Positions 1-64,000 of a stretch of 64,000 bases of DNA are shown here, piece by piece. Each line of letters starts with the position of its first letter. The stretch's first letter is position 1. The translations under genes and the position numbers were made by a program. The DNA is taken from positions 248,001-312,000 of the forward strand of contig NZ_JACLZF010000002.1 of assembly GCF_014243345.1 (NCBI RefSeq), given 5' to 3'. The DNA is from Robiginitalea sp. SC105 (GTDB lineage: Bacteria > Bacteroidota > Bacteroidia > Flavobacteriales > Flavobacteriaceae). The notes below the pieces were generated by a model, which was not told the origin of the DNA, made no database searches, and saw nothing but the letters and a program-made list of their open reading frames with translations.

Positions 1-565
1 CGGGCCCGTCCACGATCAGGCCATCCGGGATCAGCTCCTGCTCGTGGGAAAGGAAATTGATGTCGCCTCCCCCTCCGGAAATCGACAGGTAGTGTCCGGC
101 CCCGTAGATGCGCGGCCCCTTGAATAAGCCGTTGTTGATGGCATCCCGGATATCCATATTCGCATATCCTACATCCCCGTCCCCGGCTACCCTCAAGGTG
201 GTCCACCCCGCTGCCAGCAGGTCCTGCACCGCTTTCAGCCCTACCAGCGCCTTATGGGCAGAGGAGCCCTTCAGGTGGCTGATCTGGTAGTCGCTCACAT
301 TCAGGTTGGGGTGCACGTGCATGTCGATCAGGCCCGGCATAACGGTATATCCGGATAAATCGACAATGGAGTCCCCGGGCGCAATAAGGTCCCGCGTCCC
401 GACCCGGACAATCCGCTCCCCCTCGACCAGGATGACCGTATTGGCCCTGGCGGTTTCGCTGATTCCGTCGATCAGGTTGCCACAGATAATTACAGTCCTG
501 TTCTGGCCCGTAAGCAACAAGGCATTGAGGGTGCAGCATACAATCAGAAAGAGGGATTTTTTCAT
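1..565 (-). CDS. Imidazolonepropionase-like amidohydrolase, N-terminal part (runs off the window)
   Basis: Only the first 188 residues are in the window; the gene continues past position 1. It starts at an ATG (565-563) followed by a signal peptide (residues 1-21, MKKSLFLIVCCTLNALLLTG). The amidohydrolase metal motif is clear: a VMPGLIDMHVH stretch gives His83 and His85, preceded by the usual composite beta-sandwich (about 24-78). This matches COG1228-type metal-dependent amidohydrolases, many of which are exported in Bacteroidetes. Only 4 bases separate the stop of the upstream amidohydrolase (570-572) from this start, so the two are very probably co-transcribed. The substrate cannot be inferred. 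Its base composition is more GC-rich than the cassettes to the right, which suggests it lies at or beyond the distal edge of the cassette array. Confidence 0.85.
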   Translation of the reverse strand, partial: MKKSLFLIVCCTLNALLLTGQNRTVIICGNLIDGISETARANTVILVEGERIVRVGTRDLIAPGDSIVDLSGYTVMPGLIDMHVHPNLNVSDYQISHLKGSSAHKALVGLKAVQDLLAAGWTTLRVAGDGDVGYANMDIRDAINNGLFKGPRIYGAGHYLSISGGGGDINFLSHEQELIPDGLIVDGP

Positions 566-569
566 TTTC

Positions 570-1484
570 TCAGTTTTTTTCCAGTTTCAGGAATCTTGCG
601 GCATTGTTGTAGAATATACCTTCCCTTTCCTCTTCAGTAAGGAATTCCAGGCTATTCAGGAATTCAATTGATTTGCTTATCGCGTATGGCCATGTCATCT
701 GGTCAGACCCGAACATCACCCGGTCCAGGTATCCGGCGTGTTGTGCATTCCTTAAAAAGTCGGTTACCGTTCGCTGGGTGTTGGGCTCAACCCATAACAT
801 TACGCCTATGTCCGTATATAGTTGGGGGTAATACGCCATAAGCCGCAAAGCGTGTTCGTGCCATTCTTCACCTCCATTATGCATTAAATAGATCCTTAAT
901 TTGGGATAATTCACCAATACGTCCTCAATCAAATACGGGTCCCCCAACCGCAGCCGTGCCTTTGGCGACCAGGAATAGGTTCCTCCGGGATCACCTCCTC
1001 CGGTATGAACAGCAACCGGGATGTCATACTTTTCACAAATCCGCAGATAGGGCTGCCAGATCGCATCACTCAGGGTCGTACCGCTGTAATATGCCCCGAT
1101 TTCCCCGAATACTTCAATTTCTTTGTCGATGACCATTTGTTCAAACTTTTCTGCATCAAGGCCATAGTCGTCGGGATGAAAAATCAAAATACCCCTGATG
1201 ATTTTTTGATTCTTGTCTTTTGACACCCATTCCTGAACACTTTCAGGGCTTCCGCTCACAACAGCCGTTGTAATATTCCATTTCTCGAATTCCCTGAAGG
1301 TAGCTTCCCTGAGTTCCCCGGCCGATGCGGAACCCGGAGTTCCGTAATAGTCGGTTGGATTGGTCAATTCCCGAATTTCCGACTCTGTATACGAATGGAT
1401 GTGCATGTCTATTATTTCGGACTGTCCGACCAGCACATCCGTGCTTATAAGGCCTATTAAGATGATCAGTAGTATTCTGTTCAT
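570..1484 (-). CDS. Exported amidohydrolase (amidohydrolase-2 family)
   Basis: This 304-residue protein has a signal peptide (about 1-20) and then a TIM-barrel metal-dependent hydrolase of the Amidohydro_2/COG2159 family. Visible metal or active-site residues are His28 and His30 (DMHIH), His160 (VAVHTGGG), His202 (LMHNGGE) and Asp261 (FGSDQ), and it ends in the family-typical NNAARFLKL. It is homologous along its length to the broken amidohydrolase at 5198-6213, which has the same motif order and C-terminus. It is followed after 4 bases by another amidohydrolase, probably in one operon. Upstream lies a degenerate attC-like element (1499-1582), so it could be part of the cassette array or the first resident gene beyond it. 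The substrate is unknown; related enzymes are hydrolases or decarboxylases. Confidence 0.85.
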   Translation of the reverse strand: MNRILLIILIGLISTDVLVGQSEIIDMHIHSYTESEIRELTNPTDYYGTPGSASAGELREATFREFEKWNITTAVVSGSPESVQEWVSKDKNQKIIRGILIFHPDDYGLDAEKFEQMVIDKEIEVFGEIGAYYSGTTLSDAIWQPYLRICEKYDIPVAVHTGGGDPGGTYSWSPKARLRLGDPYLIEDVLVNYPKLRIYLMHNGGEEWHEHALRLMAYYPQLYTDIGVMLWVEPNTQRTVTDFLRNAQHAGYLDRVMFGSDQMTWPYAISKSIEFLNSLEFLTEEEREGIFYNNAARFLKLEKN

Positions 1485-1498
1485 GGGGTGAAGGGGTT

Positions 1499-1582
1499 GA
1501 GTTTGACGGTTTGGAGTATAGTCAGTTGCGAGGGTCGGCTATGAATTTTTCACGTACTCATAGCCTTCCTATGTTTGCTTTT
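1499..1582 (-). repeat. attC-like site, distal and partly degenerate
   Basis: On the plus strand the site runs from a left core whose AAC has become GAC (GAGTTTGAC, 1499-1507) to the right core GTTTGCTTTT (1573-1582). The inner stem is a perfect GGCTATGA/TCATAGCC pair around a short loop. The right core matches the reverse complement of the core at 2440-2449 in 9 of 10 positions and so delimits the cupredoxin cassette. The left core carries no intact AAC. Confidence 0.65.
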
Positions 1583-1586
1583 GTAT

Positions 1587-2423
1587 TTATTTAACTGTAA
1601 ATGATGTTATGGCTCCATCGAGCAAATGGAACTTTCCTTCAGCATTAGCCATACAAAAAAGGACATATTCACCAGAGTTAAAGTCGACATTAATTCTTGC
1701 TGCTAATTCGGGTCCGATAGCAGATGTCGCTATTATTCCTCGTGCTGGTGGGGGACCATTGTAATTAGTATACCAATTGATCACATCTTCTGCTTTTGCA
1801 TCTTCATTTAATCTTGAAATGGCTACCAGATGATATTTTGAACCTGAATTTACTACCTCGATAGATTGATTCCCTTTAGAAATAGGACTGCTTAACTCAA
1901 AGTTTTCATCGGTCATCGTTATAGTCAGATCAGATTGCGGTAAATTTTGAGACTTATCAAGTGTTCCGTAAACTTTAAAAGATTTGTGTTCGAATCCTGC
2001 GAAATGAGGCGCAGAATCATCGCCCATAACACAAACCCATGCATAGTTTCCAGAATCAAGTAGGAGTTCGATTTCACTTGACCCAGGTTCTGAAATAACT
2101 CCACCTCTGTGCGTCATCCACTTTGGTCTAACGCCTCCGGTCCTAATAGAGTCTGAATAGGTTTTTATTAATTGTTCAGTTGTATATCCCTTATCCAATT
2201 TGATAAGATGTGCAGAATGCATTCCAGATGAATTGTTCGATAGCTTCAATTTTAAGAGTCCAGCAGGAACAGAATCCGGTGCTTTAAATGAGTCATCTGT
2301 AATTACAACGGTTACATCAGAATTTACTCTTTTTACTTTATTCTCAGTATCCTTGTTTGATTTCTTGGAATTACAGGACGTTAATAGAGTAAGTAGTATG
2401 AGTGCGAAGTTTATTTTTTTCAT
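1587..2423 (-). CDS. Lipoprotein with two tandem cupredoxin-like domains
   Basis: This 278-residue protein has a lipobox (LLTSC, Cys17), so it should be membrane-anchored and face the periplasm or the cell surface. It contains an internal duplication: one repeat begins near VVITDDSFKAPDSVPAG (about 38-150) and the second near ITMTDENFELSSPISKG (about 167-278). Each repeat has a central His (GMHSAHLI; SKYHLVAI) and a distal Cys-x8-His (C..GDDSAPH; C..AEGKFH). This recalls the His/Cys/His copper ligands of blue-copper folds, although no canonical axial Met is obvious. Copper binding is therefore plausible but unproven. The gene forms one cassette: its flanking cores (1573-1582 and 2440-2449) match in 9 of 10 bases. 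The start codon lies 16 bases from the core, leaving no room for its own promoter. Confidence 0.75.
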   Translation of the reverse strand: MKKINFALILLTLLTSCNSKKSNKDTENKVKRVNSDVTVVITDDSFKAPDSVPAGLLKLKLSNNSSGMHSAHLIKLDKGYTTEQLIKTYSDSIRTGGVRPKWMTHRGGVISEPGSSEIELLLDSGNYAWVCVMGDDSAPHFAGFEHKSFKVYGTLDKSQNLPQSDLTITMTDENFELSSPISKGNQSIEVVNSGSKYHLVAISRLNEDAKAEDVINWYTNYNGPPPARGIIATSAIGPELAARINVDFNSGEYVLFCMANAEGKFHLLDGAITSFTVK

Positions 2424-2439
2424 AAAGTTGGTTTTAAAT

Positions 2440-2498
2440 AAAAGCTAACAGTTTCGTATAAGCTGCGAATGAATGCAGTTCATACATTGTTGTACCAC
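2440..2498 (-). repeat. attC-like site (short type)
   Basis: On the plus strand the left core AAAAGCTAAC (2440-2449) is followed by an inner arm that pairs with the arm before the right core GTTGTACC (2489-2496). The arms GTATAAGCTGC and GCAGTTCATAC form an imperfect stem. The site separates the cupredoxin and NTF2-like cassettes. Confidence 0.8.
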
Positions 2499-2504
2499 GT
2501 AATG

Positions 2505-3056
2505 TTATTTAGCCTTTACTTGAATTAATTTTCCTTCAGGCATACTCATATCTCTATGGCCTCCAATTACAAGCCACTTTTCGTTCTCCTTGATCATGAA
2601 GTCACTCCATCTAAGAGTACCTTTAAACGTATTTCCTTTCGTCCTTCCATCCGGCTTGTCTTCTCCCTGATATATGAATGTTTCTGTATGGGTATAGTGT
2701 GCAATGGCAGATCTTCCATCATTTGACAAACGAATGGAAATCGGCGTAACCTCCATTTCTATACATTCTTCCTGTTCTTTCATGATTGCCCAAAAGCCTG
2801 CTATCTCTTCTTTTGTTGTCAGTTCATCCTTTCCTGACGCCCATCTTTTCCACTCAGGATGATAATATGCCAGATAAGTATCAAAATCATTGTCTTTCCA
2901 CGCTTTAAATCGACTTTCAATCGCATTCCACACTTCCTGCTCAATTTGCTGATGATTTAATACTTCTTCGTCAACAGTGTTGGTTGACTTTTCATTCTCA
3001 TTGCATGACAATAATACAAGGCCTAATACAGCCATTGAGTATAACTTTCTCATCAT
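2505..3056 (-). CDS. NTF2-like (SnoaL/DUF4440-type) lipoprotein
   Basis: This is a protein of about 183 residues with a lipobox (LVLLSC, Cys18) and a single NTF2-like domain: an Asp-rich N-terminal helix region (SRFKAWKDNDFDTYLAYYHPEW), then beta strands around an ALAHYTHTE-like segment and a C-terminal WLVIGGH strand. Such domains bind small molecules or act as isomerase or dehydratase folds, and no catalytic residue can be assigned. An upstream in-frame ATG at 3077 exists, but its codons lie inside the attC core (3071-3078). I therefore take the start at 3056 (MMRKLY...), or equivalently 3053. The cassette ends match perfectly over 8 bases. It is one of three NTF2-like genes in the array. 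Confidence 0.75.
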   Translation of the reverse strand: MMRKLYSMAVLGLVLLSCNENEKSTNTVDEEVLNHQQIEQEVWNAIESRFKAWKDNDFDTYLAYYHPEWKRWASGKDELTTKEEIAGFWAIMKEQEECIEMEVTPISIRLSNDGRSAIAHYTHTETFIYQGEDKPDGRTKGNTFKGTLRWSDFMIKENEKWLVIGGHRDMSMPEGKLIQVKAK

Positions 3057-3070
3057 TTTTGATTTTATGA

Positions 3071-3181
3071 GGTACAACTGCCTGGCTGTGACTCTTGGCC
3101 GAGCATCAAGCGGTTCCGTTTGACTTCTAAGTTAGCAAAAAGGATCAGTCGAAGGCCTATGAGTAAGAGCCGTTGGGGTGC
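3071..3181 (-). repeat. attC-like site (long type)
   Basis: On the plus strand it runs from GGTACAAC (3071-3078) to GTTGGGGTGC (3172-3181). The arms around GGCTGTGACTC and GAGTAAGAGCC pair, with a long loop that contains TTCTAAGTTAGCAAAAA. Much the same loop text occurs in the long site at 8512-8628. The right core does not match the core at the other end of the next cassette (3563-3569). Confidence 0.75.
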
Positions 3182-3188
3182 ATTGCTA

Positions 3189-3557
3189 TTAATAATCCAA
3201 TTGCCTGAAATGCCACATTACCGTATCTGGTAAAATGGTTACTACAATTTTCTTGTCTAATGGAGCGCCGTTCGCGTAGTAACCGTTCATGAAATGGTCC
3301 ATTTGAAGATTCTGACGTTTTAAGTCCAGGATGTACGTGCCGTCGCTTTGTTCAAATTCCATAGAAAGAAATCCTTCAAATGTCTCATTTGGCTCCAATG
3401 CATGCAGCTCTAATGTATCCTTACCGCCGGATGTATAAAATTTGATTTGCGTAATGGCATTTTCTGATTGGTTTACCAGCTGAACTTCAACTCCTTTTGA
3501 ATCGGAGTTTTGGCAAGAAATAACCAGAAATACAACAATTGCTTTAAGCGCTTTCAT
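3189..3557 (-). CDS. Small uncharacterised lipoprotein
   Basis: This is a 122-residue protein with a lipobox (FLVISC, Cys15) followed by a beta-rich domain of about 100 residues with no motif I recognise. It starts only 5 bases from the left core of the attC-like site at 3563, so it has no promoter of its own. It is the one cassette whose two boundary cores do not match: GTTGGGGTGC on one side, and GCCTAAC on the other, where TGCACCCCAAC was expected. That suggests a past fusion or deletion joining two cassettes. No function can be assigned. Confidence 0.65.
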   Translation of the reverse strand: MKALKAIVVFLVISCQNSDSKGVEVQLVNQSENAITQIKFYTSGGKDTLELHALEPNETFEGFLSMEFEQSDGTYILDLKRQNLQMDHFMNGYYANGAPLDKKIVVTILPDTVMWHFRQLDY

Positions 3558-3562
3558 ATACT

Positions 3563-3620
3563 GCCTAACGGGTAGTTTATGGGGTTGTCTTAATACCGCT
3601 TATATAGAGTTAGCAGCAAT
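3563..3620 (-). repeat. attC-like site (short type, classical cores)
   Basis: On the plus strand the left core GCCTAAC (3563-3569) fits RYYYAAC exactly, and the right core GTTAGCA (3609-3615) is close to GTTRRRY. The arms TAGTTTATGGGG and ACCGCTTATATA pair imperfectly. The 8 bases GCAGCAAT (3613-3620) recur inverted at 4566-4573, marking the other end of the next cassette. Confidence 0.8.
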
Positions 3621-3622
3621 TT

Positions 3623-4552
3623 TTAATTGTCAATTCCAAATTTGAGTTGTCGGTTGTATTCTTCTGAAGAGAAGGTGCCTTTTGAGTCCTTAATCAGATT
3701 TCCTTTACTCATCGTCCAAAGCTCGAATCCACTAATTTTCACTTTATGTCCCTTTCCGTTGCGGTCCGCATCCGTTCCAGTTAATGTCCAATGAAACGCT
3801 ACTCCATCCGGTTTGGGAGTTAAACTATCAAAACGAACCTCCATATCTGGAAATTTGGTCATAAAACTTTGTGCAACGTTCGAAATGGCAGATCTCCCGG
3901 TTGCAGAATCTCCTTCGTTGACTTGTAACGATCCATCTTCTTCAAAAAACATAGCAACAAACTCCGGTCGCTTCCCGCTCCAGGCCTGGGCATAGCCTTG
4001 GGCAAAAATGTTTATGTCAAATTTTCTTTTTTCTTCAGATTGTTCATGTGCGGTCCAGCCTATACTCAGAAGTTTCCATTGTTTATTTTCTTTGATGAGT
4101 ATCATATGGTTAACTTCTCTTAAGCCAGGAATACCAAAACGATTTACAACCGCATCTGCTCTTACCAGGGCCATACGTTCTTCAGTAACCAGTATATCAT
4201 AGTCGCCCACTATTTCAATATAGGGTCTGAGTTCCCTGTTCTCAATGTTTTTGATGTATTCATTTATTGTTACTTCGGTATTTTTCCATACACCATCTTG
4301 CTCCCTGGTATATCCTATCACAGCCTTGTCAAAGGTGAGATTGTCCAGTTCTTCCAGATTATAGTTACCAGCTGCCCTGAATATCTTTTCTACGGCAGCT
4401 ATTATTTCACCTTCTTCATTTGAAGTGGAATTTATTGTGCCGGATGCTGCCTCTTCACTTATATCAGTTGTATCCCGATTGAACTGACAACTCACAATCA
4501 GCAAGAAGAGTAGTGAAGATGATAAAATGTGAATTCTCGAATTTCTATTCAT
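3623..4552 (-). CDS. Lipoprotein with two NTF2-like domains
   Basis: This 309-residue protein has a lipobox (LLIVSC, Cys22) and two successive NTF2-like (SnoaL) domains, at about 45-165 and 172-305. The first contains YNLEELDNLTFDKAVIGYTRE and WKLLSIGW. The second begins AQGYAQAWSGKRPEFVAMF and includes SAISNVAQSFMTKFPDMEVRF and FHWTLTGTD, the typical pattern of a SnoaL-like polyketide-cyclase fold. No catalytic acid/base can be assigned with confidence. It is preceded (on its strand) by a collapsed attC remnant at 4566-4600 and followed by an intact site at 3563-3620. Membership in the array rests on an 8-base match, with the AAC core lost at its upstream end. Confidence 0.75.
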   Translation of the reverse strand: MNRNSRIHILSSSLLFLLIVSCQFNRDTTDISEEAASGTINSTSNEEGEIIAAVEKIFRAAGNYNLEELDNLTFDKAVIGYTREQDGVWKNTEVTINEYIKNIENRELRPYIEIVGDYDILVTEERMALVRADAVVNRFGIPGLREVNHMILIKENKQWKLLSIGWTAHEQSEEKRKFDINIFAQGYAQAWSGKRPEFVAMFFEEDGSLQVNEGDSATGRSAISNVAQSFMTKFPDMEVRFDSLTPKPDGVAFHWTLTGTDADRNGKGHKVKISGFELWTMSKGNLIKDSKGTFSSEEYNRQLKFGIDN

Positions 4553-4565
4553 TATGAGTTGAATT

Positions 4566-4600
4566 CATTGCTGCGCATTTTTTTAAGCCCTTGTTGTGTG
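4566..4600 (-). repeat. Collapsed attC remnant
   Basis: Only 35 bases remain where a site of 57 or more is expected. On the left, ATTGCTGC (4566-4573) is the reverse complement of 3613-3620, but the following TAAC is replaced by GCAT. On the right, GTTGTGTG (4593-4600) pairs with CACACAAT at 5127-5134 in 7 of 8 bases. The inner stem is gone, so this site should no longer recombine. Confidence 0.65.
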
Positions 4601-4630
4601 AACGCTTTTTTATTTTATAATCTGCCTGAG

Positions 4631-5074
4631 CTATTCAGCAACTACTTTTGATGACTGTCTTGCTGCCAGTTGCCATCCACTTTTGGTTTTTATCCAAACA
4701 TTGGTGAATCTCCTCGGTATCCATTCCTCACTGTTGGGGTTCATATTTGAAGGCTGTTGCAGCTCCTTACCCATTACAATGGCAATGTCCTGATTGAAAG
4801 TTATATTTTCAATAATTCGTTTAACTGCGGGAAATTTATGCCCGCCTTTCATAAGCGCCACAATATCCTGGGTCGTAACAATTTTTCCATTTGGGTTATT
4901 CACCACATAGTTTTCTGACCAAATTTCCAGTAATGAGGTTGTGTCCCCCTTATCGAGCAATTCGGTCCAGTGTTTTTCCAGTTTCCTGATATCCATTTCA
5001 TCATCTGATTGCCCAAAAGCAAATGTGGCAACGAGCATGAGATTTAGTAAGAAGCAACAGCATGTTTTCATCAT
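4631..5074 (-). CDS. Exported NTF2-like (DUF4440/SnoaL) protein
   Basis: This 147-residue protein has a signal peptide (about 1-21, ending AFAFGQ) and one DUF4440-type NTF2-like domain. The helix LEKHWTELLDKGDTTSLLEIWSENY is followed by VVNNPNGKIVTT and ends in RRFTNVWIKTKSGWQLAARQS, where the W..W..VARH-like strand is characteristic. It has no lipobox. The gene lies 52 bases from its upstream core, a longer leader than in its neighbours. The cassette ends match in 7 of 8 bases; the mismatch falls on the core base itself (AAT instead of AAC at 5134). Confidence 0.75.
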   Translation of the reverse strand: MMKTCCCFLLNLMLVATFAFGQSDDEMDIRKLEKHWTELLDKGDTTSLLEIWSENYVVNNPNGKIVTTQDIVALMKGGHKFPAVKRIIENITFNQDIAIVMGKELQQPSNMNPNSEEWIPRRFTNVWIKTKSGWQLAARQSSKVVAE

Positions 5075-5126
5075 TCAAATGTTTAGAGGTAAATATCCTT
5101 TTGTTTTTAGAGGGGTTACTAGTTGA

Positions 5127-5188
5127 CACACAATGGTGTGGGTATAGATCGTGCCTTATGGCATGACCTATATCCTATGTTGGGCGCA
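5127..5188 (-). repeat. attC-like site (short type, strong stem)
   Basis: On the plus strand it runs from CACACAAT (5127-5134) to the right core GTTGGGC (5179-5185), an exact GTTRRRY. The arms GGTATAGATCGTGCC and GGCATGACCTATATCC form a long stem around TTAT. The ten bases 5179-5188 are the exact reverse complement of 6225-6234. Confidence 0.85.
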
Positions 5189-5197
5189 GTTTATTTC

Positions 5198-6213
5198 TTA
5201 CTTCGCATCGAGATTTAAAAACCTTGCAGCATTATTGTAAAAAATATCTTCTTTCTGTTCCATTGAGAGGAAAGGTGCTTCATTGATTACTTCGATGGCA
5301 CGTCCCAATAGCTCAGGAAATAGTATCATGTCTGAGCCGAACATAATATGCTTTCCAAATCCAGCGCTGACTAATTTTTTCAGATGATATTCATAAAAGT
5401 ACTCACGAGGATAATAGACCTGTATACCACCAATGTCGGCGTAAATCTGCGGGAAATTACCCATCATCGCGATTAACTCATCTATGAATGGTTCACCGTA
5501 ATGCATAACGGATATTCTTAATTTTGGGAACTTCCGGATAATTGGCTCCAACTCCAATGGATTGGAGAGGAGAGGGGTCATTTTTGGTTCAAAATAGAAA
5601 TGGCCTGGAAGTCCGCTTCCCATATGAATCGCAATGGGAATGTTCAATTCTTCTGCCAGGGCATAGTAAGGATGCATTCGAGAATCCGAGGGTGCAATAC
5701 CTTCATATTGATTAGAGATTTCGCCCAGCACTTTAAAGTCATGGTTTTTAACGAGTGATCGGAGGCTATCTGGATCAATGCTGTCACGGCCTATTCTGTA
5801 TTGTGAGCTCCGAATAATTTGCTTGCCAATCCGCTCTTGAAGGAATATTACATCTGGAGGGGGCCACTGGTCACAGCCCCAACAATATTGTACTGTTCAA
5901 ATTGTTGCCTTATACGCCGTACAAATTCTTCATAGGATTTGGGGGCCCAAATTGGATCTTCACATTCTGGATTTTGAAATTTCTCGTTCCAAAGTTCCAG
6001 ATAATTGTCTCTTGGATCAAAGTGTTGTATCGTATTAATTATTGGTAAACATATGGCGCCATTTGTGAATTCTTCCTCAAATGACGAATGCACATGCATA
6101 TCAATTATGGGTCCTTTATAAACCTCATTGCCTTCAGGGTTTGATTTTGTTTCTCTTTTCGAGTTACACCCTATTAGTAATACTGTTGCGAAATATATTA
6201 GAATTACTCTCAC
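5198..6213 (-). pseudogene. Amidohydrolase-2 family lipoprotein, frameshifted
   Basis: One gene is split by a single-base frameshift. The upstream part (6213-5848, 121 codons) has a lipobox (LLIGC, Cys16), the metal motif DMHVH (His40, His42) and ends ...GAVTSGPLQM before a TAA. Reading on in the other frame from the G5 run at 5859-5863 gives PPDVIFLQERIGKQII... and joins seamlessly to the downstream part, with IAIHMGSG, SVMHYGEP, FGSDMILF and NNAARFLNL. One extra base in the G run (G6) would restore a protein of about 338 residues resembling the 570-1484 amidohydrolase. It could be a true null, phase-variable slippage at the homopolymer, or a sequencing error. It is a perfectly delimited cassette (10 of 10 matched ends). 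Confidence 0.85.
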
Positions 6214-6224
6214 GGTTTAATGAT

Positions 6225-6361
6225 TGCGCCCAACGTTTAGTATATGAAAAGTAGGCGATTTCGAATCATCAAACTTTCGGTTGAGCACCAAATTCGACAC
6301 AAGTCAAAAGACTTAGTTTTAGAATTTTTTCGCCTATTTTTTATATACATTGTTACCTTCA
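6225..6361 (-). repeat. attC-like site (long type)
   Basis: On the plus strand TGCGCCCAAC (6225-6234) contains an exact RYYYAAC core, and GTTACCTTCA (6352-6361) closes the site. The arms around GTATATGAAAAGTAGGCGA and TCGCCTATTTTTTATATAC are nearly complementary. The right core also contains the stop codon of the deiminase gene. Confidence 0.85.
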
Positions 6362-7588
6362 GTTTAATTTAGGTTCTTGCTGTGTTCTACAGTGAATACC
6401 TCCGCCTCCCCAGTTAATGGAGAGTGCATCCATCATGATGATATCACGATTTGGGAAATATCTTTCCAGAATAGTACGAAGCTTTTTATCTTTCGTTTTC
6501 TCAGAGTCAGGCATTCCTTCCTTCCAATATTTAGAAGCGATCACCACCCCATTTGTAATTGTGAAATTGGCATATTCAAGGGCAGGAACCATGATAATGG
6601 AATCCCCTAAAGAAATCTTCTCTCTTTCTTCCTGGTTAAACAAACCATAATAAAGCGGTTCGTTCATGACCCATGGAAAACCATGCAACGAATAATCAGG
6701 TGCTTCTATAGTTTCGATATGGTAGGGTTTTCCATTGGGTTGCCTTGCTTTTTTTAGTTGAATGAGATTTTCTTGAAAAACATCGTAGTCATGAGCTAGC
6801 AAAGCATTTTTATCCCGATCATCTTCACTAATAACAGTAGCTAAAATTGTGGTATCATTTAAAAAACGAGTTGTTACATCAATATGGCCATTGGCTCCTT
6901 GCCCTACGAATCGATCAATTTTCAACATAGGTTTATCAATCAGAGGAAACCTGTCTAGCCAAATAATTTGCTCTTTTCCCAGCCTGGTCAGTAGAATTTT
7001 CTCTACTTCCTCAATTGTTTTATCAGTGTTGCGCTGAGTTGCCAAGACCTTGTAAGCAATGATTGTATTACTGTTTACCTCAATTGCTCCACCTTCAAAA
7101 TATAAACCAGTCGAATCTTTTTCATAACCATAAAGTTTTTGAAGTGTATTTGAAAGCTGCCCTCTAAGATCATCTTCACAATTATAAATCCCGTAGCAAC
7201 TCCATTCAAAATCAAGAATTTTAACTTGATCTCTATTTGTCACAAACATGAGTGGATCTCTCATCCATGAGGATTGGTAAGGAAGCTTGATAAATTCAAG
7301 ACTGTCGAAATTTGCTTCTAATTCTAACAGAGATGACTTTCCTACTTCCATAAGCGAATCATTATCGTAGACCACTTTAGTTTTTACATACCTTGAAAGT
7401 ATTGAGATCAGTTCTAGTCGTGCCCGTTCGTTTGGTACACCATTGTATGGTTCGAAGTTGAAATCTGCCCAGATTGCTTCATGTGGCTCCCATTCGGGTG
7501 GATAAACGTATTGTTTTTCCGAATTACCTGTCGAAGAGCATCCAATGATTAAAGTGGATATGAGTAATATTGAAAAAAATTCTTTCAT
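6359..7588 (-). CDS. Peptidyl-arginine/agmatine deiminase family lipoprotein
   Basis: This 409-residue protein is numbered from the ATG at 7588. An earlier in-frame ATG at 7678 would place the lipobox internally and run through the attC site and the neighbouring gene. The lipobox is LIIGC (Cys17). The guanidino-group-modifying fold is well marked: SWMRDP (Arg110-Asp111), LYFEGGAIE (Glu165), GHIDV (His235, Asp237) and the catalytic Cys400 in GGGGIHCRTQQEP. The family hydrolyses agmatine to N-carbamoylputrescine and ammonia, or citrullinates peptidyl arginine (Porphyromonas-type PAD). Cell-envelope anchoring favours an extracytoplasmic substrate, but this is an inference. The cassette ends match over 10 bases, and the TGA stop lies inside the matching core (6359-6361). 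Confidence 0.88.
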   Translation of the reverse strand: MKEFFSILLISTLIIGCSSTGNSEKQYVYPPEWEPHEAIWADFNFEPYNGVPNERARLELISILSRYVKTKVVYDNDSLMEVGKSSLLELEANFDSLEFIKLPYQSSWMRDPLMFVTNRDQVKILDFEWSCYGIYNCEDDLRGQLSNTLQKLYGYEKDSTGLYFEGGAIEVNSNTIIAYKVLATQRNTDKTIEEVEKILLTRLGKEQIIWLDRFPLIDKPMLKIDRFVGQGANGHIDVTTRFLNDTTILATVISEDDRDKNALLAHDYDVFQENLIQLKKARQPNGKPYHIETIEAPDYSLHGFPWVMNEPLYYGLFNQEEREKISLGDSIIMVPALEYANFTITNGVVIASKYWKEGMPDSEKTKDKKLRTILERYFPNRDIIMMDALSINWGGGGIHCRTQQEPKLN

Positions 7589-7598
7589 TTTTAGTAAT

Positions 7599-7664
7599 TG
7601 AAGGTAACGGTGAGTGTATGAGCCGTATCCGTTTGCATATGGCTTACAAACAATGTTAGCCACC
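7599..7664 (-). repeat. attC-like site (short type)
   Basis: On the plus strand the left core TGAAGGTAAC (7599-7608) and right core GTTAGCCACC (7655-7664) enclose arms TGTATGAGCC and GGCTTACA plus an extra TAT/ATA pairing. The TAA stop of the next gene (7656-7658) is embedded in the right core. Confidence 0.85.
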
Positions 7665-8498
7665 CATTTCATTTTCAATGTATTCAGTCAATACAAGATT
7701 TGTTTTACTTCCATCAATATTGGTGTAATTCAATTTAACGAAACCATATTTTGGATGGAAGTAGGCGACAAGTTCCGTTGTACCAATTTCGCTTGCCGCT
7801 GTTGATTCAATTACAAGACATTCCAATTCTCCAAGTGGAGTTTTAATTACTGCCTTATCGGTTATTTTGTAGTTATATGTGTTGTCAATATTACCATCCC
7901 AGGTTTTCCATCGCTGGTCGCCCCATTTACTTCCTATCTTTAAATTCCAAGTCCATTCCGTTCCTACCGCATAGGGCGCTTTTATGTAGGGAAACGGATT
8001 TAACTCCAGGATTTTAAAATAGTGATCGCGGGGTGGGTGAGCCCAGACATTGGCTTCATTCTCGATAACCCCTGACATTGAGAATGGCTCACCTTCCAAA
8101 AAAATGTACGCAATTGTGGTCTGATTATAATCTGGCACATATTGTGCCATAGGGTTGCCGGCCATAACCTGGATAACCACAGATTTGATGGTCCTGGAAT
8201 CGGCTTTATCCACCGCGACAAAATCCCAACTTTTTTGATCCGAATTGACTTTAAAATATAGTTGCTCTCCAGCTGCTGTGAGATGCTCAAAGGCATATTT
8301 AAATGAGGTTCCTGGCTTAAAAACACTATTATTTGTATTGTACTTGTTTTCATCCACGTTGATTGAATCAAATTTTTCGACCAGGATTCCATCGTTATCC
8401 GGTACTAATTGATAGTCATTTTTGGAATTATTCCCAATCGACTGACTACACACCGCTATTGGAAATAGGAGTAAAAGTAAAATTCGGATTGATTTCAT
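7656..8498 (-). CDS. Uncharacterised exported protein
   Basis: This 280-residue protein has an N-terminal signal peptide (LLLLLFPIAVCSQ; a lipobox reading with Cys17 is possible but weak). The rest is a beta-rich domain (AYFHPKYGFVKLNY, AVIKTPLGELECLVIESTA) resembling DUF3108/TapB-like periplasmic proteins in layout, with no catalytic motif. The stop codon TAA is formed by the GGCTAAC core of the attC-like site, so the gene fills its cassette completely. It starts 13 bases from the opposite core. The cassette ends match in 10 of 10 bases. Function unknown. Confidence 0.7.
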   Translation of the reverse strand: MKSIRILLLLLFPIAVCSQSIGNNSKNDYQLVPDNDGILVEKFDSINVDENKYNTNNSVFKPGTSFKYAFEHLTAAGEQLYFKVNSDQKSWDFVAVDKADSRTIKSVVIQVMAGNPMAQYVPDYNQTTIAYIFLEGEPFSMSGVIENEANVWAHPPRDHYFKILELNPFPYIKAPYAVGTEWTWNLKIGSKWGDQRWKTWDGNIDNTYNYKITDKAVIKTPLGELECLVIESTAASEIGTTELVAYFHPKYGFVKLNYTNIDGSKTNLVLTEYIENEMGG

Positions 8499-8511
8499 AA
8501 ATGCAATTAAT

Positions 8512-8628
8512 GGTGGCTAACGGTTTGGGTATGGCTCGTGGCAAGCGCCACGAGCTTTTTAGTATGTTCTTAAGTTAGCAAAAAGCGACCAAGCGGAGAG
8601 CCATGAGCTATACCCGGTGTTGTGCATA
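8512..8628 (-). repeat. attC-like site (long type)
   Basis: On the plus strand it runs from GGTGGCTAAC (8512-8521) to GTTGTGCATA (8619-8628). The arms GGGTATGGCTCGTGGC and GCCATGAGCTATACCC are almost fully complementary, and the left arm carries a further GCTCGTGGC/GCCACGAGC hairpin. The internal text TTCTTAAGTTAGCAAAAA is shared with the site at 3071-3181. Confidence 0.85.
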
Positions 8629-8629
8629 G

Positions 8630-9067
8630 TTATTCCTCCCCGGCTCCGACAACTTCTAGCATCCATCCTTGCTTTGACGGAATCACTCTACCCCATACAT
8701 GTGCGCCTTCAATTTGATGATAGATGGAGAAATTCAAAGTATCCTTTTCTAATCTGTTTATTTTTAATATTATAGCATCTTTAATTTCTTCACGCGCAAT
8801 AGTAGTTGAATCAACTATTCTTACCGTATAGCCAAATTTATAGACCGTTAAAGAGTCATTGATAAAACTAGATTTTAATATTTTCAGCGGTAATCTTTCA
8901 GGCACTTCACCGTGTAGCCACTGTTGAAGGATAGGGGCATTCAATATGAGTTGAACAATCTCTGCATGATCAATATCCTGTTGATTGTTGACATTGTTGT
9001 TCGAACTATTTTCCTTGCACCCTATCAGAATAAGCAGCAGTATGTAGAGGTAGGGTAAATTTCTCAC
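8630..9067 (-). CDS. Small uncharacterised lipoprotein
   Basis: This 145-residue protein has a strong lipobox (LILIGC, Cys17) and an Asn-rich linker. A compact alpha/beta domain of about 110 residues follows, ending in a WMLEVVGAG strand. No family is recognised. The layout (helix EIVQLILNAPILQQWLHG followed by strands) could suit a small ligand-binding or assembly lipoprotein, but nothing specific is visible. It is a tight cassette: the start is 10 bases from one core and the stop one base from the other, and the two cores match over 10 bases. Confidence 0.7.
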   Translation of the reverse strand: MRNLPYLYILLLILIGCKENSSNNNVNNQQDIDHAEIVQLILNAPILQQWLHGEVPERLPLKILKSSFINDSLTVYKFGYTVRIVDSTTIAREEIKDAIILKINRLEKDTLNFSIYHQIEGAHVWGRVIPSKQGWMLEVVGAGEE

Positions 9068-9077
9068 ATTTCACAAT

Positions 9078-9212
9078 TATGCACAACGCGTCGGCTATGA
9101 GTAGTTGCGTGGTTTAGCACTTAACTTTAAAAGTACATACCAAACTGAAAATCCTTGAGGATTTTCAGAAGTAGGCGAGAACAAGCAATTACTTATAGCC
9201 ATTGTTGTGCTT
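9078..9212 (-). repeat. attC-like site (long type)
   Basis: On the plus strand it runs from TATGCACAAC (9078-9087) to GTTGTGCTT (9204-9212). The arms CGGCTATGAGTAGTTGC and GCAATTACTTATAGCC pair strongly. The loop contains a secondary CTGAAAATCC/GGATTTTCAG hairpin (about 9144-9168). Confidence 0.85.
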
Positions 9213-9215
9213 TCG

Positions 9216-9956
9216 TTATTTTTTTCTTTGTTTTAATTCATTTTTAATTTGCTCCTGTACTGTCATATTCTCTTTTATTCCTCTTTTATAATTACTATTC
9301 ATATACGAATAAAAACCAATAGCTTGTTTTAATACTTCTTGAAAATAGATGTTATTTTGTATTTCTGCTAGGTTCACGGGCTCTGCCCATCGTTGGGACA
9401 AATCACCTCTAAATATCGTCTTGATATTCTTATATGCTTCAGTCTCATGCAATGATTTCACATGCTCATAATCGGACCTTAAATCTTCAGTTAAGTAGAA
9501 ATATTTGAAATCATACAATTCAGAAATAGCAATTCTGAGCGAATCATTATGAATGATGTCTATTCCTTTAGATTTTAGATTTTCATAAGCGACAGTTATT
9601 GGTTCAAAGTTACCTCTTCCAATTATTCTAGCATAAGACCATTTTAATGAATCAGTTAAGGGTGTTCTCTGTTCTAAATGCTCCAAAACGTCTCTGTTGA
9701 GTTTGGTTTTATCATTATTATACGTAATCTTTGAATTAAGGTTAATGACATCCTTTTCAAGGTTTACTAGAATTTCACTTAAAATATTCGTTTCAATTTT
9801 GTGTTCTATTCTGTTGTTATTCCAATTATTGATTTGAAGTGCAATTAAAATTCCAATAACCACAAGCACAATTTCTCCAATCGCATACTTTAAATACTTT
9901 ATAGTTTTACCTTCAGAGAGTAAACTTTGTCTAATTTTTCTAAAGAATTTAATCAT
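9216..9956 (-). CDS. DUF6090-family membrane-anchored protein
   Basis: This 246-residue protein has the conserved flavobacterial N-terminus MIKFFRKIRQSLLSEGK, then a single transmembrane segment (about 26-43, AIGEIVLVVIGILIALQI) followed by NNWNN. It continues as a charged, helical extramembrane domain. The pattern is that of DUF6090, a family of unknown function often found in multiple copies in Flavobacteriia. Unlike the other cassette genes it has a membrane anchor rather than a cleavable signal. The flanking cores match over 9 bases and the start lies 22 bases from the upstream core. Confidence 0.8.
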   Translation of the reverse strand: MIKFFRKIRQSLLSEGKTIKYLKYAIGEIVLVVIGILIALQINNWNNNRIEHKIETNILSEILVNLEKDVINLNSKITYNNDKTKLNRDVLEHLEQRTPLTDSLKWSYARIIGRGNFEPITVAYENLKSKGIDIIHNDSLRIAISELYDFKYFYLTEDLRSDYEHVKSLHETEAYKNIKTIFRGDLSQRWAEPVNLAEIQNNIYFQEVLKQAIGFYSYMNSNYKRGIKENMTVQEQIKNELKQRKK

Positions 9957-9978
9957 TTGTTATTGGTTTCTGGTAATG

Positions 9979-10035
9979 AAGCACAACGGTAAGTATATGA
10001 GCCGTTTCAATGGCTTATATACATTGTTGTAGCAT
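9979..10035 (-). repeat. attC-like site (short type, reference example)
   Basis: On the plus strand it runs from AAGCACAAC (9979-9987) to GTTGTAGCAT (10026-10035). The inner arms GTATATGAGCC and GGCTTATATAC differ at one base pair and enclose a short loop. This is the cleanest site for folding and model building. Confidence 0.88.
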
Positions 10036-10036
10036 G

Positions 10037-11056
10037 TTATTCTTTAACATCATTAATATAGAAAAAGCCTTTCATTACGGGAATGTATACGTTCTCAATC
10101 AATGTCCACCAAGAATCTGAATTATCATTTGATTCATTGAACTGAACCAGGTGATTTCCATATGCTCTTCTTATAGCTGAATTCATTTGAGGATATGGAT
10201 TGTTATTTTCAAAATACTCTTGAATATATTTCATCCTTTTTTTATCCGAGGCCAATTCTTTAAAATAAGAATTTACCTCATTAGACTTACTGTAGCTAGT
10301 CCAATCATAATTTGGATTTTTTTCTACTCTCTGAATAAACCTTTCTATCCTGCCTTGCCATAAAGTTCGATTATCATACTTTTCATGAAAGAAGTAAAGA
10401 GTTGGGTTATTGATTTTTAGGATAGAGTCTGAAAATATTCTAGGGCGAAAAACCTCTTTATTACTGCTTGGTTTGAATTTCTTAAATTCTGATGATTCAT
10501 ACGATTTAACCTCATCATAATATTTGTATTCAGCAGCAATTGAGTCTTTAATATCAGTAAAAACCATCATGGCCTGAACGAATACAATGCCAAGAACTCT
10601 TTCAGGATAATTTTCTGAGAGATAAAGCATGTTCTTTGCAGCAGGCCCTTTTCCGAAAAAGAATGCTTTTTCAATTTTCAAATAATCCATAAAGGAAATT
10701 AAATCTTCAACCTGTGACTTAACACTCCAATTTTCTGGAGCATCGTCAGTTTGACCAAATCCTCTATTTAAAGGCGCTAACACATGATATTTATCAGAGA
10801 AGGATTGACAAAAATTAATCCAATTATTGTTTGTTTCAACTATAAATGGTTCGTCAGAACTTTCATCAAAAAAATTATGGGCGCCTTGAATATTTATTAT
10901 GTGGGTGCCTTCACCACCGAAATCTATATATTCTACGGTAAGTCTGTCGGTAGTTACTAATTTGGATATATAAGCTTTGTTTTGGGCATTAGCTACTAAA
11001 GGCAGAAATAATATCATGCCTATGCAGGTTTTAAATATGTTTTTAAAGTTCATCAT
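10037..11056 (-). CDS. Exported alpha/beta-hydrolase-fold protein, nucleophile missing
   Basis: This 339-residue protein has a signal peptide (about 1-24, ending LVANAQ). The alpha/beta-hydrolase core is recognisable: HIINIQGAHNFFDE (oxyanion-loop position), HVLAPLNRGFGQTD (the family's D-x-R-G-x-G-x-S region), and the strand-turn-helix of the nucleophile elbow. At the elbow the sequence is FFGKGPAAKN (about 133-142) instead of G-x-S-x-G, so both the Ser nucleophile and the second Gly are absent. Classical hydrolase activity is therefore unlikely, and a binding role or a different chemistry is possible. It is the recombinase-proximal cassette, 7 bases from the core at 11064-11073, with ends matching over 10 bases. 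Confidence 0.75.
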   Translation of the reverse strand: MMNFKNIFKTCIGMILFLPLVANAQNKAYISKLVTTDRLTVEYIDFGGEGTHIINIQGAHNFFDESSDEPFIVETNNNWINFCQSFSDKYHVLAPLNRGFGQTDDAPENWSVKSQVEDLISFMDYLKIEKAFFFGKGPAAKNMLYLSENYPERVLGIVFVQAMMVFTDIKDSIAAEYKYYDEVKSYESSEFKKFKPSSNKEVFRPRIFSDSILKINNPTLYFFHEKYDNRTLWQGRIERFIQRVEKNPNYDWTSYSKSNEVNSYFKELASDKKRMKYIQEYFENNNPYPQMNSAIRRAYGNHLVQFNESNDNSDSWWTLIENVYIPVMKGFFYINDVKE

Positions 11057-11063
11057 TTATAAT

Positions 11064-11118
11064 ATGCTACAACGTATGAATATAGTGCGTTATGCACTAT
11101 ATGCGATCTATGTCTAAG
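11064..11118 (-). other. Candidate attI-like primary recombination site
   Basis: The junction between the recombinase gene and the first cassette has one normal core, ATGCTACAAC (11064-11073), and a perfect hairpin TATAGTGC/GCACTATA (around GTTAT). On the recombinase side there is no matching GTT core, only AGACATAG-type sequence overlapping the recombinase stop codon (11114-11116). A site with a single intact core beside the recombinase is what an attI would look like, but a degraded attC cannot be excluded. Confidence 0.5.
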
Positions 11119-12238
11119 ATAACAAATCCACAATCCCCTTGAAGGAACTTTCTGCAACATGCGTATAAATCTCGGTGGTTTTACTCGAGTTGTGGCCCAA
11201 CAGGACCTGGATTTTACGCAGATCCACGCCCTTATCCAGCAGGTGGGTGGCAAAGCTGTGGCGAAGCATGTGGGGAGTAACGCGTTTTTTTATGCCCGCC
11301 CTTTCGGCGGCAGCTGCTACAATGCGCACCACGCTGGTAGCCGAGTAGGGGCCTCCCCATTGCCCCTCAAATAAGTAGTCCCTGGGCTGATAGCGCTCAA
11401 GGTATTCCTCAAGTTCCGGGATGAGGTTGGGGCTGAGCACCGAGTACCGGTCTTTCCTTCCCTTGCCCTGGCGGATATGTACCAGCTTGCGCTTAAAATG
11501 CAGATCGTCCGACTTAAGGGAGAGCACTTCTGCCCGGCGCAATCCGGAGGCATAGAGCAAGCCCACTATGCACCGGTGCTTCAGGTTGGAGATCGCGGCC
11601 CGAAGCGCAAGTACTTCTTTCACCGAAAGCACTTCCGGTAATTTGCGCGTCTTTCGAGGGCGCTCAATGCTGTAGAACCGGTTGGGCATGCCGAGGACCA
11701 CTTCGTAATAGAACTTAATGCTGTTGATAGACAAATTGATATAGGAATCCGATTTGTCTCCCCGGGCCAGCTCCAGTAGGTAGTCCCTGATGGTATTTTC
11801 ATCGACCTCCTCCAGCGGGGTAGGGTCTACATGTCGCATGAAGGCGCTGAAGCATGAGATGTAGTTCCGGGCCGTGTTGTCGGCGTATTTTTTCAACTCG
11901 AGCTTGTCCAGATAGGCTTTGGGAAAATTTTCGGCCTTGAGACGTTCCCAGGTTTCCTGACGCTGGGCAAACCGATCGGCCGGCTGGTAATCGGGGATGG
12001 GTTTGGAACCGAAGAAATAATTCCCGTTGATCCAGGCAATCCCCTTGAATTTGCTGAATAGGAGTTTAAGGTTCTGGAGAGTATTCGGTATGAAGTACAT
12101 GCCGAACGGGTCGGACCAGGCCACATCGGGCAATTGCTCCACCAGGGCTATTAAAACGCGATCGGCTTTGAATTGCAACCCGATGCAGCGTTCGTCTCCA
12201 ATTAACAGGTGCTTTAGGGTGATGCTTTTGTTGAGCAT
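11114..12238 (-). CDS. Tyrosine recombinase associated with the cassette array
   Basis: This 374-residue protein is numbered from the ATG at 12238. A longer in-frame reading to 12346 adds 36 residues unlike the family. All catalytic residues are present: Arg234 (ASGLRRAE), Lys259 (QGKGRKDR), His323 and Arg326 (HMLRHSF), His349 (LLGH) and Tyr358 (EIYTHV). A SAM-like core-binding domain spans about 108-190. Residues 1-107 form an extra N-terminal domain (SITLKHLLIGDERCIGLQF ... INGNYFF) absent from XerC/XerD and IntI1. The IntI-specific insertion before the HxxR motif is missing: only about 60 residues separate Lys259 from His323. It is co-oriented with the cassettes and ends at the first recombination site, so read-through from its promoter could transcribe the array. 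I infer that it moves the cassettes. Confidence 0.9.
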   Translation of the reverse strand: MLNKSITLKHLLIGDERCIGLQFKADRVLIALVEQLPDVAWSDPFGMYFIPNTLQNLKLLFSKFKGIAWINGNYFFGSKPIPDYQPADRFAQRQETWERLKAENFPKAYLDKLELKKYADNTARNYISCFSAFMRHVDPTPLEEVDENTIRDYLLELARGDKSDSYINLSINSIKFYYEVVLGMPNRFYSIERPRKTRKLPEVLSVKEVLALRAAISNLKHRCIVGLLYASGLRRAEVLSLKSDDLHFKRKLVHIRQGKGRKDRYSVLSPNLIPELEEYLERYQPRDYLFEGQWGGPYSATSVVRIVAAAAERAGIKKRVTPHMLRHSFATHLLDKGVDLRKIQVLLGHNSSKTTEIYTHVAESSFKGIVDLLS

Positions 12239-12490
12239 GGAGGTGAAACATGACTGCCTTAATTTTATATGTGAAGGTGCTAAAAACAAGCAGTTCGCTA
12301 TGGAAAGGGAAGGGAGATTACCTTCGCTTCGCTCGGTGATCTCCACAGGCTCCCATGCTGCAAATGCAAACCCTGCCCTGGCTCCGCCAGGGCGGTTTCG
12401 TGTCTCTATTCCCCCCGTTCAAGCGAGCTTGACGCGGTTCCCAGAAACACGAAACCCCACCGGTTTCCCGGCGGGGTTTGCGAGTGATTG
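12239..12490. other. Recombinase leader region with three hairpins
   Basis: No gene is seen here. It holds the tmRNA terminator (12452-12479), a perfect GCCCTGGC/GCCAGGGC hairpin (12375-12393) and a third imperfect inverted repeat GAGATTACC/CGGTGATCTC (about 12310-12341). The recombinase promoter should lie between these and 12238, but I see no strong TAnnTTTG element. Confidence 0.5.
12452..12479 (-). terminator. tmRNA terminator
   Basis: The inverted repeat AAACCCC-CCGG / CCGG-GGGGTTT lies about 12 bases beyond the tmRNA 3' end and ends in a T-run on the minus strand. Confidence 0.75.
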
Positions 12491-12884
12491 TGGAGCCGGG
12501 GAGATTCGAACTCCCGTCCAAACAAGCAATAACCATGCTTTCTACGTGCTTAGTCCCCGATTGATTGTCGACGCGCAACTGACCGGGGACGGCCTATTAC
12601 GCGCTTAGCTTCTTTGGGTTTATGCGGTTAGCGAAGCAATAACCACACTATGTTGACTTTTATGGTGCCCCTGAGTGGATCGCCGTCAACAAGGGCTATC
12701 CCGGGACATCTCGCTTCTCCGCCTTGCGGAGACGAGGCATTATCCTACTCTAATTCGGATTATGCGGCGAGAGCGTAATTATTATCGCCAATTAAAAGTG
12801 TGAAACATGAGATTTACGAGCTGTATCCCAGCGCTCGGCATGCTTACATCGCCATTGGTCTTGCTGTCAAAACCAGTCGGCCCC
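12491..12884 (-). ncRNA. ssrA: Transfer-messenger RNA (tmRNA)
   Basis: The 5' end GGGGCCGACTGG (12884 downwards) pairs with the 3' end GGCTCC followed by discriminator A (12491). A TTCGAAT T-loop and GGACGGGAGTTC arm mark the tRNA-like 3' domain. The tag reading frame (12789-12760) encodes GDNNYALAA and stops with TAA, matching the YALAA-ending degradation tags of Bacteroidetes. The CCA end is not encoded. The RNA rescues stalled ribosomes together with SmpB. Its 3' end faces the tyrosine recombinase; ssrA 3' ends are common integration targets, but I found no second copy of the end sequence in the window. Confidence 0.95.
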
Positions 12885-12910
12885 ATAATTCAATGAACGT
12901 GTCAGGGGGG

Positions 12911-12918
12911 CAAAGATA
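12911..12918 (-). promoter_or_regulatory. Putative -7 element of ssrA
   Basis: CAAAGATA on the plus strand reads TATCTTTG on the minus strand, matching the Bacteroidetes TAnnTTTG box. It lies 26 bases upstream of the mature tmRNA 5' end. No well-placed TTG was found. Confidence 0.45.
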
Positions 12919-13024
12919 CGCAAATCCGGGGGTTTCTCCCGTGTTGCCAAATTCGGTCGGCGGTCGTTTGCTTACCCTTGACTTTCCCGCTATTTTAGCG
13001 CAAATTCCATACCAAAGCAGCACT

Positions 13025-14236
13025 ATGAAGATTGGATTGATCAGAGAACGCAAGAACCCGCCGGACCGGCGGGTAGTCCTGTCCCCCGGGGCCTGCCAAA
13101 AAGTCCTGCAGCGTTTTGATGCGGTTGAAATTGTGGCGGAGGAGTCGCCCATCCGGGTTTTTGGGGATGCGGAATACCAAAAGGCCGGGATCCCGGTGGT
13201 TTCCGATGTATCGGATTGCGACGTGCTGCTGGGGGTGAAGGAGGTACCGGTGGAGGCGCTGATCCCCGGCAAGAAGTATTTTTTCTTCTCCCACACCATC
13301 AAAAAGCAGCCCTATAACCGGGACCTGCTCCGGGCCGTGCTGGAGAAGCACATCGAACTGTACGACCACGAATTACTCACCAATAAAAAGGGCGTTCGCC
13401 TGGTCGCTTTTGGCCGCTATGCGGGGATTGTCGGGGCGTATAACGGCATCCGGGCCTATGGCATGAAATACGGCACTTTTGACCTGCCGAAAGCCGAATC
13501 CCTTGCGGACCGGGAAGCGCTGATTGCCGAGTTGCGCAAGCTTCAACTACCTGCCATCAAAATCCTGCTGACCGGCAGGGGCCGGGTGGGCAGCGGGGCC
13601 AGGGAAATGCTCGATGGCATGGGCCTCAGGCAGGTTACCGTGGCGGACTACCTGGAGCGGGAGTTCGCCGAACCCGTGTATTGCCAGATAGATGCGTCCG
13701 ACTACAACAGGCGGAAAGACGGGGTACGCGGGAACAAGGCCGACTTTTTTGCAAACCCGGAGGCGTACAAGTCCAATTTTTTCCGGTTTGCCCGGGTGAC
13801 GGACCTGTATATTGCCGGCCATTTTTACGGGCAGGGCGCCCCCTACCTGTACACCAGGGAAGACGTCAAAGACCCGGAATTCCGGATCCGGGTGGTGGCC
13901 GATATCAGCTGTGATATCGACGGCCCGGTGGCAACTACTATCCGGGCCTCGACCATTGCCAACCCGGTTTACGGGTACGACCCCATGACGGAATCGGAAA
14001 CGGATTTCAGGAATCCCCGTGCTGTTGCCGTTATGGCCGTGGACAACCTGCCGGCCGAATTGCCGCGCGATGCCAGCGAGGGGTTTGGCGCCGCGTTTGT
14101 GAAGCAGGTGATCCCCGCCTTCTTTGACGGGGATGCGGAAGGCATCCTGGAACGCGCCCGGATGACCCGGGGAGGACGGCTTACCGACCGGTATGCGTAT
14201 TTGCAGGATTATGTGGACGGGGTGAATACCCCCTGA
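13025..14236 (+). CDS. NAD(P)-dependent oxidoreductase, alanine/saccharopine dehydrogenase-like
   Basis: This 403-residue protein starts at the ATG giving MKIGLIRERKNPPDRR; an upstream extension would overlap the tmRNA. It has an AlaDH/PNT N-terminal domain (about 1-140, with VLLGVKEV and FFSHTIKKQPYNR) and a Rossmann nucleotide-binding domain around the LLTGRGRVGSGA glycine loop (about 181-192). Relatives in Flavobacteriia are annotated as alanine dehydrogenase or lysine-forming saccharopine dehydrogenase, and the sequence alone does not settle the substrate. Its 3' end overlaps the convergent wHTH gene by 56 bases. Confidence 0.8.
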   Translation: MKIGLIRERKNPPDRRVVLSPGACQKVLQRFDAVEIVAEESPIRVFGDAEYQKAGIPVVSDVSDCDVLLGVKEVPVEALIPGKKYFFFSHTIKKQPYNRDLLRAVLEKHIELYDHELLTNKKGVRLVAFGRYAGIVGAYNGIRAYGMKYGTFDLPKAESLADREALIAELRKLQLPAIKILLTGRGRVGSGAREMLDGMGLRQVTVADYLEREFAEPVYCQIDASDYNRRKDGVRGNKADFFANPEAYKSNFFRFARVTDLYIAGHFYGQGAPYLYTREDVKDPEFRIRVVADISCDIDGPVATTIRASTIANPVYGYDPMTESETDFRNPRAVAVMAVDNLPAELPRDASEGFGAAFVKQVIPAFFDGDAEGILERARMTRGGRLTDRYAYLQDYVDGVNTP

Positions 14237-14534
14237 TATCCGCCTGCCCCCCAAGGAGTTTTTCCAGGGCCGTGAGGTGTTTCCCAAACGCCTCTTTCCC
14301 GGTTTCCGTGGCGGCATAACGGGTATTGGGTTTGCGGTTGATAAACTTTTTTTCCACCTGCAGGTAGTGCGCTGTTTCCAGCGCCCTGATATGGCTTGCC
14401 AGGTTCCCGTCCGTAACTCCAAGGAGCTCCCTGAGCCCCGTAAAATCCATGTGGTCGTTTACCATGAGGACGGACATGATACCGAGGCGGATCCGGTGGT
14501 CAAAAACCTTGTCAATGCCGTCTATCAGTCCCAA
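14181..14534 (-). CDS. Winged-helix transcriptional regulator
   Basis: This 117-residue protein has a single winged helix-turn-helix domain: HRIRLGIMSVLMVNDHMDF is followed by the recognition region LLGVTDGNLASHIRALE and the wing INRKPNTRYAATETG. This is the HTH_34/ArsR-like type. No metal-binding cysteines are present, so the signal is unknown. It ends inside the 3' end of the convergent dehydrogenase gene. The membrane protein at 14545-15177 lies just upstream on the same strand (10 bases), a common pairing in which the small regulator controls its membrane partner. Confidence 0.85.
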   Translation of the reverse strand: MGLIDGIDKVFDHRIRLGIMSVLMVNDHMDFTGLRELLGVTDGNLASHIRALETAHYLQVEKKFINRKPNTRYAATETGKEAFGKHLTALEKLLGGQADIRGYSPRPHNPANTHTGR

Positions 14535-14544
14535 ACCCCGTTGT

Positions 14545-15177
14545 TTATTTTTCGTATTTGTAGTACATGATGCCGCCGTACAGGATATGGCACAGCCCGA
14601 ACCCGAGGGCCCAGAAAATCAGCGCATAGCCCGGGAACTGGGTGGCAAAGAGGCCCAGGACGATACAGGTGAGTCCCAGGTAGCGGATATCCCCCAGGGT
14701 ATACTTGCCCGCATTCAGGCACGCAAGGCCATAAAACACCAATGTGGCCGGGCCAATCAGGGCAACAAATCCGTATTGCAACAAGGCCAGGCAGAACAGG
14801 CCCCCGGCCAGCAGGGGGATAAAAAAGTTCTCCAGCAGCCTCCGGGTGGAGGCGCTCCATATTTTCTCGCCTGTCTTCCGGGCCTTTTGCCTGGAAAGGA
14901 GCAGGGCGGTCAGCAAGGCGAGGCCCAGGACCCCCATGGCAATCAGGAACAACTCGGCGACCAGTTGGTTCTCGTCCCGGAACGGGTACTCGATGATGTC
15001 GGCCAGGGTATGGGTTTCGTTGAATGCGCGGATCCGCCATGCGGCTATGCCTGCACCGGCCAGGGCATAGACACCGGCCAGGATCCCCGACAGCCCGCTA
15101 AGGGAAAGGAAGCGGGAAGACCGGTTCATCAGGTTCCGGATTTCGCTGAGGTCCTCCTCGTATTTATTTGAAGCCAT
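14545..15177 (-). CDS. Uncharacterised multi-pass membrane protein
   Basis: This 210-residue protein has a short cytoplasmic helix (KYEEDLSEIRNLMNRSSRF) followed by about five to six hydrophobic segments (about 27-45, 73-92, 115-135, 140-155, 165-180, 185-203). It has no transporter or enzyme motif. Such proteins regularly precede a wHTH regulator of the type at 14181-14534 in Bacteroidetes, and the 10-base gap suggests one operon. The function is unknown; membrane sensing or a cognate regulated channel are only guesses. Confidence 0.75.
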   Translation of the reverse strand: MASNKYEEDLSEIRNLMNRSSRFLSLSGLSGILAGVYALAGAGIAAWRIRAFNETHTLADIIEYPFRDENQLVAELFLIAMGVLGLALLTALLLSRQKARKTGEKIWSASTRRLLENFFIPLLAGGLFCLALLQYGFVALIGPATLVFYGLACLNAGKYTLGDIRYLGLTCIVLGLFATQFPGYALIFWALGFGLCHILYGGIMYYKYEK

Positions 15178-15269
15178 AGGAAAGCACTTTGAAAATCAAA
15201 GTTCGCATATTTCCGGATTCGCCCCAAACCTGGCGTTCGATGATCCTCCTTTTTTTCTCTGTTTGGGTC

Positions 15270-16385
15270 CTACTCGGGGGTTATTTCCCACCGTACTACC
15301 GGCTGCACCTGCGGGGCCGTGTAGGCGCCCAGGGCTTTCAGTGCCAGTTCGATGCTTGCAAGTTCCTCCAGGGTTTTGATTTGCAGCACGTAACTCCCCC
15401 CGGCGGGGAGCGTAAACACCGGGGAACTGCTGTAAAAGCTGTATTCCATGGCGTTTTCAAAGAGCAGGTCGCTGCTGCTGTTGTTTTTAAGCTCCACCCG
15501 GAGCACCTGGGTACCCGGGATATAGGCGGCGGAAACCACTTCCACAGATGCTTTCAGCAAGGGGAGCAGGTAGGCCTCCCGGCCCACAAGCAATTCATTG
15601 AATACCGCAACAGTGCGACCCGCGAACAGGGCCTCCCGCAGGCTTTCCGGGGACCTTTCCCGGGCAAAGACCAGTGTGACTGCCCGGTGGTTCCCCTTCT
15701 CGGTGTAATCCCAATCGATCAGCCCGTGGATATCGCTGGTGCCCATGATAGTCAGGTTCTGTTCCAGGGCTATAGCCAGGGCTTCCTGCGAATAATCGCT
15801 GGTATTGATCACCTCGATGCCGTGCAGTTCCCCGGCGGCGATCCGTGCCTTCTGGAAATCACTCAGGACCGGGTTCCCCTGCGGGCGCTGTGCATACCAG
15901 GCCGGGTGGTTCCAGAAGATAAAGGCCCCCTGTTCCCTGGCCTGGGCAAAGGATACCTCGGCGCTCTGGGAAAGCAGTTCGTTGGCGTCCGAAATAAATA
16001 CCGCGTTGCTGTGGCCCATGGGGGCCTGGCGGGTGATCTCCGACCCCCGGATGATCATCAGGTCGTGGTCGGCCGCTTCCTTCAGGGCGATCTCATGGGA
16101 GCGATTCCGGTCCGGGTGCGGGATATCGGCGGCATGGGGCTGGTATTCCAGATGTTCGGTCAGGGAGATGGCATCCATACCTTCCCTGAGGGCTTCGCCT
16201 ACCCGGATATCGGGCCAGACGCTGCCATCAGAGAAAACGGTATGCTGGTGCAGGTCGGTAACCAGGGTCTGGTATCCCGGGATATCCGGATACTCCATGG
16301 GGGTAGCACCCGCATGGGAATGGTCCTGGGCGTGCAGGGTGGCAAAACCCAGCAACAGGGAAAGAAAAAGGAGTTGCGTTTTCAT
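15270..16385 (-). CDS. Exported PHP-domain phosphoesterase (Sb-PDE type)
   Basis: This 371-residue protein has a signal peptide (1-19, TLHAQ) and a PHP-fold metal site: TDLHQHTVFSDG (His46, His48), SLTEHLEY, RGSEIT, FWNHPAW and GTSDIHG. The C-terminal third (about 275-371) is a beta-rich accessory domain. PHP enzymes hydrolyse phosphoesters with a trinuclear metal centre; secreted flavobacterial members are annotated as Sb-PDE family phosphodiesterases. A periplasmic role in organophosphate use is an inference. It is a single gene with divergent and convergent neighbours. Confidence 0.82.
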   Translation of the reverse strand: MKTQLLFLSLLLGFATLHAQDHSHAGATPMEYPDIPGYQTLVTDLHQHTVFSDGSVWPDIRVGEALREGMDAISLTEHLEYQPHAADIPHPDRNRSHEIALKEAADHDLMIIRGSEITRQAPMGHSNAVFISDANELLSQSAEVSFAQAREQGAFIFWNHPAWYAQRPQGNPVLSDFQKARIAAGELHGIEVINTSDYSQEALAIALEQNLTIMGTSDIHGLIDWDYTEKGNHRAVTLVFARERSPESLREALFAGRTVAVFNELLVGREAYLLPLLKASVEVVSAAYIPGTQVLRVELKNNSSSDLLFENAMEYSFYSSSPVFTLPAGGSYVLQIKTLEELASIELALKALGAYTAPQVQPVVRWEITPE

Positions 16386-16479
16386 GGTGGTCTGATTGTT
16401 TCCCTAAATATACAGACTCCGGGCCGGATAAGGTTATCCTGCCATTATCAATATATTTAGCGGGCGTAATGCACGTAAA

Positions 16480-16839
16480 ATGAATCCCGCAGAAACCTAT
16501 ATCCTGAGCGCAAGGGAGCCCTATCGCAGTATCCTGGTGCAATTGCAGGTGCTCATCGAAGCGGAGGTGCCCGGGGCCGAAATGCGTTTTAAGTACCGCA
16601 TCCCGTTCTATTACGTGGAAGGGCGGCCTTTCTGTTACCTGAACCAGTCCGGGGATTACGTGGACCTGGGCTTTGCCCGGGCAGCCCACCTGACGCGCCA
16701 CCTGGACAAGATGGAATCCAAAGGCCGTAAATTCATGCGTTCCCTGCGCTACAGGAGGGAGGAGGATATCGATGCGGATATACTGGCCGACGTCCTCCGG
16801 GAGGCCTATTCCGTCCGGTTGAAGCCTTTGCGGAAGTAA
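16480..16839 (+). CDS. DUF1801-family protein
   Basis: This 119-residue cytosolic protein has the DUF1801/YdhG-like layout: an N-terminal helix (PYRSILVQLQVLIEAEVPGAEM), a beta-rich middle (RFKYRIPFYYVEGRPFCYLN and DYVDLGFARA) and a basic C-terminal part with a KFMRSLRYR segment. The biochemical function of this family is not established. It is convergent with kdsA, only 6 bases apart. Confidence 0.8.
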   Translation: MNPAETYILSAREPYRSILVQLQVLIEAEVPGAEMRFKYRIPFYYVEGRPFCYLNQSGDYVDLGFARAAHLTRHLDKMESKGRKFMRSLRYRREEDIDADILADVLREAYSVRLKPLRK

Positions 16840-16845
16840 CCGTTG

Positions 16846-17664
16846 TCAGAATGCGTTGATTGTATTCCGGATGGCGGTCAGCCGCGTCAACAGGCCTTCC
16901 AGTTGGTCCAGGGGGAGCATGTTGGCCCCGTCGCTCTTGGCATTGGCCGGGTCAAAGTGGGTTTCGATAAAGATGCCGTCCACCCCGGCTGCGATGCCGG
17001 CCCGGGCCATCGTGCCGATGAGCTCCGGCCGGCCCCCGGTAACCCCGGATGCCTGGTTGGGTTGCTGGAGGGAATGGGTCACGTCCAGTACCACAGGGGC
17101 ATATTGGCGCATCACGGGAACCCCGCGGAAATCCACGATCAGGTCCTGGTAGCCGAACATGGTGCCCCGGTCGGTGATGATGGCCTGCTGGTTGCCGGTT
17201 TCAGTGACCTTGCCCACGGCATGTTTCATGCTTTCAGGGCTCATAAACTGCCCTTTTTTCAGGTTGACCACCTTGCCGGTTTCGGCGGCGGCTACCAACA
17301 GGTCGGTCTGTCGGACCAGGAAGGCAGGGATCTGCAGGACGTCCACAAATTCGGCCGCCATGGCCGCATCGGACACCTCGTGGATATCCGTCACTGTGGG
17401 AACCCCGAAGGTTTCCGATACCTTCCGCAGGATCTTCAGGGCTTTTTCATCCCCGATACCCGTAAAGGAATCCGCCCGGCTTCGGTTGGCCTTTTTGAAA
17501 CTCCCCTTGAAAACATAGGGTATCCGGAGTTCATCGGTAATGGAGACGATGGTTTCCGCGATCCGCAGCGCCATTTCCTCCCCTTCAATGGCGCAGGGCC
17601 CCGAAAGGAGGAAAAAATTATTGCTGTCCGTATGTTTGATTTGCGGGATGGTGGAGAGGTCCAT
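16846..17664 (-). CDS. kdsA: 3-deoxy-8-phosphooctulonate synthase
   Basis: This 272-residue protein matches KdsA throughout: FLLSGPCAIEGEE near the N-terminus, FKGSFKKANRS, the GIGDEKALKIL helix, PTVTDIHE, FLVRQTDLL, LKKGQFMSPE, DRGTMFGY and FIETHFDPANAKSDGANM. It condenses phosphoenolpyruvate with D-arabinose 5-phosphate to give Kdo-8-phosphate for lipopolysaccharide core synthesis. It is about the normal family length. A TATCTTTG box (minus strand, 17681-17688) lies 16 bases upstream of the start. Confidence 0.95.
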   Translation of the reverse strand: MDLSTIPQIKHTDSNNFFLLSGPCAIEGEEMALRIAETIVSITDELRIPYVFKGSFKKANRSRADSFTGIGDEKALKILRKVSETFGVPTVTDIHEVSDAAMAAEFVDVLQIPAFLVRQTDLLVAAAETGKVVNLKKGQFMSPESMKHAVGKVTETGNQQAIITDRGTMFGYQDLIVDFRGVPVMRQYAPVVLDVTHSLQQPNQASGVTGGRPELIGTMARAGIAAGVDGIFIETHFDPANAKSDGANMLPLDQLEGLLTRLTAIRNTINAF

Positions 17665-17680
17665 TGCTGAGAGTTTTTTA

Positions 17681-17688
17681 CAAAGATA
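17681..17688 (-). promoter_or_regulatory. Putative -7 element of kdsA
   Basis: CAAAGATA on the plus strand is TATCTTTG on the minus strand, 16 bases from the kdsA start. A TTG lies about 15 bases further upstream, which is short of the usual spacing. The rest of 17689-17898 shows no gene. Confidence 0.5.
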
Positions 17689-17898
17689 CTATTTTGAATG
17701 GGCCAACTTATCGGGAATTCCTCGCCGGAGTTTAACCCCGAGGGAGCCGGCCGGGAGCGCTTGCGGGAGACCGGGTTGGGGGAGGAGTAGCGGCGGACAC
17801 AGAACTAAAGGGGAATCCCACCACCCACCCAATTTTAATTTACGCGCGGAACCCGCAAAAAACCAGCATTTTAGCTAACGCTGGGAAATTTGGGGGGA

Positions 17899-17932
17899 TT
17901 TGGACAACCGAGCGGAATTCGGTGTATCTTTG
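17899..17932 (+). promoter_or_regulatory. typA promoter
   Basis: TTTG at 17899-17902 and TATCTTTG at 17925-17932 are 22 bases apart, fitting the Bacteroidetes -33/-7 pattern. The start codon follows 20 bases later. Confidence 0.65.
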
Positions 17933-17952
17933 TCGCCTTAAAAAATCGGACC

Positions 17953-19749
17953 ATGCGAGACATCCGCAACATTGCCATCATTGCCCACGTAGACCACGGA
18001 AAAACCACCCTGGTAGACAAGATCCTGCACTTCTGCCAGCTCTTCCGTGAAAACGAGCAGACCGGCGACCTGATCCTGGACAACAACGACCTGGAACGGG
18101 AGCGGGGGATCACCATCGTTTCCAAAAACGTTTCGGTAACCTACAAGGATACCAAGATCAATATCATCGACACCCCTGGCCACGCCGACTTTGGCGGGGA
18201 AGTGGAGCGGGTGCTGAACATGGCGGATGGCGTGCTGCTGCTGGTGGATGCCTTTGAAGGCCCCATGCCGCAGACCCGTTTTGTCCTGCAGAAAGCCCTG
18301 TCCATGGGGCTGAAACCCTGCGTGGTCATCAACAAGGTGGACAAGCCGAACTGTACCCCGGAAGAGGTGCACGAAAAGGTATTCGACCTGATGTTCGAGC
18401 TCGGTGCGGAGGAGTGGCAACTGGACTTCCCCGTGGTTTATGGTTCGGCCAAGGAAAACTGGATGGGGGAGGATTTTAAGGAGCCAACCGGCACCATCGC
18501 CCCTTTGCTGGAAATGGTACTGGACCACATCCCGACTTTTGACCCGGATAAGGGAACCACCCAGATGCTCATTACTTCCCTGGATTACTCTTCCTATACC
18601 GGGCGGATTGCCATCGGCAGGCTGCTGCGCGGCCCCCTGCGGGAAGGGCAGGACATCACCCTGGTCAAGCGGGACGGGCGCAAGGTGCGTTCCCGGATCA
18701 AGGAACTTTACTCTTTCGAGGGGTTGGGCCGGACCCGGGTGCAGGAACTGCAGACCGGCGATATCGGCGCCCTGGTAGGGCTGGAAGGCTTTGATATCGG
18801 GGATACGATTGCCGATGCCGAAGCCCCGGAGGCCCTGGCCAGCATTGCCATTGACGAGCCCACCATGAGCATGCTCTTTACGATCAACGACAGCCCGTTT
18901 TTTGGCAAGGACGGGAAATATGTGACTTCCCGCCACATCAAGGAACGCCTGGAGCGGGAACTCGAAAAGAACCTGGCCCTTAGGGTGGAGGAAACGGACA
19001 GCGCCGAAAAATTCATCGTCTACGGGCGGGGCGTATTGCACCTTTCCGTACTCATCGAGACCATGAGGCGGGAGGGGTACGAACTGCAGATCGGGCAGCC
19101 CCAGGTGATCATCAAACAGATAGACGGGGTGGCTTGCGAACCGGTAGAGGCGCTGACCATTGACCTTCCGGAGGAAGTCTCAGGCAAGGCCGTGGAGATG
19201 GTGGCCCTGCGCAAGGGGGAAATGACCCGGATGGAATCCCGGGGCGAGCGGATGGTCTGTGAATTCATCATCCCGTCCCGCGGGATCATCGGCCTGAGGA
19301 ACCAGTTGCTGACGGCCACGGCCGGGGAGGCCATTATGGCCCACCGGTTTTTGGAATACCAGCCCATGAAAGGGGCGGTTCCCCAGCGGCAGAACGGTTC
19401 CATGGTTTCCATGGAAATGGGTAAGGCGATTCCCTATTCCATCGATAAGCTGCAGGAACGCGGACGGTTCTTTGTCGACCCGGGGGAAGACATCTATGAA
19501 GGCCAGGTGATCGGGGAGAATTCCCGCGGGGACGACATGGTGGTCAATGTGACCAAGACCAAGAAGCTGACCAACGTAAGGGCCTCCGGGTCTGACGATA
19601 GGGCGCGCATTGTACCCGCCGTGAAGTTTTCCCTGGAGGAAGCCCTGGAGTATATCCAGAAGGATGAATATGTGGAGGTGACCCCGAAAAACCTGAGGCT
19701 GCGTAAGATCCTGCTAAAGGAAACCGACCGCAAGCGCTCCAAAGACTAG
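17953..19749 (+). CDS. typA: Ribosome-associated translational GTPase TypA/BipA
   Basis: This 598-residue protein starts at ATG 17953 ([14 protein letters not shown]); an earlier in-frame ATG at 17890 lies upstream of the promoter. The GTPase motifs are G1 [10 protein letters not shown]2 RGITI, G3 [11 protein letters not shown] and G4 NKVDKPN. EF-G-like domains II, III and V and the TypA-specific C-terminal domain (about 480-598, with [15 protein letters not shown] and [13 protein letters not shown]) follow. It binds the 70S ribosome and supports ribosome assembly and stress growth. Full length for the family. Confidence 0.96.
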
Positions 19750-19812
19750 GGCCGGACAGAAACGGTCAGTACCGGAAAAGGGTATTGGGGGTATTTGAAC
19801 CGTTGGGTAAGT

Positions 19813-20571
19813 TTATCCCTCGTTGAGTTCCGGGTGGCATACCAGGCAGGCGGTTGCAGCCCCGATGATGCCGGCGTGGTTCTGAAGCCCGGCCGGGATG
19901 ACCGGGGTATCGATCTTGATCCATTTCCTGAACTCGTCAAAGTCTTTTGAGGTGCCGCCGCCAAGTACGATGGTATCCGGTGCCACGATGAGTTCCACGA
20001 GTTCGAGGAACTTGTTGAAGCGCTTTCCCCACTTTTTAAAGCTGAGGTCCCCTTTTTCCTTGGCAGATGCAGCCGCCCAGGATTCGATCTTGTCGTAGTC
20101 CCCGTAAGGGATTTGCCCGAGTTCGAAATTAGGGATCAGCCGGCCGTCCAGGAAGGCTCCGCTCCCCAACCCGGTGCCGATGGTGATCATCACCACCAAA
20201 CCCTGCATGCCTTTCCCGATCCCGTAGTTCATCATGGCATACCCGGCGGCATCCGCATCGTTGATCACCGTGAAATCCAGTCCGGTAGCCTCTTCGAAAA
20301 GGTCTTCCACATTCAGCCCTTTCCAGGATTTGTGCAGGTTGCCTTTTGATTTGCAGACCCCTTTTTTAATGACGGAGGGGAAACCGCAACCCACGGGCCC
20401 CTTATAATCGAAGTGTTGCACGATTTCGGCGATGACCTTGGCCATTGCGTCCGGTTTCCGGGATTTTGGGGTGGGGATGCGATACCGTTCGGAGAGCATT
20501 TCCCCCGTTTCCATATGGACCATGGCGCCTTTGATTCCCGATCCGCCAACATCAATTCCCAGTACTTCCAT
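19813..20571 (-). CDS. ppgK: ROK-family polyphosphate glucokinase-like kinase
   Basis: This 252-residue protein is numbered from ATG 20571 ([12 protein letters not shown]). The phosphate-1 motif is DVGGSGIKG, the catalytic region [11 protein letters not shown] and the glycine loop [13 protein letters not shown]. The length and the [16 protein letters not shown] substrate segment match polyphosphate--glucose phosphotransferases, which make glucose-6-phosphate from polyphosphate or ATP. The ROK zinc-cysteine motif is absent, as in PPGK. Preference for polyphosphate over ATP is inferred from family membership. Confidence 0.82.
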
Positions 20572-20652
20572 GTACGTCTGTTTGGTTTGGGTGCAAAGTA
20601 ACAAAAAAGATCGGCTTCCTGCAGGGGTCCTTCCCTGCCAACAGGTTCCGGA

Positions 20653-21813
20653 TTATCCGGCCTGCTTCCAGAACCGGCCGCTCAGCAGGAAAAGCAGCCC
20701 CAGCAACCCGGTAAGGATACCGATCCCCAGGAATACGGTTTCCAGGTCGTAGCTGCTGATAAACGGGAGCAGGATCAGGGGGGAGAGGAACTGCCCCATA
20801 AACCAGAAGGTAGTCAGCCTGCCGATCTGCCTGCCGCGGACCGCAGGAGGCGCCAGTTGCATCACCAGGATATTCGCGTTGGGTATCAGCAACCCCATGC
20901 CCATACCCGCCAGCAGCATCCCGACGATCACCAGGGCATAGGTGCCCGAAAAGGCGACGACCAGGAAGGCTACGGACATCAGGCCGAAGCCTGCAAAAAA
21001 CAGTTGGGCAAACGAAAGCCGGGATTTTAGTTTCGCATAGAAAAAGGAAGCCACGGCAGAAAACAACGTGCTGCTGGCGATGGCCACGCCGATGAGGGAG
21101 TTCTTTTCAACCCCCAGGCCCTTCAGGTAAAACGGGATCTGGACGGGGATGATAAAAAAGAGGATCCACATCAGCATCACCGCGAAAAAAACGATCCAGA
21201 TGACTTTCGGCACCGGGATATCCACCGGCTGTTCCGCGGATTCCACCGGCTGTTCCGGCTCCTTTATGTACCGGAGGGCCAGGGGGAGGATAAGCAGGGA
21301 AAACAGGTAGAGCAGGAAGGGGACATTCCAGCGGATATCCGCCAGGATGCCTCCCAGGCTGATAAAGAGGATCCCGGCCAGGGACATGACGGCAATCTGG
21401 ATCCCTGCAAATTGCTGTCGGGCCTTTCCCTGGTAATAATCCGCGATCAGCGTGGTCACAATGGTCATGGTGATGCCCACGCAAACGCCCAGCAATGCCC
21501 GGCCGATCAGGATGCCGTACAGGTCATCCAACCAGTAGCCGGAACTACCGGTAATGGCATAGGCCACGAGGGCCATGCCCAACAGGGGTTTGCGCCCCTT
21601 TCGGTCAATATAGCTGCCTGCCAGCAGGGCAGTCAGGGCAATGAAGAGGGCCGGCAGGGAGAGGGAAAGTTTTACCAGTGCCTGTCCGTTGGGGTACTCG
21701 CTGAAATCCCGGCTCATGTCCGGCAAGCTCGAGGAAATAGTTATCATGGAGGCGATCGTGAGGCTGCTGATAAGCAGCAGGCTCAACTTAACCTCCCATC
21801 GGTTTACATACAT
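20653..21813 (-). CDS. Major facilitator superfamily transporter
   Basis: This 386-residue protein has twelve predicted membrane helices. The MFS A-motif appears as GSYIDRKGRKPLL after helix 2 (about 66-78), and a related signature in the second half as KLKSRLSFAQ. It resembles drug/metabolite efflux MFS proteins (DHA1-like), but the substrate is unknown. It lies downstream of two sulfotransferases on the same strand (24-base gap to the nearest), so co-transcription is possible; export of a sulfated product is a speculative reading. Confidence 0.85.
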   Translation of the reverse strand: MYVNRWEVKLSLLLISSLTIASMITISSSLPDMSRDFSEYPNGQALVKLSLSLPALFIALTALLAGSYIDRKGRKPLLGMALVAYAITGSSGYWLDDLYGILIGRALLGVCVGITMTIVTTLIADYYQGKARQQFAGIQIAVMSLAGILFISLGGILADIRWNVPFLLYLFSLLILPLALRYIKEPEQPVESAEQPVDIPVPKVIWIVFFAVMLMWILFFIIPVQIPFYLKGLGVEKNSLIGVAIASSTLFSAVASFFYAKLKSRLSFAQLFFAGFGLMSVAFLVVAFSGTYALVIVGMLLAGMGMGLLIPNANILVMQLAPPAVRGRQIGRLTTFWFMGQFLSPLILLPFISSYDLETVFLGIGILTGLLGLLFLLSGRFWKQAG

Positions 21814-21837
21814 ATGTGGGTTGGAATCCTCCCGGCT

Positions 21838-22518
21838 TTAGACCATTTCTCCCTTCATCAGCTTGGGAAGCATCTCCTTGAAATTCTCCTTTTTGTTCAG
21901 GTGGGGCAGCGGATCCTTGGGTTCGGGAACCCCCAGGAATTTGCAGAGTGGCTTCCACCCGTCCCGCACATCATAGACCAGGAGTTTATCCTCCGGGACA
22001 AATTTTTTCACCGATTCGATGTGCTCGTTCCACTTGGCTTCGGCAAAGGCCTTGTCCTCGAAACGGCCCTCGAATTCCCGGGCAAAGAATTTGTTCTTGA
22101 AGAATTTGATGCACTTGACCACCCGCCGGGCGCGGGCGCTGCCGATGAGTTTGCCCATCATCTTCAATTTTTCCCCTGGCGTCTGCGGCCCGGCTTTCAG
22201 TACCGTGCTCGAAACGCTCTTGTACCAGGACTCGAAGTCCCGGACCGTCAGGATGACGCGGGCCTCCGGATAGCGCTCCATGTGCTCCTTGTACCACGGG
22301 TATCCCGGGAAATCGACGGTGGCATCATAGCCATCGTAGAGCCCGTCCCAGTCGGTGGTGCCCGTTTCATCCAGGGTCTTCCAGTAGTGGAGTTTTTCCG
22401 GGTTGACCAGTAACTCCTTCATGTGGTACACGTGATTGAATCCCAGGGTTTCCAGGGAATTTTTCAGGGTCGTCGTACCGGTTCTAGGAAATCCGGCACC
22501 AATAATTTTAATAGACAT
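21838..22518 (-). CDS. PAPS-type sulfotransferase family protein
   Basis: This 226-residue protein has the 5'-phosphosulfate-binding loop GAGFPRTGTTTLKNSL (about 7-22). The 3'-phosphate region VILTVRDFESWYKSV and the helix pattern of Sulfotransfer_4 proteins follow. No signal peptide is present, so it is cytosolic and expected to use PAPS as donor; the acceptor is unknown. It lies 54 bases downstream of an arylsulfate sulfotransferase gene of a mechanistically unrelated family. Confidence 0.82.
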   Translation of the reverse strand: MSIKIIGAGFPRTGTTTLKNSLETLGFNHVYHMKELLVNPEKLHYWKTLDETGTTDWDGLYDGYDATVDFPGYPWYKEHMERYPEARVILTVRDFESWYKSVSSTVLKAGPQTPGEKLKMMGKLIGSARARRVVKCIKFFKNKFFAREFEGRFEDKAFAEAKWNEHIESVKKFVPEDKLLVYDVRDGWKPLCKFLGVPEPKDPLPHLNKKENFKEMLPKLMKGEMV

Positions 22519-22572
22519 ATTTCGTTGAGTTATTTGGTTATTGGTTTTGATCGCATGTTTTTGTACGGATGG

Positions 22573-24246
22573 CTACTGTCCTTCGGATGCCTCCGGTTCC
22601 GGGGGCGCCATTTTAAACGGTTCGGGCTGGGGGTCCAGGGGGGCGAGTTCACGGCCGGAAAAGGCCGGGTAATCCGCTGGCAGCAACGTACTGCGGAAAG
22701 TCGCGTAGCGCATGGGCCCGGCGGGCTGCGGGAAAGATCCGTCGGGAAGGCGGTGGTCCCCGGCAAAAGGGGTCCAGAATTCCCAGACGATTTCCTTCTC
22801 CGGGGTAACTTCAAAAAAACGTCCGTTCATTCCCTGTGTTATGAAGGTATGCCCGTTGGGCAGACGGTGTGCCCCGGAAATGAATGCCGAGTAAAAGGAA
22901 TAGGTATCGGGTGCCGTATAGGTCCAAACCGGCTCGTCAGGTCCGAATGTGCCATTGTCCTTCATGGTATAAGCACCTTCCGCATCGGTGGGGGGCACAA
23001 ATTCCCATACGGCACTGTAGTTGCCCACGTCCCCGATCGCCATGGCGAATTCGGGTGGGCTGGCCGTTGGGAATCCCGCCCATATGGTTGGCAGTTTGGC
23101 TTTCCCGTCATAGATATCATTGTTGAATACGGTCAGATGGCCTTCCCCGGGCAAGCCTTTGGGGATCCATTTGACATCGTGCTGACCGAACAGTTTCCGG
23201 TCTGCTTCGGTCCCTTTCCCATAATTTTGCGGGTTGCCCCAGCGGTAGAGCAGATCGCCGCCGTGGCCCCACCGCCCGCCGGTGCTGCCTTTGGCTTCGG
23301 CCATGGTGGTGCTGTGGTCTATTATAGCCACTTCATTCATTCCCGGCATGCTCAACACGATTTGGTCCAGTTCGGCATTGTAGCCGATGGCGTTGGTATG
23401 GGTAATGTCCGAACCCTGGTTTTCTGGCGTGGCATTCGAGGTGGTCATGCCCTGTTGAATCATCTGTTTGATCTGCTCCTCGGTTGCGGGTTCTCCCCCA
23501 ACTTCGGTGCTGTGGAAGTTGATGTTGATTTTTCTTTGATTCTGGGCCGGGTCGCCGAAATTCTTTTTGGATTTGTCAAAGTCCTGCACCAGATGGTCCT
23601 TCATGTACCAGGTCCAGACGATTTCACCCCCTGAAGGCCGCGTGGGTTTGATCTCCACGACCTTGTCCAGCCAGAGACCGGCTTTGGGCAAGTGTTCCGG
23701 GTCGCGCCCAAGGGACAAGGCCTCTTCGGCCGGCACCACCTCATAGGCGATTGCCAGGATGTTCCCGTTAGGCATTATCTCGAAGTCGTGGTGCAGCAAT
23801 TCTTTCTCGTTGGCCATTTTGTAGTCCCAGACGATGTTGCCATCCCAGTCGTATTCCCGGATGCGTCCCGATTGTCCGCCCGCGGCGAAAGTGGGGAATT
23901 CTTCGTCCCGCTCCAGGCGGAACAGGTGACCGTTGGGTTGCAGGTACGAATCCATCGAAGTCAGGTCGGTGTCCCAGCGGTGAACAACCTCCCCGTCCTT
24001 GTTTATCAGAAAGGTTGACGTAGTGAGGAATGGTTCGAAAAGCACATAGCCCTCCAAATCGTGGTCCGTATCGAGGATGACGCCCCGTTCGGCGGTGAGG
24101 CCGGTCATGTTCCGCATGTCCTCGGGTTGCCATTCCCGTACGGCCATGGCCTCATCAGGGGCCTGTTCCTGTTTGGCGGGTTCTTGTTTACAGGAGGTGC
24201 CCAGGAGCAACAGGGCGCCCAGGGCAATAATCAGGTAGTTTTTCAT
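22573..24246 (-). CDS. Arylsulfotransferase (ASST-like) lipoprotein
   Basis: This 557-residue protein has a lipobox (LLLGTSC, Cys19) and a six-bladed-propeller arylsulfotransferase domain. Typical strands are VVHRWDTDL, YLQPNGHLFRL, EYDWDGNIVWDYKM, LLHHDFEIMPNGNILAIAYE, DITHTNAIGYN and GAHRLPNGHTFITQG. The family transfers sulfate between phenolic compounds without PAPS, through a histidine. A periplasmic, membrane-anchored position is expected. It probably forms a transcription unit with the sulfotransferase and MFS genes downstream. Confidence 0.82.
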   Translation of the reverse strand: MKNYLIIALGALLLLGTSCKQEPAKQEQAPDEAMAVREWQPEDMRNMTGLTAERGVILDTDHDLEGYVLFEPFLTTSTFLINKDGEVVHRWDTDLTSMDSYLQPNGHLFRLERDEEFPTFAAGGQSGRIREYDWDGNIVWDYKMANEKELLHHDFEIMPNGNILAIAYEVVPAEEALSLGRDPEHLPKAGLWLDKVVEIKPTRPSGGEIVWTWYMKDHLVQDFDKSKKNFGDPAQNQRKININFHSTEVGGEPATEEQIKQMIQQGMTTSNATPENQGSDITHTNAIGYNAELDQIVLSMPGMNEVAIIDHSTTMAEAKGSTGGRWGHGGDLLYRWGNPQNYGKGTEADRKLFGQHDVKWIPKGLPGEGHLTVFNNDIYDGKAKLPTIWAGFPTASPPEFAMAIGDVGNYSAVWEFVPPTDAEGAYTMKDNGTFGPDEPVWTYTAPDTYSFYSAFISGAHRLPNGHTFITQGMNGRFFEVTPEKEIVWEFWTPFAGDHRLPDGSFPQPAGPMRYATFRSTLLPADYPAFSGRELAPLDPQPEPFKMAPPEPEASEGQ

Positions 24247-24471
24247 AAAGGTGGTTGTTAGTTGGTTGGTCTGCGCAGGTTACACGGCAAGGGGGGTACG
24301 GAAACCTGTAAAACCTCTGGAAGATAATTAAAAAAAAGGTGAGCCCTCAGAAAAGGATTTATTTTTTGAAAGCCGCCATATAATCAAATGGATTTTATAG
24401 GAAACAGCTTACAAATGGCCCGGCCTGTCCCGGAAAAAGTAAGGTGTTACCTGCCGGCTTTCCCCCGGGCC
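24247..24471. other. Intergenic region
   Basis: This stretch lies between ftsE and the arylsulfotransferase gene and holds the ASST upstream region. No RNA gene or coding region is seen. Confidence 0.4.
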
Positions 24472-25155
24472 TCAACCCGCCTTCTGGATGACCTCAAACA
24501 CCTTGTTTCCGTCGCACTTGAGGGTCTTGGAAGGATATTTCAGGATCAGGGCGTAATCGTGGGTGGCCATCAGGATGGTCCGCCCGGTCTTGTTGATTTC
24601 CTGCAGGACCTTCATCACCTCCACGCTGGTCTGGGGGTCGAGGTTGCCCGTGGGTTCGTCGGCCAGGATGAGTTCCGGGTCGTTCAGGAGGGCCCGGGCA
24701 ATGGCGATCCGCTGCTGTTCGCCCCCTGACAGCTCGTGGGGGAATTTGAACCCCTTGGTTTTCATGCCCACCTTGTCCAGGACGGCCTCGATGCGGGCGG
24801 CCATTTCCGAAGGGTCTTTCCAGCCGGTGGCTTTCAGGACAAACTCCAGGTTGTTGTGGACGTTCCGGTCCGGCAGCAGCTTGAAGTCCTGGAAGACAAT
24901 CCCCAGCTTCCGCCGAAGGGCGGGGATGTCTTTTTCCTTCAAAGTCTTCAGGTTGAACCCCACGATCCGGCCGTTGCCTTCCCGCAGGGGGAGGTCCGCA
25001 TAGAGGGTCTTCATAAAGCTGCTCTTCCCGCTCCCCGTTTTTCCGATCAGGTAGACGAATTCCCCGGGGCGGACTTCCAGGCTGATGTCGTTGAGGACCA
25101 GGTTGTCCTGTTGGTAGACGGCTACGTCCTTGAGGGATAATACGCTTTCGGCCAT
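24472..25155 (-). CDS. ftsE: Cell-division ABC ATPase FtsE
   Basis: This 227-residue protein starts at ATG 25155 ([14 protein letters not shown]). It has Walker [10 protein letters not shown] (about 38-46), the Q-loop [11 protein letters not shown], signature [15 protein letters not shown], Walker [13 protein letters not shown] and the H-loop ATHDY. FtsE works with the membrane protein FtsX to activate peptidoglycan hydrolases at the septum. ftsX is not adjacent, as is usual in Bacteroidetes. It is divergent from the TPR/barrel operon. Confidence 0.9.
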
Positions 25156-25308
25156 GTGGAGTTTTGTTGATATAAAAGTAATAAGTTCCACCCATACGGC
25201 TGGCACCTGCGGGGTTATTTCGCGTAATTCGGCTCCGCCCCGCATACTGCGGAGCCGGTTTTACCGTTATTAAGGGAAATTCGGTTATTCTAACGCCAAG
25301 AGAACATT

Positions 25309-28300
25309 ATGCGAAAGAGATTTGCCGTGCTGCTCGCCTGCGCCCTTTACTGGGCACAGGGAACCGGGCAGGAATCCGCGGTGTATACGCACGAGAACAA
25401 GACCTACCAGGATGCCCTTGCCCTCTACAACAGCAAGCAATACCAGGCAGCCCAGACCCTGTTCCAGGAAGTTAAGGACCGGACCGACGATCCGGAAACA
25501 GAAGCCAACAGCGCCTATTATATCGCCAATGCGGCGGTCCGTCTGAACCAGTTGGGCGCAGACCGGTTGATGGAGGATTTCGTGGCGCGCTATCCCACCT
25601 CGGTACGCCGGAATTCGGCATTTATGGATGTGGCGGATTACTATTTCGAAAACGGACGGTACCCCTATGCCATGAAATGGTACGGGATGGTAGACCAAAG
25701 CTCCCTCTCCCGGCGGGAGCGCGAGCGTTTCGATTTCAACATGGGGTATTCCCTCTTTTCCTCCCATAAACCAGACGAGGCCGAACGCTACCTGCAACGG
25801 GTCAGCAATTCCCAGGAGTACGGTTCCCAGGCCAAGTATTACCTGGGGTATATTTCCTATCAGCAGGACGATTACGAGGAGGCCAACCAGCGTTTCGACC
25901 AGATCACCGACCAGGAGGTGCTCGAGGAAAAGCTGTCCTACTACCAGGCCGACATGAATTTCAAGCTCGGGAATTTCGAGCAGGCCATTGAACAGGCAGA
26001 GAAGCAACTGCCCAAATCCGACCGGCGGGAAGTGTCCGAGCTGAACAAGATTATCGGCGAAAGCTACTTCAACCTCGGCCGGTATGCGGAGGCCATCCCC
26101 TACCTGGAAAAATACCAGGGCAACCGCGGGCGCTGGAACAACACGGACTATTACCTGCTGGGCTATGCCTATTACAAGCAGGGCGATTTCCAGAATGCCG
26201 CCCAGCAATTCAACAAGATCGTGGGCGGCAACGACAGCGTGGCCCAGAATGCCTACTACCACCTGGCGGAATGCTACCTGGAACTCGGCAAGAAGCAGGA
26301 GGCACTCAACGCCTTCCGGAATGCCTCCCAGATGGAATTCAGCCCGGAGATCCGGCAGGACGCCTTCCTGAATTACGCCCGCCTGAGCTACGAGATCGGA
26401 AACCCCTACCAGCCCGTGCCCGAGGTGCTGCAAGATTACATGAAAACCTATCCGAATGCCGACAGCCACGAGGAAATACGTGAGCTTTTGGTGGATTCCT
26501 ACATCACCTCCCGGAATTTCAGCGGCGCCATGGAGCTCCTGGAAAAGAACCCGGGGTATGCCAGCAAGGCAACCTACCAGAAGGTGGCTTTCCTCTATGG
26601 GGTGGAACAGTTTCTCGCCGAGGATTACAGCGGGGCGCTGATGAGTTTTGAAAAAGCCATCCAGGCGGCGGCCGATGCACGGTTTACTGCACGTTCGCGC
26701 TACTGGAAGGCCGAGTCCGCCTTTGCCACGGGAAGTTTCGAACAGGCCCTTACCCAGTATGCCCAGTTCCGGGCCAGCCCGGTAGCCGCATCCCTGGAGG
26801 AATACCGGGAACTGGATTACCAGATGGGGTATACCTATTTCAAGCTGAAGGATTACGGCAATGCCGCAACCCACCTGCAGCGGTATGCAGGGAGTGCGCC
26901 GGAAGGCCCCATGAAGACGGATGCCTGGATGCGCCTGGGGGACAGCTATTTTGTAAGCAGCCGGTACCGCCCGGCCATCGAGGCGTACGACAATGCCCTG
27001 GCCACCGGGAGCCCCGAACGGGATTACGCCGCCTACCAGAAAGCCATCAGCTATGGCTTCCTGGGGCAGGAAGAAACCAAGCGGGAAGCGCTGGGCACCT
27101 TTATTGGCCGCTTCCCGAATTCCAGCCTCAAGGACGATGCGCTCTTTGAGCTCGGGAACTCATATGTGCAATCGGGGGCCGACGCACGCGCCATTGAATC
27201 ATATGACCGGCTGATCCGGGAATCCCCGGGAAGCAGCCTGGTACCCGCTGCCAAAATGCGGAAAGGCCTGGTGTACTTCAACAGCGGGCAGAACCAGCAG
27301 GCCCTGGGCATATTCAAACAGGTGGCCGCGGACTACCCGAATTCCCAGGAAGCGATACAGGCCGTGGCCACTGCGAAGCTTATCTATGTGGACCTCGGCC
27401 AGGTAGACCAGTACGCCGCGTGGGTGCGGGGCCTGGATTTTGTGGAGGTCACCGACAGCGAACTGGAGGCCGCGAGCTACGAAGCGGCAGACAGGCAACT
27501 GGTACAGGGGAATACCCCGGCGGCCACCCGGGCCCTGGAAAAATACCTGCAGCAATTCCCCAATGGGGCCAACCGGGTGGAGGCCCATTTCAAACTAGGG
27601 CAGATCGCCTTTGCCGCCGGAGAGGCCGACAAGGCGCTGTCGCATTTCAAGGTGGTCACCGATGCGGGCCGTGGCGAGCGGGCCGAACAGTCGCTCACCC
27701 GGGTGTGCGAAATCCTCGTTTCCCGCAACGATTATAAAGCAGCCATGCCCTACCTGGAGCGTCTGGAGGCGACGGCCGATATCCCCCAGAACCGCACCTT
27801 TGCGCAATCCAACCTGATGAAGGGATACTTTGAGCAGAAAGCCTATGACCAAACCCTGGCCTATGCGGAAAAAGTACTGGCAAGCCCTTCCCTGGACGAC
27901 CGGATCCGCAGCGATGCCCGCCTGATGATCGCCCGTTCCGCCTGGGCAACCGGGAACCGGGAGAAGGCCCGGCAGGCCTACGCCGAAGTCCTTTCCATTG
28001 CCACGGGGAGCACGGCGGCCGAAGCCCTGTATTTCGACGCCTTTTTCAAACGCGAGGATGGGGCCTATGAGGCATCCAACCAGTCTGTGCAGCGGTTGGC
28101 GCGGGATTTTGCCGCCTATAAGGAATGGGGGGGCAAAGGCCTGATCCTCATGGCAAAGAATTTTGAACAACTCGAAGACGCCTTCCAGGCCACCTATATC
28201 CTGGAAAACGTCATTTCCAATTTTGGGGCGTTCCCGGAGATCGTGGCGGAGGCCCGGACGGAACTCGCCCAGATCAAAACGCGGGAAGCCAGGCGCAACG

Positions 28301-28329
28301 CGTCCATAACCCCCGATGGTAATCGTTAA
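25309..28329 (+). CDS. Large exported TPR-repeat protein
   Basis: This 1006-residue protein has a signal peptide (about 1-20) and then almost continuous tetratricopeptide repeats. Recognisable units include YQDALALYNSKQYQAAQTLF, YFNLGRYAEAIPYLEKY, YYKQGDFQNAAQQFNKIV and YSGALMSFEKAIQAA. It is a periplasmic scaffold-type protein conserved in Flavobacteriia. It overlaps none of its neighbours, and the outer-membrane barrel gene follows after 3 bases, so the two are surely co-transcribed and probably interact. The precise role is unknown. Confidence 0.85.
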   Translation: MRKRFAVLLACALYWAQGTGQESAVYTHENKTYQDALALYNSKQYQAAQTLFQEVKDRTDDPETEANSAYYIANAAVRLNQLGADRLMEDFVARYPTSVRRNSAFMDVADYYFENGRYPYAMKWYGMVDQSSLSRRERERFDFNMGYSLFSSHKPDEAERYLQRVSNSQEYGSQAKYYLGYISYQQDDYEEANQRFDQITDQEVLEEKLSYYQADMNFKLGNFEQAIEQAEKQLPKSDRREVSELNKIIGESYFNLGRYAEAIPYLEKYQGNRGRWNNTDYYLLGYAYYKQGDFQNAAQQFNKIVGGNDSVAQNAYYHLAECYLELGKKQEALNAFRNASQMEFSPEIRQDAFLNYARLSYEIGNPYQPVPEVLQDYMKTYPNADSHEEIRELLVDSYITSRNFSGAMELLEKNPGYASKATYQKVAFLYGVEQFLAEDYSGALMSFEKAIQAAADARFTARSRYWKAESAFATGSFEQALTQYAQFRASPVAASLEEYRELDYQMGYTYFKLKDYGNAATHLQRYAGSAPEGPMKTDAWMRLGDSYFVSSRYRPAIEAYDNALATGSPERDYAAYQKAISYGFLGQEETKREALGTFIGRFPNSSLKDDALFELGNSYVQSGADARAIESYDRLIRESPGSSLVPAAKMRKGLVYFNSGQNQQALGIFKQVAADYPNSQEAIQAVATAKLIYVDLGQVDQYAAWVRGLDFVEVTDSELEAASYEAADRQLVQGNTPAATRALEKYLQQFPNGANRVEAHFKLGQIAFAAGEADKALSHFKVVTDAGRGERAEQSLTRVCEILVSRNDYKAAMPYLERLEATADIPQNRTFAQSNLMKGYFEQKAYDQTLAYAEKVLASPSLDDRIRSDARLMIARSAWATGNREKARQAYAEVLSIATGSTAAEALYFDAFFKREDGAYEASNQSVQRLARDFAAYKEWGGKGLILMAKNFEQLEDAFQATYILENVISNFGAFPEIVAEARTELAQIKTREARRNASITPDGNR

Positions 28330-28332
28330 GGA

Positions 28333-30105
28333 ATGAACACTATGATGAAATACCTGATCCGAAATGCGGGCCTGGTGCTGGCCCTTCTATATGCCGGTAC
28401 CGGCCTGGCCCAGGACGATGAAGACCTCGGAACCGAGACCGTCACGGTGGTGCGATCCTATACCCCGACCGTTTCCGATGCCCGGAAGATAAAGACCCTC
28501 CCGAGCCTCACCGATTCCATTGTGCTGCAGAAAAAAGAGGTCAACTATCAGATCAACTCCGTGCCCGTGGCCTCCACCTTTACCCCGGCCAAAGGCCAGG
28601 CAGCTGCGGTGGAGCGGGAGGCACCCGAAAAACTGTTCAACAGCTACGCCTCACTTGGGCTGGGGAATTACAACAACGCCCTGGCGGATTTTTACCTCAG
28701 CCGGGATTTCGACCGGGGGAACAAGCGGATCGATGTCGGGTTGAACCACCTGTCCTCCCGGGGGGATATCGATGGCACCCCACTTGATACGGATTTTTAC
28801 AACACGGGCCTCGATGTCACCTACTCCGAACGGGACCGCGACTGGGAGTGGAGTGCCGCGGGCGGCGTGGAACACCGCCGGTACAACTGGTACGGGGTGG
28901 ATACCACCCTGTTGCTCAACGGCACCCAAACGGTAGCGGGCATCGATGAGGTCCAGGATTATTTCCGGGGCAGCCTGGAAGGCAAGGTGCACATGGAAGA
29001 GACCTACTTTACGGATGCCGGGCTAACCGTCAGCCGGTTCTGGGATGCCGTGGAATCGGCCGAAAACCGCCTGAAGTTCAATGCTGCCTTTGAATTCCCG
29101 ATCACCGAGGAATCCTTTGGCCTGGGCATTGAATTGGATTACCTGGGCGGGCATTTCGAAAACGCCCCCCAGAACCAGTTTGTCAACGATTCCGATATCG
29201 ATTACCAGTACCTGATTGCGGGTATCCGCCCCGGGCTGCTGATGCTCAGGGACAACCTCAAGCTCCGCCTGGGGGCGCGGATCGTCACCGGCCTGGACCT
29301 GGAGAACAACGAAAACAATTTCTACATCTACCCTTCCGTGGAGGCCTCCTACAACGTGCTGGAGGAAAACGTCATCGCCTACGGCGGTGTCGACGGGGGG
29401 CTGGACCAGAATTCCTATTACGATTTCAGCCAGGTCAACCCCTTTGTATCCCCCACCCTGGAGGTCACCCCCACAGACCGGCAATACGAGGCCTACCTGG
29501 GGCTTAAGGGGCAGCTCACCCCATCGGTGAGCTACAACCTGAAGGGGTCGTACACGGCCGAAAATTTCAGGCCCCTGTTCATCCTCAACCCGATCAATGA
29601 AGCGCGCAACGACGAAAAGGGATATATCTACGGAAATTCCTTCCGGGTATTTTATGACGATATCCGTACCCTGGGGGTTTTCGGGGAATTGCAGTTCAGC
29701 GTCAACCGGAACTTCAGCCTGGGGGTCAATGCCTCGGTTTACGAGTACGATACCGAAACCGACAACCCGGCCTGGAACCTGCCCAACCTGGAAGGCAGCC
29801 TTACCCTCGACTACCAGAATGATTCGGGCTGGTACCTGGGGGCCAACCTTTTTTACGTGGGGGAACGGGAGGATTTTGCATCCCGCGCCCAGCCGGGGGT
29901 CCCGCCCAATCAGTTCCCGGCCCAGCAACTCACCCTGGACGGTTATTTTGATGCGAATGTCCGCCTTGGATACCACATCAACCCGCAACTTTCGATCTTT
30001 GCCCGCGGCAGCAACCTGGCAGGCAACGAGTACCAGCGATGGGCGAATTTCCGGGTCCAGGGCCTGCAGGTCCTGGGAGGGGTCAGCTACAAATTCGACT
30101 TGTAA
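28333..30105 (+). CDS. Outer-membrane beta-barrel protein (TonB-dependent-receptor-like)
   Basis: This 590-residue protein has a signal peptide (to about 26, GTGLAQ) and an N-terminal extension with ETVTVVRSYTPTVSDA. Many amphipathic strands with alternating aromatics follow, and it ends LGGVSYKFDL with a C-terminal aromatic-rich strand. No plug domain or TonB box is evident, although such proteins are often annotated as TonB-dependent receptors. It forms a two-gene operon with the TPR protein (3-base gap). An internal ATG at 28345 is an alternative start. Confidence 0.8.
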   Translation: MNTMMKYLIRNAGLVLALLYAGTGLAQDDEDLGTETVTVVRSYTPTVSDARKIKTLPSLTDSIVLQKKEVNYQINSVPVASTFTPAKGQAAAVEREAPEKLFNSYASLGLGNYNNALADFYLSRDFDRGNKRIDVGLNHLSSRGDIDGTPLDTDFYNTGLDVTYSERDRDWEWSAAGGVEHRRYNWYGVDTTLLLNGTQTVAGIDEVQDYFRGSLEGKVHMEETYFTDAGLTVSRFWDAVESAENRLKFNAAFEFPITEESFGLGIELDYLGGHFENAPQNQFVNDSDIDYQYLIAGIRPGLLMLRDNLKLRLGARIVTGLDLENNENNFYIYPSVEASYNVLEENVIAYGGVDGGLDQNSYYDFSQVNPFVSPTLEVTPTDRQYEAYLGLKGQLTPSVSYNLKGSYTAENFRPLFILNPINEARNDEKGYIYGNSFRVFYDDIRTLGVFGELQFSVNRNFSLGVNASVYEYDTETDNPAWNLPNLEGSLTLDYQNDSGWYLGANLFYVGEREDFASRAQPGVPPNQFPAQQLTLDGYFDANVRLGYHINPQLSIFARGSNLAGNEYQRWANFRVQGLQVLGGVSYKFDL

Positions 30106-30217
30106 CCCGGCCCGGCCCGGCCGCCTGACCGGCCTGAGAGGTATTTTGTCGAAGCGGGCCCGTCAGCGGCCCGCAGTTTTATGGGATTTCCTATCTTGAA
30201 GTACCTATAGACCGGCA

Positions 30218-31345
30218 ATGAAAGGCCTGTACCCGCAAATCATCCTCACCCCCCTTTTGGCGCTGACCGTGATAGGTCAGCTCCCTGCTCAGAACCTGGT
30301 GCCCAACCCGGGGTTTGAAGCCTATCGCAGCTGTCCGCGCTTCCTGGGGAACTTTGGGGCCGACCTGATCGGTTGGGAATGCCCCACCGATGGATCTACC
30401 GATTATTTCAACAACTGCAGCGAGGACATGGGAACACCTGAGAACTTCAACGGGAGGCAGGCGGCCGCGGAAGGGGAGGGCTATGCAGGATTCTATGCCT
30501 ATGCCCCGGGGGACTACCGGGAGTATGTGCAAACCCGCCTAACCCGTGGGCTCGAGGCAGGCCGGCAGTACCGGCTGCGATTTTCCCTCAGCCTGGCCGA
30601 ACGATCTGATTTTGCCCTGAAGACCCTGGGGGTCCTGTTCACAGCCAAACCCATCCGGGTGGCTACCAAGAAGAACCTGACCCGCCGTCACTGGCTGGGC
30701 GACCCGGAGGCCAAAGCCCATTTGCTGGAGGTGGCCGCCCACTCCTTTTATACAGATATGGAGGACTGGATGCACATCGACACTGTTTTTACGGCCAGGG
30801 GGACGGAACAGTACCTGATGATCGGGAACCTGTTGCCAAATGCCAGGACGCGTACCTTTGATACGGGACGCCGATCCAATAAGGGGGCCTACTACTACCT
30901 GGACGGGGTGTCCGTGGAACCAGCAGGCCAAGGGGCCCCGGGGTACCGGGACAACCCGGCAGCAGATTTTCCCCGCGACAGCCTGCTGGTGTTGCCGGCC
31001 CTGCTTTTTGAATTTGATGCGCACCGCCTCACCGAAGCCGGCCGGGAGGCCCTTGCAGGCCTGTACGGGGTGCTTGCGGCCGATACCGGGCTGACCCTGG
31101 AGCTTCGCGGACATACCGATTCCATGGGGGCCACATCCTATAACCAGCAGCTCTCCGAACGGCGCTGCCGGGCGGTTGCCGACCACCTGCAGGGGCTGGG
31201 TATCCAGGCGGACCGCATCCAATGGACGGGCTATGGCGCCTCCCTGCCGCTTTCCCGGAATACCACGGAATCCGGCCGGCGGCGCAACCGCAGGGTAGAA
31301 TTCATAATCCACACCAAGGGACCCGCATTGCCTTCAGAGAATTAA
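30218..31345 (+). CDS. OmpA-family outer-membrane protein
   Basis: This 375-residue protein has a signal peptide (about 1-24, GQLPAQ) and an N-terminal domain (about 25-235) beginning NLVPNPGFEAYRSCP, a carbohydrate-binding-module-like start common in Bacteroidetes. The C-terminal OmpA peptidoglycan-binding domain (about 260-370) has LFEFDAHRLTEAG, LELRGHTDSMG, YNQQLSERRCRAV and GRRRNRRVEF. It probably links the outer membrane to peptidoglycan. Confidence 0.9.
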   Translation: MKGLYPQIILTPLLALTVIGQLPAQNLVPNPGFEAYRSCPRFLGNFGADLIGWECPTDGSTDYFNNCSEDMGTPENFNGRQAAAEGEGYAGFYAYAPGDYREYVQTRLTRGLEAGRQYRLRFSLSLAERSDFALKTLGVLFTAKPIRVATKKNLTRRHWLGDPEAKAHLLEVAAHSFYTDMEDWMHIDTVFTARGTEQYLMIGNLLPNARTRTFDTGRRSNKGAYYYLDGVSVEPAGQGAPGYRDNPAADFPRDSLLVLPALLFEFDAHRLTEAGREALAGLYGVLAADTGLTLELRGHTDSMGATSYNQQLSERRCRAVADHLQGLGIQADRIQWTGYGASLPLSRNTTESGRRRNRRVEFIIHTKGPALPSEN

Positions 31346-31432
31346 GTATCTTTAGCCTCGGCTCCCTGATCCGGGGGCAAGTCCCACTCAGAGATTCCGC
31401 GGTCAAATCCCGCACCAATTAAATACAGATCC

Positions 31433-33055
31433 ATGAACCGATTTCTTACACTTTTATGCCTGGCCCTGCTGGCAGGGTGCCAGCCCCCCACCGGGGAGGC
31501 CGACCTGATCGTCTTCAATGCCCGGGTGTATACGGTTGACAGTTCTTTTTCAAAAGCAGAAGCCTTTGCCGTCCGGAACGGGGAGTTCCTGGCTGTGGGC
31601 AGCAACGATTCCATCCGTGCGGCTTATGCGGCCCCATGGATGCTGGATGCCGGGGGAAAGACCATCGTCCCGGGCCTGATTGACGCACACTGCCACTTCC
31701 TGGGCCTGGGCCTGGATCAGGAGCTGGTGAACCTGGTGGGGACCACGAGTTTTGAAGCCATCCTCGATAGCCTGTCAGCCGCCTACCAGGCCACCCGTCC
31801 CGATTACCTCATGGGTACTGGGTGGGACCAGAACGATTGGGAAGTAAAGGAATTCCCGGATAAAAAGGCCCTGGACTCCCTGTTCCCGGATATCCCCGTT
31901 GCCCTGGTCCGCGTGGACGGGCACGCCCTGCTGGTCAACCAGCGAACCCTGGACCTGGCCGGGATCACTGGGGAAACCCGGGTACCGGGGGGCGAAGTGG
32001 TCCTCGAAAATGGGGAGCCGACGGGCATACTGGTCGATACCCCGATGGACCTGGTGTACCGACAATGGCCCGTACCGGACAAACAGGCGCTTATCCGCGC
32101 CCTGCAGCGGGCCGAGGCCCTGTGCCTGGAAAACGGCCTGACGACGGTGAATGACGCCGGTCTCGGCCGGGGTGAAATCGAACTCATCGACAGCCTCCAG
32201 CAGGCCGGAGAACTCAGCATCCGGGTATACGCCATGGTTAGCAACACCCCCGAAAACCTGGATTATTTCCTGGAACGGGGGATCTACAAAACGCCGAAAC
32301 TGAACGTGCGCTCGGTGAAAGTTTACGCGGATGGGGCACTGGGATCCCGGGGTGCCGCCCTGAAGGCTCCCTATTCGGATCAGCCTGGCCATTACGGGGC
32401 CATGATTACCCCGGCGGAAGACCTTGAGGCCCTTGCCCGGCGGATAGCGGCAGCCGGCTATCAAATGAATACCCATGCAATCGGGGATTCCGCCAATGTA
32501 GCCGTATTGCGGGCCTATACCCGGGCCCTGGAAGGCATTGACGACTCCCGCTGGAAGGTGGAGCACGCCCAGATCGTGGATACGGAAGACATTGGCCTGT
32601 TCAGCCCGAAAATCCTGCCTTCGGTCCAGCCTACCCATGCCACCAGCGACATGTACTGGGCCGAAGACCGTTTGGGCCCGGAGCGCATGGAGGGGGCCTA
32701 TGCTTTCCAAAAACTACTGGAGGCTTCCGGCCTGGTAGCCCTGGGCACGGATTTTCCCGTCGAAAAGGTCAACCCCATGGATACCTTCTACGCGGCGGTA
32801 GCCCGCATGGACGCTGAGGGTTACCCGGAAGGCGGCTTTCAGATGAACGATGCGCTTACCCGGGAGCAGGCGCTGAAGGGCATGACCCGCTGGGCGGCCT
32901 ATTCCAATTTTACGGAAGGTGAAAAGGGCAGTATCGAGGCGGGGAAGCGGGCAGACTTTGTCATCCTGGGCGGGGACCTGATGGAATTGCCCCCCCGGCA
33001 GCTCAGGGACATCCGGGTCACCGACACCTTTATCGACGGCGTTAAAGTGTATTGA
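31433..33055 (+). CDS. YtcJ-type amidohydrolase lipoprotein
   Basis: This 540-residue protein has a lipobox (LALLAGC, Cys16) and an amidohydrolase-3 (YtcJ) domain. The metal motif is IVPGLIDAHCHFLG, followed by GWDQNDW, VRVDGHALLVN, KVYADGALGSRGA, NTHAIGDSAN, VEHAQIVD and LGTDFPVE. The C-terminus returns to the composite beta-sandwich (FVILGGDLMELPP). YtcJ enzymes hydrolyse amides or related bonds, and substrates are mostly unknown. It is monocistronic and ends at a bidirectional terminator. Confidence 0.88.
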   Translation: MNRFLTLLCLALLAGCQPPTGEADLIVFNARVYTVDSSFSKAEAFAVRNGEFLAVGSNDSIRAAYAAPWMLDAGGKTIVPGLIDAHCHFLGLGLDQELVNLVGTTSFEAILDSLSAAYQATRPDYLMGTGWDQNDWEVKEFPDKKALDSLFPDIPVALVRVDGHALLVNQRTLDLAGITGETRVPGGEVVLENGEPTGILVDTPMDLVYRQWPVPDKQALIRALQRAEALCLENGLTTVNDAGLGRGEIELIDSLQQAGELSIRVYAMVSNTPENLDYFLERGIYKTPKLNVRSVKVYADGALGSRGAALKAPYSDQPGHYGAMITPAEDLEALARRIAAAGYQMNTHAIGDSANVAVLRAYTRALEGIDDSRWKVEHAQIVDTEDIGLFSPKILPSVQPTHATSDMYWAEDRLGPERMEGAYAFQKLLEASGLVALGTDFPVEKVNPMDTFYAAVARMDAEGYPEGGFQMNDALTREQALKGMTRWAAYSNFTEGEKGSIEAGKRADFVILGGDLMELPPRQLRDIRVTDTFIDGVKVY

Positions 33056-33106
33056 AGCTACCCGGCCGAGCCTTTCAGGAGGGGCTTCCAGGAGCAGGGA
33101 CAAAAA

Positions 33107-33134
33107 AAGCCGGCCCCTACACGGGGGCCGGCTT
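33107..33134. terminator. Bidirectional terminator
   Basis: AAGCCGGCCCC and GGGGGCCGGCTT form a strong stem between the convergent amidohydrolase and DUF2911 genes, with an A-run on the left side. Confidence 0.8.
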
Positions 33135-33181
33135 AAACCTTGAGCGCCACATTTGCCTGGGACGCCTGCAAGTTTTGAACC

Positions 33182-33715
33182 TTACATGGTAATCGGGACC
33201 GCCACGCGGGTCTTGTCCCATCCCATGACCATATGGATGCCGTTGTCGACTTCCTTAAAAGCGATGGAAAAAGGCTCCAAGGAATTGCCTTCCGCCGCAG
33301 ACGGCACTTTGATGCGCGCCACGTCGGCACCCTCCTCATAGGAATAGGCACCCCACTGGTTCAGGTTTTTGTTGAGTATTACCGTCCACTCATTTTCCCC
33401 GGGGATGGTAAAGAGGGAATAGGTGCCGGCAGTGATATCCGCTCCGCCGAAATTCACATCCTGGTAAAAGGTAATTTCCGTGTTTTCGTTGGCACCGGTA
33501 CGCCAAACCTTGCCACTGGGCGCCAGGTCGGAAAGCGAACGGCCCTTGAGTTGGGGCCGGCTGTAGATGACCCGGACTACTTTTCCGGGCTCACGACCCG
33601 GGTAAAGGGCAATATCCAGGGGGCTTTTGTCGAGTCCAGGGAATTCCTGAGCCTGCAGACCAGCCGTGCAAACCATGGCGATGACCAGGGCGAAAATGGT
33701 AACTATTCGTTTCAT
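33182..33715 (-). CDS. DUF2911-family exported protein
   Basis: This 177-residue protein has a signal peptide (about 1-22, GLQAQ) and a DUF2911 domain: VRVIYSRPQLKGRSLSDL, GKVWRTGANENTEITF, ITAGTYSLFTIPGENEWTVI and LNQWGAYSY, with a KTRVAVPITM end. The family is periplasmic and common in Bacteroidetes, with no known activity. Confidence 0.85.
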   Translation of the reverse strand: MKRIVTIFALVIAMVCTAGLQAQEFPGLDKSPLDIALYPGREPGKVVRVIYSRPQLKGRSLSDLAPSGKVWRTGANENTEITFYQDVNFGGADITAGTYSLFTIPGENEWTVILNKNLNQWGAYSYEEGADVARIKVPSAAEGNSLEPFSIAFKEVDNGIHMVMGWDKTRVAVPITM

Positions 33716-33956
33716 GTTGTTGGTGTTTTTTTTAAGTGTGTTAAAATTAGGGGCTTTTTGCCCGGTATACTTCTAAAGGGTCGTTAAAATTTTCATTGCT
33801 TACACTTTTACCAATCCTTACCCGGATTAAGCATCAATTATGTCAATATGGAACAATTTAAAAGATAATTATTCGAATTGATACTCATTTAACCTTATTA
33901 TGTTTCTAATATGTAATATGTAACGCATATTTGCTTCCACTATAAAATAATACATC
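33716..33956. other. AT-rich divergent intergenic region
   Basis: This 241-base stretch between the divergent DUF2911 and asnB genes is much more AT-rich than its surroundings. It must hold both promoters; a CATATTTG-like -7 candidate lies near 33926. No RNA gene is recognised. Confidence 0.45.
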
Positions 33957-35627
33957 ATGTGCGGAATAGTATGTGCCTTCGATCTGAAACAACCTGCCGA
34001 GACCCTGCGGCCCCAATTGCTTGAAATGTCCCGGGTGGTCCGCCACCGGGGTCCCGACTGGAACGGCATCCATGTCTCCGAAAAGGCGATCCTGGCCCAT
34101 GAGCGCCTGGCCATCGTGGATCCTGCCTCCGGCAAGCAACCCCTCTACAGTCAGGACGGGACACTGATCCTGGCCGCGAACGGTGAGATTTACAACCACC
34201 AGAAACTCCGGAAGCAATTCGAAGGGTCGTATACCTTCCGTACCGAATCGGATTGCGAGGTCATCCTGGCCCTCTATAAAGAGAAGGGCCCGGCCTTCCT
34301 CGACGAGTTGAACGGCATCTTTGGCTTTGCGCTCTACGACAGTGAAGCAGACCGCTATTTTATCGCAAGGGACCACATGGGCATCATCCCGCTCTATATC
34401 GGCTGGGACCCCCACGGGACCTTTTACGTGGCCTCCGAACTGAAGGCGCTGGAAGGAACCTGCACAAAAATCGAGCTGTTCCCCCCCGGGCATTACCTGA
34501 TGAGCGATGGGGCGGGCTACCAGCGCTGGTACAGCCGGGACTGGATGGACTATGAGGCCGTGGAGGAAAACCCGACGGATATCGCCGCCCTGCGAAAAGC
34601 GCTGGAGGACGCCGTACACCGGCAGCTGATGTCCGATGTCCCCTATGGGGTGTTGCTTTCGGGGGGGCTGGATTCATCCGTTACCTCCGCCATCGCCAAG
34701 AAATATGCGCAAAAACGGATCGAGTCGGATGACCAGGTGGATGCCTGGTGGCCCCGGCTGCACTCATTTTCCGTGGGCCTGGAAGGTTCCCCGGATTTGG
34801 CGGCCGCCCGGAAAGTGGCCGACCATATCGGGACAGTCCACCACGAGATCAAATTTACCATTCAGGAAGGCCTGGATGCCCTGCGGGACGTGATCTACCA
34901 CCTGGAAACCTATGACATCACCACGGTACGCGCGTCGACCCCCATGTACCTGATGGCCCGGGTCATCAAGTCTATGGGCATCAAAATGGTCCTTTCCGGG
35001 GAAGGGGCTGACGAACTCTTCGGCGGGTACCTGTATTTCCACAAGGCGCCCGGTGCCAGGGATTTTCACGAAGAAACGGTCCGGAAGCTGGACAAGCTCC
35101 ACATGTACGACTGCCTCCGGGCCAACAAGTCGCTGGCGGCCTGGGGCATCGAGGGGCGCGTCCCCTTCCTGGACAAGGAATTCATGGATGTGGCCATGCG
35201 GCTCAACCCAAAAGACAAGATGATCACCCCGGAGCGGATGGAGAAGTGGGTGGTCCGCAAAGCCTTTGAGGATTACCTGCCCGAAAGCGTCGCCTGGCGC
35301 CAGAAGGAACAATTCTCGGACGGGGTGGGATACAGCTGGATCGACACGCTCAAGGAGGTGGTCGGCCAGGCCGTGAGCGACGAACAGCTGGCCAACGCCC
35401 ATTTTCGTTTTCCCATACAAACCCCGACTTCCAAGGAAGAGTATTACTACAGGAGTATTTTTGAGTCGCATTTCCCAAGCGACGCTGCAGCCAAAAGCGT
35501 CCCCCAGGAGCCCTCAGTAGCCTGCAGCACGCGGATCGCCCTGGAGTGGGACGAGGCTTTCCGCAACATGAATGACCCTTCCGGGAGGGCCGTGGCCCGT
35601 GTCCACGCGGATGCCTATGAAAAATAG
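33957..35627 (+). CDS. asnB: Asparagine synthase B (glutamine-hydrolysing)
   Basis: This 556-residue protein begins MCGIVCAF, which gives the catalytic Cys2 of the class II glutamine amidotransferase domain (about 1-190, with RHRGPD and NGEIYNH). The synthetase domain follows, with the ATP-pyrophosphatase loop LLSGGLDSS (about 237-245) and SGEGADELFGGY. It makes asparagine from aspartate, glutamine and ATP. Full family length. A hairpin terminator follows at 35664-35689. Confidence 0.96.
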   Translation: MCGIVCAFDLKQPAETLRPQLLEMSRVVRHRGPDWNGIHVSEKAILAHERLAIVDPASGKQPLYSQDGTLILAANGEIYNHQKLRKQFEGSYTFRTESDCEVILALYKEKGPAFLDELNGIFGFALYDSEADRYFIARDHMGIIPLYIGWDPHGTFYVASELKALEGTCTKIELFPPGHYLMSDGAGYQRWYSRDWMDYEAVEENPTDIAALRKALEDAVHRQLMSDVPYGVLLSGGLDSSVTSAIAKKYAQKRIESDDQVDAWWPRLHSFSVGLEGSPDLAAARKVADHIGTVHHEIKFTIQEGLDALRDVIYHLETYDITTVRASTPMYLMARVIKSMGIKMVLSGEGADELFGGYLYFHKAPGARDFHEETVRKLDKLHMYDCLRANKSLAAWGIEGRVPFLDKEFMDVAMRLNPKDKMITPERMEKWVVRKAFEDYLPESVAWRQKEQFSDGVGYSWIDTLKEVVGQAVSDEQLANAHFRFPIQTPTSKEEYYYRSIFESHFPSDAAAKSVPQEPSVACSTRIALEWDEAFRNMNDPSGRAVARVHADAYEK

Positions 35628-35663
35628 GCCGGTATCAGCGCGCCTTCTACCGATACAGCAATT

Positions 35664-35689
35664 AAAAGCACCGTTTTGGCGGTGCTTTT
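35664..35689 (+). terminator. asnB terminator
   Basis: AAAAGCACCG/CGGTGCTTTT forms a stem around a six-base loop, followed by a T-run. Confidence 0.8.
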
Positions 35690-35796
35690 TCCGTTTTGGC
35701 CGGGGTGGGGAATTACGGGGGATTTTTCCACAAAAATTGTTGATAACTAAGAGGGGTTAAAAATGCCGAAACCCGCCTGTTTGCAGGGGTATTTGC

Positions 35797-35804
35797 TATA
35801 TTTG
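35797..35804 (+). promoter_or_regulatory. Putative gyrB -7 element
   Basis: TATATTTG matches TAnnTTTG and lies 39 bases upstream of the gyrB start. A TTTG lies about 13 bases upstream, closer than usual. Confidence 0.5.
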
Positions 35805-35807
35805 TAG

Positions 35808-37790
<1,983 letters not shown>

Positions 37791-37808
37791 GAATCCGCAT
37801 TTCACAAC

Positions 37809-37837
37809 AAAAACCCCGGCCTTCGCGCCGGGGTTTT
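37809..37837 (+). terminator. gyrB terminator
   Basis: AAAACCCCGGC/GCCGGGGTTTTT with a short CTTCGC loop, 19 bases after the gyrB stop. Confidence 0.85.
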
Positions 37838-37861
37838 TAGTTTAGTGGCAAATTCCTACAA

Positions 37862-38875
37862 ATGAAAACAAAGATCTTCCTGGCCGGACTGCTTCTGACG
37901 GGTAGCATGGCGATGGCCCAATCCAATGTCAATGACCTGTTTGCCGCGGGAATCGAAGATGCCGAACGATTTGCCAACGACTACCTTTCCCCGGTTTCCG
38001 AGGGGACCATTTTCAACCTTTCGGGCGCCTGGCTCAATACCGCCACGGCCAAACCCCTCGGAGGGTTTGAGATTTCCATTGTCGGATCCATGGCCGGGTT
38101 CCGGAACAAGGACGATAAGAAGCAGTTTTTGCTCGACCCGAATGAATACGAAAACCTTCGCTTCGAGACCAATCCCAACGATGCCCGGTTGGTTTCCACC
38201 GCCCTTGGGGATATCGAGGGCGTCCGGGTGGTGGTGGAAGATGAGAACGGCCTGTTTTCCGAAAGCTTCGAGTTGCCCTCGGGCCTGGCCTCAGAGAATA
38301 TCAATTTCCTGCCCGCGGGCTATTTACAGGCCGGGGTGGGCCTGATCAAGGGGACAGAAATCAAGGCACGGTTCCTGCCGAAGATCAAAACCGATGACGT
38401 GGCGGTCAGCCTTTTCGGTTTCGGCCTCCTGCACGAATTTACCAGCCATTTGCCGGCCGATAAAATCCTCCCGGTTTCCATATCCGGTTTTATCGGCTTT
38501 ACCCAGCTGAACGGGAGCTATGATTTTACAGGCACCAATTTCATCGATGGGGAAAACCAGCGGATCGATACGCGGATGAACGCCTGGACCTTCCAGGCGA
38601 TGGCCGCGACCAAATTGCCCATCATCAACTTTTACGGCGGCCTGGGCTATGTGACGGGAAAATCCGAAACGGATTTCCTGGGGACCTATAATGTCACCTC
38701 CGGCCCGTTCCAGTCCGAGACTTATGTGGACCCGTTCTCCGTAAGCAAAAAAGCCAGCGGGGCCACTGCCATCCTGGGGACCAAATTGAAGCTCGGTTTT
38801 TTCCGCCTCCATGTGGATTATACCCTGGCGGAGTTCAACCTCCTGACTGCCGGCCTGCATTTCGGGTTCCGGTAG
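37862..38875 (+). CDS. DUF6588-family outer-membrane-type protein
   Basis: This 337-residue protein has a signal peptide (about 1-19, SMAMAQ), then NVNDLFAAGIEDAERFANDYLSP and a predicted beta-barrel-like series of strands ending LTAGLHFGFR. The opening matches DUF6588, a flavobacterial family of unknown function. It probably sits in the outer membrane. It is convergent with a small lipoprotein gene, separated by a perfect palindrome at 38901-38932. Confidence 0.78.
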   Translation: MKTKIFLAGLLLTGSMAMAQSNVNDLFAAGIEDAERFANDYLSPVSEGTIFNLSGAWLNTATAKPLGGFEISIVGSMAGFRNKDDKKQFLLDPNEYENLRFETNPNDARLVSTALGDIEGVRVVVEDENGLFSESFELPSGLASENINFLPAGYLQAGVGLIKGTEIKARFLPKIKTDDVAVSLFGFGLLHEFTSHLPADKILPVSISGFIGFTQLNGSYDFTGTNFIDGENQRIDTRMNAWTFQAMAATKLPIINFYGGLGYVTGKSETDFLGTYNVTSGPFQSETYVDPFSVSKKASGATAILGTKLKLGFFRLHVDYTLAEFNLLTAGLHFGFR

Positions 38876-38900
38876 CATCCCATCAGATATCTCCAAATCA

Positions 38901-38932
38901 AAACAGCCCCGGCAAATTTGCCGGGGCTGTTT
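38901..38932. terminator. Perfect 32-base palindromic bidirectional terminator
   Basis: The 32 bases from AAACAGCCCCGGC to GCCGGGGCTGTTT are their own reverse complement. They end in A- and T-runs and sit between convergent genes. Confidence 0.85.
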
Positions 38933-38960
38933 CCATATATAAGAAATGGTAAGAAATGGG

Positions 38961-39335
38961 CTATTCCCTCAGCGCCAGCACCTCACCCTCAAGGCTGAGC
39001 AATTGGGTGTTGTCCTGGCTCTGTTTGATGGTTACCTGGTCGGCCTCCCGATCCAGGCCCGGATATTCGATGGTGTAGATGTTTCCATCCGTTTCCCAGC
39101 CGAAATCCGTCTTAATGCGCAGTTCATTCCCCTCGTAGCGATGGTACCTTCCCAGGTAGGCATCGTTGAAGATCCATTCTTCCCGGACGGAAGTCCGCCC
39201 TTCGGGTAAATCGGAAATGGCTGCGCGGCTCCAGATGCCGATAACCGGGTCATCTGCTTCTTCGACACTCGAACAACCGCCAAGGGTCAGGGCTGTCAGA
39301 AAAAACAGCATCAGAAAGGGAACTTTACGTTGCAT
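38961..39335 (-). CDS. Small lipocalin-like lipoprotein
   Basis: This 124-residue protein has a lipobox (LTLGGC, Cys21) and a small beta domain: IGIWSRAAISDLPEG, REEWIFNDAYLGRYHRYEGNE and TIEYPGLDREADQVTIKQ. The GxW opening and strand pattern suggest a lipocalin-like fold, though this is weak. The function is unknown. It is divergent from mdh. Confidence 0.65.
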   Translation of the reverse strand: MQRKVPFLMLFFLTALTLGGCSSVEEADDPVIGIWSRAAISDLPEGRTSVREEWIFNDAYLGRYHRYEGNELRIKTDFGWETDGNIYTIEYPGLDREADQVTIKQSQDNTQLLSLEGEVLALRE

Positions 39336-39399
39336 AGGTCAGCTTCGTTAACATTTGGGGTATAATGGCAACGAAGCCCTGGCGTCCGTATTGTTATTT

Positions 39400-39443
39400 T
39401 TCGACCAACGGACCCCTTAGAAGTGCCCATTTCGACCAACGGA
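39400..39443 (+). repeat. Direct repeat TTCGACCAACGGA (two copies)
   Basis: Identical 13-mers at 39400-39412 and 39431-39443 lie 31 bases apart, about three helical turns, in the mdh upstream region. They could be operators or chance remnants. A TTAACATTTG motif is also repeated nearby. Confidence 0.4.
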
Positions 39444-39535
39444 ACAAAACATTAACATTTGAGCCGGATTTTCGTGCGGGTATACACACCGGATCCCCTT
39501 CCTCTCCAATCCTCGGATTTCCGGCTTATTTTCCT

Positions 39536-39543
39536 TATTTTTG
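39536..39543 (+). promoter_or_regulatory. Putative mdh -7 element
   Basis: TATTTTTG matches TAnnTTTG and lies 32 bases upstream of the mdh start. No clear TTG at the expected spacing. Confidence 0.45.
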
Positions 39544-39575
39544 GTCGGCTTAAAATCAAACTAAAAACCAGAAAT

Positions 39576-40502
39576 ATGAAAGTTACCATAGTGGGTGCAG
39601 GAGCAGTGGGTGCTAGCTGTGCGGAATACATCGCCATCAAGGATTTTGCATCTGAAGTGGTATTGCTCGATATCAAGGAAGGCGTTGCGGAAGGCAAGGC
39701 AATGGATCTGATGCAGTGTGCCTCCCTGAACGGATTCGACACACGGATCGTGGGTTCGACCAACGACTATGGGAAAACTGCGGGAAGTGATATCGTGGTG
39801 ATTACCTCCGGGATTCCGCGCAAGCCGGGGATGACTCGGGAAGAGTTGATCGGGATCAATGCGGGAATCGTCAAGACCGTCTCCTCCAGCCTGCTGGAAC
39901 ATTCACCGGACGCCATAGTGATCGTGGTCAGCAACCCGATGGATACCATGACCTACCTGGTGCATAAATCCACCGGGCTCCCCCGCCACCGCATTATCGG
40001 AATGGGCGGGGCCCTGGACAGCGCCCGGTTCAAGTACCGCCTCGCCGAGGCCCTCGGGGCACCCATATCCGATGTCGACGGGATGGTCATTGGCGGCCAC
40101 AGCGATACGGGCATGGTCCCCCTGACCAGCCACGCAACCCGCAACAGCCTGAAGGTTTCCGAGTTCCTCTCCGCGGAACGACTGCAGCAGGTAGCCGAGG
40201 ATACCAAGGTTGGCGGGGCCACCCTGACCAAATTGCTGGGAACCAGCGCCTGGTACGCGCCGGGGGCTGCAGTTTCGGCCCTGGTCCAGGCCATTGCCTG
40301 CGACCAGAAGAAAATGTTCCCCTGTTCGGCCCTCCTGCAGGGAGAATACGGCCTCGACGACCTCTGCATTGGTGTACCGGTTATCCTGGGGCGTGGCGGG
40401 ATTGAGAAAATAGTGGAAATTGCCCTGAGCGACGCCGAGAAGGCCAAGATGGCGGAAAGCGCCGAGGGCGTTTCCAAGACTAACGCCCTGCTGGACGTTT
40501 AG
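39576..40502 (+). CDS. mdh: Malate dehydrogenase
   Basis: This 308-residue protein starts at ATG 39576 (MKVTIVGAGAVGASCAEY); the in-frame extension to 39459 precedes the promoter. The Rossmann loop is GAGAVGAS, the Asp for NAD+ preference is in VVLLDIKEG, and other motifs are TSGIPRKPGMTREEL, VVSNPMDTMTYLV and the catalytic IGGHSDTGMVPL. It is of the LDH-like MDH class, oxidising malate to oxaloacetate in the TCA cycle. A terminator follows at 40529-40560. Confidence 0.95.
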   Translation: MKVTIVGAGAVGASCAEYIAIKDFASEVVLLDIKEGVAEGKAMDLMQCASLNGFDTRIVGSTNDYGKTAGSDIVVITSGIPRKPGMTREELIGINAGIVKTVSSSLLEHSPDAIVIVVSNPMDTMTYLVHKSTGLPRHRIIGMGGALDSARFKYRLAEALGAPISDVDGMVIGGHSDTGMVPLTSHATRNSLKVSEFLSAERLQQVAEDTKVGGATLTKLLGTSAWYAPGAAVSALVQAIACDQKKMFPCSALLQGEYGLDDLCIGVPVILGRGGIEKIVEIALSDAEKAKMAESAEGVSKTNALLDV

Positions 40503-40528
40503 GTCATTGATATTCAAATCTTTGAATT

Positions 40529-40560
40529 AAGGCTTGCCGGATTTTGGCAGGCCTTTTTTT
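40529..40560 (+). terminator. mdh terminator
   Basis: AAGGCTTGCC/GGCAGGCCTT stem with a seven-base loop and a seven-T tail. Confidence 0.85.
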
Positions 40561-40630
40561 ATTCCCTTTTACGCTCGGGAACAGGTCTCCGGGAAGCGCC
40601 CGCCAATGGTTTACAAAAGCACTCATTTTA

Positions 40631-40661
40631 TTGGCAGTTCCTAGTGGAAGTAATATATTTG
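40631..40661 (+). promoter_or_regulatory. secDF promoter
   Basis: TTG at 40631-40633 and TATATTTG at 40654-40661, 20 bases apart, match the Bacteroidetes consensus closely. The coding start is 46 bases downstream. Confidence 0.75.
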
Positions 40662-40707
40662 CACGCTGTTTGCAGCACCGTAATTATTTCAGATAAGCAT
40701 TTAACTC

Positions 40708-43662
40708 ATGAATAATAAAGGACTTATAAAGCTTTTTGCTTTGCTGTTCGGGCTGGTGAGTATCTACCAGTTATCCTACACCTTCATCACGGCCAAGATC
40801 GAATCCGATGCCGAAGCCTATGCTGTTTCGACCGTTGCGGCGGATGAGGAAAACTACGTGGCCCGGCGGGAGCAGGTGGAAGCCCGGTACCTGGATTCGG
40901 TTGCCAAAAACCCCATCCTGGGTTTCACCTCCTATGAGGATGCCAAGAAGAAGGAGCTCAACAAAGGCCTTGACCTGAAGGGCGGGATCAACGTGACCCT
41001 GCAGATTTCGGTGCGGGATATCCTTTCCGGTCTGGCAAACAACACGAAAAACCCTGTTTTCAACAAGGCGCTGGCGGATGCCGATGCGGCTTCCAAGAAC
41101 AGCGATGCGACGTATCTGGAATTGTTTTTTGATGCGTTTGACGAAATCAAGGGCGATACCAAGCTCGCCTCTCCGGATATCTTCGCCAACAAGGGCCTGA
41201 GCGATGAAGTCAATTTTGAGATGGGCGATGAAGAGGTCAAGCCGATCATCCGCCGGAAGGTGGACGAGGCGGTGATCTCGGCGTTCGAAGTCCTCCGGGA
41301 ACGGATCGACGGCTTCGGGGTTACCCAGCCGAATATCCAGCGGGAGGGCAACTCCGGCCGGATCCTGGTGGAACTGCCCGGGGCCAGGGACATTGCCCGT
41401 GCCCAGGACCTGCTCTCCAGCACCGCCCAGCTGGAATTCTGGGAAACCTATGAACCCGGAAACCAGAACCTGATCAATTTCTTCATCCAGGCCAACGAGG
41501 AACTGAAATCCATCGTGGAGGCCCCGGAAGAAGCTCCAGTGCAGGAAGAAAGTGAAATCGATTCCCTGCTTTCCGACGTGGCCCAGGACTCCCTGGAGCT
41601 CGCCTCGGAACGCAACCCCCTCTTCGAAAAGCTGCAGCTCAACGGCCCGGGTTATGCCATCGGGCTGGCAGCCATCAAGGATACCGCCGAGATCGGCGCC
41701 TGGCTCCGGATGCCCCGTATCCGCAGGTTGTTGCCCACGCCGGTACAGTTCACCAAATTCATGTGGGAGCGGCCTTCCCAGGGATCCGAGGTGGCGGCCC
41801 TGTATGCACTCAAATCCAACAGGGATGGCGTACCGCGCATGAGCGGGGACGTCGTCAGCGATGCACGGGACCAGTTTGACCAGTTCAACCGACCTGCGGT
41901 GGGCATGGACATGAACGTCCGCGGCGCCCGCGAATGGCAGGAGCTCACCAACGAGGCCAACCTGAACAATACCGGGATTGCCATCGTCCTCGACAACCGG
42001 GTCTACACGGCGCCGGGGGTATCCCAGAAAGGCGGAATCGCAGGGGGCAGCTCGGAAATCACCGGGACCTTTACCGTGACCGAAACCAAGGATGTTGCGA
42101 ATGTCCTGCGCGCGGGTAAACTGCCCGCGGAGGCCGAGATCATCGACTCCTTCGTGGTGGGCCCCTCCCTGGGGCAGGAAGCCATCGACAGCGGGTTTAC
42201 CTCCTTTATCATCGCCATGATCTTTGTCCTTTTATGGATGATCTTTTACTACGGCAAGGCCGGGGTGTTCTCTGACATCGCCCTGGTGTTCAACATCGTG
42301 CTCATTTTCGGGGTTCTGGCAAGCCTGGGGGCTGTGCTCACCCTGCCGGGGATTGCCGGTATCGTGCTGACCATTGGTATGTCCGTGGATGCGAACGTGC
42401 TCATCTTTGAGCGCATCAAGGAAGAATTGCAAAAAGGCAAGGGGATGGCCCAGGCGGTATCCGACGGATTTGACAACGCCCTGTCTTCCATCCTGGATGC
42501 CAACATCACCACGGGGCTTACCGCCCTGATCCTGCTGGTCTTCGGTACCGGTCCGATCAAGGGCTTTGCCACCACGCTGATCATCGGTATCCTGACCTCC
42601 CTGTTTACGGCCATCTTCGTTACGCGCCTGCTGATTGACGCCTACCTGAGCCGCCGTGGACGCAGGCTGGATTTTGCCACAGGGGTCACCAAAAACCTGT
42701 TCCAGAACATCAATATCGATTTCCTGGCCAAGCGTAAGGTTGCCTACGTCGTTTCCGGAATCCTGATCCTTGCCGGACTTGCCTCCCTGTTTACCAGGGG
42801 GCTGGACCAGGGGGTCGATTTCGTCGGGGGCCGGAATTACCAGATCCGCTTCGTGGACCCGGTCAACCCGGCCGAAATTACCGGGGAACTGACCGATGCC
42901 CTGGGTAGTGCCAGTGCCAAGACCTTCGGGGATGCCAACCAGATCATGGTGACCACCAAGTACAAGGTGGATGTCCAGGGTACCGAAGTGGACGAGGAGA
43001 TCCTGGGTATCCTGTATAATTCCCTCCAGAAATACCTGCCGGACGGGGCCAGCTACCAGGACTTTATCCCGGGCGGCACCAACGAGGATATCGGGGTCAT
43101 GAAATACCGCAAGGTCGGACCGACCATTGCGGATGATATCAAGAAAAATGCCGTCTGGGCCGTTATCGGTTCGCTGGCGGTGGTCTTTTTGTACATCCTG
43201 TTGCGATTCCGCAGGTGGCAGTTCTCCCTGGGGGCCGTTGCAGCGGTTTTCCACGATGTATTGATCGTGCTCGGGGTCTTCTCTGCCACCAGTGCATTGA
43301 TGCCCTTCAGCATGGAAATCGACCAGGCCTTTATCGCCGCCATCCTGACGGTGATCGGGTATTCCCTCAACGATACGGTGGTCGTCTTCGACCGGATACG
43401 CGAGATTATTGCGGAAAGGGGTTGGCGTGCGGGTGAAAACACGAACCTGGCCCTGAACAGTACGCTGAGCCGGACCCTGAACACCTCCCTGACCACCCTG
43501 GTGGTACTGCTCTCCATCTTCATTTTCGGTGGGGAGACCCTGCGGGGCTTCATGTTCGCCATGATTGTCGGGGTAATCGTGGGTACGTATTCGTCCCTGT
43601 TCATCGCCACACCGATCATGTTCGATTCCCTGTCCAAAAAACTGTCGGCAGGAAAAAAATAA
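40708..43662 (+). CDS. secDF: Fused protein translocase subunit SecDF
   Basis: This 984-residue protein fuses SecD and SecF, as usual in Bacteroidetes. The N-terminal helix is followed by the SecD motif LNKGLDLKGGINVTLQI, a large periplasmic domain, and the SecD membrane part (GMSVDANVLIFERIKEEL). A second half with VDFVGGRNYQIRF and the SecF motif SLNDTVVVFDRIRE ends in the SecF helices. It has twelve membrane segments. It uses the proton gradient to pull exported proteins across the membrane after SecA. A strong promoter and terminator frame it. Confidence 0.96.
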   Translation: MNNKGLIKLFALLFGLVSIYQLSYTFITAKIESDAEAYAVSTVAADEENYVARREQVEARYLDSVAKNPILGFTSYEDAKKKELNKGLDLKGGINVTLQISVRDILSGLANNTKNPVFNKALADADAASKNSDATYLELFFDAFDEIKGDTKLASPDIFANKGLSDEVNFEMGDEEVKPIIRRKVDEAVISAFEVLRERIDGFGVTQPNIQREGNSGRILVELPGARDIARAQDLLSSTAQLEFWETYEPGNQNLINFFIQANEELKSIVEAPEEAPVQEESEIDSLLSDVAQDSLELASERNPLFEKLQLNGPGYAIGLAAIKDTAEIGAWLRMPRIRRLLPTPVQFTKFMWERPSQGSEVAALYALKSNRDGVPRMSGDVVSDARDQFDQFNRPAVGMDMNVRGAREWQELTNEANLNNTGIAIVLDNRVYTAPGVSQKGGIAGGSSEITGTFTVTETKDVANVLRAGKLPAEAEIIDSFVVGPSLGQEAIDSGFTSFIIAMIFVLLWMIFYYGKAGVFSDIALVFNIVLIFGVLASLGAVLTLPGIAGIVLTIGMSVDANVLIFERIKEELQKGKGMAQAVSDGFDNALSSILDANITTGLTALILLVFGTGPIKGFATTLIIGILTSLFTAIFVTRLLIDAYLSRRGRRLDFATGVTKNLFQNINIDFLAKRKVAYVVSGILILAGLASLFTRGLDQGVDFVGGRNYQIRFVDPVNPAEITGELTDALGSASAKTFGDANQIMVTTKYKVDVQGTEVDEEILGILYNSLQKYLPDGASYQDFIPGGTNEDIGVMKYRKVGPTIADDIKKNAVWAVIGSLAVVFLYILLRFRRWQFSLGAVAAVFHDVLIVLGVFSATSALMPFSMEIDQAFIAAILTVIGYSLNDTVVVFDRIREIIAERGWRAGENTNLALNSTLSRTLNTSLTTLVVLLSIFIFGGETLRGFMFAMIVGVIVGTYSSLFIATPIMFDSLSKKLSAGKK

Positions 43663-43684
43663 CCCACAGAAGGGTTTTGTAAGG

Positions 43685-43715
43685 AAAAACGCTGCCGGAA
43701 GGCGGCGTTTTTTTT
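43685..43715 (+). terminator. secDF terminator
   Basis: AAAAACGCTGCC/GGCGGCGTTTTT stem with a GGAA loop and a long T-run. Confidence 0.85.
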
Positions 43716-43816
43716 TGCAGCATGCTGCCTCCTGATTGGCTGCCAACCACTTCCGGGCCAACAGCGCCAGCCTGAAATCGCGTTTCCATCCGGCCGGCAC
43801 GCTGGTTACAGGCTAC

Positions 43817-45043
43817 TCAGGCTGTATATCCTGTAGATCCCCCCGGGTGCTTCTCAAGGATCAGGGTACGGTTTGCATCCAGGCCGGGTTCGCTGCGGTG
43901 CGAAACAAATACGATGGCTGTGCGGCTTTCCAGGGCCATTTTACGGATCAGGGACACGACCAGGGAGGCCGCCTTTTCATCCAGGCCGGCAGTCGGTTCG
44001 TCAAGGATCAGCAGGGGCGGGTGCTTGATCATCGCGCGCGCGCAGAATACCAGGCGTTGTTCCCCTGCCGTCAGGTCCCGGAAGAGCACCTGCCGTTGCG
44101 AATCCATTCCCAGCAGCCGCAGCCATTGGTTGGCGAGGGACCGCTGCAGGTCACTGGGCTGCTGGTACAGGCCGATAGAGTCCGTGAGGCCGGAAATAAC
44201 CATATTCTCCAAGCTGTGGTATCCCCGGAAGCGGTCGGCCATGGCCGGGGTAAAATACCCGATGTGCTCCTTGATGTCCCAGACGCTTTCCCCGCTTCCC
44301 TTCCGGGAACCAAACAGGTAGAGCTCCTGCCCGTAGGCTTTGGGGTTATCCCCGGTAATCAGCGTGATCAGCGTGGTCTTGCCGCTGCCGTTCGGGCCGC
44401 GCAGTTCCCAGAATTCCCCCTGGCGGATACGCCAGTCGATATTCCTGACCACGGCGTGGCTGCCATAGCTAACGGAAACCGCCCGGAAATCCACCAGGAC
44501 TTCCGGCAGGTCGGGAAGGGTGTTCGGAGGGGGGGGTATTTCCTCCGAAAAAGGCCCCGGGGGAGAAGATTCCGGTTTAAAATCCGGATAACCTACCAAG
44601 GTGCTGCCCCTTAGAAAGGCGGTCTTCTTCATACAGGGGAGGATATCTGCCCGGCGGCTGACCAGTTGAATCAAAGTCATTTCCCGGGACAATTCGGCAA
44701 AACGGCGCTCCAGCACACCCCTGTAGGCCCGGTCCAGGTTGTCGAAGGGATCGTCCAGGATCAGGTACTCCGGGGACTGTTCCAGCAGGTATTCCAGCAG
44801 CGCCTTTTTGCGTTCCCCACTGGAAAAGGTCCGCAGCTCCCGCTCCGGCAGGGGCTGCAGTTCCGAGCGGTTGTGGCGCGCTTCTTCCTCGATAAAGGCG
44901 GCGATGCGCTCATTCGAGAAGCAGGCGCCCCGCAGTCCGCCCAGGTGGGAGAGGGCTGCTGGCGGGTTGCCGGCCAGTACGGCATTGGAAAAGGCAGTCT
45001 TTCGGGAGGAATTATCCGTGAAGATGGCGGTGTGGTGGTGCAT
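43817..45043 (-). CDS. Two-domain ABC ATPase (ModF-like) with degenerate first domain
   Basis: This 408-residue protein has two ABC ATPase halves and no membrane segments. The second (about 183-400) is complete: Walker A RGPNGSGKTTL (about 215-225), signature LTAGEQRLVF, Walker B LLILDEPTAGLD and H-loop VFVSHR. The first (about 1-150) keeps a signature-like FSSGERKKALL and LILDDPFDNLD but lacks a Walker A; NSSRKTAF (11-18) stands in its place. The layout matches ModF-type proteins found near molybdate genes, but there is no such context here. The role is unknown. Confidence 0.82.
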   Translation of the reverse strand: MHHHTAIFTDNSSRKTAFSNAVLAGNPPAALSHLGGLRGACFSNERIAAFIEEEARHNRSELQPLPERELRTFSSGERKKALLEYLLEQSPEYLILDDPFDNLDRAYRGVLERRFAELSREMTLIQLVSRRADILPCMKKTAFLRGSTLVGYPDFKPESSPPGPFSEEIPPPPNTLPDLPEVLVDFRAVSVSYGSHAVVRNIDWRIRQGEFWELRGPNGSGKTTLITLITGDNPKAYGQELYLFGSRKGSGESVWDIKEHIGYFTPAMADRFRGYHSLENMVISGLTDSIGLYQQPSDLQRSLANQWLRLLGMDSQRQVLFRDLTAGEQRLVFCARAMIKHPPLLILDEPTAGLDEKAASLVVSLIRKMALESRTAIVFVSHRSEPGLDANRTLILEKHPGGSTGYTA

Positions 45044-45104
45044 TCGGGCTCAGCTGCTTTCTGCGAATGTAGCGCAAAGAATCGGCCGTGTCAAAACAGG
45101 GTAT

Positions 45105-45971
45105 TCAGCCCCCCCATTCATCGTTCAGGATCCAGTTGTGGGTACGGGACCAGAGGGTATCCCGGAAAGCCTCCCTGAAATAACCGAAATGCCCGGGTTT
45201 AAGGCCCTCCTCCGTGTAATGGACCCGCGTCAGGGCCGCTGCCCTGTACTGCGCATTGAGCCAATCCACGGCTTCAACCGGGGCCAGGGGGTCGCCCGGA
45301 AAGCTCAGGGACAACACGGGGGCGCGGACTTCCCCGAAATGATAGGCCCCGGATTCCCGCTCCACGTTCAGGTACTCGGGGTGTTTGCCCCAGCGATTCC
45401 ACTGATAGACCATATTTTTGGGCAGGTTTTCAAATAACCCCAGTTTTTTTGCCGGGAAATACCCAAATAGGGGGCTGAGGCCCGGGATCATCAAATGCCA
45501 GAAAGCCCACATCTTGATCTTATGCCAGTGGGAATAATGGTTCCAGTATCCGCTCTGGCTGGCTACCAGGATGATTTTGCCCAGCAGCTCATGTGCCTGG
45601 TTGAACCCTGCCAGCTGGCCGCCGATACTATGGGTTACCAGGGTGATATTGGAACCTGGCGACATGCCGGAAAGGAAACGCGTGGCAGCCGTCTGGTCGT
45701 TGCTGCCCCAATGGATCAGGTCGTGGGGGTTGGCCCGGAGGGTGGCCGGATCGCCCCCGGAATCCCCGATCCCCCAATAATCAAAAGTGAGTACCGTATA
45801 CCCCAGGGAGGCAAAATGCCGGGCATAGGAAAAATAGAATTTTTGCAGCATGCCGGTAGCCGAGGATATCAGGATGCTGTGGCCCGTCCCGTTCCCTTCA
45901 GGACGGAAAAGGGTGCCGGCAAGCCGATGGCCGGCTGGCGTCGGAATCCGGATGGCTTCCCCCGGGGTCAT
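45105..45971 (-). CDS. Alpha/beta-fold hydrolase
   Basis: This 288-residue cytosolic protein has a complete alpha/beta-hydrolase pattern: ILISSATGMLQKFY (oxyanion loop), LTFDYWGIGDSGG and the nucleophile elbow VTHSIGGQ. An Asp follows near SLSFPGDPLAPVEAV and a His near LKPGHFGYF. It belongs to the COG4757-type group of unknown substrate. It starts 3 bases after the stop of the DUF192 gene, so it is probably in the lgt-DUF192 operon. Confidence 0.82.
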   Translation of the reverse strand: MTPGEAIRIPTPAGHRLAGTLFRPEGNGTGHSILISSATGMLQKFYFSYARHFASLGYTVLTFDYWGIGDSGGDPATLRANPHDLIHWGSNDQTAATRFLSGMSPGSNITLVTHSIGGQLAGFNQAHELLGKIILVASQSGYWNHYSHWHKIKMWAFWHLMIPGLSPLFGYFPAKKLGLFENLPKNMVYQWNRWGKHPEYLNVERESGAYHFGEVRAPVLSLSFPGDPLAPVEAVDWLNAQYRAAALTRVHYTEEGLKPGHFGYFREAFRDTLWSRTHNWILNDEWGG

Positions 45972-45974
45972 GGT

Positions 45975-46478
45975 TTACTGGCTTTTCTGGTAGGTAATGC
46001 GGTCACCGGCCTCCAGGCCCCATTTGGCACTCAGGCCGGCATTTACTTCCAGGACATATTGCACGGGTACCCCAGAGGAGATACTGGACTCATCCAGGGG
46101 CCGGGCATTTTGGCGGATGGTGGCTATCTCGAGGTTGGAGTCGATAAACAGGATGTCCAGCGGCATCATCGTGTTTTTCATATAAAACGCATGCAGGGCC
46201 GGGGCGTCAAAGACAAAGAGCATCCCCCGGTCGTCCCGCATTTCATTGCGGTACATGAGCCCTGTCTGGGTCTCGTATTCCGAATCGGCGATTTCGATGT
46301 CCAGGACCACTTTTATCGAGTCTGTTTCCGCATCCAGAATGCGCAGCACCCCTTCTTTGGTAAAGGAGACGGTTTCCCGTTCCAACGGGGTTTTGGGGGT
46401 GTCCCGGCAACTGCCAAGGCAGCAACAGGCCGCCAGGGCCAGGGCAGACAGGAAGCGGATCGGTCGGAAATCAGGCAT
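45975..46478 (-). CDS. DUF192-family lipoprotein
   Basis: This 167-residue protein is numbered from ATG 46478 (MPDFRPIRFLSALALAACCCLGSC), giving a lipobox cysteine at about 24. The DUF192 domain (about 50-165) has DIEIADSEYETQTGLMYRNEM, DDRGMLFVFDAPALHAFYMKNT, PLDILFID and YVLEVNAGLSAKWGLEAGD. It starts inside the end of lgt (8-base overlap), so expression is coupled. The function of DUF192 is not established. Confidence 0.88.
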   Translation of the reverse strand: MPDFRPIRFLSALALAACCCLGSCRDTPKTPLERETVSFTKEGVLRILDAETDSIKVVLDIEIADSEYETQTGLMYRNEMRDDRGMLFVFDAPALHAFYMKNTMMPLDILFIDSNLEIATIRQNARPLDESSISSGVPVQYVLEVNAGLSAKWGLEAGDRITYQKSQ

Positions 46479-47439
46479 GGGAGGCGGATTTTTGCGGCCG
46501 GAACATAAAGTACAGGCCGAGCAGGACAAACGGGATACTGAGCCATTGTCCGGTAGACAGGTAGCCCAGGGTATCCTCGAACCCGCCCTGGCTTTTCTTG
46601 ACAAATTCCACCACAAATCGGATGCTCCACAGCAGGACCAGGAACAGGCCAAACAAATAACCGGGGCGTTGGCCTTTGGAGGTTTTCCAATACAGCCAGT
46701 AGAGTATGGCAAAAACGCCGATATAAAGCAGCCCTTCGTACAACTGGGCCGGATGCCGGTAGGGGATGGCCTGGAGTTGTTCCGCAAACTGCGGGTCGTC
46801 CGTCAGGGCGCGGTAGGCAGCTTCCGGGGTGCGCTCCCCGGTGATGTGCATGGCTTCCCCGGCGGGCATGTCGTCTGAATCCCGCACAAACCGGGTGGCC
46901 AGGAAAAAGGAGGCGTCCGTGATCTTCCCGTTGATTTCCGAGTTGAAGAAATTCCCGAGCCGCACCAGGAAAGCCCCCAGGGATACCGGGATCACGATGC
47001 GGTCCAGTACCCAGAGCATATTGAAGGATTTGTGCTTCCGCGTAAACAGGTACATGCCAATGATGACCCCAATGGCTGCCCCATGGCTTGCCAGGCCGGT
47101 AAAACCGGTGAATTCATACCCGTTGATAATCCCGAAGAGGCTGCTCCCCGCCTGTTCCCGTATGGGAAGCAGGATTTCGGCCAGGTGTTGGCTGTAATAC
47201 GCCCAGTCATAGAAAAAGACGTGCCCCAGCCGCGCCCCTAGCATGGTGGCCAGTACGGTGTAGATAAAAAGCGAATCCAATTGCTCCCGGGACCGGCCCT
47301 CTCGCAGGAAGACCTGCTTCATCAGGTACCACCCGACTGCGAATGCGATGATCCAGAGCAGGTTGTAGTATTTGATCTGGAGTACCCCGAGCTTAAAAAT
47401 GGTATCGTCGGGATTCCAGGTGAACCCTAATAAAAACAT
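46471..47439 (-). CDS. lgt: Prolipoprotein diacylglyceryl transferase
   Basis: This 322-residue integral membrane protein has the Lgt signatures: SHGAAIGVIIGMYLFTRKH, the catalytic-region LGAFLVRLGNFFNSEINGK and YRHPAQLYEGLLY. It has about seven membrane helices. Lgt transfers diacylglycerol from phosphatidylglycerol to the lipobox cysteine, the first step in maturing the many lipoproteins seen in this window. A DUF192 lipoprotein gene overlaps its end by 8 bases. Confidence 0.95.
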   Translation of the reverse strand: MFLLGFTWNPDDTIFKLGVLQIKYYNLLWIIAFAVGWYLMKQVFLREGRSREQLDSLFIYTVLATMLGARLGHVFFYDWAYYSQHLAEILLPIREQAGSSLFGIINGYEFTGFTGLASHGAAIGVIIGMYLFTRKHKSFNMLWVLDRIVIPVSLGAFLVRLGNFFNSEINGKITDASFFLATRFVRDSDDMPAGEAMHITGERTPEAAYRALTDDPQFAEQLQAIPYRHPAQLYEGLLYIGVFAILYWLYWKTSKGQRPGYLFGLFLVLLWSIRFVVEFVKKSQGGFEDTLGYLSTGQWLSIPFVLLGLYFMFRPQKSASHA

Positions 47440-47593
47440 ATTTCCAGTTTGTGGGCTAAGATAAGAATTCCGATCGGGGCAGGCGGACAGAATTCGGCAG
47501 CAATTTCACTTCCCGCATAGCGCGCCGGACTGCCACCCTGGGACACCTACGGCACCGGGTCATAACCGGACCCGCCCCCGACACAGCGGAACA

Positions 47594-47614
47594 AAAAGGT
47601 CCGGTGGACCTTTT
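47594..47614. terminator. Terminator hairpin, repeat copy 1
   Basis: AAAAGGTCC-GGT-GGACCTTTT is a perfect inverted repeat, functional in either direction. Confidence 0.75.
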
Positions 47615-47705
47615 GAGCTGTGGGCGAGATGGCGCGGTGGCCTGCCGCCCTGAGGGACCTACGGCACCGGGTCATACCCGGACCCGCCCCCGACACAGCG
47701 GAACA

Positions 47706-47726
47706 AAAAGGTCCGGTGGACCTTTT
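47706..47726. terminator. Terminator hairpin, repeat copy 2
   Basis: Identical to 47594-47614, displaced by one 112-base repeat unit. This is the first terminator met downstream of yidD. Confidence 0.78.
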
Positions 47727-47770
47727 GAGCTGTGGGCGAGATGGCGCGGGGGCCTGCCACCCCGGGGGAC

Positions 47771-47992
47771 CTACGGCACCGGGTCATACCCGGACCCTCC
47801 CCAGGGATTACAGGATAAAATCCGCTTCAGCGCCAGCCATCCCCCTTTGAGCAGGCCGTGTTTTTGGAGTGCCTCGATGGTGTATTGGGAGCAGGTGGGG
47901 CTGTACCGGCAACTCGGGGGGGTCAGGGGGGAGATGTAGCGCTGGTACCCGCGGACCAGCCAGATCAGCGGCAGGGCGAGTTTTCTTTTCAT
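47771..47992 (-). CDS. yidD: Membrane protein insertion efficiency factor YidD
   Basis: This 73-residue protein matches Yid[23 protein letters not shown], then [11 protein letters not shown] with the conserved cysteines, and [24 protein letters not shown]. It is thought to help YidC-dependent insertion. It lies 13 bases after cysS on the same strand, so it is likely the last gene of a folE-cysS-yidD unit. Confidence 0.93.
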
Positions 47993-48005
47993 CTCAAATG
48001 GCAGG

Positions 48006-49484
48006 TTACAGGGTGAAGGTAGTCCCTTCTTTCCCGTCTTTTAGCTGGATCCCCAGTTCCGAAAGCGTATCCCGGATCTGGTCGGAAGTGTGGTAATCCT
48101 TGTTGGCTCGCGCCTGGTTCCGCAGTTCGATCACCAGCTTCATCACCCCTTCCAGTTTTTCGGTTTCCCGGGTCTGTCCCAGGCTTTTTTCAAGGCCGAG
48201 GACATCGTGTACAAACGCCTCCATCGTCTGCGCCAGCAGGTCCCTGTCCCCAGGGGTGAGCGACTGCTTTTCGTCCCGGGCCAGGTTGATGGCCTTGACC
48301 CCCTCAAAGAGCTGGGCGATGAGGACCGGGCTGTTAAAATCATCGTTCATGGCGTCATAACAACGCTGCCTCCAGGCGGCCACATCGAAATCGGAGCTTT
48401 TGCCGGCAGGCAGGTCGGGCAGCTGGTCCATGGCTTCCATCAAACGGTTGTACCCCTTTTCGGCAGCCAGCAGTGCGTCGTCGCTGAGGTCCAGGATGCT
48501 GGTGTAGTGCGCCTGCATCATAAAGAACCGGACGACTGTCGGGGAGAACGGTTTGCTGAGGATGTTGTTTTCACCACTGAATATTTCGCCCGGGAGCAGG
48601 TTGTTCCCGGTGGATTTTGCCATTTTCTTCCCGTTGAGGGTCAGCATGTTGGCATGCAGCCAGTAGCGGACCGGCGGCTGGTCGTTGCTGGCTTCGGCCT
48701 GGGCAATCTCGCATTCGTGGTGGGGAAATTTCAGGTCCATGCCCCCGCCGTGGATGTCAAAGGTGTCCCCGAGGTATTTGGTGCTCATCACTGTGCATTC
48801 CAGGTGCCATCCGGGAAAGCCCTCGCCCCAGGGGGAAGGCCAGCGCATGATGTGCTGGGGCTCCGCTTTTTTCCAAAGAGCAAAATCCTGTGGGTTGCGT
48901 TTTTCGTCCTGGGCGGTCAGTTCCCGCGTATTGGCGATCATGTCCTCCAGTTTCCGGCCGCTGAGTTTTCCGTATTCGTAGTCCTGGTTGAACCGTATGA
49001 CGTCGAAGTAGACGGACCCGTTTTTCTCGTAGGCGTACCCCCGGTCCTGGATGACCTTGATGATCTCGATTTGTTCCACGATATGGCCCGTGGCGGTGGG
49101 TTCAATGCTGGGAGAGAGGAGGTTGAAGCGCTGCAGGATGTTGTGGAAATCCACAGTATAGCGTTGCACCACCTCCATGGGTTCAATTTTTTCCAGGCGG
49201 GCTTTTTTGGCGATTTTGTCCTCGCCCTCATCCGCATCGTCCTCCAGGTGGCCTGCGTCGGTGATGTTGCGGACAAAGCGCACTTTATACCCCAGGTGGC
49301 GGAGGTAGCGGAAAATCAGGTCAAAGGACATGAAGGTCCGGCAATTGCCCAGGTGGACATTGCTGTATACGGTTGGGCCGCAGACATACATGCCCACATG
49401 GCCCTCGTGAATCGGGGTAAAGACTTCTTTGCTCCCCGAGAGGGAGTTGTGGACCTTAAGTGTCTGTTCCGTATAAAGCGCCAT
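48006..49484 (-). CDS. cysS: Cysteinyl-tRNA synthetase
   Basis: This 492-residue class I synthetase has the Zn-site start [18 protein letters not shown] (HIGH-like motif HLGN), [14 protein letters not shown], the second Zn region [17 protein letters not shown] and the KMSKS motif KMAKSTGN. The C-terminal DALR-type helical domain is complete. It charges tRNA-Cys. folE lies 9 bases upstream and yidD 13 bases downstream, all co-oriented. Confidence 0.96.
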
Positions 49485-49493
49485 GGATTTGGC

Positions 49494-50177
49494 TTAAAAT
49501 TCGGTTTCCAGGTTGATGTATTCCAGGAATTCCCGGCGGAGTGATTCATCTTCCTTGAAGCGGCCCCCGTATTCCGAGGTAACCGTGCTGCTGTCCACAT
49601 CACGGATCCCGCGCGAATTCACACACAGGTGTTTGGCGTCGATCACGCAGGCGACGTCTTCGGTCCCGAGGACCCGTTGAAGCTCCCGTACGATCTGTAT
49701 GTTCATCCGCTCCTGTACCTGCGGGCGCTTGGCAAAATAGTCCACGATGCGGTTCATCTTGGAAAGCCCCACAACGGAACCCCCGGAGATATAAGCAATA
49801 TGGGCCTTGCCGACGATCGGCAGCAGGTGGTGTTCGCAGGTGCTGTAGACGGTGATATTCTTTTCCACCAGCATTTCTCCGTATTTGTATTTGTTGTCGA
49901 AGGTGGATGACTTCGGGCGCCGCTGGGGATGCAGCCCGGAAAAGATCTCCCTGACGTACATTTTCGCAACCCGGTCGGGGGTGCCTTTCAGGCTGTCGTC
50001 GTCGAGGTCCATGCCCAAAGTGAGCAGGATATCCCGGACATTCTGACGGATGCGGTCGATTTTTTCTTCATCGCTGAGAAGGAATGCGTCTTCCCGGAGC
50101 GGGGTTTCTTCCTTCCCGCTGAAATGGTCTTCCGGAAAGGTTTCCTGGGAGGCTTCCAATGCTGGATCGGTTTTCAT
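49494..50177 (-). CDS. folE: GTP cyclohydrolase I
   Basis: This 227-residue protein starts at ATG 50177 (MKTDPALEAS), just downstream of a TATCTTTG box; longer in-frame readings cross that promoter. Family motifs are GTPDRVAKMY, ITVYSTCEHHLLP (zinc Cys and catalytic His), GKAHIAYI, QVQERMNIQI and DAKHLCVNSRGI. It converts GTP to dihydroneopterin triphosphate for folate synthesis. The N-terminal 40 residues are acidic and variable. Confidence 0.95.
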   Translation of the reverse strand: MKTDPALEASQETFPEDHFSGKEETPLREDAFLLSDEEKIDRIRQNVRDILLTLGMDLDDDSLKGTPDRVAKMYVREIFSGLHPQRRPKSSTFDNKYKYGEMLVEKNITVYSTCEHHLLPIVGKAHIAYISGGSVVGLSKMNRIVDYFAKRPQVQERMNIQIVRELQRVLGTEDVACVIDAKHLCVNSRGIRDVDSSTVTSEYGGRFKEDESLRREFLEYINLETEF

Positions 50178-50197
50178 CGAATGGTAATTACAAGTGG

Positions 50198-50205
50198 CAA
50201 AGATA
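50198..50205 (-). promoter_or_regulatory. Putative folE -7 element
   Basis: CAAAGATA on the plus strand reads TATCTTTG on the minus strand, 20 bases upstream of the folE start. Confidence 0.5.
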
Positions 50206-50304
50206 TACATAATATGGCACTTTATGGCCTGTTTACGCGGGTACACAACATAAATTCGTGTTAAGGAAAAGAGCTGCCTACTTTTAATTTGCCCAAGCAA
50301 TACT

Positions 50305-52119
50305 ATGCACATTACCCATCTACAAACCGGCTTTTTTGCAGGGATTTTCCTGTTGGTCAGCGGGGGTCTTTCGGCCCAGATTTCGCCCGATTGCAACACG
50401 GCCATCCCGATATGCAACAATACCCCGGTAAACGGCGGTACCATCGGGTATGGCGTGGACGATTACGGCGGGGCCACCGAGTCCGGATGCCTGGAACCCA
50501 CAACCAGCGGGTATATCGAATCGAATTCCGCCTGGTACCGCTTCCGCACGGGCGCTTCCGGCCAGCTGGGGTTCAATATCTCCTTTGATGCCTCCGAAGA
50601 CTGGGATTTTGCCCTGTACCGCACCTCGGATTGCGGCAGCCTGGGCGAACCGGTGCGATGCAATTTTTACGACAACCGGGACCGCGAAGTATTCATGGGG
50701 GTGGGGGAGGACCCTTCGGGCAGCGCGGATACCTACCTGTACGAGCCCTGGCTGGATGTCCAGCCCGGGGAGGACTATTATCTGATGATCAACAATTACA
50801 GCAACACGAATTCCGGCTTTTCCATCCAGTTTTCGGGCCGGATCTTCGAGGATCACCCCTACGATGCCCTGGACTGTTCCATCATCAGCAACCTGCTCGG
50901 GCCGCCTGTAGCCGCATGCGAAGGGGATACCATCCTGCTGGACGGCACCACCGCTATGGCTACGGCTTATCAGTGGTTTGCAGATACCGGGTCCGGATTT
51001 AACACTCTCCCGGGGGAGAATGGGGCCACACATCCGGCAGATTCCCCGGCAGTCTACCGTATCCGGGTGAGCCTGCCGGACGGTTCTCAGGTGATCAGCG
51101 ACGTGCAGGTAGGGTTCAGCCCGGCCGCCAGCACCCAGCCCATTTCGGACGAGGCGATTTGCAGCGACCAGCAACCTTATGACCTTCGGGCCAAAGATGC
51201 CGGGGCCCTGGGGAGCTTAAACCCGGCGGAGTTCCGGGTGAGTTACCATACCAGTGCCTTCGATGCCCAGGCGGGGATAGGCGCCCTGCCGGCGGAGTGG
51301 TCCCCCGGGCCCGGGACCCATACCGTGTACGTCCGGACCACTTCCCTGGAGAACCCGAATTGTTATGACAGTTCCGAGCAGTTTGATTTGCAGGTCCTTT
51401 CCATGCCTTTGCTGGATTTTGAGCAGCAGGTCTTCATTTGCGAAAACGGCGGGAGTGCGGTTATCGGGCAATTACCACCCGACCCGGCGGTGTCCTACAG
51501 ATGGGATGACGGGCGGCGGTCGGCCCTGCGGACAGTCACCCAACCTGGGACCTATACCCTGACGGCAACCACCGGTTCCGGGCCTTCTGCCTGCAGCATC
51601 CAGCGCAGCGTGGAAGTCATCCTTTCGGTGCCCCCAGGCATCTCGGGGATTATCATCGAGGACTTCTCGGCTGCCAACCGGGTGACGGTGGAGACGGATG
51701 CCGTAGGGGATTTCGAATATGCCCTGGACAACGGGCCCTTTCAGGCAAACCCCGTTTTCGAGGGGGTGCCGGCCGGCTCCCACCAGGTGCGTATGCGCGA
51801 CCGGCTGGGTTGCGGGGAAATCACCGAAACCATTACCGTGGTGGGTTACCTGCCCTTTTTTACCCCCAACGGGGACGGCCAGCACGACACCTGGCAGATA
51901 CAGGGCCTCGAAACCCTTACCGACCCGGTGGTCCATATCTTTGACCGGTACGGCAAACTCCTCAAACAACTGGACCGGGATTCTCCCGGGTGGGACGGGA
52001 CCTATCTCGGCAGGTTACTGCCGGGGTCCGACTACTGGTTCCGGCTATCCTATTTGGACGCCTCCGGACAACGGGTGGAAGCGCGCTACTTGAATGCGCA
52101 TTTTGCCCTGAAACGCTGA
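50305..52119 (+). CDS. T9SS type B sorting-domain surface protein
   Basis: This 604-residue protein has a signal peptide (about 1-25, GGLSAQ), then ISPDCNTAIPICNNTPVNGG and a jelly-roll-like adhesin domain (about 30-180). A middle region follows that contains Ig-like repeats. The C-terminal gliding-motility/type B sorting domain (about 515-604) has FFTPNGDGQHDTWQIQG, VHIFDRYGKLLKQLD and GSDYWFRLSY. Type IX secretion and cell-surface attachment are expected. It is paralogous to the next gene, with the same N-terminal and C-terminal domains. Confidence 0.9.
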   Translation: MHITHLQTGFFAGIFLLVSGGLSAQISPDCNTAIPICNNTPVNGGTIGYGVDDYGGATESGCLEPTTSGYIESNSAWYRFRTGASGQLGFNISFDASEDWDFALYRTSDCGSLGEPVRCNFYDNRDREVFMGVGEDPSGSADTYLYEPWLDVQPGEDYYLMINNYSNTNSGFSIQFSGRIFEDHPYDALDCSIISNLLGPPVAACEGDTILLDGTTAMATAYQWFADTGSGFNTLPGENGATHPADSPAVYRIRVSLPDGSQVISDVQVGFSPAASTQPISDEAICSDQQPYDLRAKDAGALGSLNPAEFRVSYHTSAFDAQAGIGALPAEWSPGPGTHTVYVRTTSLENPNCYDSSEQFDLQVLSMPLLDFEQQVFICENGGSAVIGQLPPDPAVSYRWDDGRRSALRTVTQPGTYTLTATTGSGPSACSIQRSVEVILSVPPGISGIIIEDFSAANRVTVETDAVGDFEYALDNGPFQANPVFEGVPAGSHQVRMRDRLGCGEITETITVVGYLPFFTPNGDGQHDTWQIQGLETLTDPVVHIFDRYGKLLKQLDRDSPGWDGTYLGRLLPGSDYWFRLSYLDASGQRVEARYLNAHFALKR

Positions 52120-52229
52120 GATTTCACCCATCGATCCCCTGGTCGAATTGCCGCCAAAAACTTGGGCATACCCATACTAAAACCCACTTGTAGGAGTTAT
52201 ACTATACAGAAATTTGTGCCCCAAATCCT

Positions 52230-53642
52230 ATGAAGCATACCCTGGTCCTGCTCTTGGGCTTCCTTTCTGGTGTCCAGGCCCTCTCCGCCCAGAATTCCCC
52301 CGATTGTCGCTCTGCCATCCCGGTTTGCGCCGATACGGTGCGCACCTGGTTCGCGGATGGCGGGGGCGATATCGATGATTTTGACCCGGATGTCATCCGG
52401 CAGTCCGGCTGCCTGGAAAAGGGGAGCAATACCTCGGCCAATATCGAAAACAACACGTCCTGGTTTGTATTCCGCGCCGGGACCGGCGGGCAGATCGGCT
52501 TTGACATCGAAGCGCTTCCGGGAGCCACCGGCACCGTTACCGCCGAATGGGATTTTGCCCTGTACGGACCGGATGTGGATTGCGCCGACATCAGCAACGG
52601 GACTGCCCAGCCCATACGCTGCAATTACGAGGTGAACGACACGCGTTTTACGGGGGTGGGCATCAATCCCGAAAACGGGCAGGCAGGTGCCCCCTTCCTG
52701 ATCGGCAGCCAGAATACCTACGATGAATTCCTGGAGGTGCAACCGGGGGAGATCTACTACCTGCTTATCAACAACTACAACACGAATTTTGACGGTGACC
52801 CCGAGCCTTATACCCTGACATTCACCGGGAACTCGGTGAACACCAACCAGGATACCGCACTGGATTGCACGCTGCGGGACGAGTTCCTGGGGCTCGATAT
52901 CACCGCCTGCGAAGGCGACCCCGATATTGTCCTCAGCGCCCTCAATTCCCCGGCCGGACCCGATATCACGGATATCGCCTGGTCGGTGGACTACGACGAC
53001 GACGGCACCATCGATGCAAACCTGGCCTCCGGGCCCGGGGCTACCGAACTCATCGTTTCCAGCCCAAACTCCGGCCGCTACTATGTGGAGATCACGGCCA
53101 CTACCTCCGAGGTGTACACGGACGATATCCTGATTACCTATTACGGGGAGCCCCAGCTGGACCGGGTGGACATCCTCTCGGACCTGTCGGACAGCAACAA
53201 TATCGAGATCATCCCGGTTGGGGACGGGGATTACGAATACGCCATCAATGGGGGGGAATTCCAGGAGTCGCCCATCTTCAACGACGTGCCCCCGGGCATC
53301 AATACGGTGATCATCAACGACCGCAACGGGTGCGGGACTACCGAACCCATTGAATTCCTGGTGATCGGCTATCCGAAGTTCTTTACCCCCAACGCGGATG
53401 GCATCCATGATACCTGGCATATCCTGGGGATCGAACAGCTCACCGAGCCGGTGGTCTTTATTTTTGACCGCTACGGGAAACTGCTGAAACAAATCGATGA
53501 AACCAGCGTGGGTTGGGACGGAAACTTCAACGGACGTCCCCTGCCTTCTTCAGATTACTGGTTCCGCCTGGAATACAGCCGGGACGATCAGGGTGTGCTC
53601 GTGGCCAACCTGGTGCGGGCCCACTTTACCCTGAAACGATAG
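52230..53642 (+). CDS. T9SS type B sorting-domain surface protein (paralogue)
   Basis: This 470-residue protein has a signal peptide (about 1-20, QALSAQ), NSPDCRSAIPVCADTV, a jelly-roll-like domain with NNTSWFVFRAGTGGQIGFDI, a short linker and a type B C-terminal domain (about 385-470; FFTPNADGIHDTWHILG, VFIFDRYGKLLKQID, SDYWFRLEY). It is a shortened copy of the 50305-52119 protein lacking much of the middle region. It probably arose by tandem duplication. Confidence 0.9.
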   Translation: MKHTLVLLLGFLSGVQALSAQNSPDCRSAIPVCADTVRTWFADGGGDIDDFDPDVIRQSGCLEKGSNTSANIENNTSWFVFRAGTGGQIGFDIEALPGATGTVTAEWDFALYGPDVDCADISNGTAQPIRCNYEVNDTRFTGVGINPENGQAGAPFLIGSQNTYDEFLEVQPGEIYYLLINNYNTNFDGDPEPYTLTFTGNSVNTNQDTALDCTLRDEFLGLDITACEGDPDIVLSALNSPAGPDITDIAWSVDYDDDGTIDANLASGPGATELIVSSPNSGRYYVEITATTSEVYTDDILITYYGEPQLDRVDILSDLSDSNNIEIIPVGDGDYEYAINGGEFQESPIFNDVPPGINTVIINDRNGCGTTEPIEFLVIGYPKFFTPNADGIHDTWHILGIEQLTEPVVFIFDRYGKLLKQIDETSVGWDGNFNGRPLPSSDYWFRLEYSRDDQGVLVANLVRAHFTLKR

Positions 53643-53780
53643 GGCCTGCTCCTGCTCAGGCAGACTGTCCCCTGAACCCTGAATCCATAAACCTGAACCC
53701 TTTAATCTGAACCCTTTCACCTGAAGCCTTCGGTCTGCAGAGCCCGGGGTCCCCATCCCGAAGATGCGGTTACCCCGAAA

Positions 53781-53811
53781 AAAAAAGGCCTCCCGTCCGG
53801 AAGGCCCTTTT
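53781..53811. terminator. Bidirectional terminator
   Basis: An A-run followed by GGCCT...AGGCC and TTTT lies between the convergent T9SS and FadL-like genes. Confidence 0.75.
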
Positions 53812-53830
53812 GTAGTCGATTGATATATTT

Positions 53831-55342
53831 TTAGAAATTCAGCGTGTAGCTCAGGCTCACATAGTTGTTGACCCGGTTGATGAGGGCGTCGCTCAGGCCG
53901 CCGTCGTATATGGCTTCGCTGACATCCTGCTCGCTGCTGCTGATGGCCAGGTCCAGCCGGTTGGGACCCCAGCTGTATCCCAAACCTCCGGAATACGCCT
54001 GCAGATCTCCCCAAATGGCACTGTCCTTATAGGGACTGGTCTGGTACCTGTATCCCAAACGGAAGCTCATGCGCTCGATGCGGTACTCGCCCCCAACCCG
54101 GTAGGTGGAAACGCCACCCAGGGCATCCGCCATAAAGGCATTTTCGGAGGCAAAATTGGGATCTGAGGTGGGCCGGAGCTCGGAATTGGAGAAATCCTGA
54201 TAGTCGTAGTCAAAACTCAGCAATCCCTGGGGCCCGAAGATAAGGGCGATGCTCCCGGTTACCTTCCCGGGGGTTTTGATGGTATAGGTGTCGAAAAGGT
54301 TGACCACCCCGAAGTTGATACGGGTGATATCCGGGTTTTTATCTGCAAAATCAGAATTGGCCGCCTGCGAAAAGTCGTCCGTCAGCCGGTACCAGGTGGG
54401 GCTTTGGTAAGCCCCGCCTATGCGTACCAGCTCATTCAGTTTGGCTATGGCGCCGATGTTTACGGAAAAGCCGGATCCCTCGGTGTGCAGGAAGCTGTCG
54501 AAGGTCGCCGATTGTATCGGGGACGCGGCATCATACCCGCTTTCTTCCAGGAAGGTGAGGCGCTCGTACAGGACGGAATGGAAATTCAGGGAGGCTCCCA
54601 GGAAGAAATTTTCCTGGTACTGGCCCGAAAAGTTCAGGGTGAATTTGCTGTTGTACCCATTGGTACTCTGGAAATAATCCTGGATGACCGTGTTGTATTC
54701 GGCATTGGAGATATACTCCGTGTTGCCGTCGTCATCCGGGTCCACCGGGTCGATAAAGCCTGCCTGGAAGCCGAGGAAGGCCTGCTGGTCGGCAAAACCC
54801 AGGCTGGAGCCGATATCCAGGTAGGCATCCACCACGGTTTCGCCCTGCTGCACCCGAAGCGGGCCCAGGGGCACCCCCTGCGCAAAATTCAGGAAGTAGT
54901 TGTCAACCCCGACCGGTGTACTTCCGATAATCCGGTAATCGTCGTCGAAACTCTCGACCATATCGTAATTCACCCCGAGCGCTATCTTCTTCCAGGTGGC
55001 TCCTTCGGTACTTTTGAACACAAAAACGCCCCCGACCTGGTTAAGCTCAACAGCATTGATGCCTTCGGCCGTGCCCCCAAAGGCTCCGAAGCCGGCATTG
55101 TTATCCCGGTTGTAATTGGCCCCCGTTACGGTCATGATGCTGTTGCCGAAGACGGCAGAGCCGGCAGGGTTGATATTCATGGAGGACAAGTCCCCGCCAA
55201 GCGCTCCGAAGGCGCCGCCCATCGCCTGGTAGCGGGCAGTCCCCTGGGTCTCTTCCAGCCCGTACCGCAATACGTCGTTAACCGTTTGGGCCGTACCGAT
55301 TGCGCACAGTCCCGTCAGGATGAAAGTGAATATACGTTTCAT
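53831..55342 (-). CDS. FadL/OMPP1-like outer-membrane porin
   Basis: This 503-residue protein has a signal peptide (about 1-18, GTAQ). The N-terminal pattern LEETQGTARYQAMGGAFGALGGD-LSSMNINPAGSAVFG is that of the OmpP1/FadL/TodX family hatch region, followed by barrel strands and a C-terminal YVSLSYTLNF. These porins pass hydrophobic substrates such as fatty acids; the substrate here is unknown. A 36-base gap separates it from the repeat-rich lipoprotein gene upstream on the same strand, so they may be co-transcribed. Confidence 0.88.
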   Translation of the reverse strand: MKRIFTFILTGLCAIGTAQTVNDVLRYGLEETQGTARYQAMGGAFGALGGDLSSMNINPAGSAVFGNSIMTVTGANYNRDNNAGFGAFGGTAEGINAVELNQVGGVFVFKSTEGATWKKIALGVNYDMVESFDDDYRIIGSTPVGVDNYFLNFAQGVPLGPLRVQQGETVVDAYLDIGSSLGFADQQAFLGFQAGFIDPVDPDDDGNTEYISNAEYNTVIQDYFQSTNGYNSKFTLNFSGQYQENFFLGASLNFHSVLYERLTFLEESGYDAASPIQSATFDSFLHTEGSGFSVNIGAIAKLNELVRIGGAYQSPTWYRLTDDFSQAANSDFADKNPDITRINFGVVNLFDTYTIKTPGKVTGSIALIFGPQGLLSFDYDYQDFSNSELRPTSDPNFASENAFMADALGGVSTYRVGGEYRIERMSFRLGYRYQTSPYKDSAIWGDLQAYSGGLGYSWGPNRLDLAISSSEQDVSEAIYDGGLSDALINRVNNYVSLSYTLNF

Positions 55343-55378
55343 TGGAATTTCTTTTGGTTAATAAAAGGGAAAGGGATC

Positions 55379-56719
55379 TTACTGATTCCCGCCGCGGCCG
55401 CCGGAGCGACCACCGCCCGAACGACCCCCGGAAGAACGACCTCCGCCACCGCTGCTGCGAACGCTTCCCGAAGACCGGCTGCCACCCCCGCTGCTGCGCA
55501 TGCTTCCGGAAGACCGGCTGCTGCCCCCGCTGCTTCGGTAACTGCCGGAAGACCGGCTGCTGCCTCCGCTACTGCGGTAACTGCCAGAGGAACGGCCACT
55601 ACTTCCACTGCTTCGGTAACTGCCGGACGACCGGCCGCTGCTTCCACTGCTTCGGTAGCTGCCCGAGGAGCGGCTACTCCTTCCTGAAGAATAGGACCGG
55701 TTTGGCGTGCTGCCCGACCGGCTGTAGCCGGGAGTCCTGTCGTACCCCGTAGTAGCCCCGTTATAGGAGCGGGAGCTTCGGGTAGTGCCGTAGGAAGGTG
55801 CCCGGCGCGTGGTCCTGCTGGATCGGTAGGCCTGGTTACGGGCCGCCGCATTTATGTTGGATCGTGCGCGGGAGGTACTGTACCGGTTGGATCGGTCCAG
55901 GTTGGACCGGCCGCTGTTGGTGCGGTATTGCCGCGTATTGCTGGCCGCTGCACTGTAGCGGGAATTACCCGTTATTCCAGGATTGCGGTTGTATAAGCCC
56001 CTGCGACCTGAATTGTAGGCCCAGGAATTGTTGTAATAGCCGTTGCCCCAGTACCGGTTTCCCCAATAGCCGGCATAGCCGTAATACGGGTTGTACCAGT
56101 TATTCCAGCCCCAGTAGCCGCCCCAACCCCAGTTGTTCCAGCCCCAGCCCCAGTTGTTCCAGCCCCAGCCCCAGCCGGCGCGCCATGGGCGGTACCATCC
56201 GCCATACCATCCTCCGTACCAACCGCCGCCGTAGACCCAGGGATCATACAATCCCCAGGTATTCCAACCCCAGTTGTTCCAGCCCCAGCCGCCGCCGCCG
56301 TAGACGTTGACCGTAAGGTTTCCCCCCTGGTCGCCCCACCCGGGATTGCCCTGGTAGTCGTTGTAATCGGCAAAGTAATCGTTCGGGTTGCCGATCAGGC
56401 TGTCGTTGGCATAAGCCAGGCTGTCCTGGGCGGTACTCGAATAGGATTCAACGTCCGTGAAGACCTCACTGTCCAGTACCTGTCCAAGTTCCTGGGCCCT
56501 TTCCCCGAAGTAGTTCTCGTAAAAGGGATCCCCCTGGTTGCGCTGTACCTGCCGGGCAGGCGGCCTTTCGGTGCGTACGACCTCCTGGCCGGTACCGTAG
56601 ATGCCGTCCCGATCGTAGTAGGATGCGGATTCATAAGAGCCGCAGGAAGCCAGAAGCAACCCGGACAGCCCTAAGAAAAGGGAGTATTTTAGGTTGAGGA
56701 GGGGTAGGGGTGGTCTCAT
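55379..56719 (-). CDS. Lipoprotein with Trp/Gly- and Ser/Arg-rich repeats
   Basis: This 446-residue protein has a lipobox (LLLASC, Cys26) and a short conserved region (about 27-130). An extraordinary Gly/Trp/Tyr/Asn-rich segment (about 140-235, with motifs such as GWGWNNWGW) and an Arg/Ser/Gly tail of RSSGSYRSSG repeats (about 340-446) follow. It is low complexity throughout the second half. It could be a surface adhesive or matrix protein, but this is a guess. It probably shares an operon with the FadL-like gene. Confidence 0.75.
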   Translation of the reverse strand: MRPPLPLLNLKYSLFLGLSGLLLASCGSYESASYYDRDGIYGTGQEVVRTERPPARQVQRNQGDPFYENYFGERAQELGQVLDSEVFTDVESYSSTAQDSLAYANDSLIGNPNDYFADYNDYQGNPGWGDQGGNLTVNVYGGGGWGWNNWGWNTWGLYDPWVYGGGWYGGWYGGWYRPWRAGWGWGWNNWGWGWNNWGWGGYWGWNNWYNPYYGYAGYWGNRYWGNGYYNNSWAYNSGRRGLYNRNPGITGNSRYSAAASNTRQYRTNSGRSNLDRSNRYSTSRARSNINAAARNQAYRSSRTTRRAPSYGTTRSSRSYNGATTGYDRTPGYSRSGSTPNRSYSSGRSSRSSGSYRSSGSSGRSSGSYRSSGSSGRSSGSYRSSGGSSRSSGSYRSSGGSSRSSGSMRSSGGGSRSSGSVRSSGGGGRSSGGRSGGGRSGGRGGNQ

Positions 56720-56820
56720 CGGTGCAATTTTTTATTTATTGTTGAACATATTAAAATTAGTTAGTTTTGACGAACTATTTTCGTTAATAAAGACACAATA
56801 GTTGTGCCAAACTTCAATTA

Positions 56821-58296
56821 ATGGGTAAAAATTTGACAACACGCAGCGAGGATTATTCCAAATGGTATAATGAACTCGTGGTAAAGGCGGACCTTGCCGA
56901 AAACTCCGGCGTCCGGGGCTGCATGGTCATCAAACCCTATGGATATGCCATTTGGGAGAAGATGCAGGCCGCCCTGGACAGGATGTTCAAGGACACCGGC
57001 CACCAAAACGCCTATTTCCCGATTTTTATCCCCAAGTCCTATTTCAACAAGGAGGCCAGCCATGTGGAAGGCTTTGCAAAGGAGTGTGCCGTGGTCACCC
57101 ATTACCGTCTCAAGAATGCCGAGGACGGCAGCGGGATCGTGGTGGATGAAGATGCCCGCCTGGAGGAGGAACTCATCGTCCGGCCCACCTCGGAAACCAT
57201 TATCTGGGATACCTACCGGCGCTGGGTGCAGTCCTACCGGGACCTTCCCCTGCTGATCAACCAGTGGGCCAATGTGGTGCGGTGGGAGATGCGTACCCGC
57301 CTTTTCCTCAGGACGGCGGAATTCCTGTGGCAGGAAGGGCACACCGCCCATGCCACCGAGGCCGAAGCCATTGCGGAAGCGGAAACCATATTGGACGTAT
57401 ATGCCACCTTTGCCGAAGATTTCATGGCCGTACCGGTGATCCGGGGGACCAAAACCCCGGGCGAGCGATTTGCGGGAGCGGTGGAGACCTACTGCATCGA
57501 GGCGCTGATGCAGGATGGAAAAGCTTTGCAGGCCGGCACCTCCCATTTCCTGGGTCAGAACTTTGCCAAAGCTTTTGACGTCAAGTTCGACACCATGGAC
57601 GGACAGCAGGAGTATGTCTGGGCGACCTCCTGGGGGGTATCCACCCGCCTGATCGGGGCGCTGATCATGACCCACAGCGACGATAACGGGCTGGTACTCC
57701 CACCCAAACTGGCGCCAATCCAGGTAGTGATCGTGCCCATTTACAGAGGGGAAGAGCAACTCCGGGCCATCAGCGAGAAGGTTGCCCCCCTGGTGAAACT
57801 CCTCAAAGAGCAGGGCATTTCCGTCAAATACGATGACCGCGATACCCACAAGCCCGGGTTCAAGTTCAACGAATACGAATTGAAAGGGGTGCCCGTGCGG
57901 CTGGCGGTCGGTCCCCGCGACCTGGAAAACGGCACCTATGAAGTGGCCCGCAGGGATACCCTGGAGAAAAAAGTAGTCCCCGCAGAGGGGATTGACGCCT
58001 ATATCAGCGGCCTGCTTGAGGAGATGCAGGAGGCGATCTACCAGCGTGCCAAAGACTATCGGGATGCCGCTATCACGGAGGTGGATACCTATGAGGAATT
58101 CAAGAAGGTGATAAAAACCAAAGGCGGTTTTGTGTCTGCTCACTGGGACGGCACGCCGGAAACGGAGGAACGCATCAAGAACGAAACCAAGGCGACCATA
58201 CGCTGCATCCCCCTGGACCCTAAACCGGACCCCGGCGCCTGTATCCGCACCGGGAAACCGTCGCCTTACCGGGTGCTTTTTGCCAAAGCCTACTAG
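56821..58296 (+). CDS. proS: Prolyl-tRNA synthetase (type 3, short form)
   Basis: This 491-residue class II synthetase lacks the bacterial editing insert and has the archaeal/eukaryal-type layout. Motifs are [35 protein letters not shown] (motif 2 region), [31 protein letters not shown] and a C-terminal anticodon-binding and zinc-like domain ending RVLFAKAY. It charges tRNA-Pro. This form is common in Bacteroidetes. Confidence 0.95.
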
Positions 58297-58320
58297 GCCC
58301 GAAAAAAACGCATCCAGTTG

Positions 58321-58350
58321 TTGGCTGGCAAAAAAATAATTGTATTTTTG
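58321..58350 (+). promoter_or_regulatory. tRNA-Glu/rpsT promoter
   Basis: TTG (58321-58323) and TATTTTTG (58343-58350), 19 bases apart, match the Bacteroidetes consensus upstream of the first tRNA-Glu. Confidence 0.75.
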
Positions 58351-58417
58351 CACCTGCCTAATTACAAGGCACGTTGAGCGGCTTTGCGGTGTATTCCGCT
58401 GCTGCCTATTGAAATAC

Positions 58418-58489
58418 GGCCCGTTCGTCTAGGGGTTAGGACGCCAGGTTTTCATCCTGGTAACAGGGGTTCGATTCCCCTACGGGCTA
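58418..58489 (+). tRNA. tRNA-Glu (TTC), copy 1
   Basis: A 72-base cloverleaf: acceptor GGCCCGT/ACGGGCT, anticodon stem CCAGG/CCTGG around loop TTTTCAT with anticodon TTC, and a T-arm with GGTTCGATTCC. CCA is not encoded. Confidence 0.97.
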
Positions 58490-58541
58490 CAAAAGGTTTC
58501 CAGTGGAAATTCCCGCCTGGCAACCGCCCTTTGAAATATTC

Positions 58542-58613
58542 GGCCCGTTCGTCTAGGGGTTAGGACGCCAGGTTTTCATCCTGGTAACAGGGGTTCGATT
58601 CCCCTACGGGCTA
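58542..58613 (+). tRNA. tRNA-Glu (TTC), copy 2
   Basis: Identical over all 72 bases to copy 1 and 52 bases downstream. The intervening spacer contains no other RNA. rpsT follows in the same direction. Confidence 0.97.
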
Positions 58614-58650
58614 CAAGAAAAAACGTGACAATTAAGCGAATTCAGAATTC

Positions 58651-58902
58651 ATGGCAAATCATAAGTCAGCATTAAAACGCATCCGCAGGAATGAGGCCGT
58701 ACGCCTCCGCAACCGTTATCAGCACAAGACAACGCGTAATGCGATCAAAAAACTGCGTTCAGAATCCGATAAGAAGAGTGCCGAGGCCCTGTTGCCTTCG
58801 GTAGTCAGCATGATCGACAAACTGGCCAAGAGGAACATTATCCACGCCAATAAGGCCGCGAACCTCAAGAGCAAACTCACCAAGCAGGTAGCCGGGCTGT
58901 AA
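58651..58902 (+). CDS. rpsT: Ribosomal protein S20
   Basis: This 83-residue protein matches bS20: [21 protein letters not shown] at the start, basic and helical throughout, and [19 protein letters not shown] at the end. It binds 16S rRNA early in 30S assembly. It is likely read from the tRNA-Glu promoter. Confidence 0.96.
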
Positions 58903-58930
58903 GCGCACTCCTGTTTGTATATCCTATTGG

Positions 58931-58967
58931 ACCCCGGTCCGTGCCTCGGTACGTCCCGGGGTTTTTT
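58931..58967 (+). terminator. rpsT terminator
   Basis: ACCCCGG...CCCGGGGT stem followed by a T-run. Confidence 0.75.
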
Positions 58968-58970
58968 GTG

Positions 58971-59036
58971 CCCTGTTCCACGGTAGCCCTGGCCCTGTTC
59001 CACGGTAGCCCTGGCCCTGTTCCACGGTAGTCCTGA
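58971..59036 (+). repeat. Three tandem 22-bp repeats
   Basis: CCCTGTTCCACGGTAGCCCTGG occurs at 58971, 58993 and, with two changes, 59015; a fourth decayed copy follows. No coding potential is evident. Confidence 0.8.
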
Positions 59037-59102
59037 CCCTTTTCCAGGGGGGCGGTCCCTGTTCAAACCAGGCCGGGAACGGCTCAGGGTAGCCCGGGCC
59101 TT

Positions 59103-59915
59103 TTATTCCGGACCTTTCCCCTCACTTCTATTGAATCCATTGCCGCTGAATCCATTGCCATTGGACCCGTAGTTGCCGGGTTGCCTGAGTTTCTTCATCA
59201 GGAGGAACCCCAGGAGGAAACAGCCGTACATGCCGTAGATCAAACCAAGGTGCAGGGGCCGGATCCAGGCGGGATATTCCATGACGCCTGCAGCAACCAG
59301 GAAACGCAGGTAGTTGACAGGTACATACCCCAGGTTAAACAGCAGGAGCCCGAGGCTCAGCCACACGAGGAGGTTGTACTTTAGCTGGTTTCGGATAGCA
59401 AAGCGATATTCCTGCAACAGGTAGAGGGCGGAGAGGACGATCAAGAGCAGCCCACCGACGCCGTAGGCGAAAACCTGGGATACGGTGGCAAAATCATACT
59501 GCCAGGCATTCCAGATACTCACTGCAATAAAGAGCCCCAAACCGCCGGCCTTGAGCCAGGTGATGCGAAAGGCAACGATGTAGGCGTGGTAGAGGTAGTA
59601 GAAAAACCCAATCAGGACGATCGCGTATACATTGTAGATCAGCCAGTTATTGTTGTAATACAGCTCCTTGATGACTATGCTGAATTCCTCGTAGTCCCGG
59701 ACGATAATCCCGATGGCTTCGGTAACCAGGGTATACGCCAGCAGGATGGGCAGGTACCGCGCCGGGGTGTCGTAGTACCGGGAAAAGCGGATGACGGCCA
59801 TGGCCAGTACCCCGGCATACAGACCGAAAAACGAGTATTCCCAAAGCGTGTCGAGAAGCTCCAAATGGGGGACATTGGTTGGTTTACTGGGCAGGCCGGG
59901 CTGCCCTGTGTTCAA
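59103..59915 (-). CDS. Uncharacterised membrane protein, paralogue A
   Basis: This 270-residue protein has about seven hydrophobic segments. The conserved inner motif LAYTLVTEAIG...NNNWLIYNVYAIVLIGFFYYLYH is shared with the neighbour at 59926-60630 (MYTLVTEITG...YNWLIYNVYLIVFCGYFYF). It ends in a Gly/Asn-rich tail. No transporter or enzyme motif is seen. It starts 10 bases after its paralogue's stop, so they form one operon. Confidence 0.72.
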   Translation of the reverse strand: MNTGQPGLPSKPTNVPHLELLDTLWEYSFFGLYAGVLAMAVIRFSRYYDTPARYLPILLAYTLVTEAIGIIVRDYEEFSIVIKELYYNNNWLIYNVYAIVLIGFFYYLYHAYIVAFRITWLKAGGLGLFIAVSIWNAWQYDFATVSQVFAYGVGGLLLIVLSALYLLQEYRFAIRNQLKYNLLVWLSLGLLLFNLGYVPVNYLRFLVAAGVMEYPAWIRPLHLGLIYGMYGCFLLGFLLMKKLRQPGNYGSNGNGFSGNGFNRSEGKGPE

Positions 59916-59925
59916 GATACGATTG

Positions 59926-60630
59926 TTATTGGTTTAAAAAAACCCGTTGCCGGCGCATGCGCCAAAGGCCGGCCAGGAAGCAACCGTACATGGCAAAAAT
60001 CAGGAATTGCAGGATCCGGTTCACCGCGGGGTTTACGGTCTCCGTGACGGCATATGTATTCCGGATAATGGTGATCGGTATAAACCCGGAATAAAAGAGG
60101 ATGATCCCCACGGAAATCCAGGAAAGCAGGTCGCGGTCCGTAAACCAGCGTCCGGACACCGAACGCCGGTATGCCAGGTAGCAGCCGGCTGAAAGGATCA
60201 GGATGGTGGAACCCGCAATATACGTCCCCAGCTGTACTTCGTACTGGAAACTTTGGTACAGCGGGTTGATCAGGGCGGTGAGGGCCACCAGGACCGACCC
60301 TGCAAGGATGCCGATTCGGGCAGCACGCCAGGGGATCACCCGGTATAATACGAAGTAGAAATATCCGCAGAACACGATGAGGTAGACATTGTATATCAAC
60401 CAGTTGTAATAACTGAAGAGTTCATTGAGGAAAATACTGAAATCGACAAATTCATAGGTCACCACCCCTGTGATCTCCGTAACCAGCGTATACATGAAAA
60501 ATATGGGGAGGAACCTCAGGACCGTGTCAAAATACCGGGGATAGCGCCAAACGGACAATATCACGGTGGCCAGGTATACCGGCAGGAAAGGATATTTGAC
60601 GAAAAATGTATACAGGATATCCCCCATCAT
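59926..60630 (-). CDS. Uncharacterised membrane protein, paralogue B
   Basis: This 234-residue protein has about seven membrane segments and is homologous to paralogue A along its length, with the same TLVTE and NWLIYNVY motifs and an IYGMYGCFL/IFAMYGCFLAG end. It is preceded by a lipoprotein gene with a 19-base gap. A tandem duplication and joint function are likely, but the role is unknown. Confidence 0.72.
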   Translation of the reverse strand: MMGDILYTFFVKYPFLPVYLATVILSVWRYPRYFDTVLRFLPIFFMYTLVTEITGVVTYEFVDFSIFLNELFSYYNWLIYNVYLIVFCGYFYFVLYRVIPWRAARIGILAGSVLVALTALINPLYQSFQYEVQLGTYIAGSTILILSAGCYLAYRRSVSGRWFTDRDLLSWISVGIILFYSGFIPITIIRNTYAVTETVNPAVNRILQFLIFAMYGCFLAGLWRMRRQRVFLNQ

Positions 60631-60649
60631 TCAGATTTTCCTTGTGGCA

Positions 60650-61333
60650 TCAGTTCTTGGGTGGCGGGGCCGATCCGCCAAAATTAAGGATCAGGCTCGT
60701 CTGGTCCTGAATGGTTGCAGGGGCTGGGGACACCGGCAACAGGGACGCCTCCGATCGCTGCCTCCTTTCCGGGAGCAGGCCCATGCCGTTGGCATCCCGT
60801 GGCTCAAGGTCCAGGCTCAGGTATCCCGGTTTGCCATCCTCCCGGATATACAAGCCGAATTGTGCGTCTTTTTCCGCATCCGGGCGTGCAGCGGGCAACA
60901 GGAAAACGGTATTTTGCCGCGGATGCACAAAACCGCCCGTTTCCGGGTTATTGCCAAAGTATATCCGCAGGCTGGAGATCTCCGTCCCTGCTTTCCCGGC
61001 CTCCTGTTCGATATATTGCATGTATTTTTTTAGACGCGCGTAGTCAAAGGCCACATAGCGGGCCACCGGGAAGACGGAGTCGATTCCCTCACCCCTGAGG
61101 ATGGAATCCTCATACGTCTGGATGAGCGGCACACGCCGCTTGCCGTACAATGCGTAATCCGTCCGGGCCTGGTCCAGGGTGATGATTCCCTCCGGGGCTT
61201 TTACAAGTTCCTTTTCCGCTGCCTGTTCCCCCCCGGTGCCGGCCTGTTCGCCGCAGGAGGTAAGCATCAACAAAAGGAAAAGCACAGGCAGGCTAAGGCC
61301 CTTCAGACTCGGAAGATTTCTGGATAAACGCAT
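60650..61333 (-). CDS. Uncharacterised lipoprotein
   Basis: This 227-residue protein is numbered from ATG 61333 (MRLSRNLPSLKG), giving a lipobox (LMLTSC, Cys27). The mature part has IITLDQARTDYALYGKRRVP, AFDYARLKKYMQYIEQEA, LRIYFGNNPETGGFVHPRQNTVFLLPA and a C-terminal NFGGSAPPPKN. I recognise no family. It heads an apparent three-gene unit with the two membrane paralogues. Confidence 0.75.
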   Translation of the reverse strand: MRLSRNLPSLKGLSLPVLFLLLMLTSCGEQAGTGGEQAAEKELVKAPEGIITLDQARTDYALYGKRRVPLIQTYEDSILRGEGIDSVFPVARYVAFDYARLKKYMQYIEQEAGKAGTEISSLRIYFGNNPETGGFVHPRQNTVFLLPAARPDAEKDAQFGLYIREDGKPGYLSLDLEPRDANGMGLLPERRQRSEASLLPVSPAPATIQDQTSLILNFGGSAPPPKN

Positions 61334-61443
61334 GTTTGGGTGTTTAAAGGTTTGAAATTCATCGTACTTACGACTTAAAATTACTTTAAATCCCGGGGAA
61401 TTGCGATGCGGTTTATATACCCGTACCTGCCATCCACACAAAA

Positions 61444-61472
61444 AAAAGCCCCGACCGCTGGGCCGGGGCTTT
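61444..61472 (-). terminator. rho terminator
   Basis: AAAGCCCCGaccgctgggCCGGGGCTTT with an A-run on the plus strand, so a T-run follows on the minus strand. Confidence 0.8.
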
Positions 61473-61491
61473 AAATTCCGCAGAATGGGCC

Positions 61492-63213
61492 TTACTGGCT
61501 CATCGTCATGAGGAACTCCTCGTTGCTCTTGGTTTGCTTGATGCGCTGTTCCATGAATTCCATGGCCTCGATTGGGTTCATATCGGCCAGGTACTTCCGG
61601 AGGATCCACATGCGCTGGGTGGTTGTATCATCCAGCAGCAGGTCATCACGGCGGGTGCTGGAAGCCACCAGGTCTATGGCCGGGAAGATCCGTCGGTTGG
61701 AGATGCGGCGGTCAAGCTGCAGTTCCATGTTGCCGGTACCCTTGAATTCCTCGAAAATCACCTCGTCCATTTTGGACCCGGTCTCGGTAAGGGCAGTGGC
61801 AATGATGGAAAGGGAGCCCCCATTTTCAATGTTCCGGGCTGCCCCGAAGAAGCGTTTTGGTTTATGGAGCGCATTGGCATCCACACCCCCGCTGAGCACC
61901 TTGCCGGAAGCCGGTTGTACCGTGTTGTAGGCGCGGGCCAGCCGGGTAATACTGTCCAGCAGGATCACCACATCATGGCCGCATTCCACAAGCCGCTTGG
62001 CCTTGTCCAGGACGATATTCGCCACGCGTACGTGTTCGGTGGCCTCCTTGTCAAAGGTCGAAGCCACCACCTCACCGCGGACGTTCCGCTGCATGTCAGT
62101 CACCTCTTCAGGCCGCTCGTCGATGAGCAGGATGATCTGGTAGACTTCCGGGTGGTTGGCGGCAATCGCGTTGGCGATGTCCTTCAGCAGCATGGTCTTA
62201 CCCGTTTTGGGCTGGGCCACGATCATGCCACGCTGTCCTTTCCCGATGGGGGAGAACAGGTCGATGATCCGGGTGGAGATGTTGCTCTGGCGTTCGGCCA
62301 GTTTGAATTTTTCCTTAGGGAACAGGGGGGTCAGGTGCTCGAAGGAGACCCGGTCCCGCACTACCTGGGGATCCAGGCCGTTGATTTTGTTCACCTTGAT
62401 AAGCGGGAAATACTTTTCGCCTTCCTTGGGCGGGCGGACATTCCCCAGGACGGTGTCTCCGGTCTTCAGTCCGAAAAGGCGGATCTGGGACTGGGATACA
62501 TAGATATCGTCGGGGGAGGACAGGTAGTTGTAGTCAGAGGAGCGCAAAAACCCGTAGCCGTCGGACATGATATCCAATACGCCCTCGCTTTCGATGATGC
62601 TGTCGAATTCGTACTCGGGCTGCTTGTATTTATTCCGCTGGTTGTTGTCGTAATTGCCGTTGCGCTTGTCGGCGCCGGTTGTGTTGTAGTTTTTTTCTGC
62701 AGGCTCCTTTTTCCGGGGTTCCCGCTTCTGGCGATCGCTGCTGTCGGAGGACCTGTCGCCCTTGTTTTTGCTGCGGTCGTCCCGGCGACGGTCGTCCTTG
62801 TTGTCGTTGCGGCGGCCGCGGCTGTCCTTGCGGTTGTCCTTGCCGGTGTCTTTGCTGTTGTCGCTGCGGCTGTCCTTGGTGTTGTCCTTGTTTTCGTCCT
62901 TGCCATCGGCGGATTCGTTCTTTGACCCGGAATCCTGCCCATTGCTCTGATGGCGGGAGGAATCGCCCCCTTCTTTTTTGTTGGGGCGCCCCCGCTGGGG
63001 TTTATTGGGCTTGGAGGATGTTTCGGAGTCAGAGTCGGAGGAAGCTTCCTGGGCATGCTCGCGCACGGCGGCCGGGTTGCTCGCCTGCAGGTCGAGGATC
63101 TGGTAGACCAGATCGAGTTTTTTAAGGCTGCGGTATTTGGGGACATTCAGGCCTTTAGCTATGTCCTGAAGCTCTGGAAGCTTCTTAGCCTTCAATTCGG
63201 AGATTTCAAACAT
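61492..63213 (-). CDS. rho: Transcription termination factor Rho
   Basis: This 573-residue protein is longer than the roughly 420-residue E. coli Rho. It has a Rho_N helical domain (about 1-48) and a long Lys/Asp/Arg/Asn/Ser-rich disordered insert (about 55-200) typical of Bacteroidetes. A cold-shock-like RNA-binding domain (about 205-285; [15 protein letters not shown]) and the RecA-like ATPase (about 300-570) follow, with Walker A AQPKTGKT (333-340), [12 protein letters not shown] and [15 protein letters not shown]. It unwinds RNA-DNA hybrids to end transcription. Confidence 0.96.
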
Positions 63214-63524
63214 GAAAGAATAAAAATAGGTTATACGATGTGTCCTGTACTAAGAAAGGATTGAAGAAATGTTATTCGGATATTGCCCGGGACAGAATGT
63301 CCTCCTGGTAAGTGCTATAACTAATAACGTTGCAATAATACGAAAATAATTTCAATTTAACAGGCAACCCCAGAAGGAATTACACTTTTCTGCAGCCTCT
63401 GTCGGCTGGTCATCAGGGGGTTCATGCAACCGTTCCTCCCGAAAGCAAAGATTTGATCGGTTTAACTGAGGCAATTCTCCGGAAACTGTTTATTTTTGCT
63501 GTCCGTTACGCTTATTTCTGCAAG
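63214..63524. other. Divergent intergenic region rho / DUF4293
   Basis: About 310 bases without a gene. It contains the rho upstream region (AT-rich, 63214-63360) and a TATTTTTG -7 candidate at 63491-63498 serving the DUF4293 gene. No RNA is recognised. Confidence 0.5.
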
Positions 63525-63935
63525 ATGATCCAACGTATACAGACCGTGTATTTGCTCCTGGTGGCCCTGGCTGCCGGGGTATTGCCGTTCTGGGTCAATT
63601 TGTGGACGCAGGCCGACGGGACTGCAGTGTATGCCAAGGGAGAATTATGGATCTCCCTGGCCTTTTATGGCTCCGCCCTGTTGGCGGTCGTTTCCATGCT
63701 GCGTTTCAAAAACAGAAAATCACAGTTCGTATTGAATCGTTTCAATATGTTGCTGCATCTTTTTTTACTAGGATTCTTCGTAATCCGGGCCCTAAACATA
63801 TCCGGAGAAACCCAGGTTTCTGAGAAGGGTATTGGGATGCTCATCCCCGTTTTTTCTATCGTTTTATTAGTCCTGGCCAACAGGGCAATCAAGCGGGATG
63901 AGGACCTCGTAAAATCTGTGGACCGGTTGCGGTAG
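63525..63935 (+). CDS. DUF4293-family membrane protein
   Basis: This 136-residue protein starts at ATG 63525 (MIQRIQTVYLLLVALAAG); the longer in-frame reading to 63453 crosses a -7 element at 63491-63498. It has four membrane segments (about 8-24, 42-60, 73-90, 105-120) with the family start IQRIQTVYLLL. The function is unknown; it is widespread in Bacteroidetes, often beside rho. Confidence 0.85.
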   Translation: MIQRIQTVYLLLVALAAGVLPFWVNLWTQADGTAVYAKGELWISLAFYGSALLAVVSMLRFKNRKSQFVLNRFNMLLHLFLLGFFVIRALNISGETQVSEKGIGMLIPVFSIVLLVLANRAIKRDEDLVKSVDRLR

Positions 63936-63966
63936 ACCTTTTATCTTAGTAGTATTAGTGCGATGG

Positions 63967-63988
63967 ACCCCGGCAGCAATGCCGGGGT
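63967..63988 (+). terminator. DUF4293 terminator
   Basis: ACCCCGGC-AGCAAT-GCCGGGGT, 31 bases after the stop codon. Confidence 0.75.
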
Positions 63989-64000
63989 TCTTGCATTCTG

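Follow-up and report, generated by a model that had tools for sequence, protein, structure and literature searches.

The array and its flanks

A tyrosine recombinase gene (11114-12238) lies on the minus strand of the 64-kb window, the whole stretch of DNA that was analysed. Downstream of it come an attI-like site and roughly eleven cassettes (Table 1). An earlier sequence-only reading had described ten minus-strand genes between quasi-palindromic sites; it made no mention of the adjoining recombinase gene, of the attI-like palindrome (11080-11102) or of the spread of the site type over a whole family. The minus-strand array was recovered, and the count was revised to eleven, one of them, the amidohydrolase gene (5198-6213), being spread over two frames.

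The window was scanned with a covariance model (CM) built from sites of other genomes, the window's own sites being absent from the training set. Seven sites, K, J, I, H, G, F and B, reached E values of at most 1.4e-4; all lie within the array on the same strand, and none was found outside it. The proximal sites are intact, whereas decay is evident in the distal sites E, D, C and A. Stretches of site J recur with 84-97% identity in many genomes of the family. Rfam identified a tmRNA and one sub-threshold match in the window, and nothing in the array at E<=1.

Among loci of the genus, the DNA downstream of the tmRNA is conserved as far as ~12314. A search of six genus loci did not find the protein encoded left of the array (570-1484) in any of them, so the genus comparison provides no clean empty site.

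Table 1. Recombinase gene, sites and cassette genes, listed from the recombinase outwards.
Feature	Position	Strand	Evidence or remarks
Tyrosine recombinase gene, 374 aa	11114..12238	-	Start set by relatives; upstream in-frame start at 12346
attI-like site	11071..11102	-	Imperfect palindrome, arms 11094-11102 and 11080-11088, short spacer, GTT 11071-11073
Cassette 1 gene, alpha/beta hydrolase	10037..11056	-	Pfam Abhydrolase_1 1.1e-9
Site K (attC-like), end of cassette 1	9978..10035	-	CM E=2.9e-10; core 10/10
Cassette 2 gene, DUF6090	9216..9956	-	Pfam PF19578 7.9e-11
Site J (attC-like), end of cassette 2	9078..9213	-	CM E=5.8e-20; core 9/10
Cassette 3 gene, small putative lipoprotein	8630..9067	-	ORF; lipoprotein by eye
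Site I (attC-like), end of cassette 3	8512..8628	-	CM E=5.2e-12; core 10/10
Cassette 4 gene, putative exported protein without Pfam match	7656..8498	-	ORF
Site H (attC-like), end of cassette 4	7599..7664	-	CM E=1.4e-4; core 10/10
Cassette 5 gene, agmatine deiminase-like putative lipoprotein	6359..7588	-	Pfam PAD_porph 8.4e-48
Site G (attC-like), end of cassette 5	6225..6361	-	CM E=5.1e-13; core 10/10
Cassette 6 gene, amidohydrolase in two frames	5198..6213	-	ORFs 5848-6213 and 5198-5731
Site F (attC-like), end of cassette 6	5125..5188	-	CM E=7.9e-5; core 10/10
Cassette 7 gene, DUF4440/SnoaL-like	4631..5074	-	Pfam 8.6e-14
Site E, decayed	4569..4602	-	Core 7/10; no CM match
Cassette 8 gene, SnoaL-like putative lipoprotein	3623..4552	-	Pfam SnoaL_2 2.2e-11
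Site D, decayed	3560..3618	-	Core 7/10 vs E; no CM match
Cassette 9 gene, small protein without Pfam match	3189..3557	-	ORF
Site C, decayed on R'' side	3069..3181	-	6/10 vs D; R' 9/10 vs B; no CM match
Cassette 10 gene, DUF4440	2505..3059	-	Pfam
Site B (attC-like), end of cassette 10	2440..2498	-	CM E=3.5e-5; core 9/10
Cassette 11 gene, putative lipoprotein, weak EfeO-like match	1587..2423	-	NCBIfam 2e-4, far under cut-off
Site A, distal end, decayed, without GTT	1499..1582	-	Cores by eye, 9/10 vs B; no CM match

The recombinase

Residues R234, K259, H323, R326, H349 and Y358, which we take to be the catalytic residues (XerD numbering), are invariant in 29/29 clade members. Pfam identified only SAM-like and catalytic domains, and a conserved N-terminal part of ~100 aa gave no match in the Pfam scan. 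The AF2 model of the protein has a pTM of 0.49. The genome has four further tyrosine recombinase genes.

The array might be an ordinary IntI integron whose IntI recombinase has diverged, since cassette logic, exchange at G|TT, an integrase-adjacent attI and bottom-strand hairpins are all integron traits. The enzyme itself argues otherwise. IntI4 of Vibrio (2a3v) is the second best PDB sequence match, but the alignment to it jumps residues 206-245, the IntI insertion (patch, I2 helix), and this region comprises 18-19 residues in 29/29 clade members as against 59-60 in 32/32 IntI. NCBIfam NF040815, with a description that includes 'integron integrase', is passed at 228.8 bits, whereas the curated IntI model TIGR02249 gives 192.4 bits, below its cut-off of 265. 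Around 30 Bacteroidota IntI genes (flank <=1.5 kb) the site model produced one match, E=0.36. In trees built from selected rows (80 and 55 of 145; L077, L135 and duplicates excluded) IntI forms its own clade with 100/100 support, apart from that of the window recombinase, although a grouping of the clade with IntI is not rejected by an AU test (p=0.121). By sequence the window recombinase is not an IntI, and we regard the divergent IntI explanation as very improbable. With the AU result, a proven independent origin from IntI was dropped as a conclusion; such an origin of the clade is possible but unproven.

XerA-type proteins (4a8e, 5hxy) give the top matches in both sequence and fold, and like them the enzyme has no IntI insertion. 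Unlike Xer/XerA genes, this one is patchy and accessory, has an array behind it and encodes an N-terminal extension. Two other assignments were rejected. The gene is not universal (2/10 genomes of the genus, 33/199 of the family), as opposed to that of an XerA or XerC/D chromosome dimer recombinase, and a phage, ICE or island integrase is disfavoured because Pfam shows no arm-binding domain and the final 12 bases of the tmRNA have no other exact match within the window.

Pairing of cassette cores

The start core and the end core of each cassette were compared over 10 bases. From the recombinase outwards the matches are 10, 9, 10, 10, 10, 10, 7, 7, 6, 9 and 9. Using the cores at all twelve window sites, the 110 off-diagonal pairs average 4.8, with none at 9, and 0/100,000 random re-pairings reached the diagonal sum of 97 (best random 85). 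The cores of the decayed sites E, D, C and A were set by eye, a procedure that favours matches, and the values for cassettes D-C (only 6/10) and E-D (7/10) are also attained by off-diagonal pairs. The core matches claimed from the sequence alone (five 10/10, 9/10, 7/8, 8/8 and 9/9) were reproduced on the window sites, and true pairs lie far above random ones both here and in relatives.

Among the relatives, 186/247 adjacent site pairs agree at 6-7 of 7 core bases. The same agreement was found for 14/289 comparisons within one physical site and for 157/3,627 (4.3%) random pairs. L061, with a recombinase fragment, and L063, without a recombinase, were excluded from site counts. Of the distant relatives, L078, L082 and L103 show clear core pairing, and L093 shows it in 1/4 pairs; it was not seen in L086, L096 or L100, where pairs are few.

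Hairpin fold and strand asymmetry

The site scanner demands hairpins, and 262 pairs were chosen for agreement at >=6 of 7 core bases; pairing at positions 1-7 of these is by construction, as they were selected on those bases, and 94/262 span another called site. Position 8, outside the selected core, is an A.C mismatch in 226/262, and the bases pair at position 9 in 226 and at position 10 in 244. R' position 8 is A in 290/291.

When scored without regard to strand, 249/262 sites fold more stably on the bottom strand, by a median of 3.7 kcal/mol. Compensatory changes were found in 14/20 stem pairs, one G-U pair is constant in 40/40 sites and another in 33/40. Fixed G.T pairs are present, and 12/40 sites have a one-base bulge at alignment column 28. 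The fold check proposed with the original reading thus yielded strand-asymmetric hairpins with compensatory changes. The mark that distinguishes the strands lies on antisense DNA, which makes selection for an RNA hairpin improbable.

The attI-like site and first cassettes

The core of the attI-like site matches that of site K at 7/7. Comparable elements follow related recombinase genes, with a palindrome score >=6 in 26/39 loci versus 5/693 shuffles. Of the 33 loci with >3 kb of downstream sequence, 27/33 have a site <=3.5 kb away whose end core pairs (6-7 of 7) with the core that follows the attI GTT, and 6/33 have no matching site inside 3.5 kb; when cores were swapped between loci as a control, 79/1,024 matched. 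The first called site pairs with the attI core in only 17/33 loci.

Eight related locus pairs were compared at this site. Three are alike through attI and diverge exactly at GTT, namely two congeneric pairs and two copies in one genome, and none is alike across GTT. In the other five, similarity stops before the attI GTT or is missing, and these are therefore uninformative on it. The expected breakpoint thus appeared in part of the related loci.

The Bacteroidota -7 promoter motif TAnnTTTG precedes attI in 9/43 leaders in sense and in 3 in antisense (base-shuffle mean 1.7, max 6, 500 shuffles). It is enriched, yet found in a minority of leaders, and by eye there is none in the window's own leader.

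Cassette edges between genomes

Cassette gain and loss were compared between species. Among the listed pairs of shared cassettes, 5/10 have a sharp start or end at GTT and the remaining 5/10 do not; for homologues of window cassettes the numbers are 3/5 and 2/5. Homologues of cassette 10 in G673 and G523 begin at its GTT, and in the G498 homologue of cassette 6 both cores have changed in step. The proposed insertion at G/TT is thus favoured by core pairing, hairpins and 3/8 attI breaks, and only partly by the edges of shared cassettes. The tests came out mostly in favour of the integron-type interpretation, which is supported.

Homologous cassettes in different arrays have hairpin bodies that are unalignable over their length in 9/11 pairs, with cores still pairing, which is not expected from exchange at R' alone. 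One of these nine pairs, L044/L086, is ambiguous, as the L086 gene apparently has no hairpin behind it. The set of 291 cassettes contains some entries that overlap or cover more than a single cassette, which affects several of its 15 same-array pairs.

Swapped hairpin bodies could also arise if the hairpins were terminators or REP-like repeats, the array being reshuffled by homologous recombination and the recombinase being unrelated. Hairpin arms are almost identical within some arrays (L045), and several contigs stop <=~220 bases behind the recombinase, as expected from repeats. Such reshuffling, however, predicts breaks inside the bodies and not at GTT, and it leaves unexplained both the pairing within a cassette but not within a site and the differing first cassettes directly behind the attI GTT. 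We give this explanation hardly any credence.

Proposed mechanism and comparison with known systems

The array is very probably a Bacteroidota form of sedentary chromosomal integron, in which the recombinase acts on attI and attC-like sites. The enzyme would recognise these as two kinds of substrate. attI, directly behind the recombinase gene, would be double-stranded and made up of a palindrome, a ~5-base spacer and GTT, while the attC-like site that ends each cassette would be extruded as a bottom strand forming a long hairpin. Fixed G.T wobbles on the bottom strand, opposed to A.C mismatches on the other strand, would mark the strand to be used. By exchange at G|TT a circular cassette would enter behind attI, or cassettes would be excised. 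Because TT and the next bases would travel with the cassette, its two cores would remain reverse complements of each other, and neighbouring cassettes would have different cores. In the sequence this is supported by the layout, by paired cores, by covarying and strand-asymmetric hairpins, by first cassettes that differ behind conserved attI sites and by cassette breakpoints at GTT. The recombinase is the likely catalyst and the folded single strand its likely substrate, with resolution presumably by replication, by analogy with IntI.

IntI superintegrons likewise have a tyrosine recombinase, an adjoining attI and mostly co-oriented cassettes ending in folded sites, exchange at G|TT, a favoured bottom strand and near-identical sites within some arrays. 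In contrast to theirs, the recombinase here has no IntI insertion and carries the conserved N-terminal part, and it is co-directional with the array, with attI at the 3' end of its gene. The IntI core consensus is RYYYAAC/GTTRRRY, whereas the cores here comprise seven cassette-specific bases and are accompanied by the fixed A.C position; a conserved pair of extrahelical bases appears to be absent. Treponema-type integrons have a reversed integrase orientation, with attI behind the integrase and cassettes co-directional with it, as here, but their integrase is IntI. The integrons with canonical IntI known from Bacteroidota share the phylum and the possession of an integron integrase; Salinibacter ruber M1 is an example (PMC9024848). 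Searches of the openly licensed PMC literature retrieved no paper whose title or opening of the abstract describes cassette arrays in Bacteroidota that go with a recombinase other than IntI.

This platform may have been overlooked as its recombinase is without the usual recognition part of integron enzymes. One integron survey selected integrases by the IntI-specific additional domain (PMC2426708), and surveys of that kind, or with IntI-trained attC models, would be blind to a platform with neither trait. The IntI insertion is reported as essential (PMC8138268); if the present reading is confirmed, it would be dispensable for cassette exchange as such. Confirmation would also reveal a second way of choosing the strand and make the origin of integrons testable through enzyme and site swaps.

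Distribution

Full-length recombinases at >=374 bits and >=49% identity were found in 33/199 genomes of the family. In the genus, a recombinase match was present in 2/10 genomes at E<=1e-60 and in none of the other eight; 12/18 checked genomes, mostly genus mates, had no match at the search cut-off. The sites are commoner than close recombinases, with CM matches in 134/149 family genomes, 15 of which supplied training sites, and in 119/134 of the family's genomes from outside the training set. The model gave a single match, E=0.004, on 42 non-Bacteroidota loci (660 kb). IntI was above cut-off in 84/296 genomes of the phylum Bacteroidota.

The scarcity of the recombinase in the genus raises the question of whether the array in this genome is a relic, built by such an integron and now idle. 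Four distal sites are decayed, one cassette gene is in two frames, and in G104, a relative, the recombinase reading has two stop codons. In the window, however, the recombinase frame is open and its invariant residues are kept, and the six proximal cassettes pair at 9-10 of 10. We consider an idle relic rather unlikely.

More tentatively, and with somewhat less than even confidence, we suggest that the integron principle, in which a double-stranded attI captures cassette sites folded from a single strand, evolved once more within Bacteroidota, starting with an XerA-like recombinase that lacks the IntI insertion, that G.T-wobble marks and cassette-specific seven-base cores replace extrahelical bases, and that this is the main cassette platform of the whole family. 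The platform itself, if confirmed, would explain a pool of species-specific small genes in the family. The cargo scan covered 100/202 distinct cassette ORFs, and the cargo includes some defence-like genes, e.g. a reverse transcriptase.

Core pairing in the window array

The cassettes are numbered 1 to 11 outward from the recombinase, and each ends in an attC-like site (K for cassette 1, A for cassette 11). Matches between the start and end cores of successive cassettes numbered 10, 9, 10, 10, 10, 10, 7, 7, 6, 9 and 9 of 10 bases. Other pairings of window cores averaged 4.8/10, with at least 9 matches in 0/110 off-diagonal pairs. The diagonal sum was reached in 0/100,000 permutations. For the four decayed sites (E, D, C, A) the cores had to be located by eye, which biases toward matches; the six proximal pairs (9-10/10) carry the case.

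Features of the array region in window coordinates
Feature	Position	Strand	Remarks
tmRNA gene	12488-12884	minus	upstream of the recombinase gene
Tyrosine recombinase gene	11114-12238	minus	374 aa; mechanical ORF start lies further upstream
Cassette array	from the recombinase gene to 1499	minus	about 11 cassettes

Sites K, J, I, H, G, F and B were the seven matches in the 64-kb window to a covariance model (the site model) trained on sites of other genomes; they share one strand and lie inside the array. Over the whole genome (E<=0.1) the model gave nine, the seven window sites plus two elsewhere (E 0.002 and 0.008). Just beyond the distal array end, the product of an amidohydrolase gene (570-1484) shares 38% identity over 178 residues with one portion (5198-5731) of the amidohydrolase that is split in cassette 6, and may represent a former cassette. 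Many family genomes have DNA ∼80–88% identical to the beginning of the cassette 2 DUF6090 gene (9809-9990).

Cores and folding of the attC-like sites

In the first array set, which gave 247 pairs of neighbouring sites, 7/7 core bases agreed in 143 and 6/7 in 43. Controls reached 6-7/7 in 14/289 comparisons within one physical site and 157/3,627 random pairs of one array. The cores are diverse, with 146 distinct seven-base sequences among 291 cassettes, and position 8 of R', one core side, is A in 290/291.

A strand-neutral set comprised 321 sites and 262 pairs chosen at 6/7 or more core bases, 94 of which span another called site, from 33/39 loci. In the circular form, folding favoured the bottom strand in 249 pairs and the top strand in 11; 2 were tied. 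Pairing at positions 1-7 is a product of selection; beyond these, position 8 was an A.C mismatch in 226 pairs, and positions 9 and 10 were paired in 226 and 244. Mismatches at nine inner stem positions were 343 A.C versus 63 G.T. When 40 diverse sites were aligned as bottom strand, 14 of 20 base pairs had compensatory changes, one G-U pair was kept in 40/40 and a one-base bulge occurred in 12/40. While extrahelical bases mark the strand in canonical attC, fixed wobbles may take that role in sites of the clade formed by the window recombinase and its close kin.

In locus L045 (G040:C1:3128000-3147900), a superintegron-like array, 18 kb contain 27 well-scored sites, mostly of ∼125 nt, whose hairpin arms are near-identical and whose cores differ.

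The attI region

Clade recombinase genes are followed by a palindrome of varying sequence, a 3-6 base spacer and GTT. With automatic scoring, a palindrome score of at least 6 was obtained in 26/39 loci versus 5/693 shuffles, and was missed by all five distant-relative loci (L078, L082, L086, L093 and L103). In 27/33 loci with more than 3 kb downstream, a site no further than 3.5 kb away has an end core that matches the seven bases after the attI GTT (6-7/7); with attI cores exchanged between loci, 79/1,024 match. The matching site was the first called site in just 17/33 loci, in part owing to false sites among the scanner's calls.

Eight related locus pairs were compared across attI. In three (G596/G104, G595/G103 and two G578 copies) the recombinase and palindrome DNA was kept up to GTT and was unrelated beyond. 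Similarity stopped before the attI GTT or was absent in the remaining five, and ran across it in 0/8. The G578 copies (L241, L242) are two integrons in one genome, with recombinase regions 81% identical, alike to the attI GTT and then different.

Cassette movement

Arrays of different genomes share similar stretches, ten of which were compared. Similarity begins at GTT in L042/L051, L044/L086, L037/L052 and L041/L046 (in L046 this is the first cassette at attI) and stops at GTT in L040/L047. The remaining five stretches begin or stop within genes, or continue into similar hairpin arms. The L044/L086 stretch, from G056 and Algoriphagus ornithinivorans, is 97% identical over 636 bases. Five homologues of window cassettes start at GTT (G673, G523, G498) or inside the gene (G503, G595). 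The cassette 10 homologues in G673 and G523 keep the end core with a different hairpin body, and the cassette 6 homologue in G498 has an identical base change in both cores.

Of 26 homologous cassette pairs, 11 link different arrays and 15 come from the same array, where several overlap or are composite. Hairpin bodies failed to align over their length in 9/11 between-array pairs, and both cores differ together in three of the between-array pairs. Genes and cores can thus stay together while the hairpin body is replaced; the simplest guess is conversion among sites of the same array. The congener G200, whose integron lies elsewhere, has pieces resembling cassette 2 (window 9987-9814) and site J (9229-9141) beside its tmRNA, on the downstream side (L231); these are perhaps array remains.

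The recombinase and its kin

A close recombinase, similar over most of its length (49-100% identity, at least 374 bits), was found in 33/199 sampled family genomes, its own included. Named close relatives (Winogradskyella, Seonamhaeicola, Maribacter) point to Flavobacteriaceae as the family. Below 374 bits, some further genomes (e.g. G018, G048, G050, G086, G088) contain fragmentary or broken copies, and proteins more distantly related also occur there. R, K, H, R, H and Y are common to 29 aligned clade members. Residues 206-245 of Vibrio IntI (2a3v), the classical integron integrase, are skipped in the alignment with the window recombinase; in this region of VchIntIA, K209, Y210, W219, P232, H240 and H241 touch extrahelical attC bases (PMC3053210). 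The stretch corresponding to the IntI insertion has 18-19 residues in 29 clade members versus 59-60 in 32 IntI, and the NCBIfam IntI model gives the window recombinase 192.4 bits (cut-off 265).

IntI formed a single clade in two trees, both built from selected rows (SH-aLRT 100; 100/100). The window clade was placed in a Bacteroidota radiation of XerA-like proteins, with SH-aLRT 95 in one tree and only 88/76 in the other. Holding the clade and IntI as one group was not rejected (p=0.121), and we put an independent origin of this variant integron at somewhat below even chances.

In L036 (G104:C3) the recombinase reading has two stop codons, yet 13 sites were called behind it. Similar recombinases (36-43% identity) occur on contigs labelled Undinarchaeales, Spirochaetota and Firmicutes (L087, L094, L097), possibly by transfer or mis-binning; a GTTATG-type core lies behind those of L094 and L097.

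Spread of the sites

With one family genome per genus, the site model (E<=1e-4) matched in 134/149. As 15 matched genomes had supplied training sites, 119/134 are independent. Genomes with sites outnumber those with the close recombinase. In 42 non-Bacteroidota loci (660 kb) there was a single match (E=0.004), and around 30 canonical Bacteroidota IntI genes (flanks up to 1.5 kb) also one (E=0.36). Around more distant recombinase relatives, 11/34 loci gave 40 matches, every one on the strand opposite the recombinase; L082 and L103 had each contributed one training site. These loci include Rufibacter, Algibacter onchidii, Flavobacterium enshiense and a Persicobacter plasmid. Cores clearly pair in L078, L082 and L103. 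Pairing was weak or lacking in L093, L086, L096 and L100, loci with few called pairs.

Place among integrons

The sequence-only reading had proposed an integron-like array, and by the sequence tests available the system appears to work like an integron. Judged by the feature used to select IntI, namely the IntI insertion (PMC2426708), it is not an IntI integron; we therefore call it a new integron variant. Excerpts of PMC8138268 describe an integron-like subgroup in which the insertion is incompletely conserved, yet call it essential. Patchless relatives may be present in that subgroup, for which the same excerpts mention no arrays. For Bacteroidetes, excerpts of PMC9024848 record only In0 from earlier work, and one complete integron in Salinibacter ruber; Bacteroidota are listed among integron-bearing phyla (PMC8618304, PMC9668308). 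Here 84/296 sampled phylum genomes carry IntI genes over the curated cut-off (L151-L180); excerpts of the surveys report few in Bacteroidetes. Among the matches listed for the phylum IntI search (E<=1e-50), none came from the window's own family.

Cargo and tmRNA surroundings

Cassette ORFs were sense in 241 cases and antisense in 11, and 39 cassettes had no ORF of at least 50 aa. A scan of 100 cassette proteins matched 98 Pfam families, each in at most three proteins. The 25 families listed include amidohydrolase, sulfotransferase, superoxide dismutase, KAP NTPase, SLATT protein and reverse transcriptase, the last also matching defence models. By eye, the window cargo looks mostly exported or lipoprotein-like.

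In a congener (L226, G201:C1:1540000-1554600), ∼9 kb is inserted at the tmRNA 3' end, and the last tmRNA bases (window 12504-12488) recur at the far side of the insert. The insert appears to be an island that targets tmRNA, distinct from the integron. A segment of ∼100–115 bases just downstream of tmRNA (window ∼12447-12333) has several repeats in another congener, G202 (C6:52031-52971, C12:61-176).
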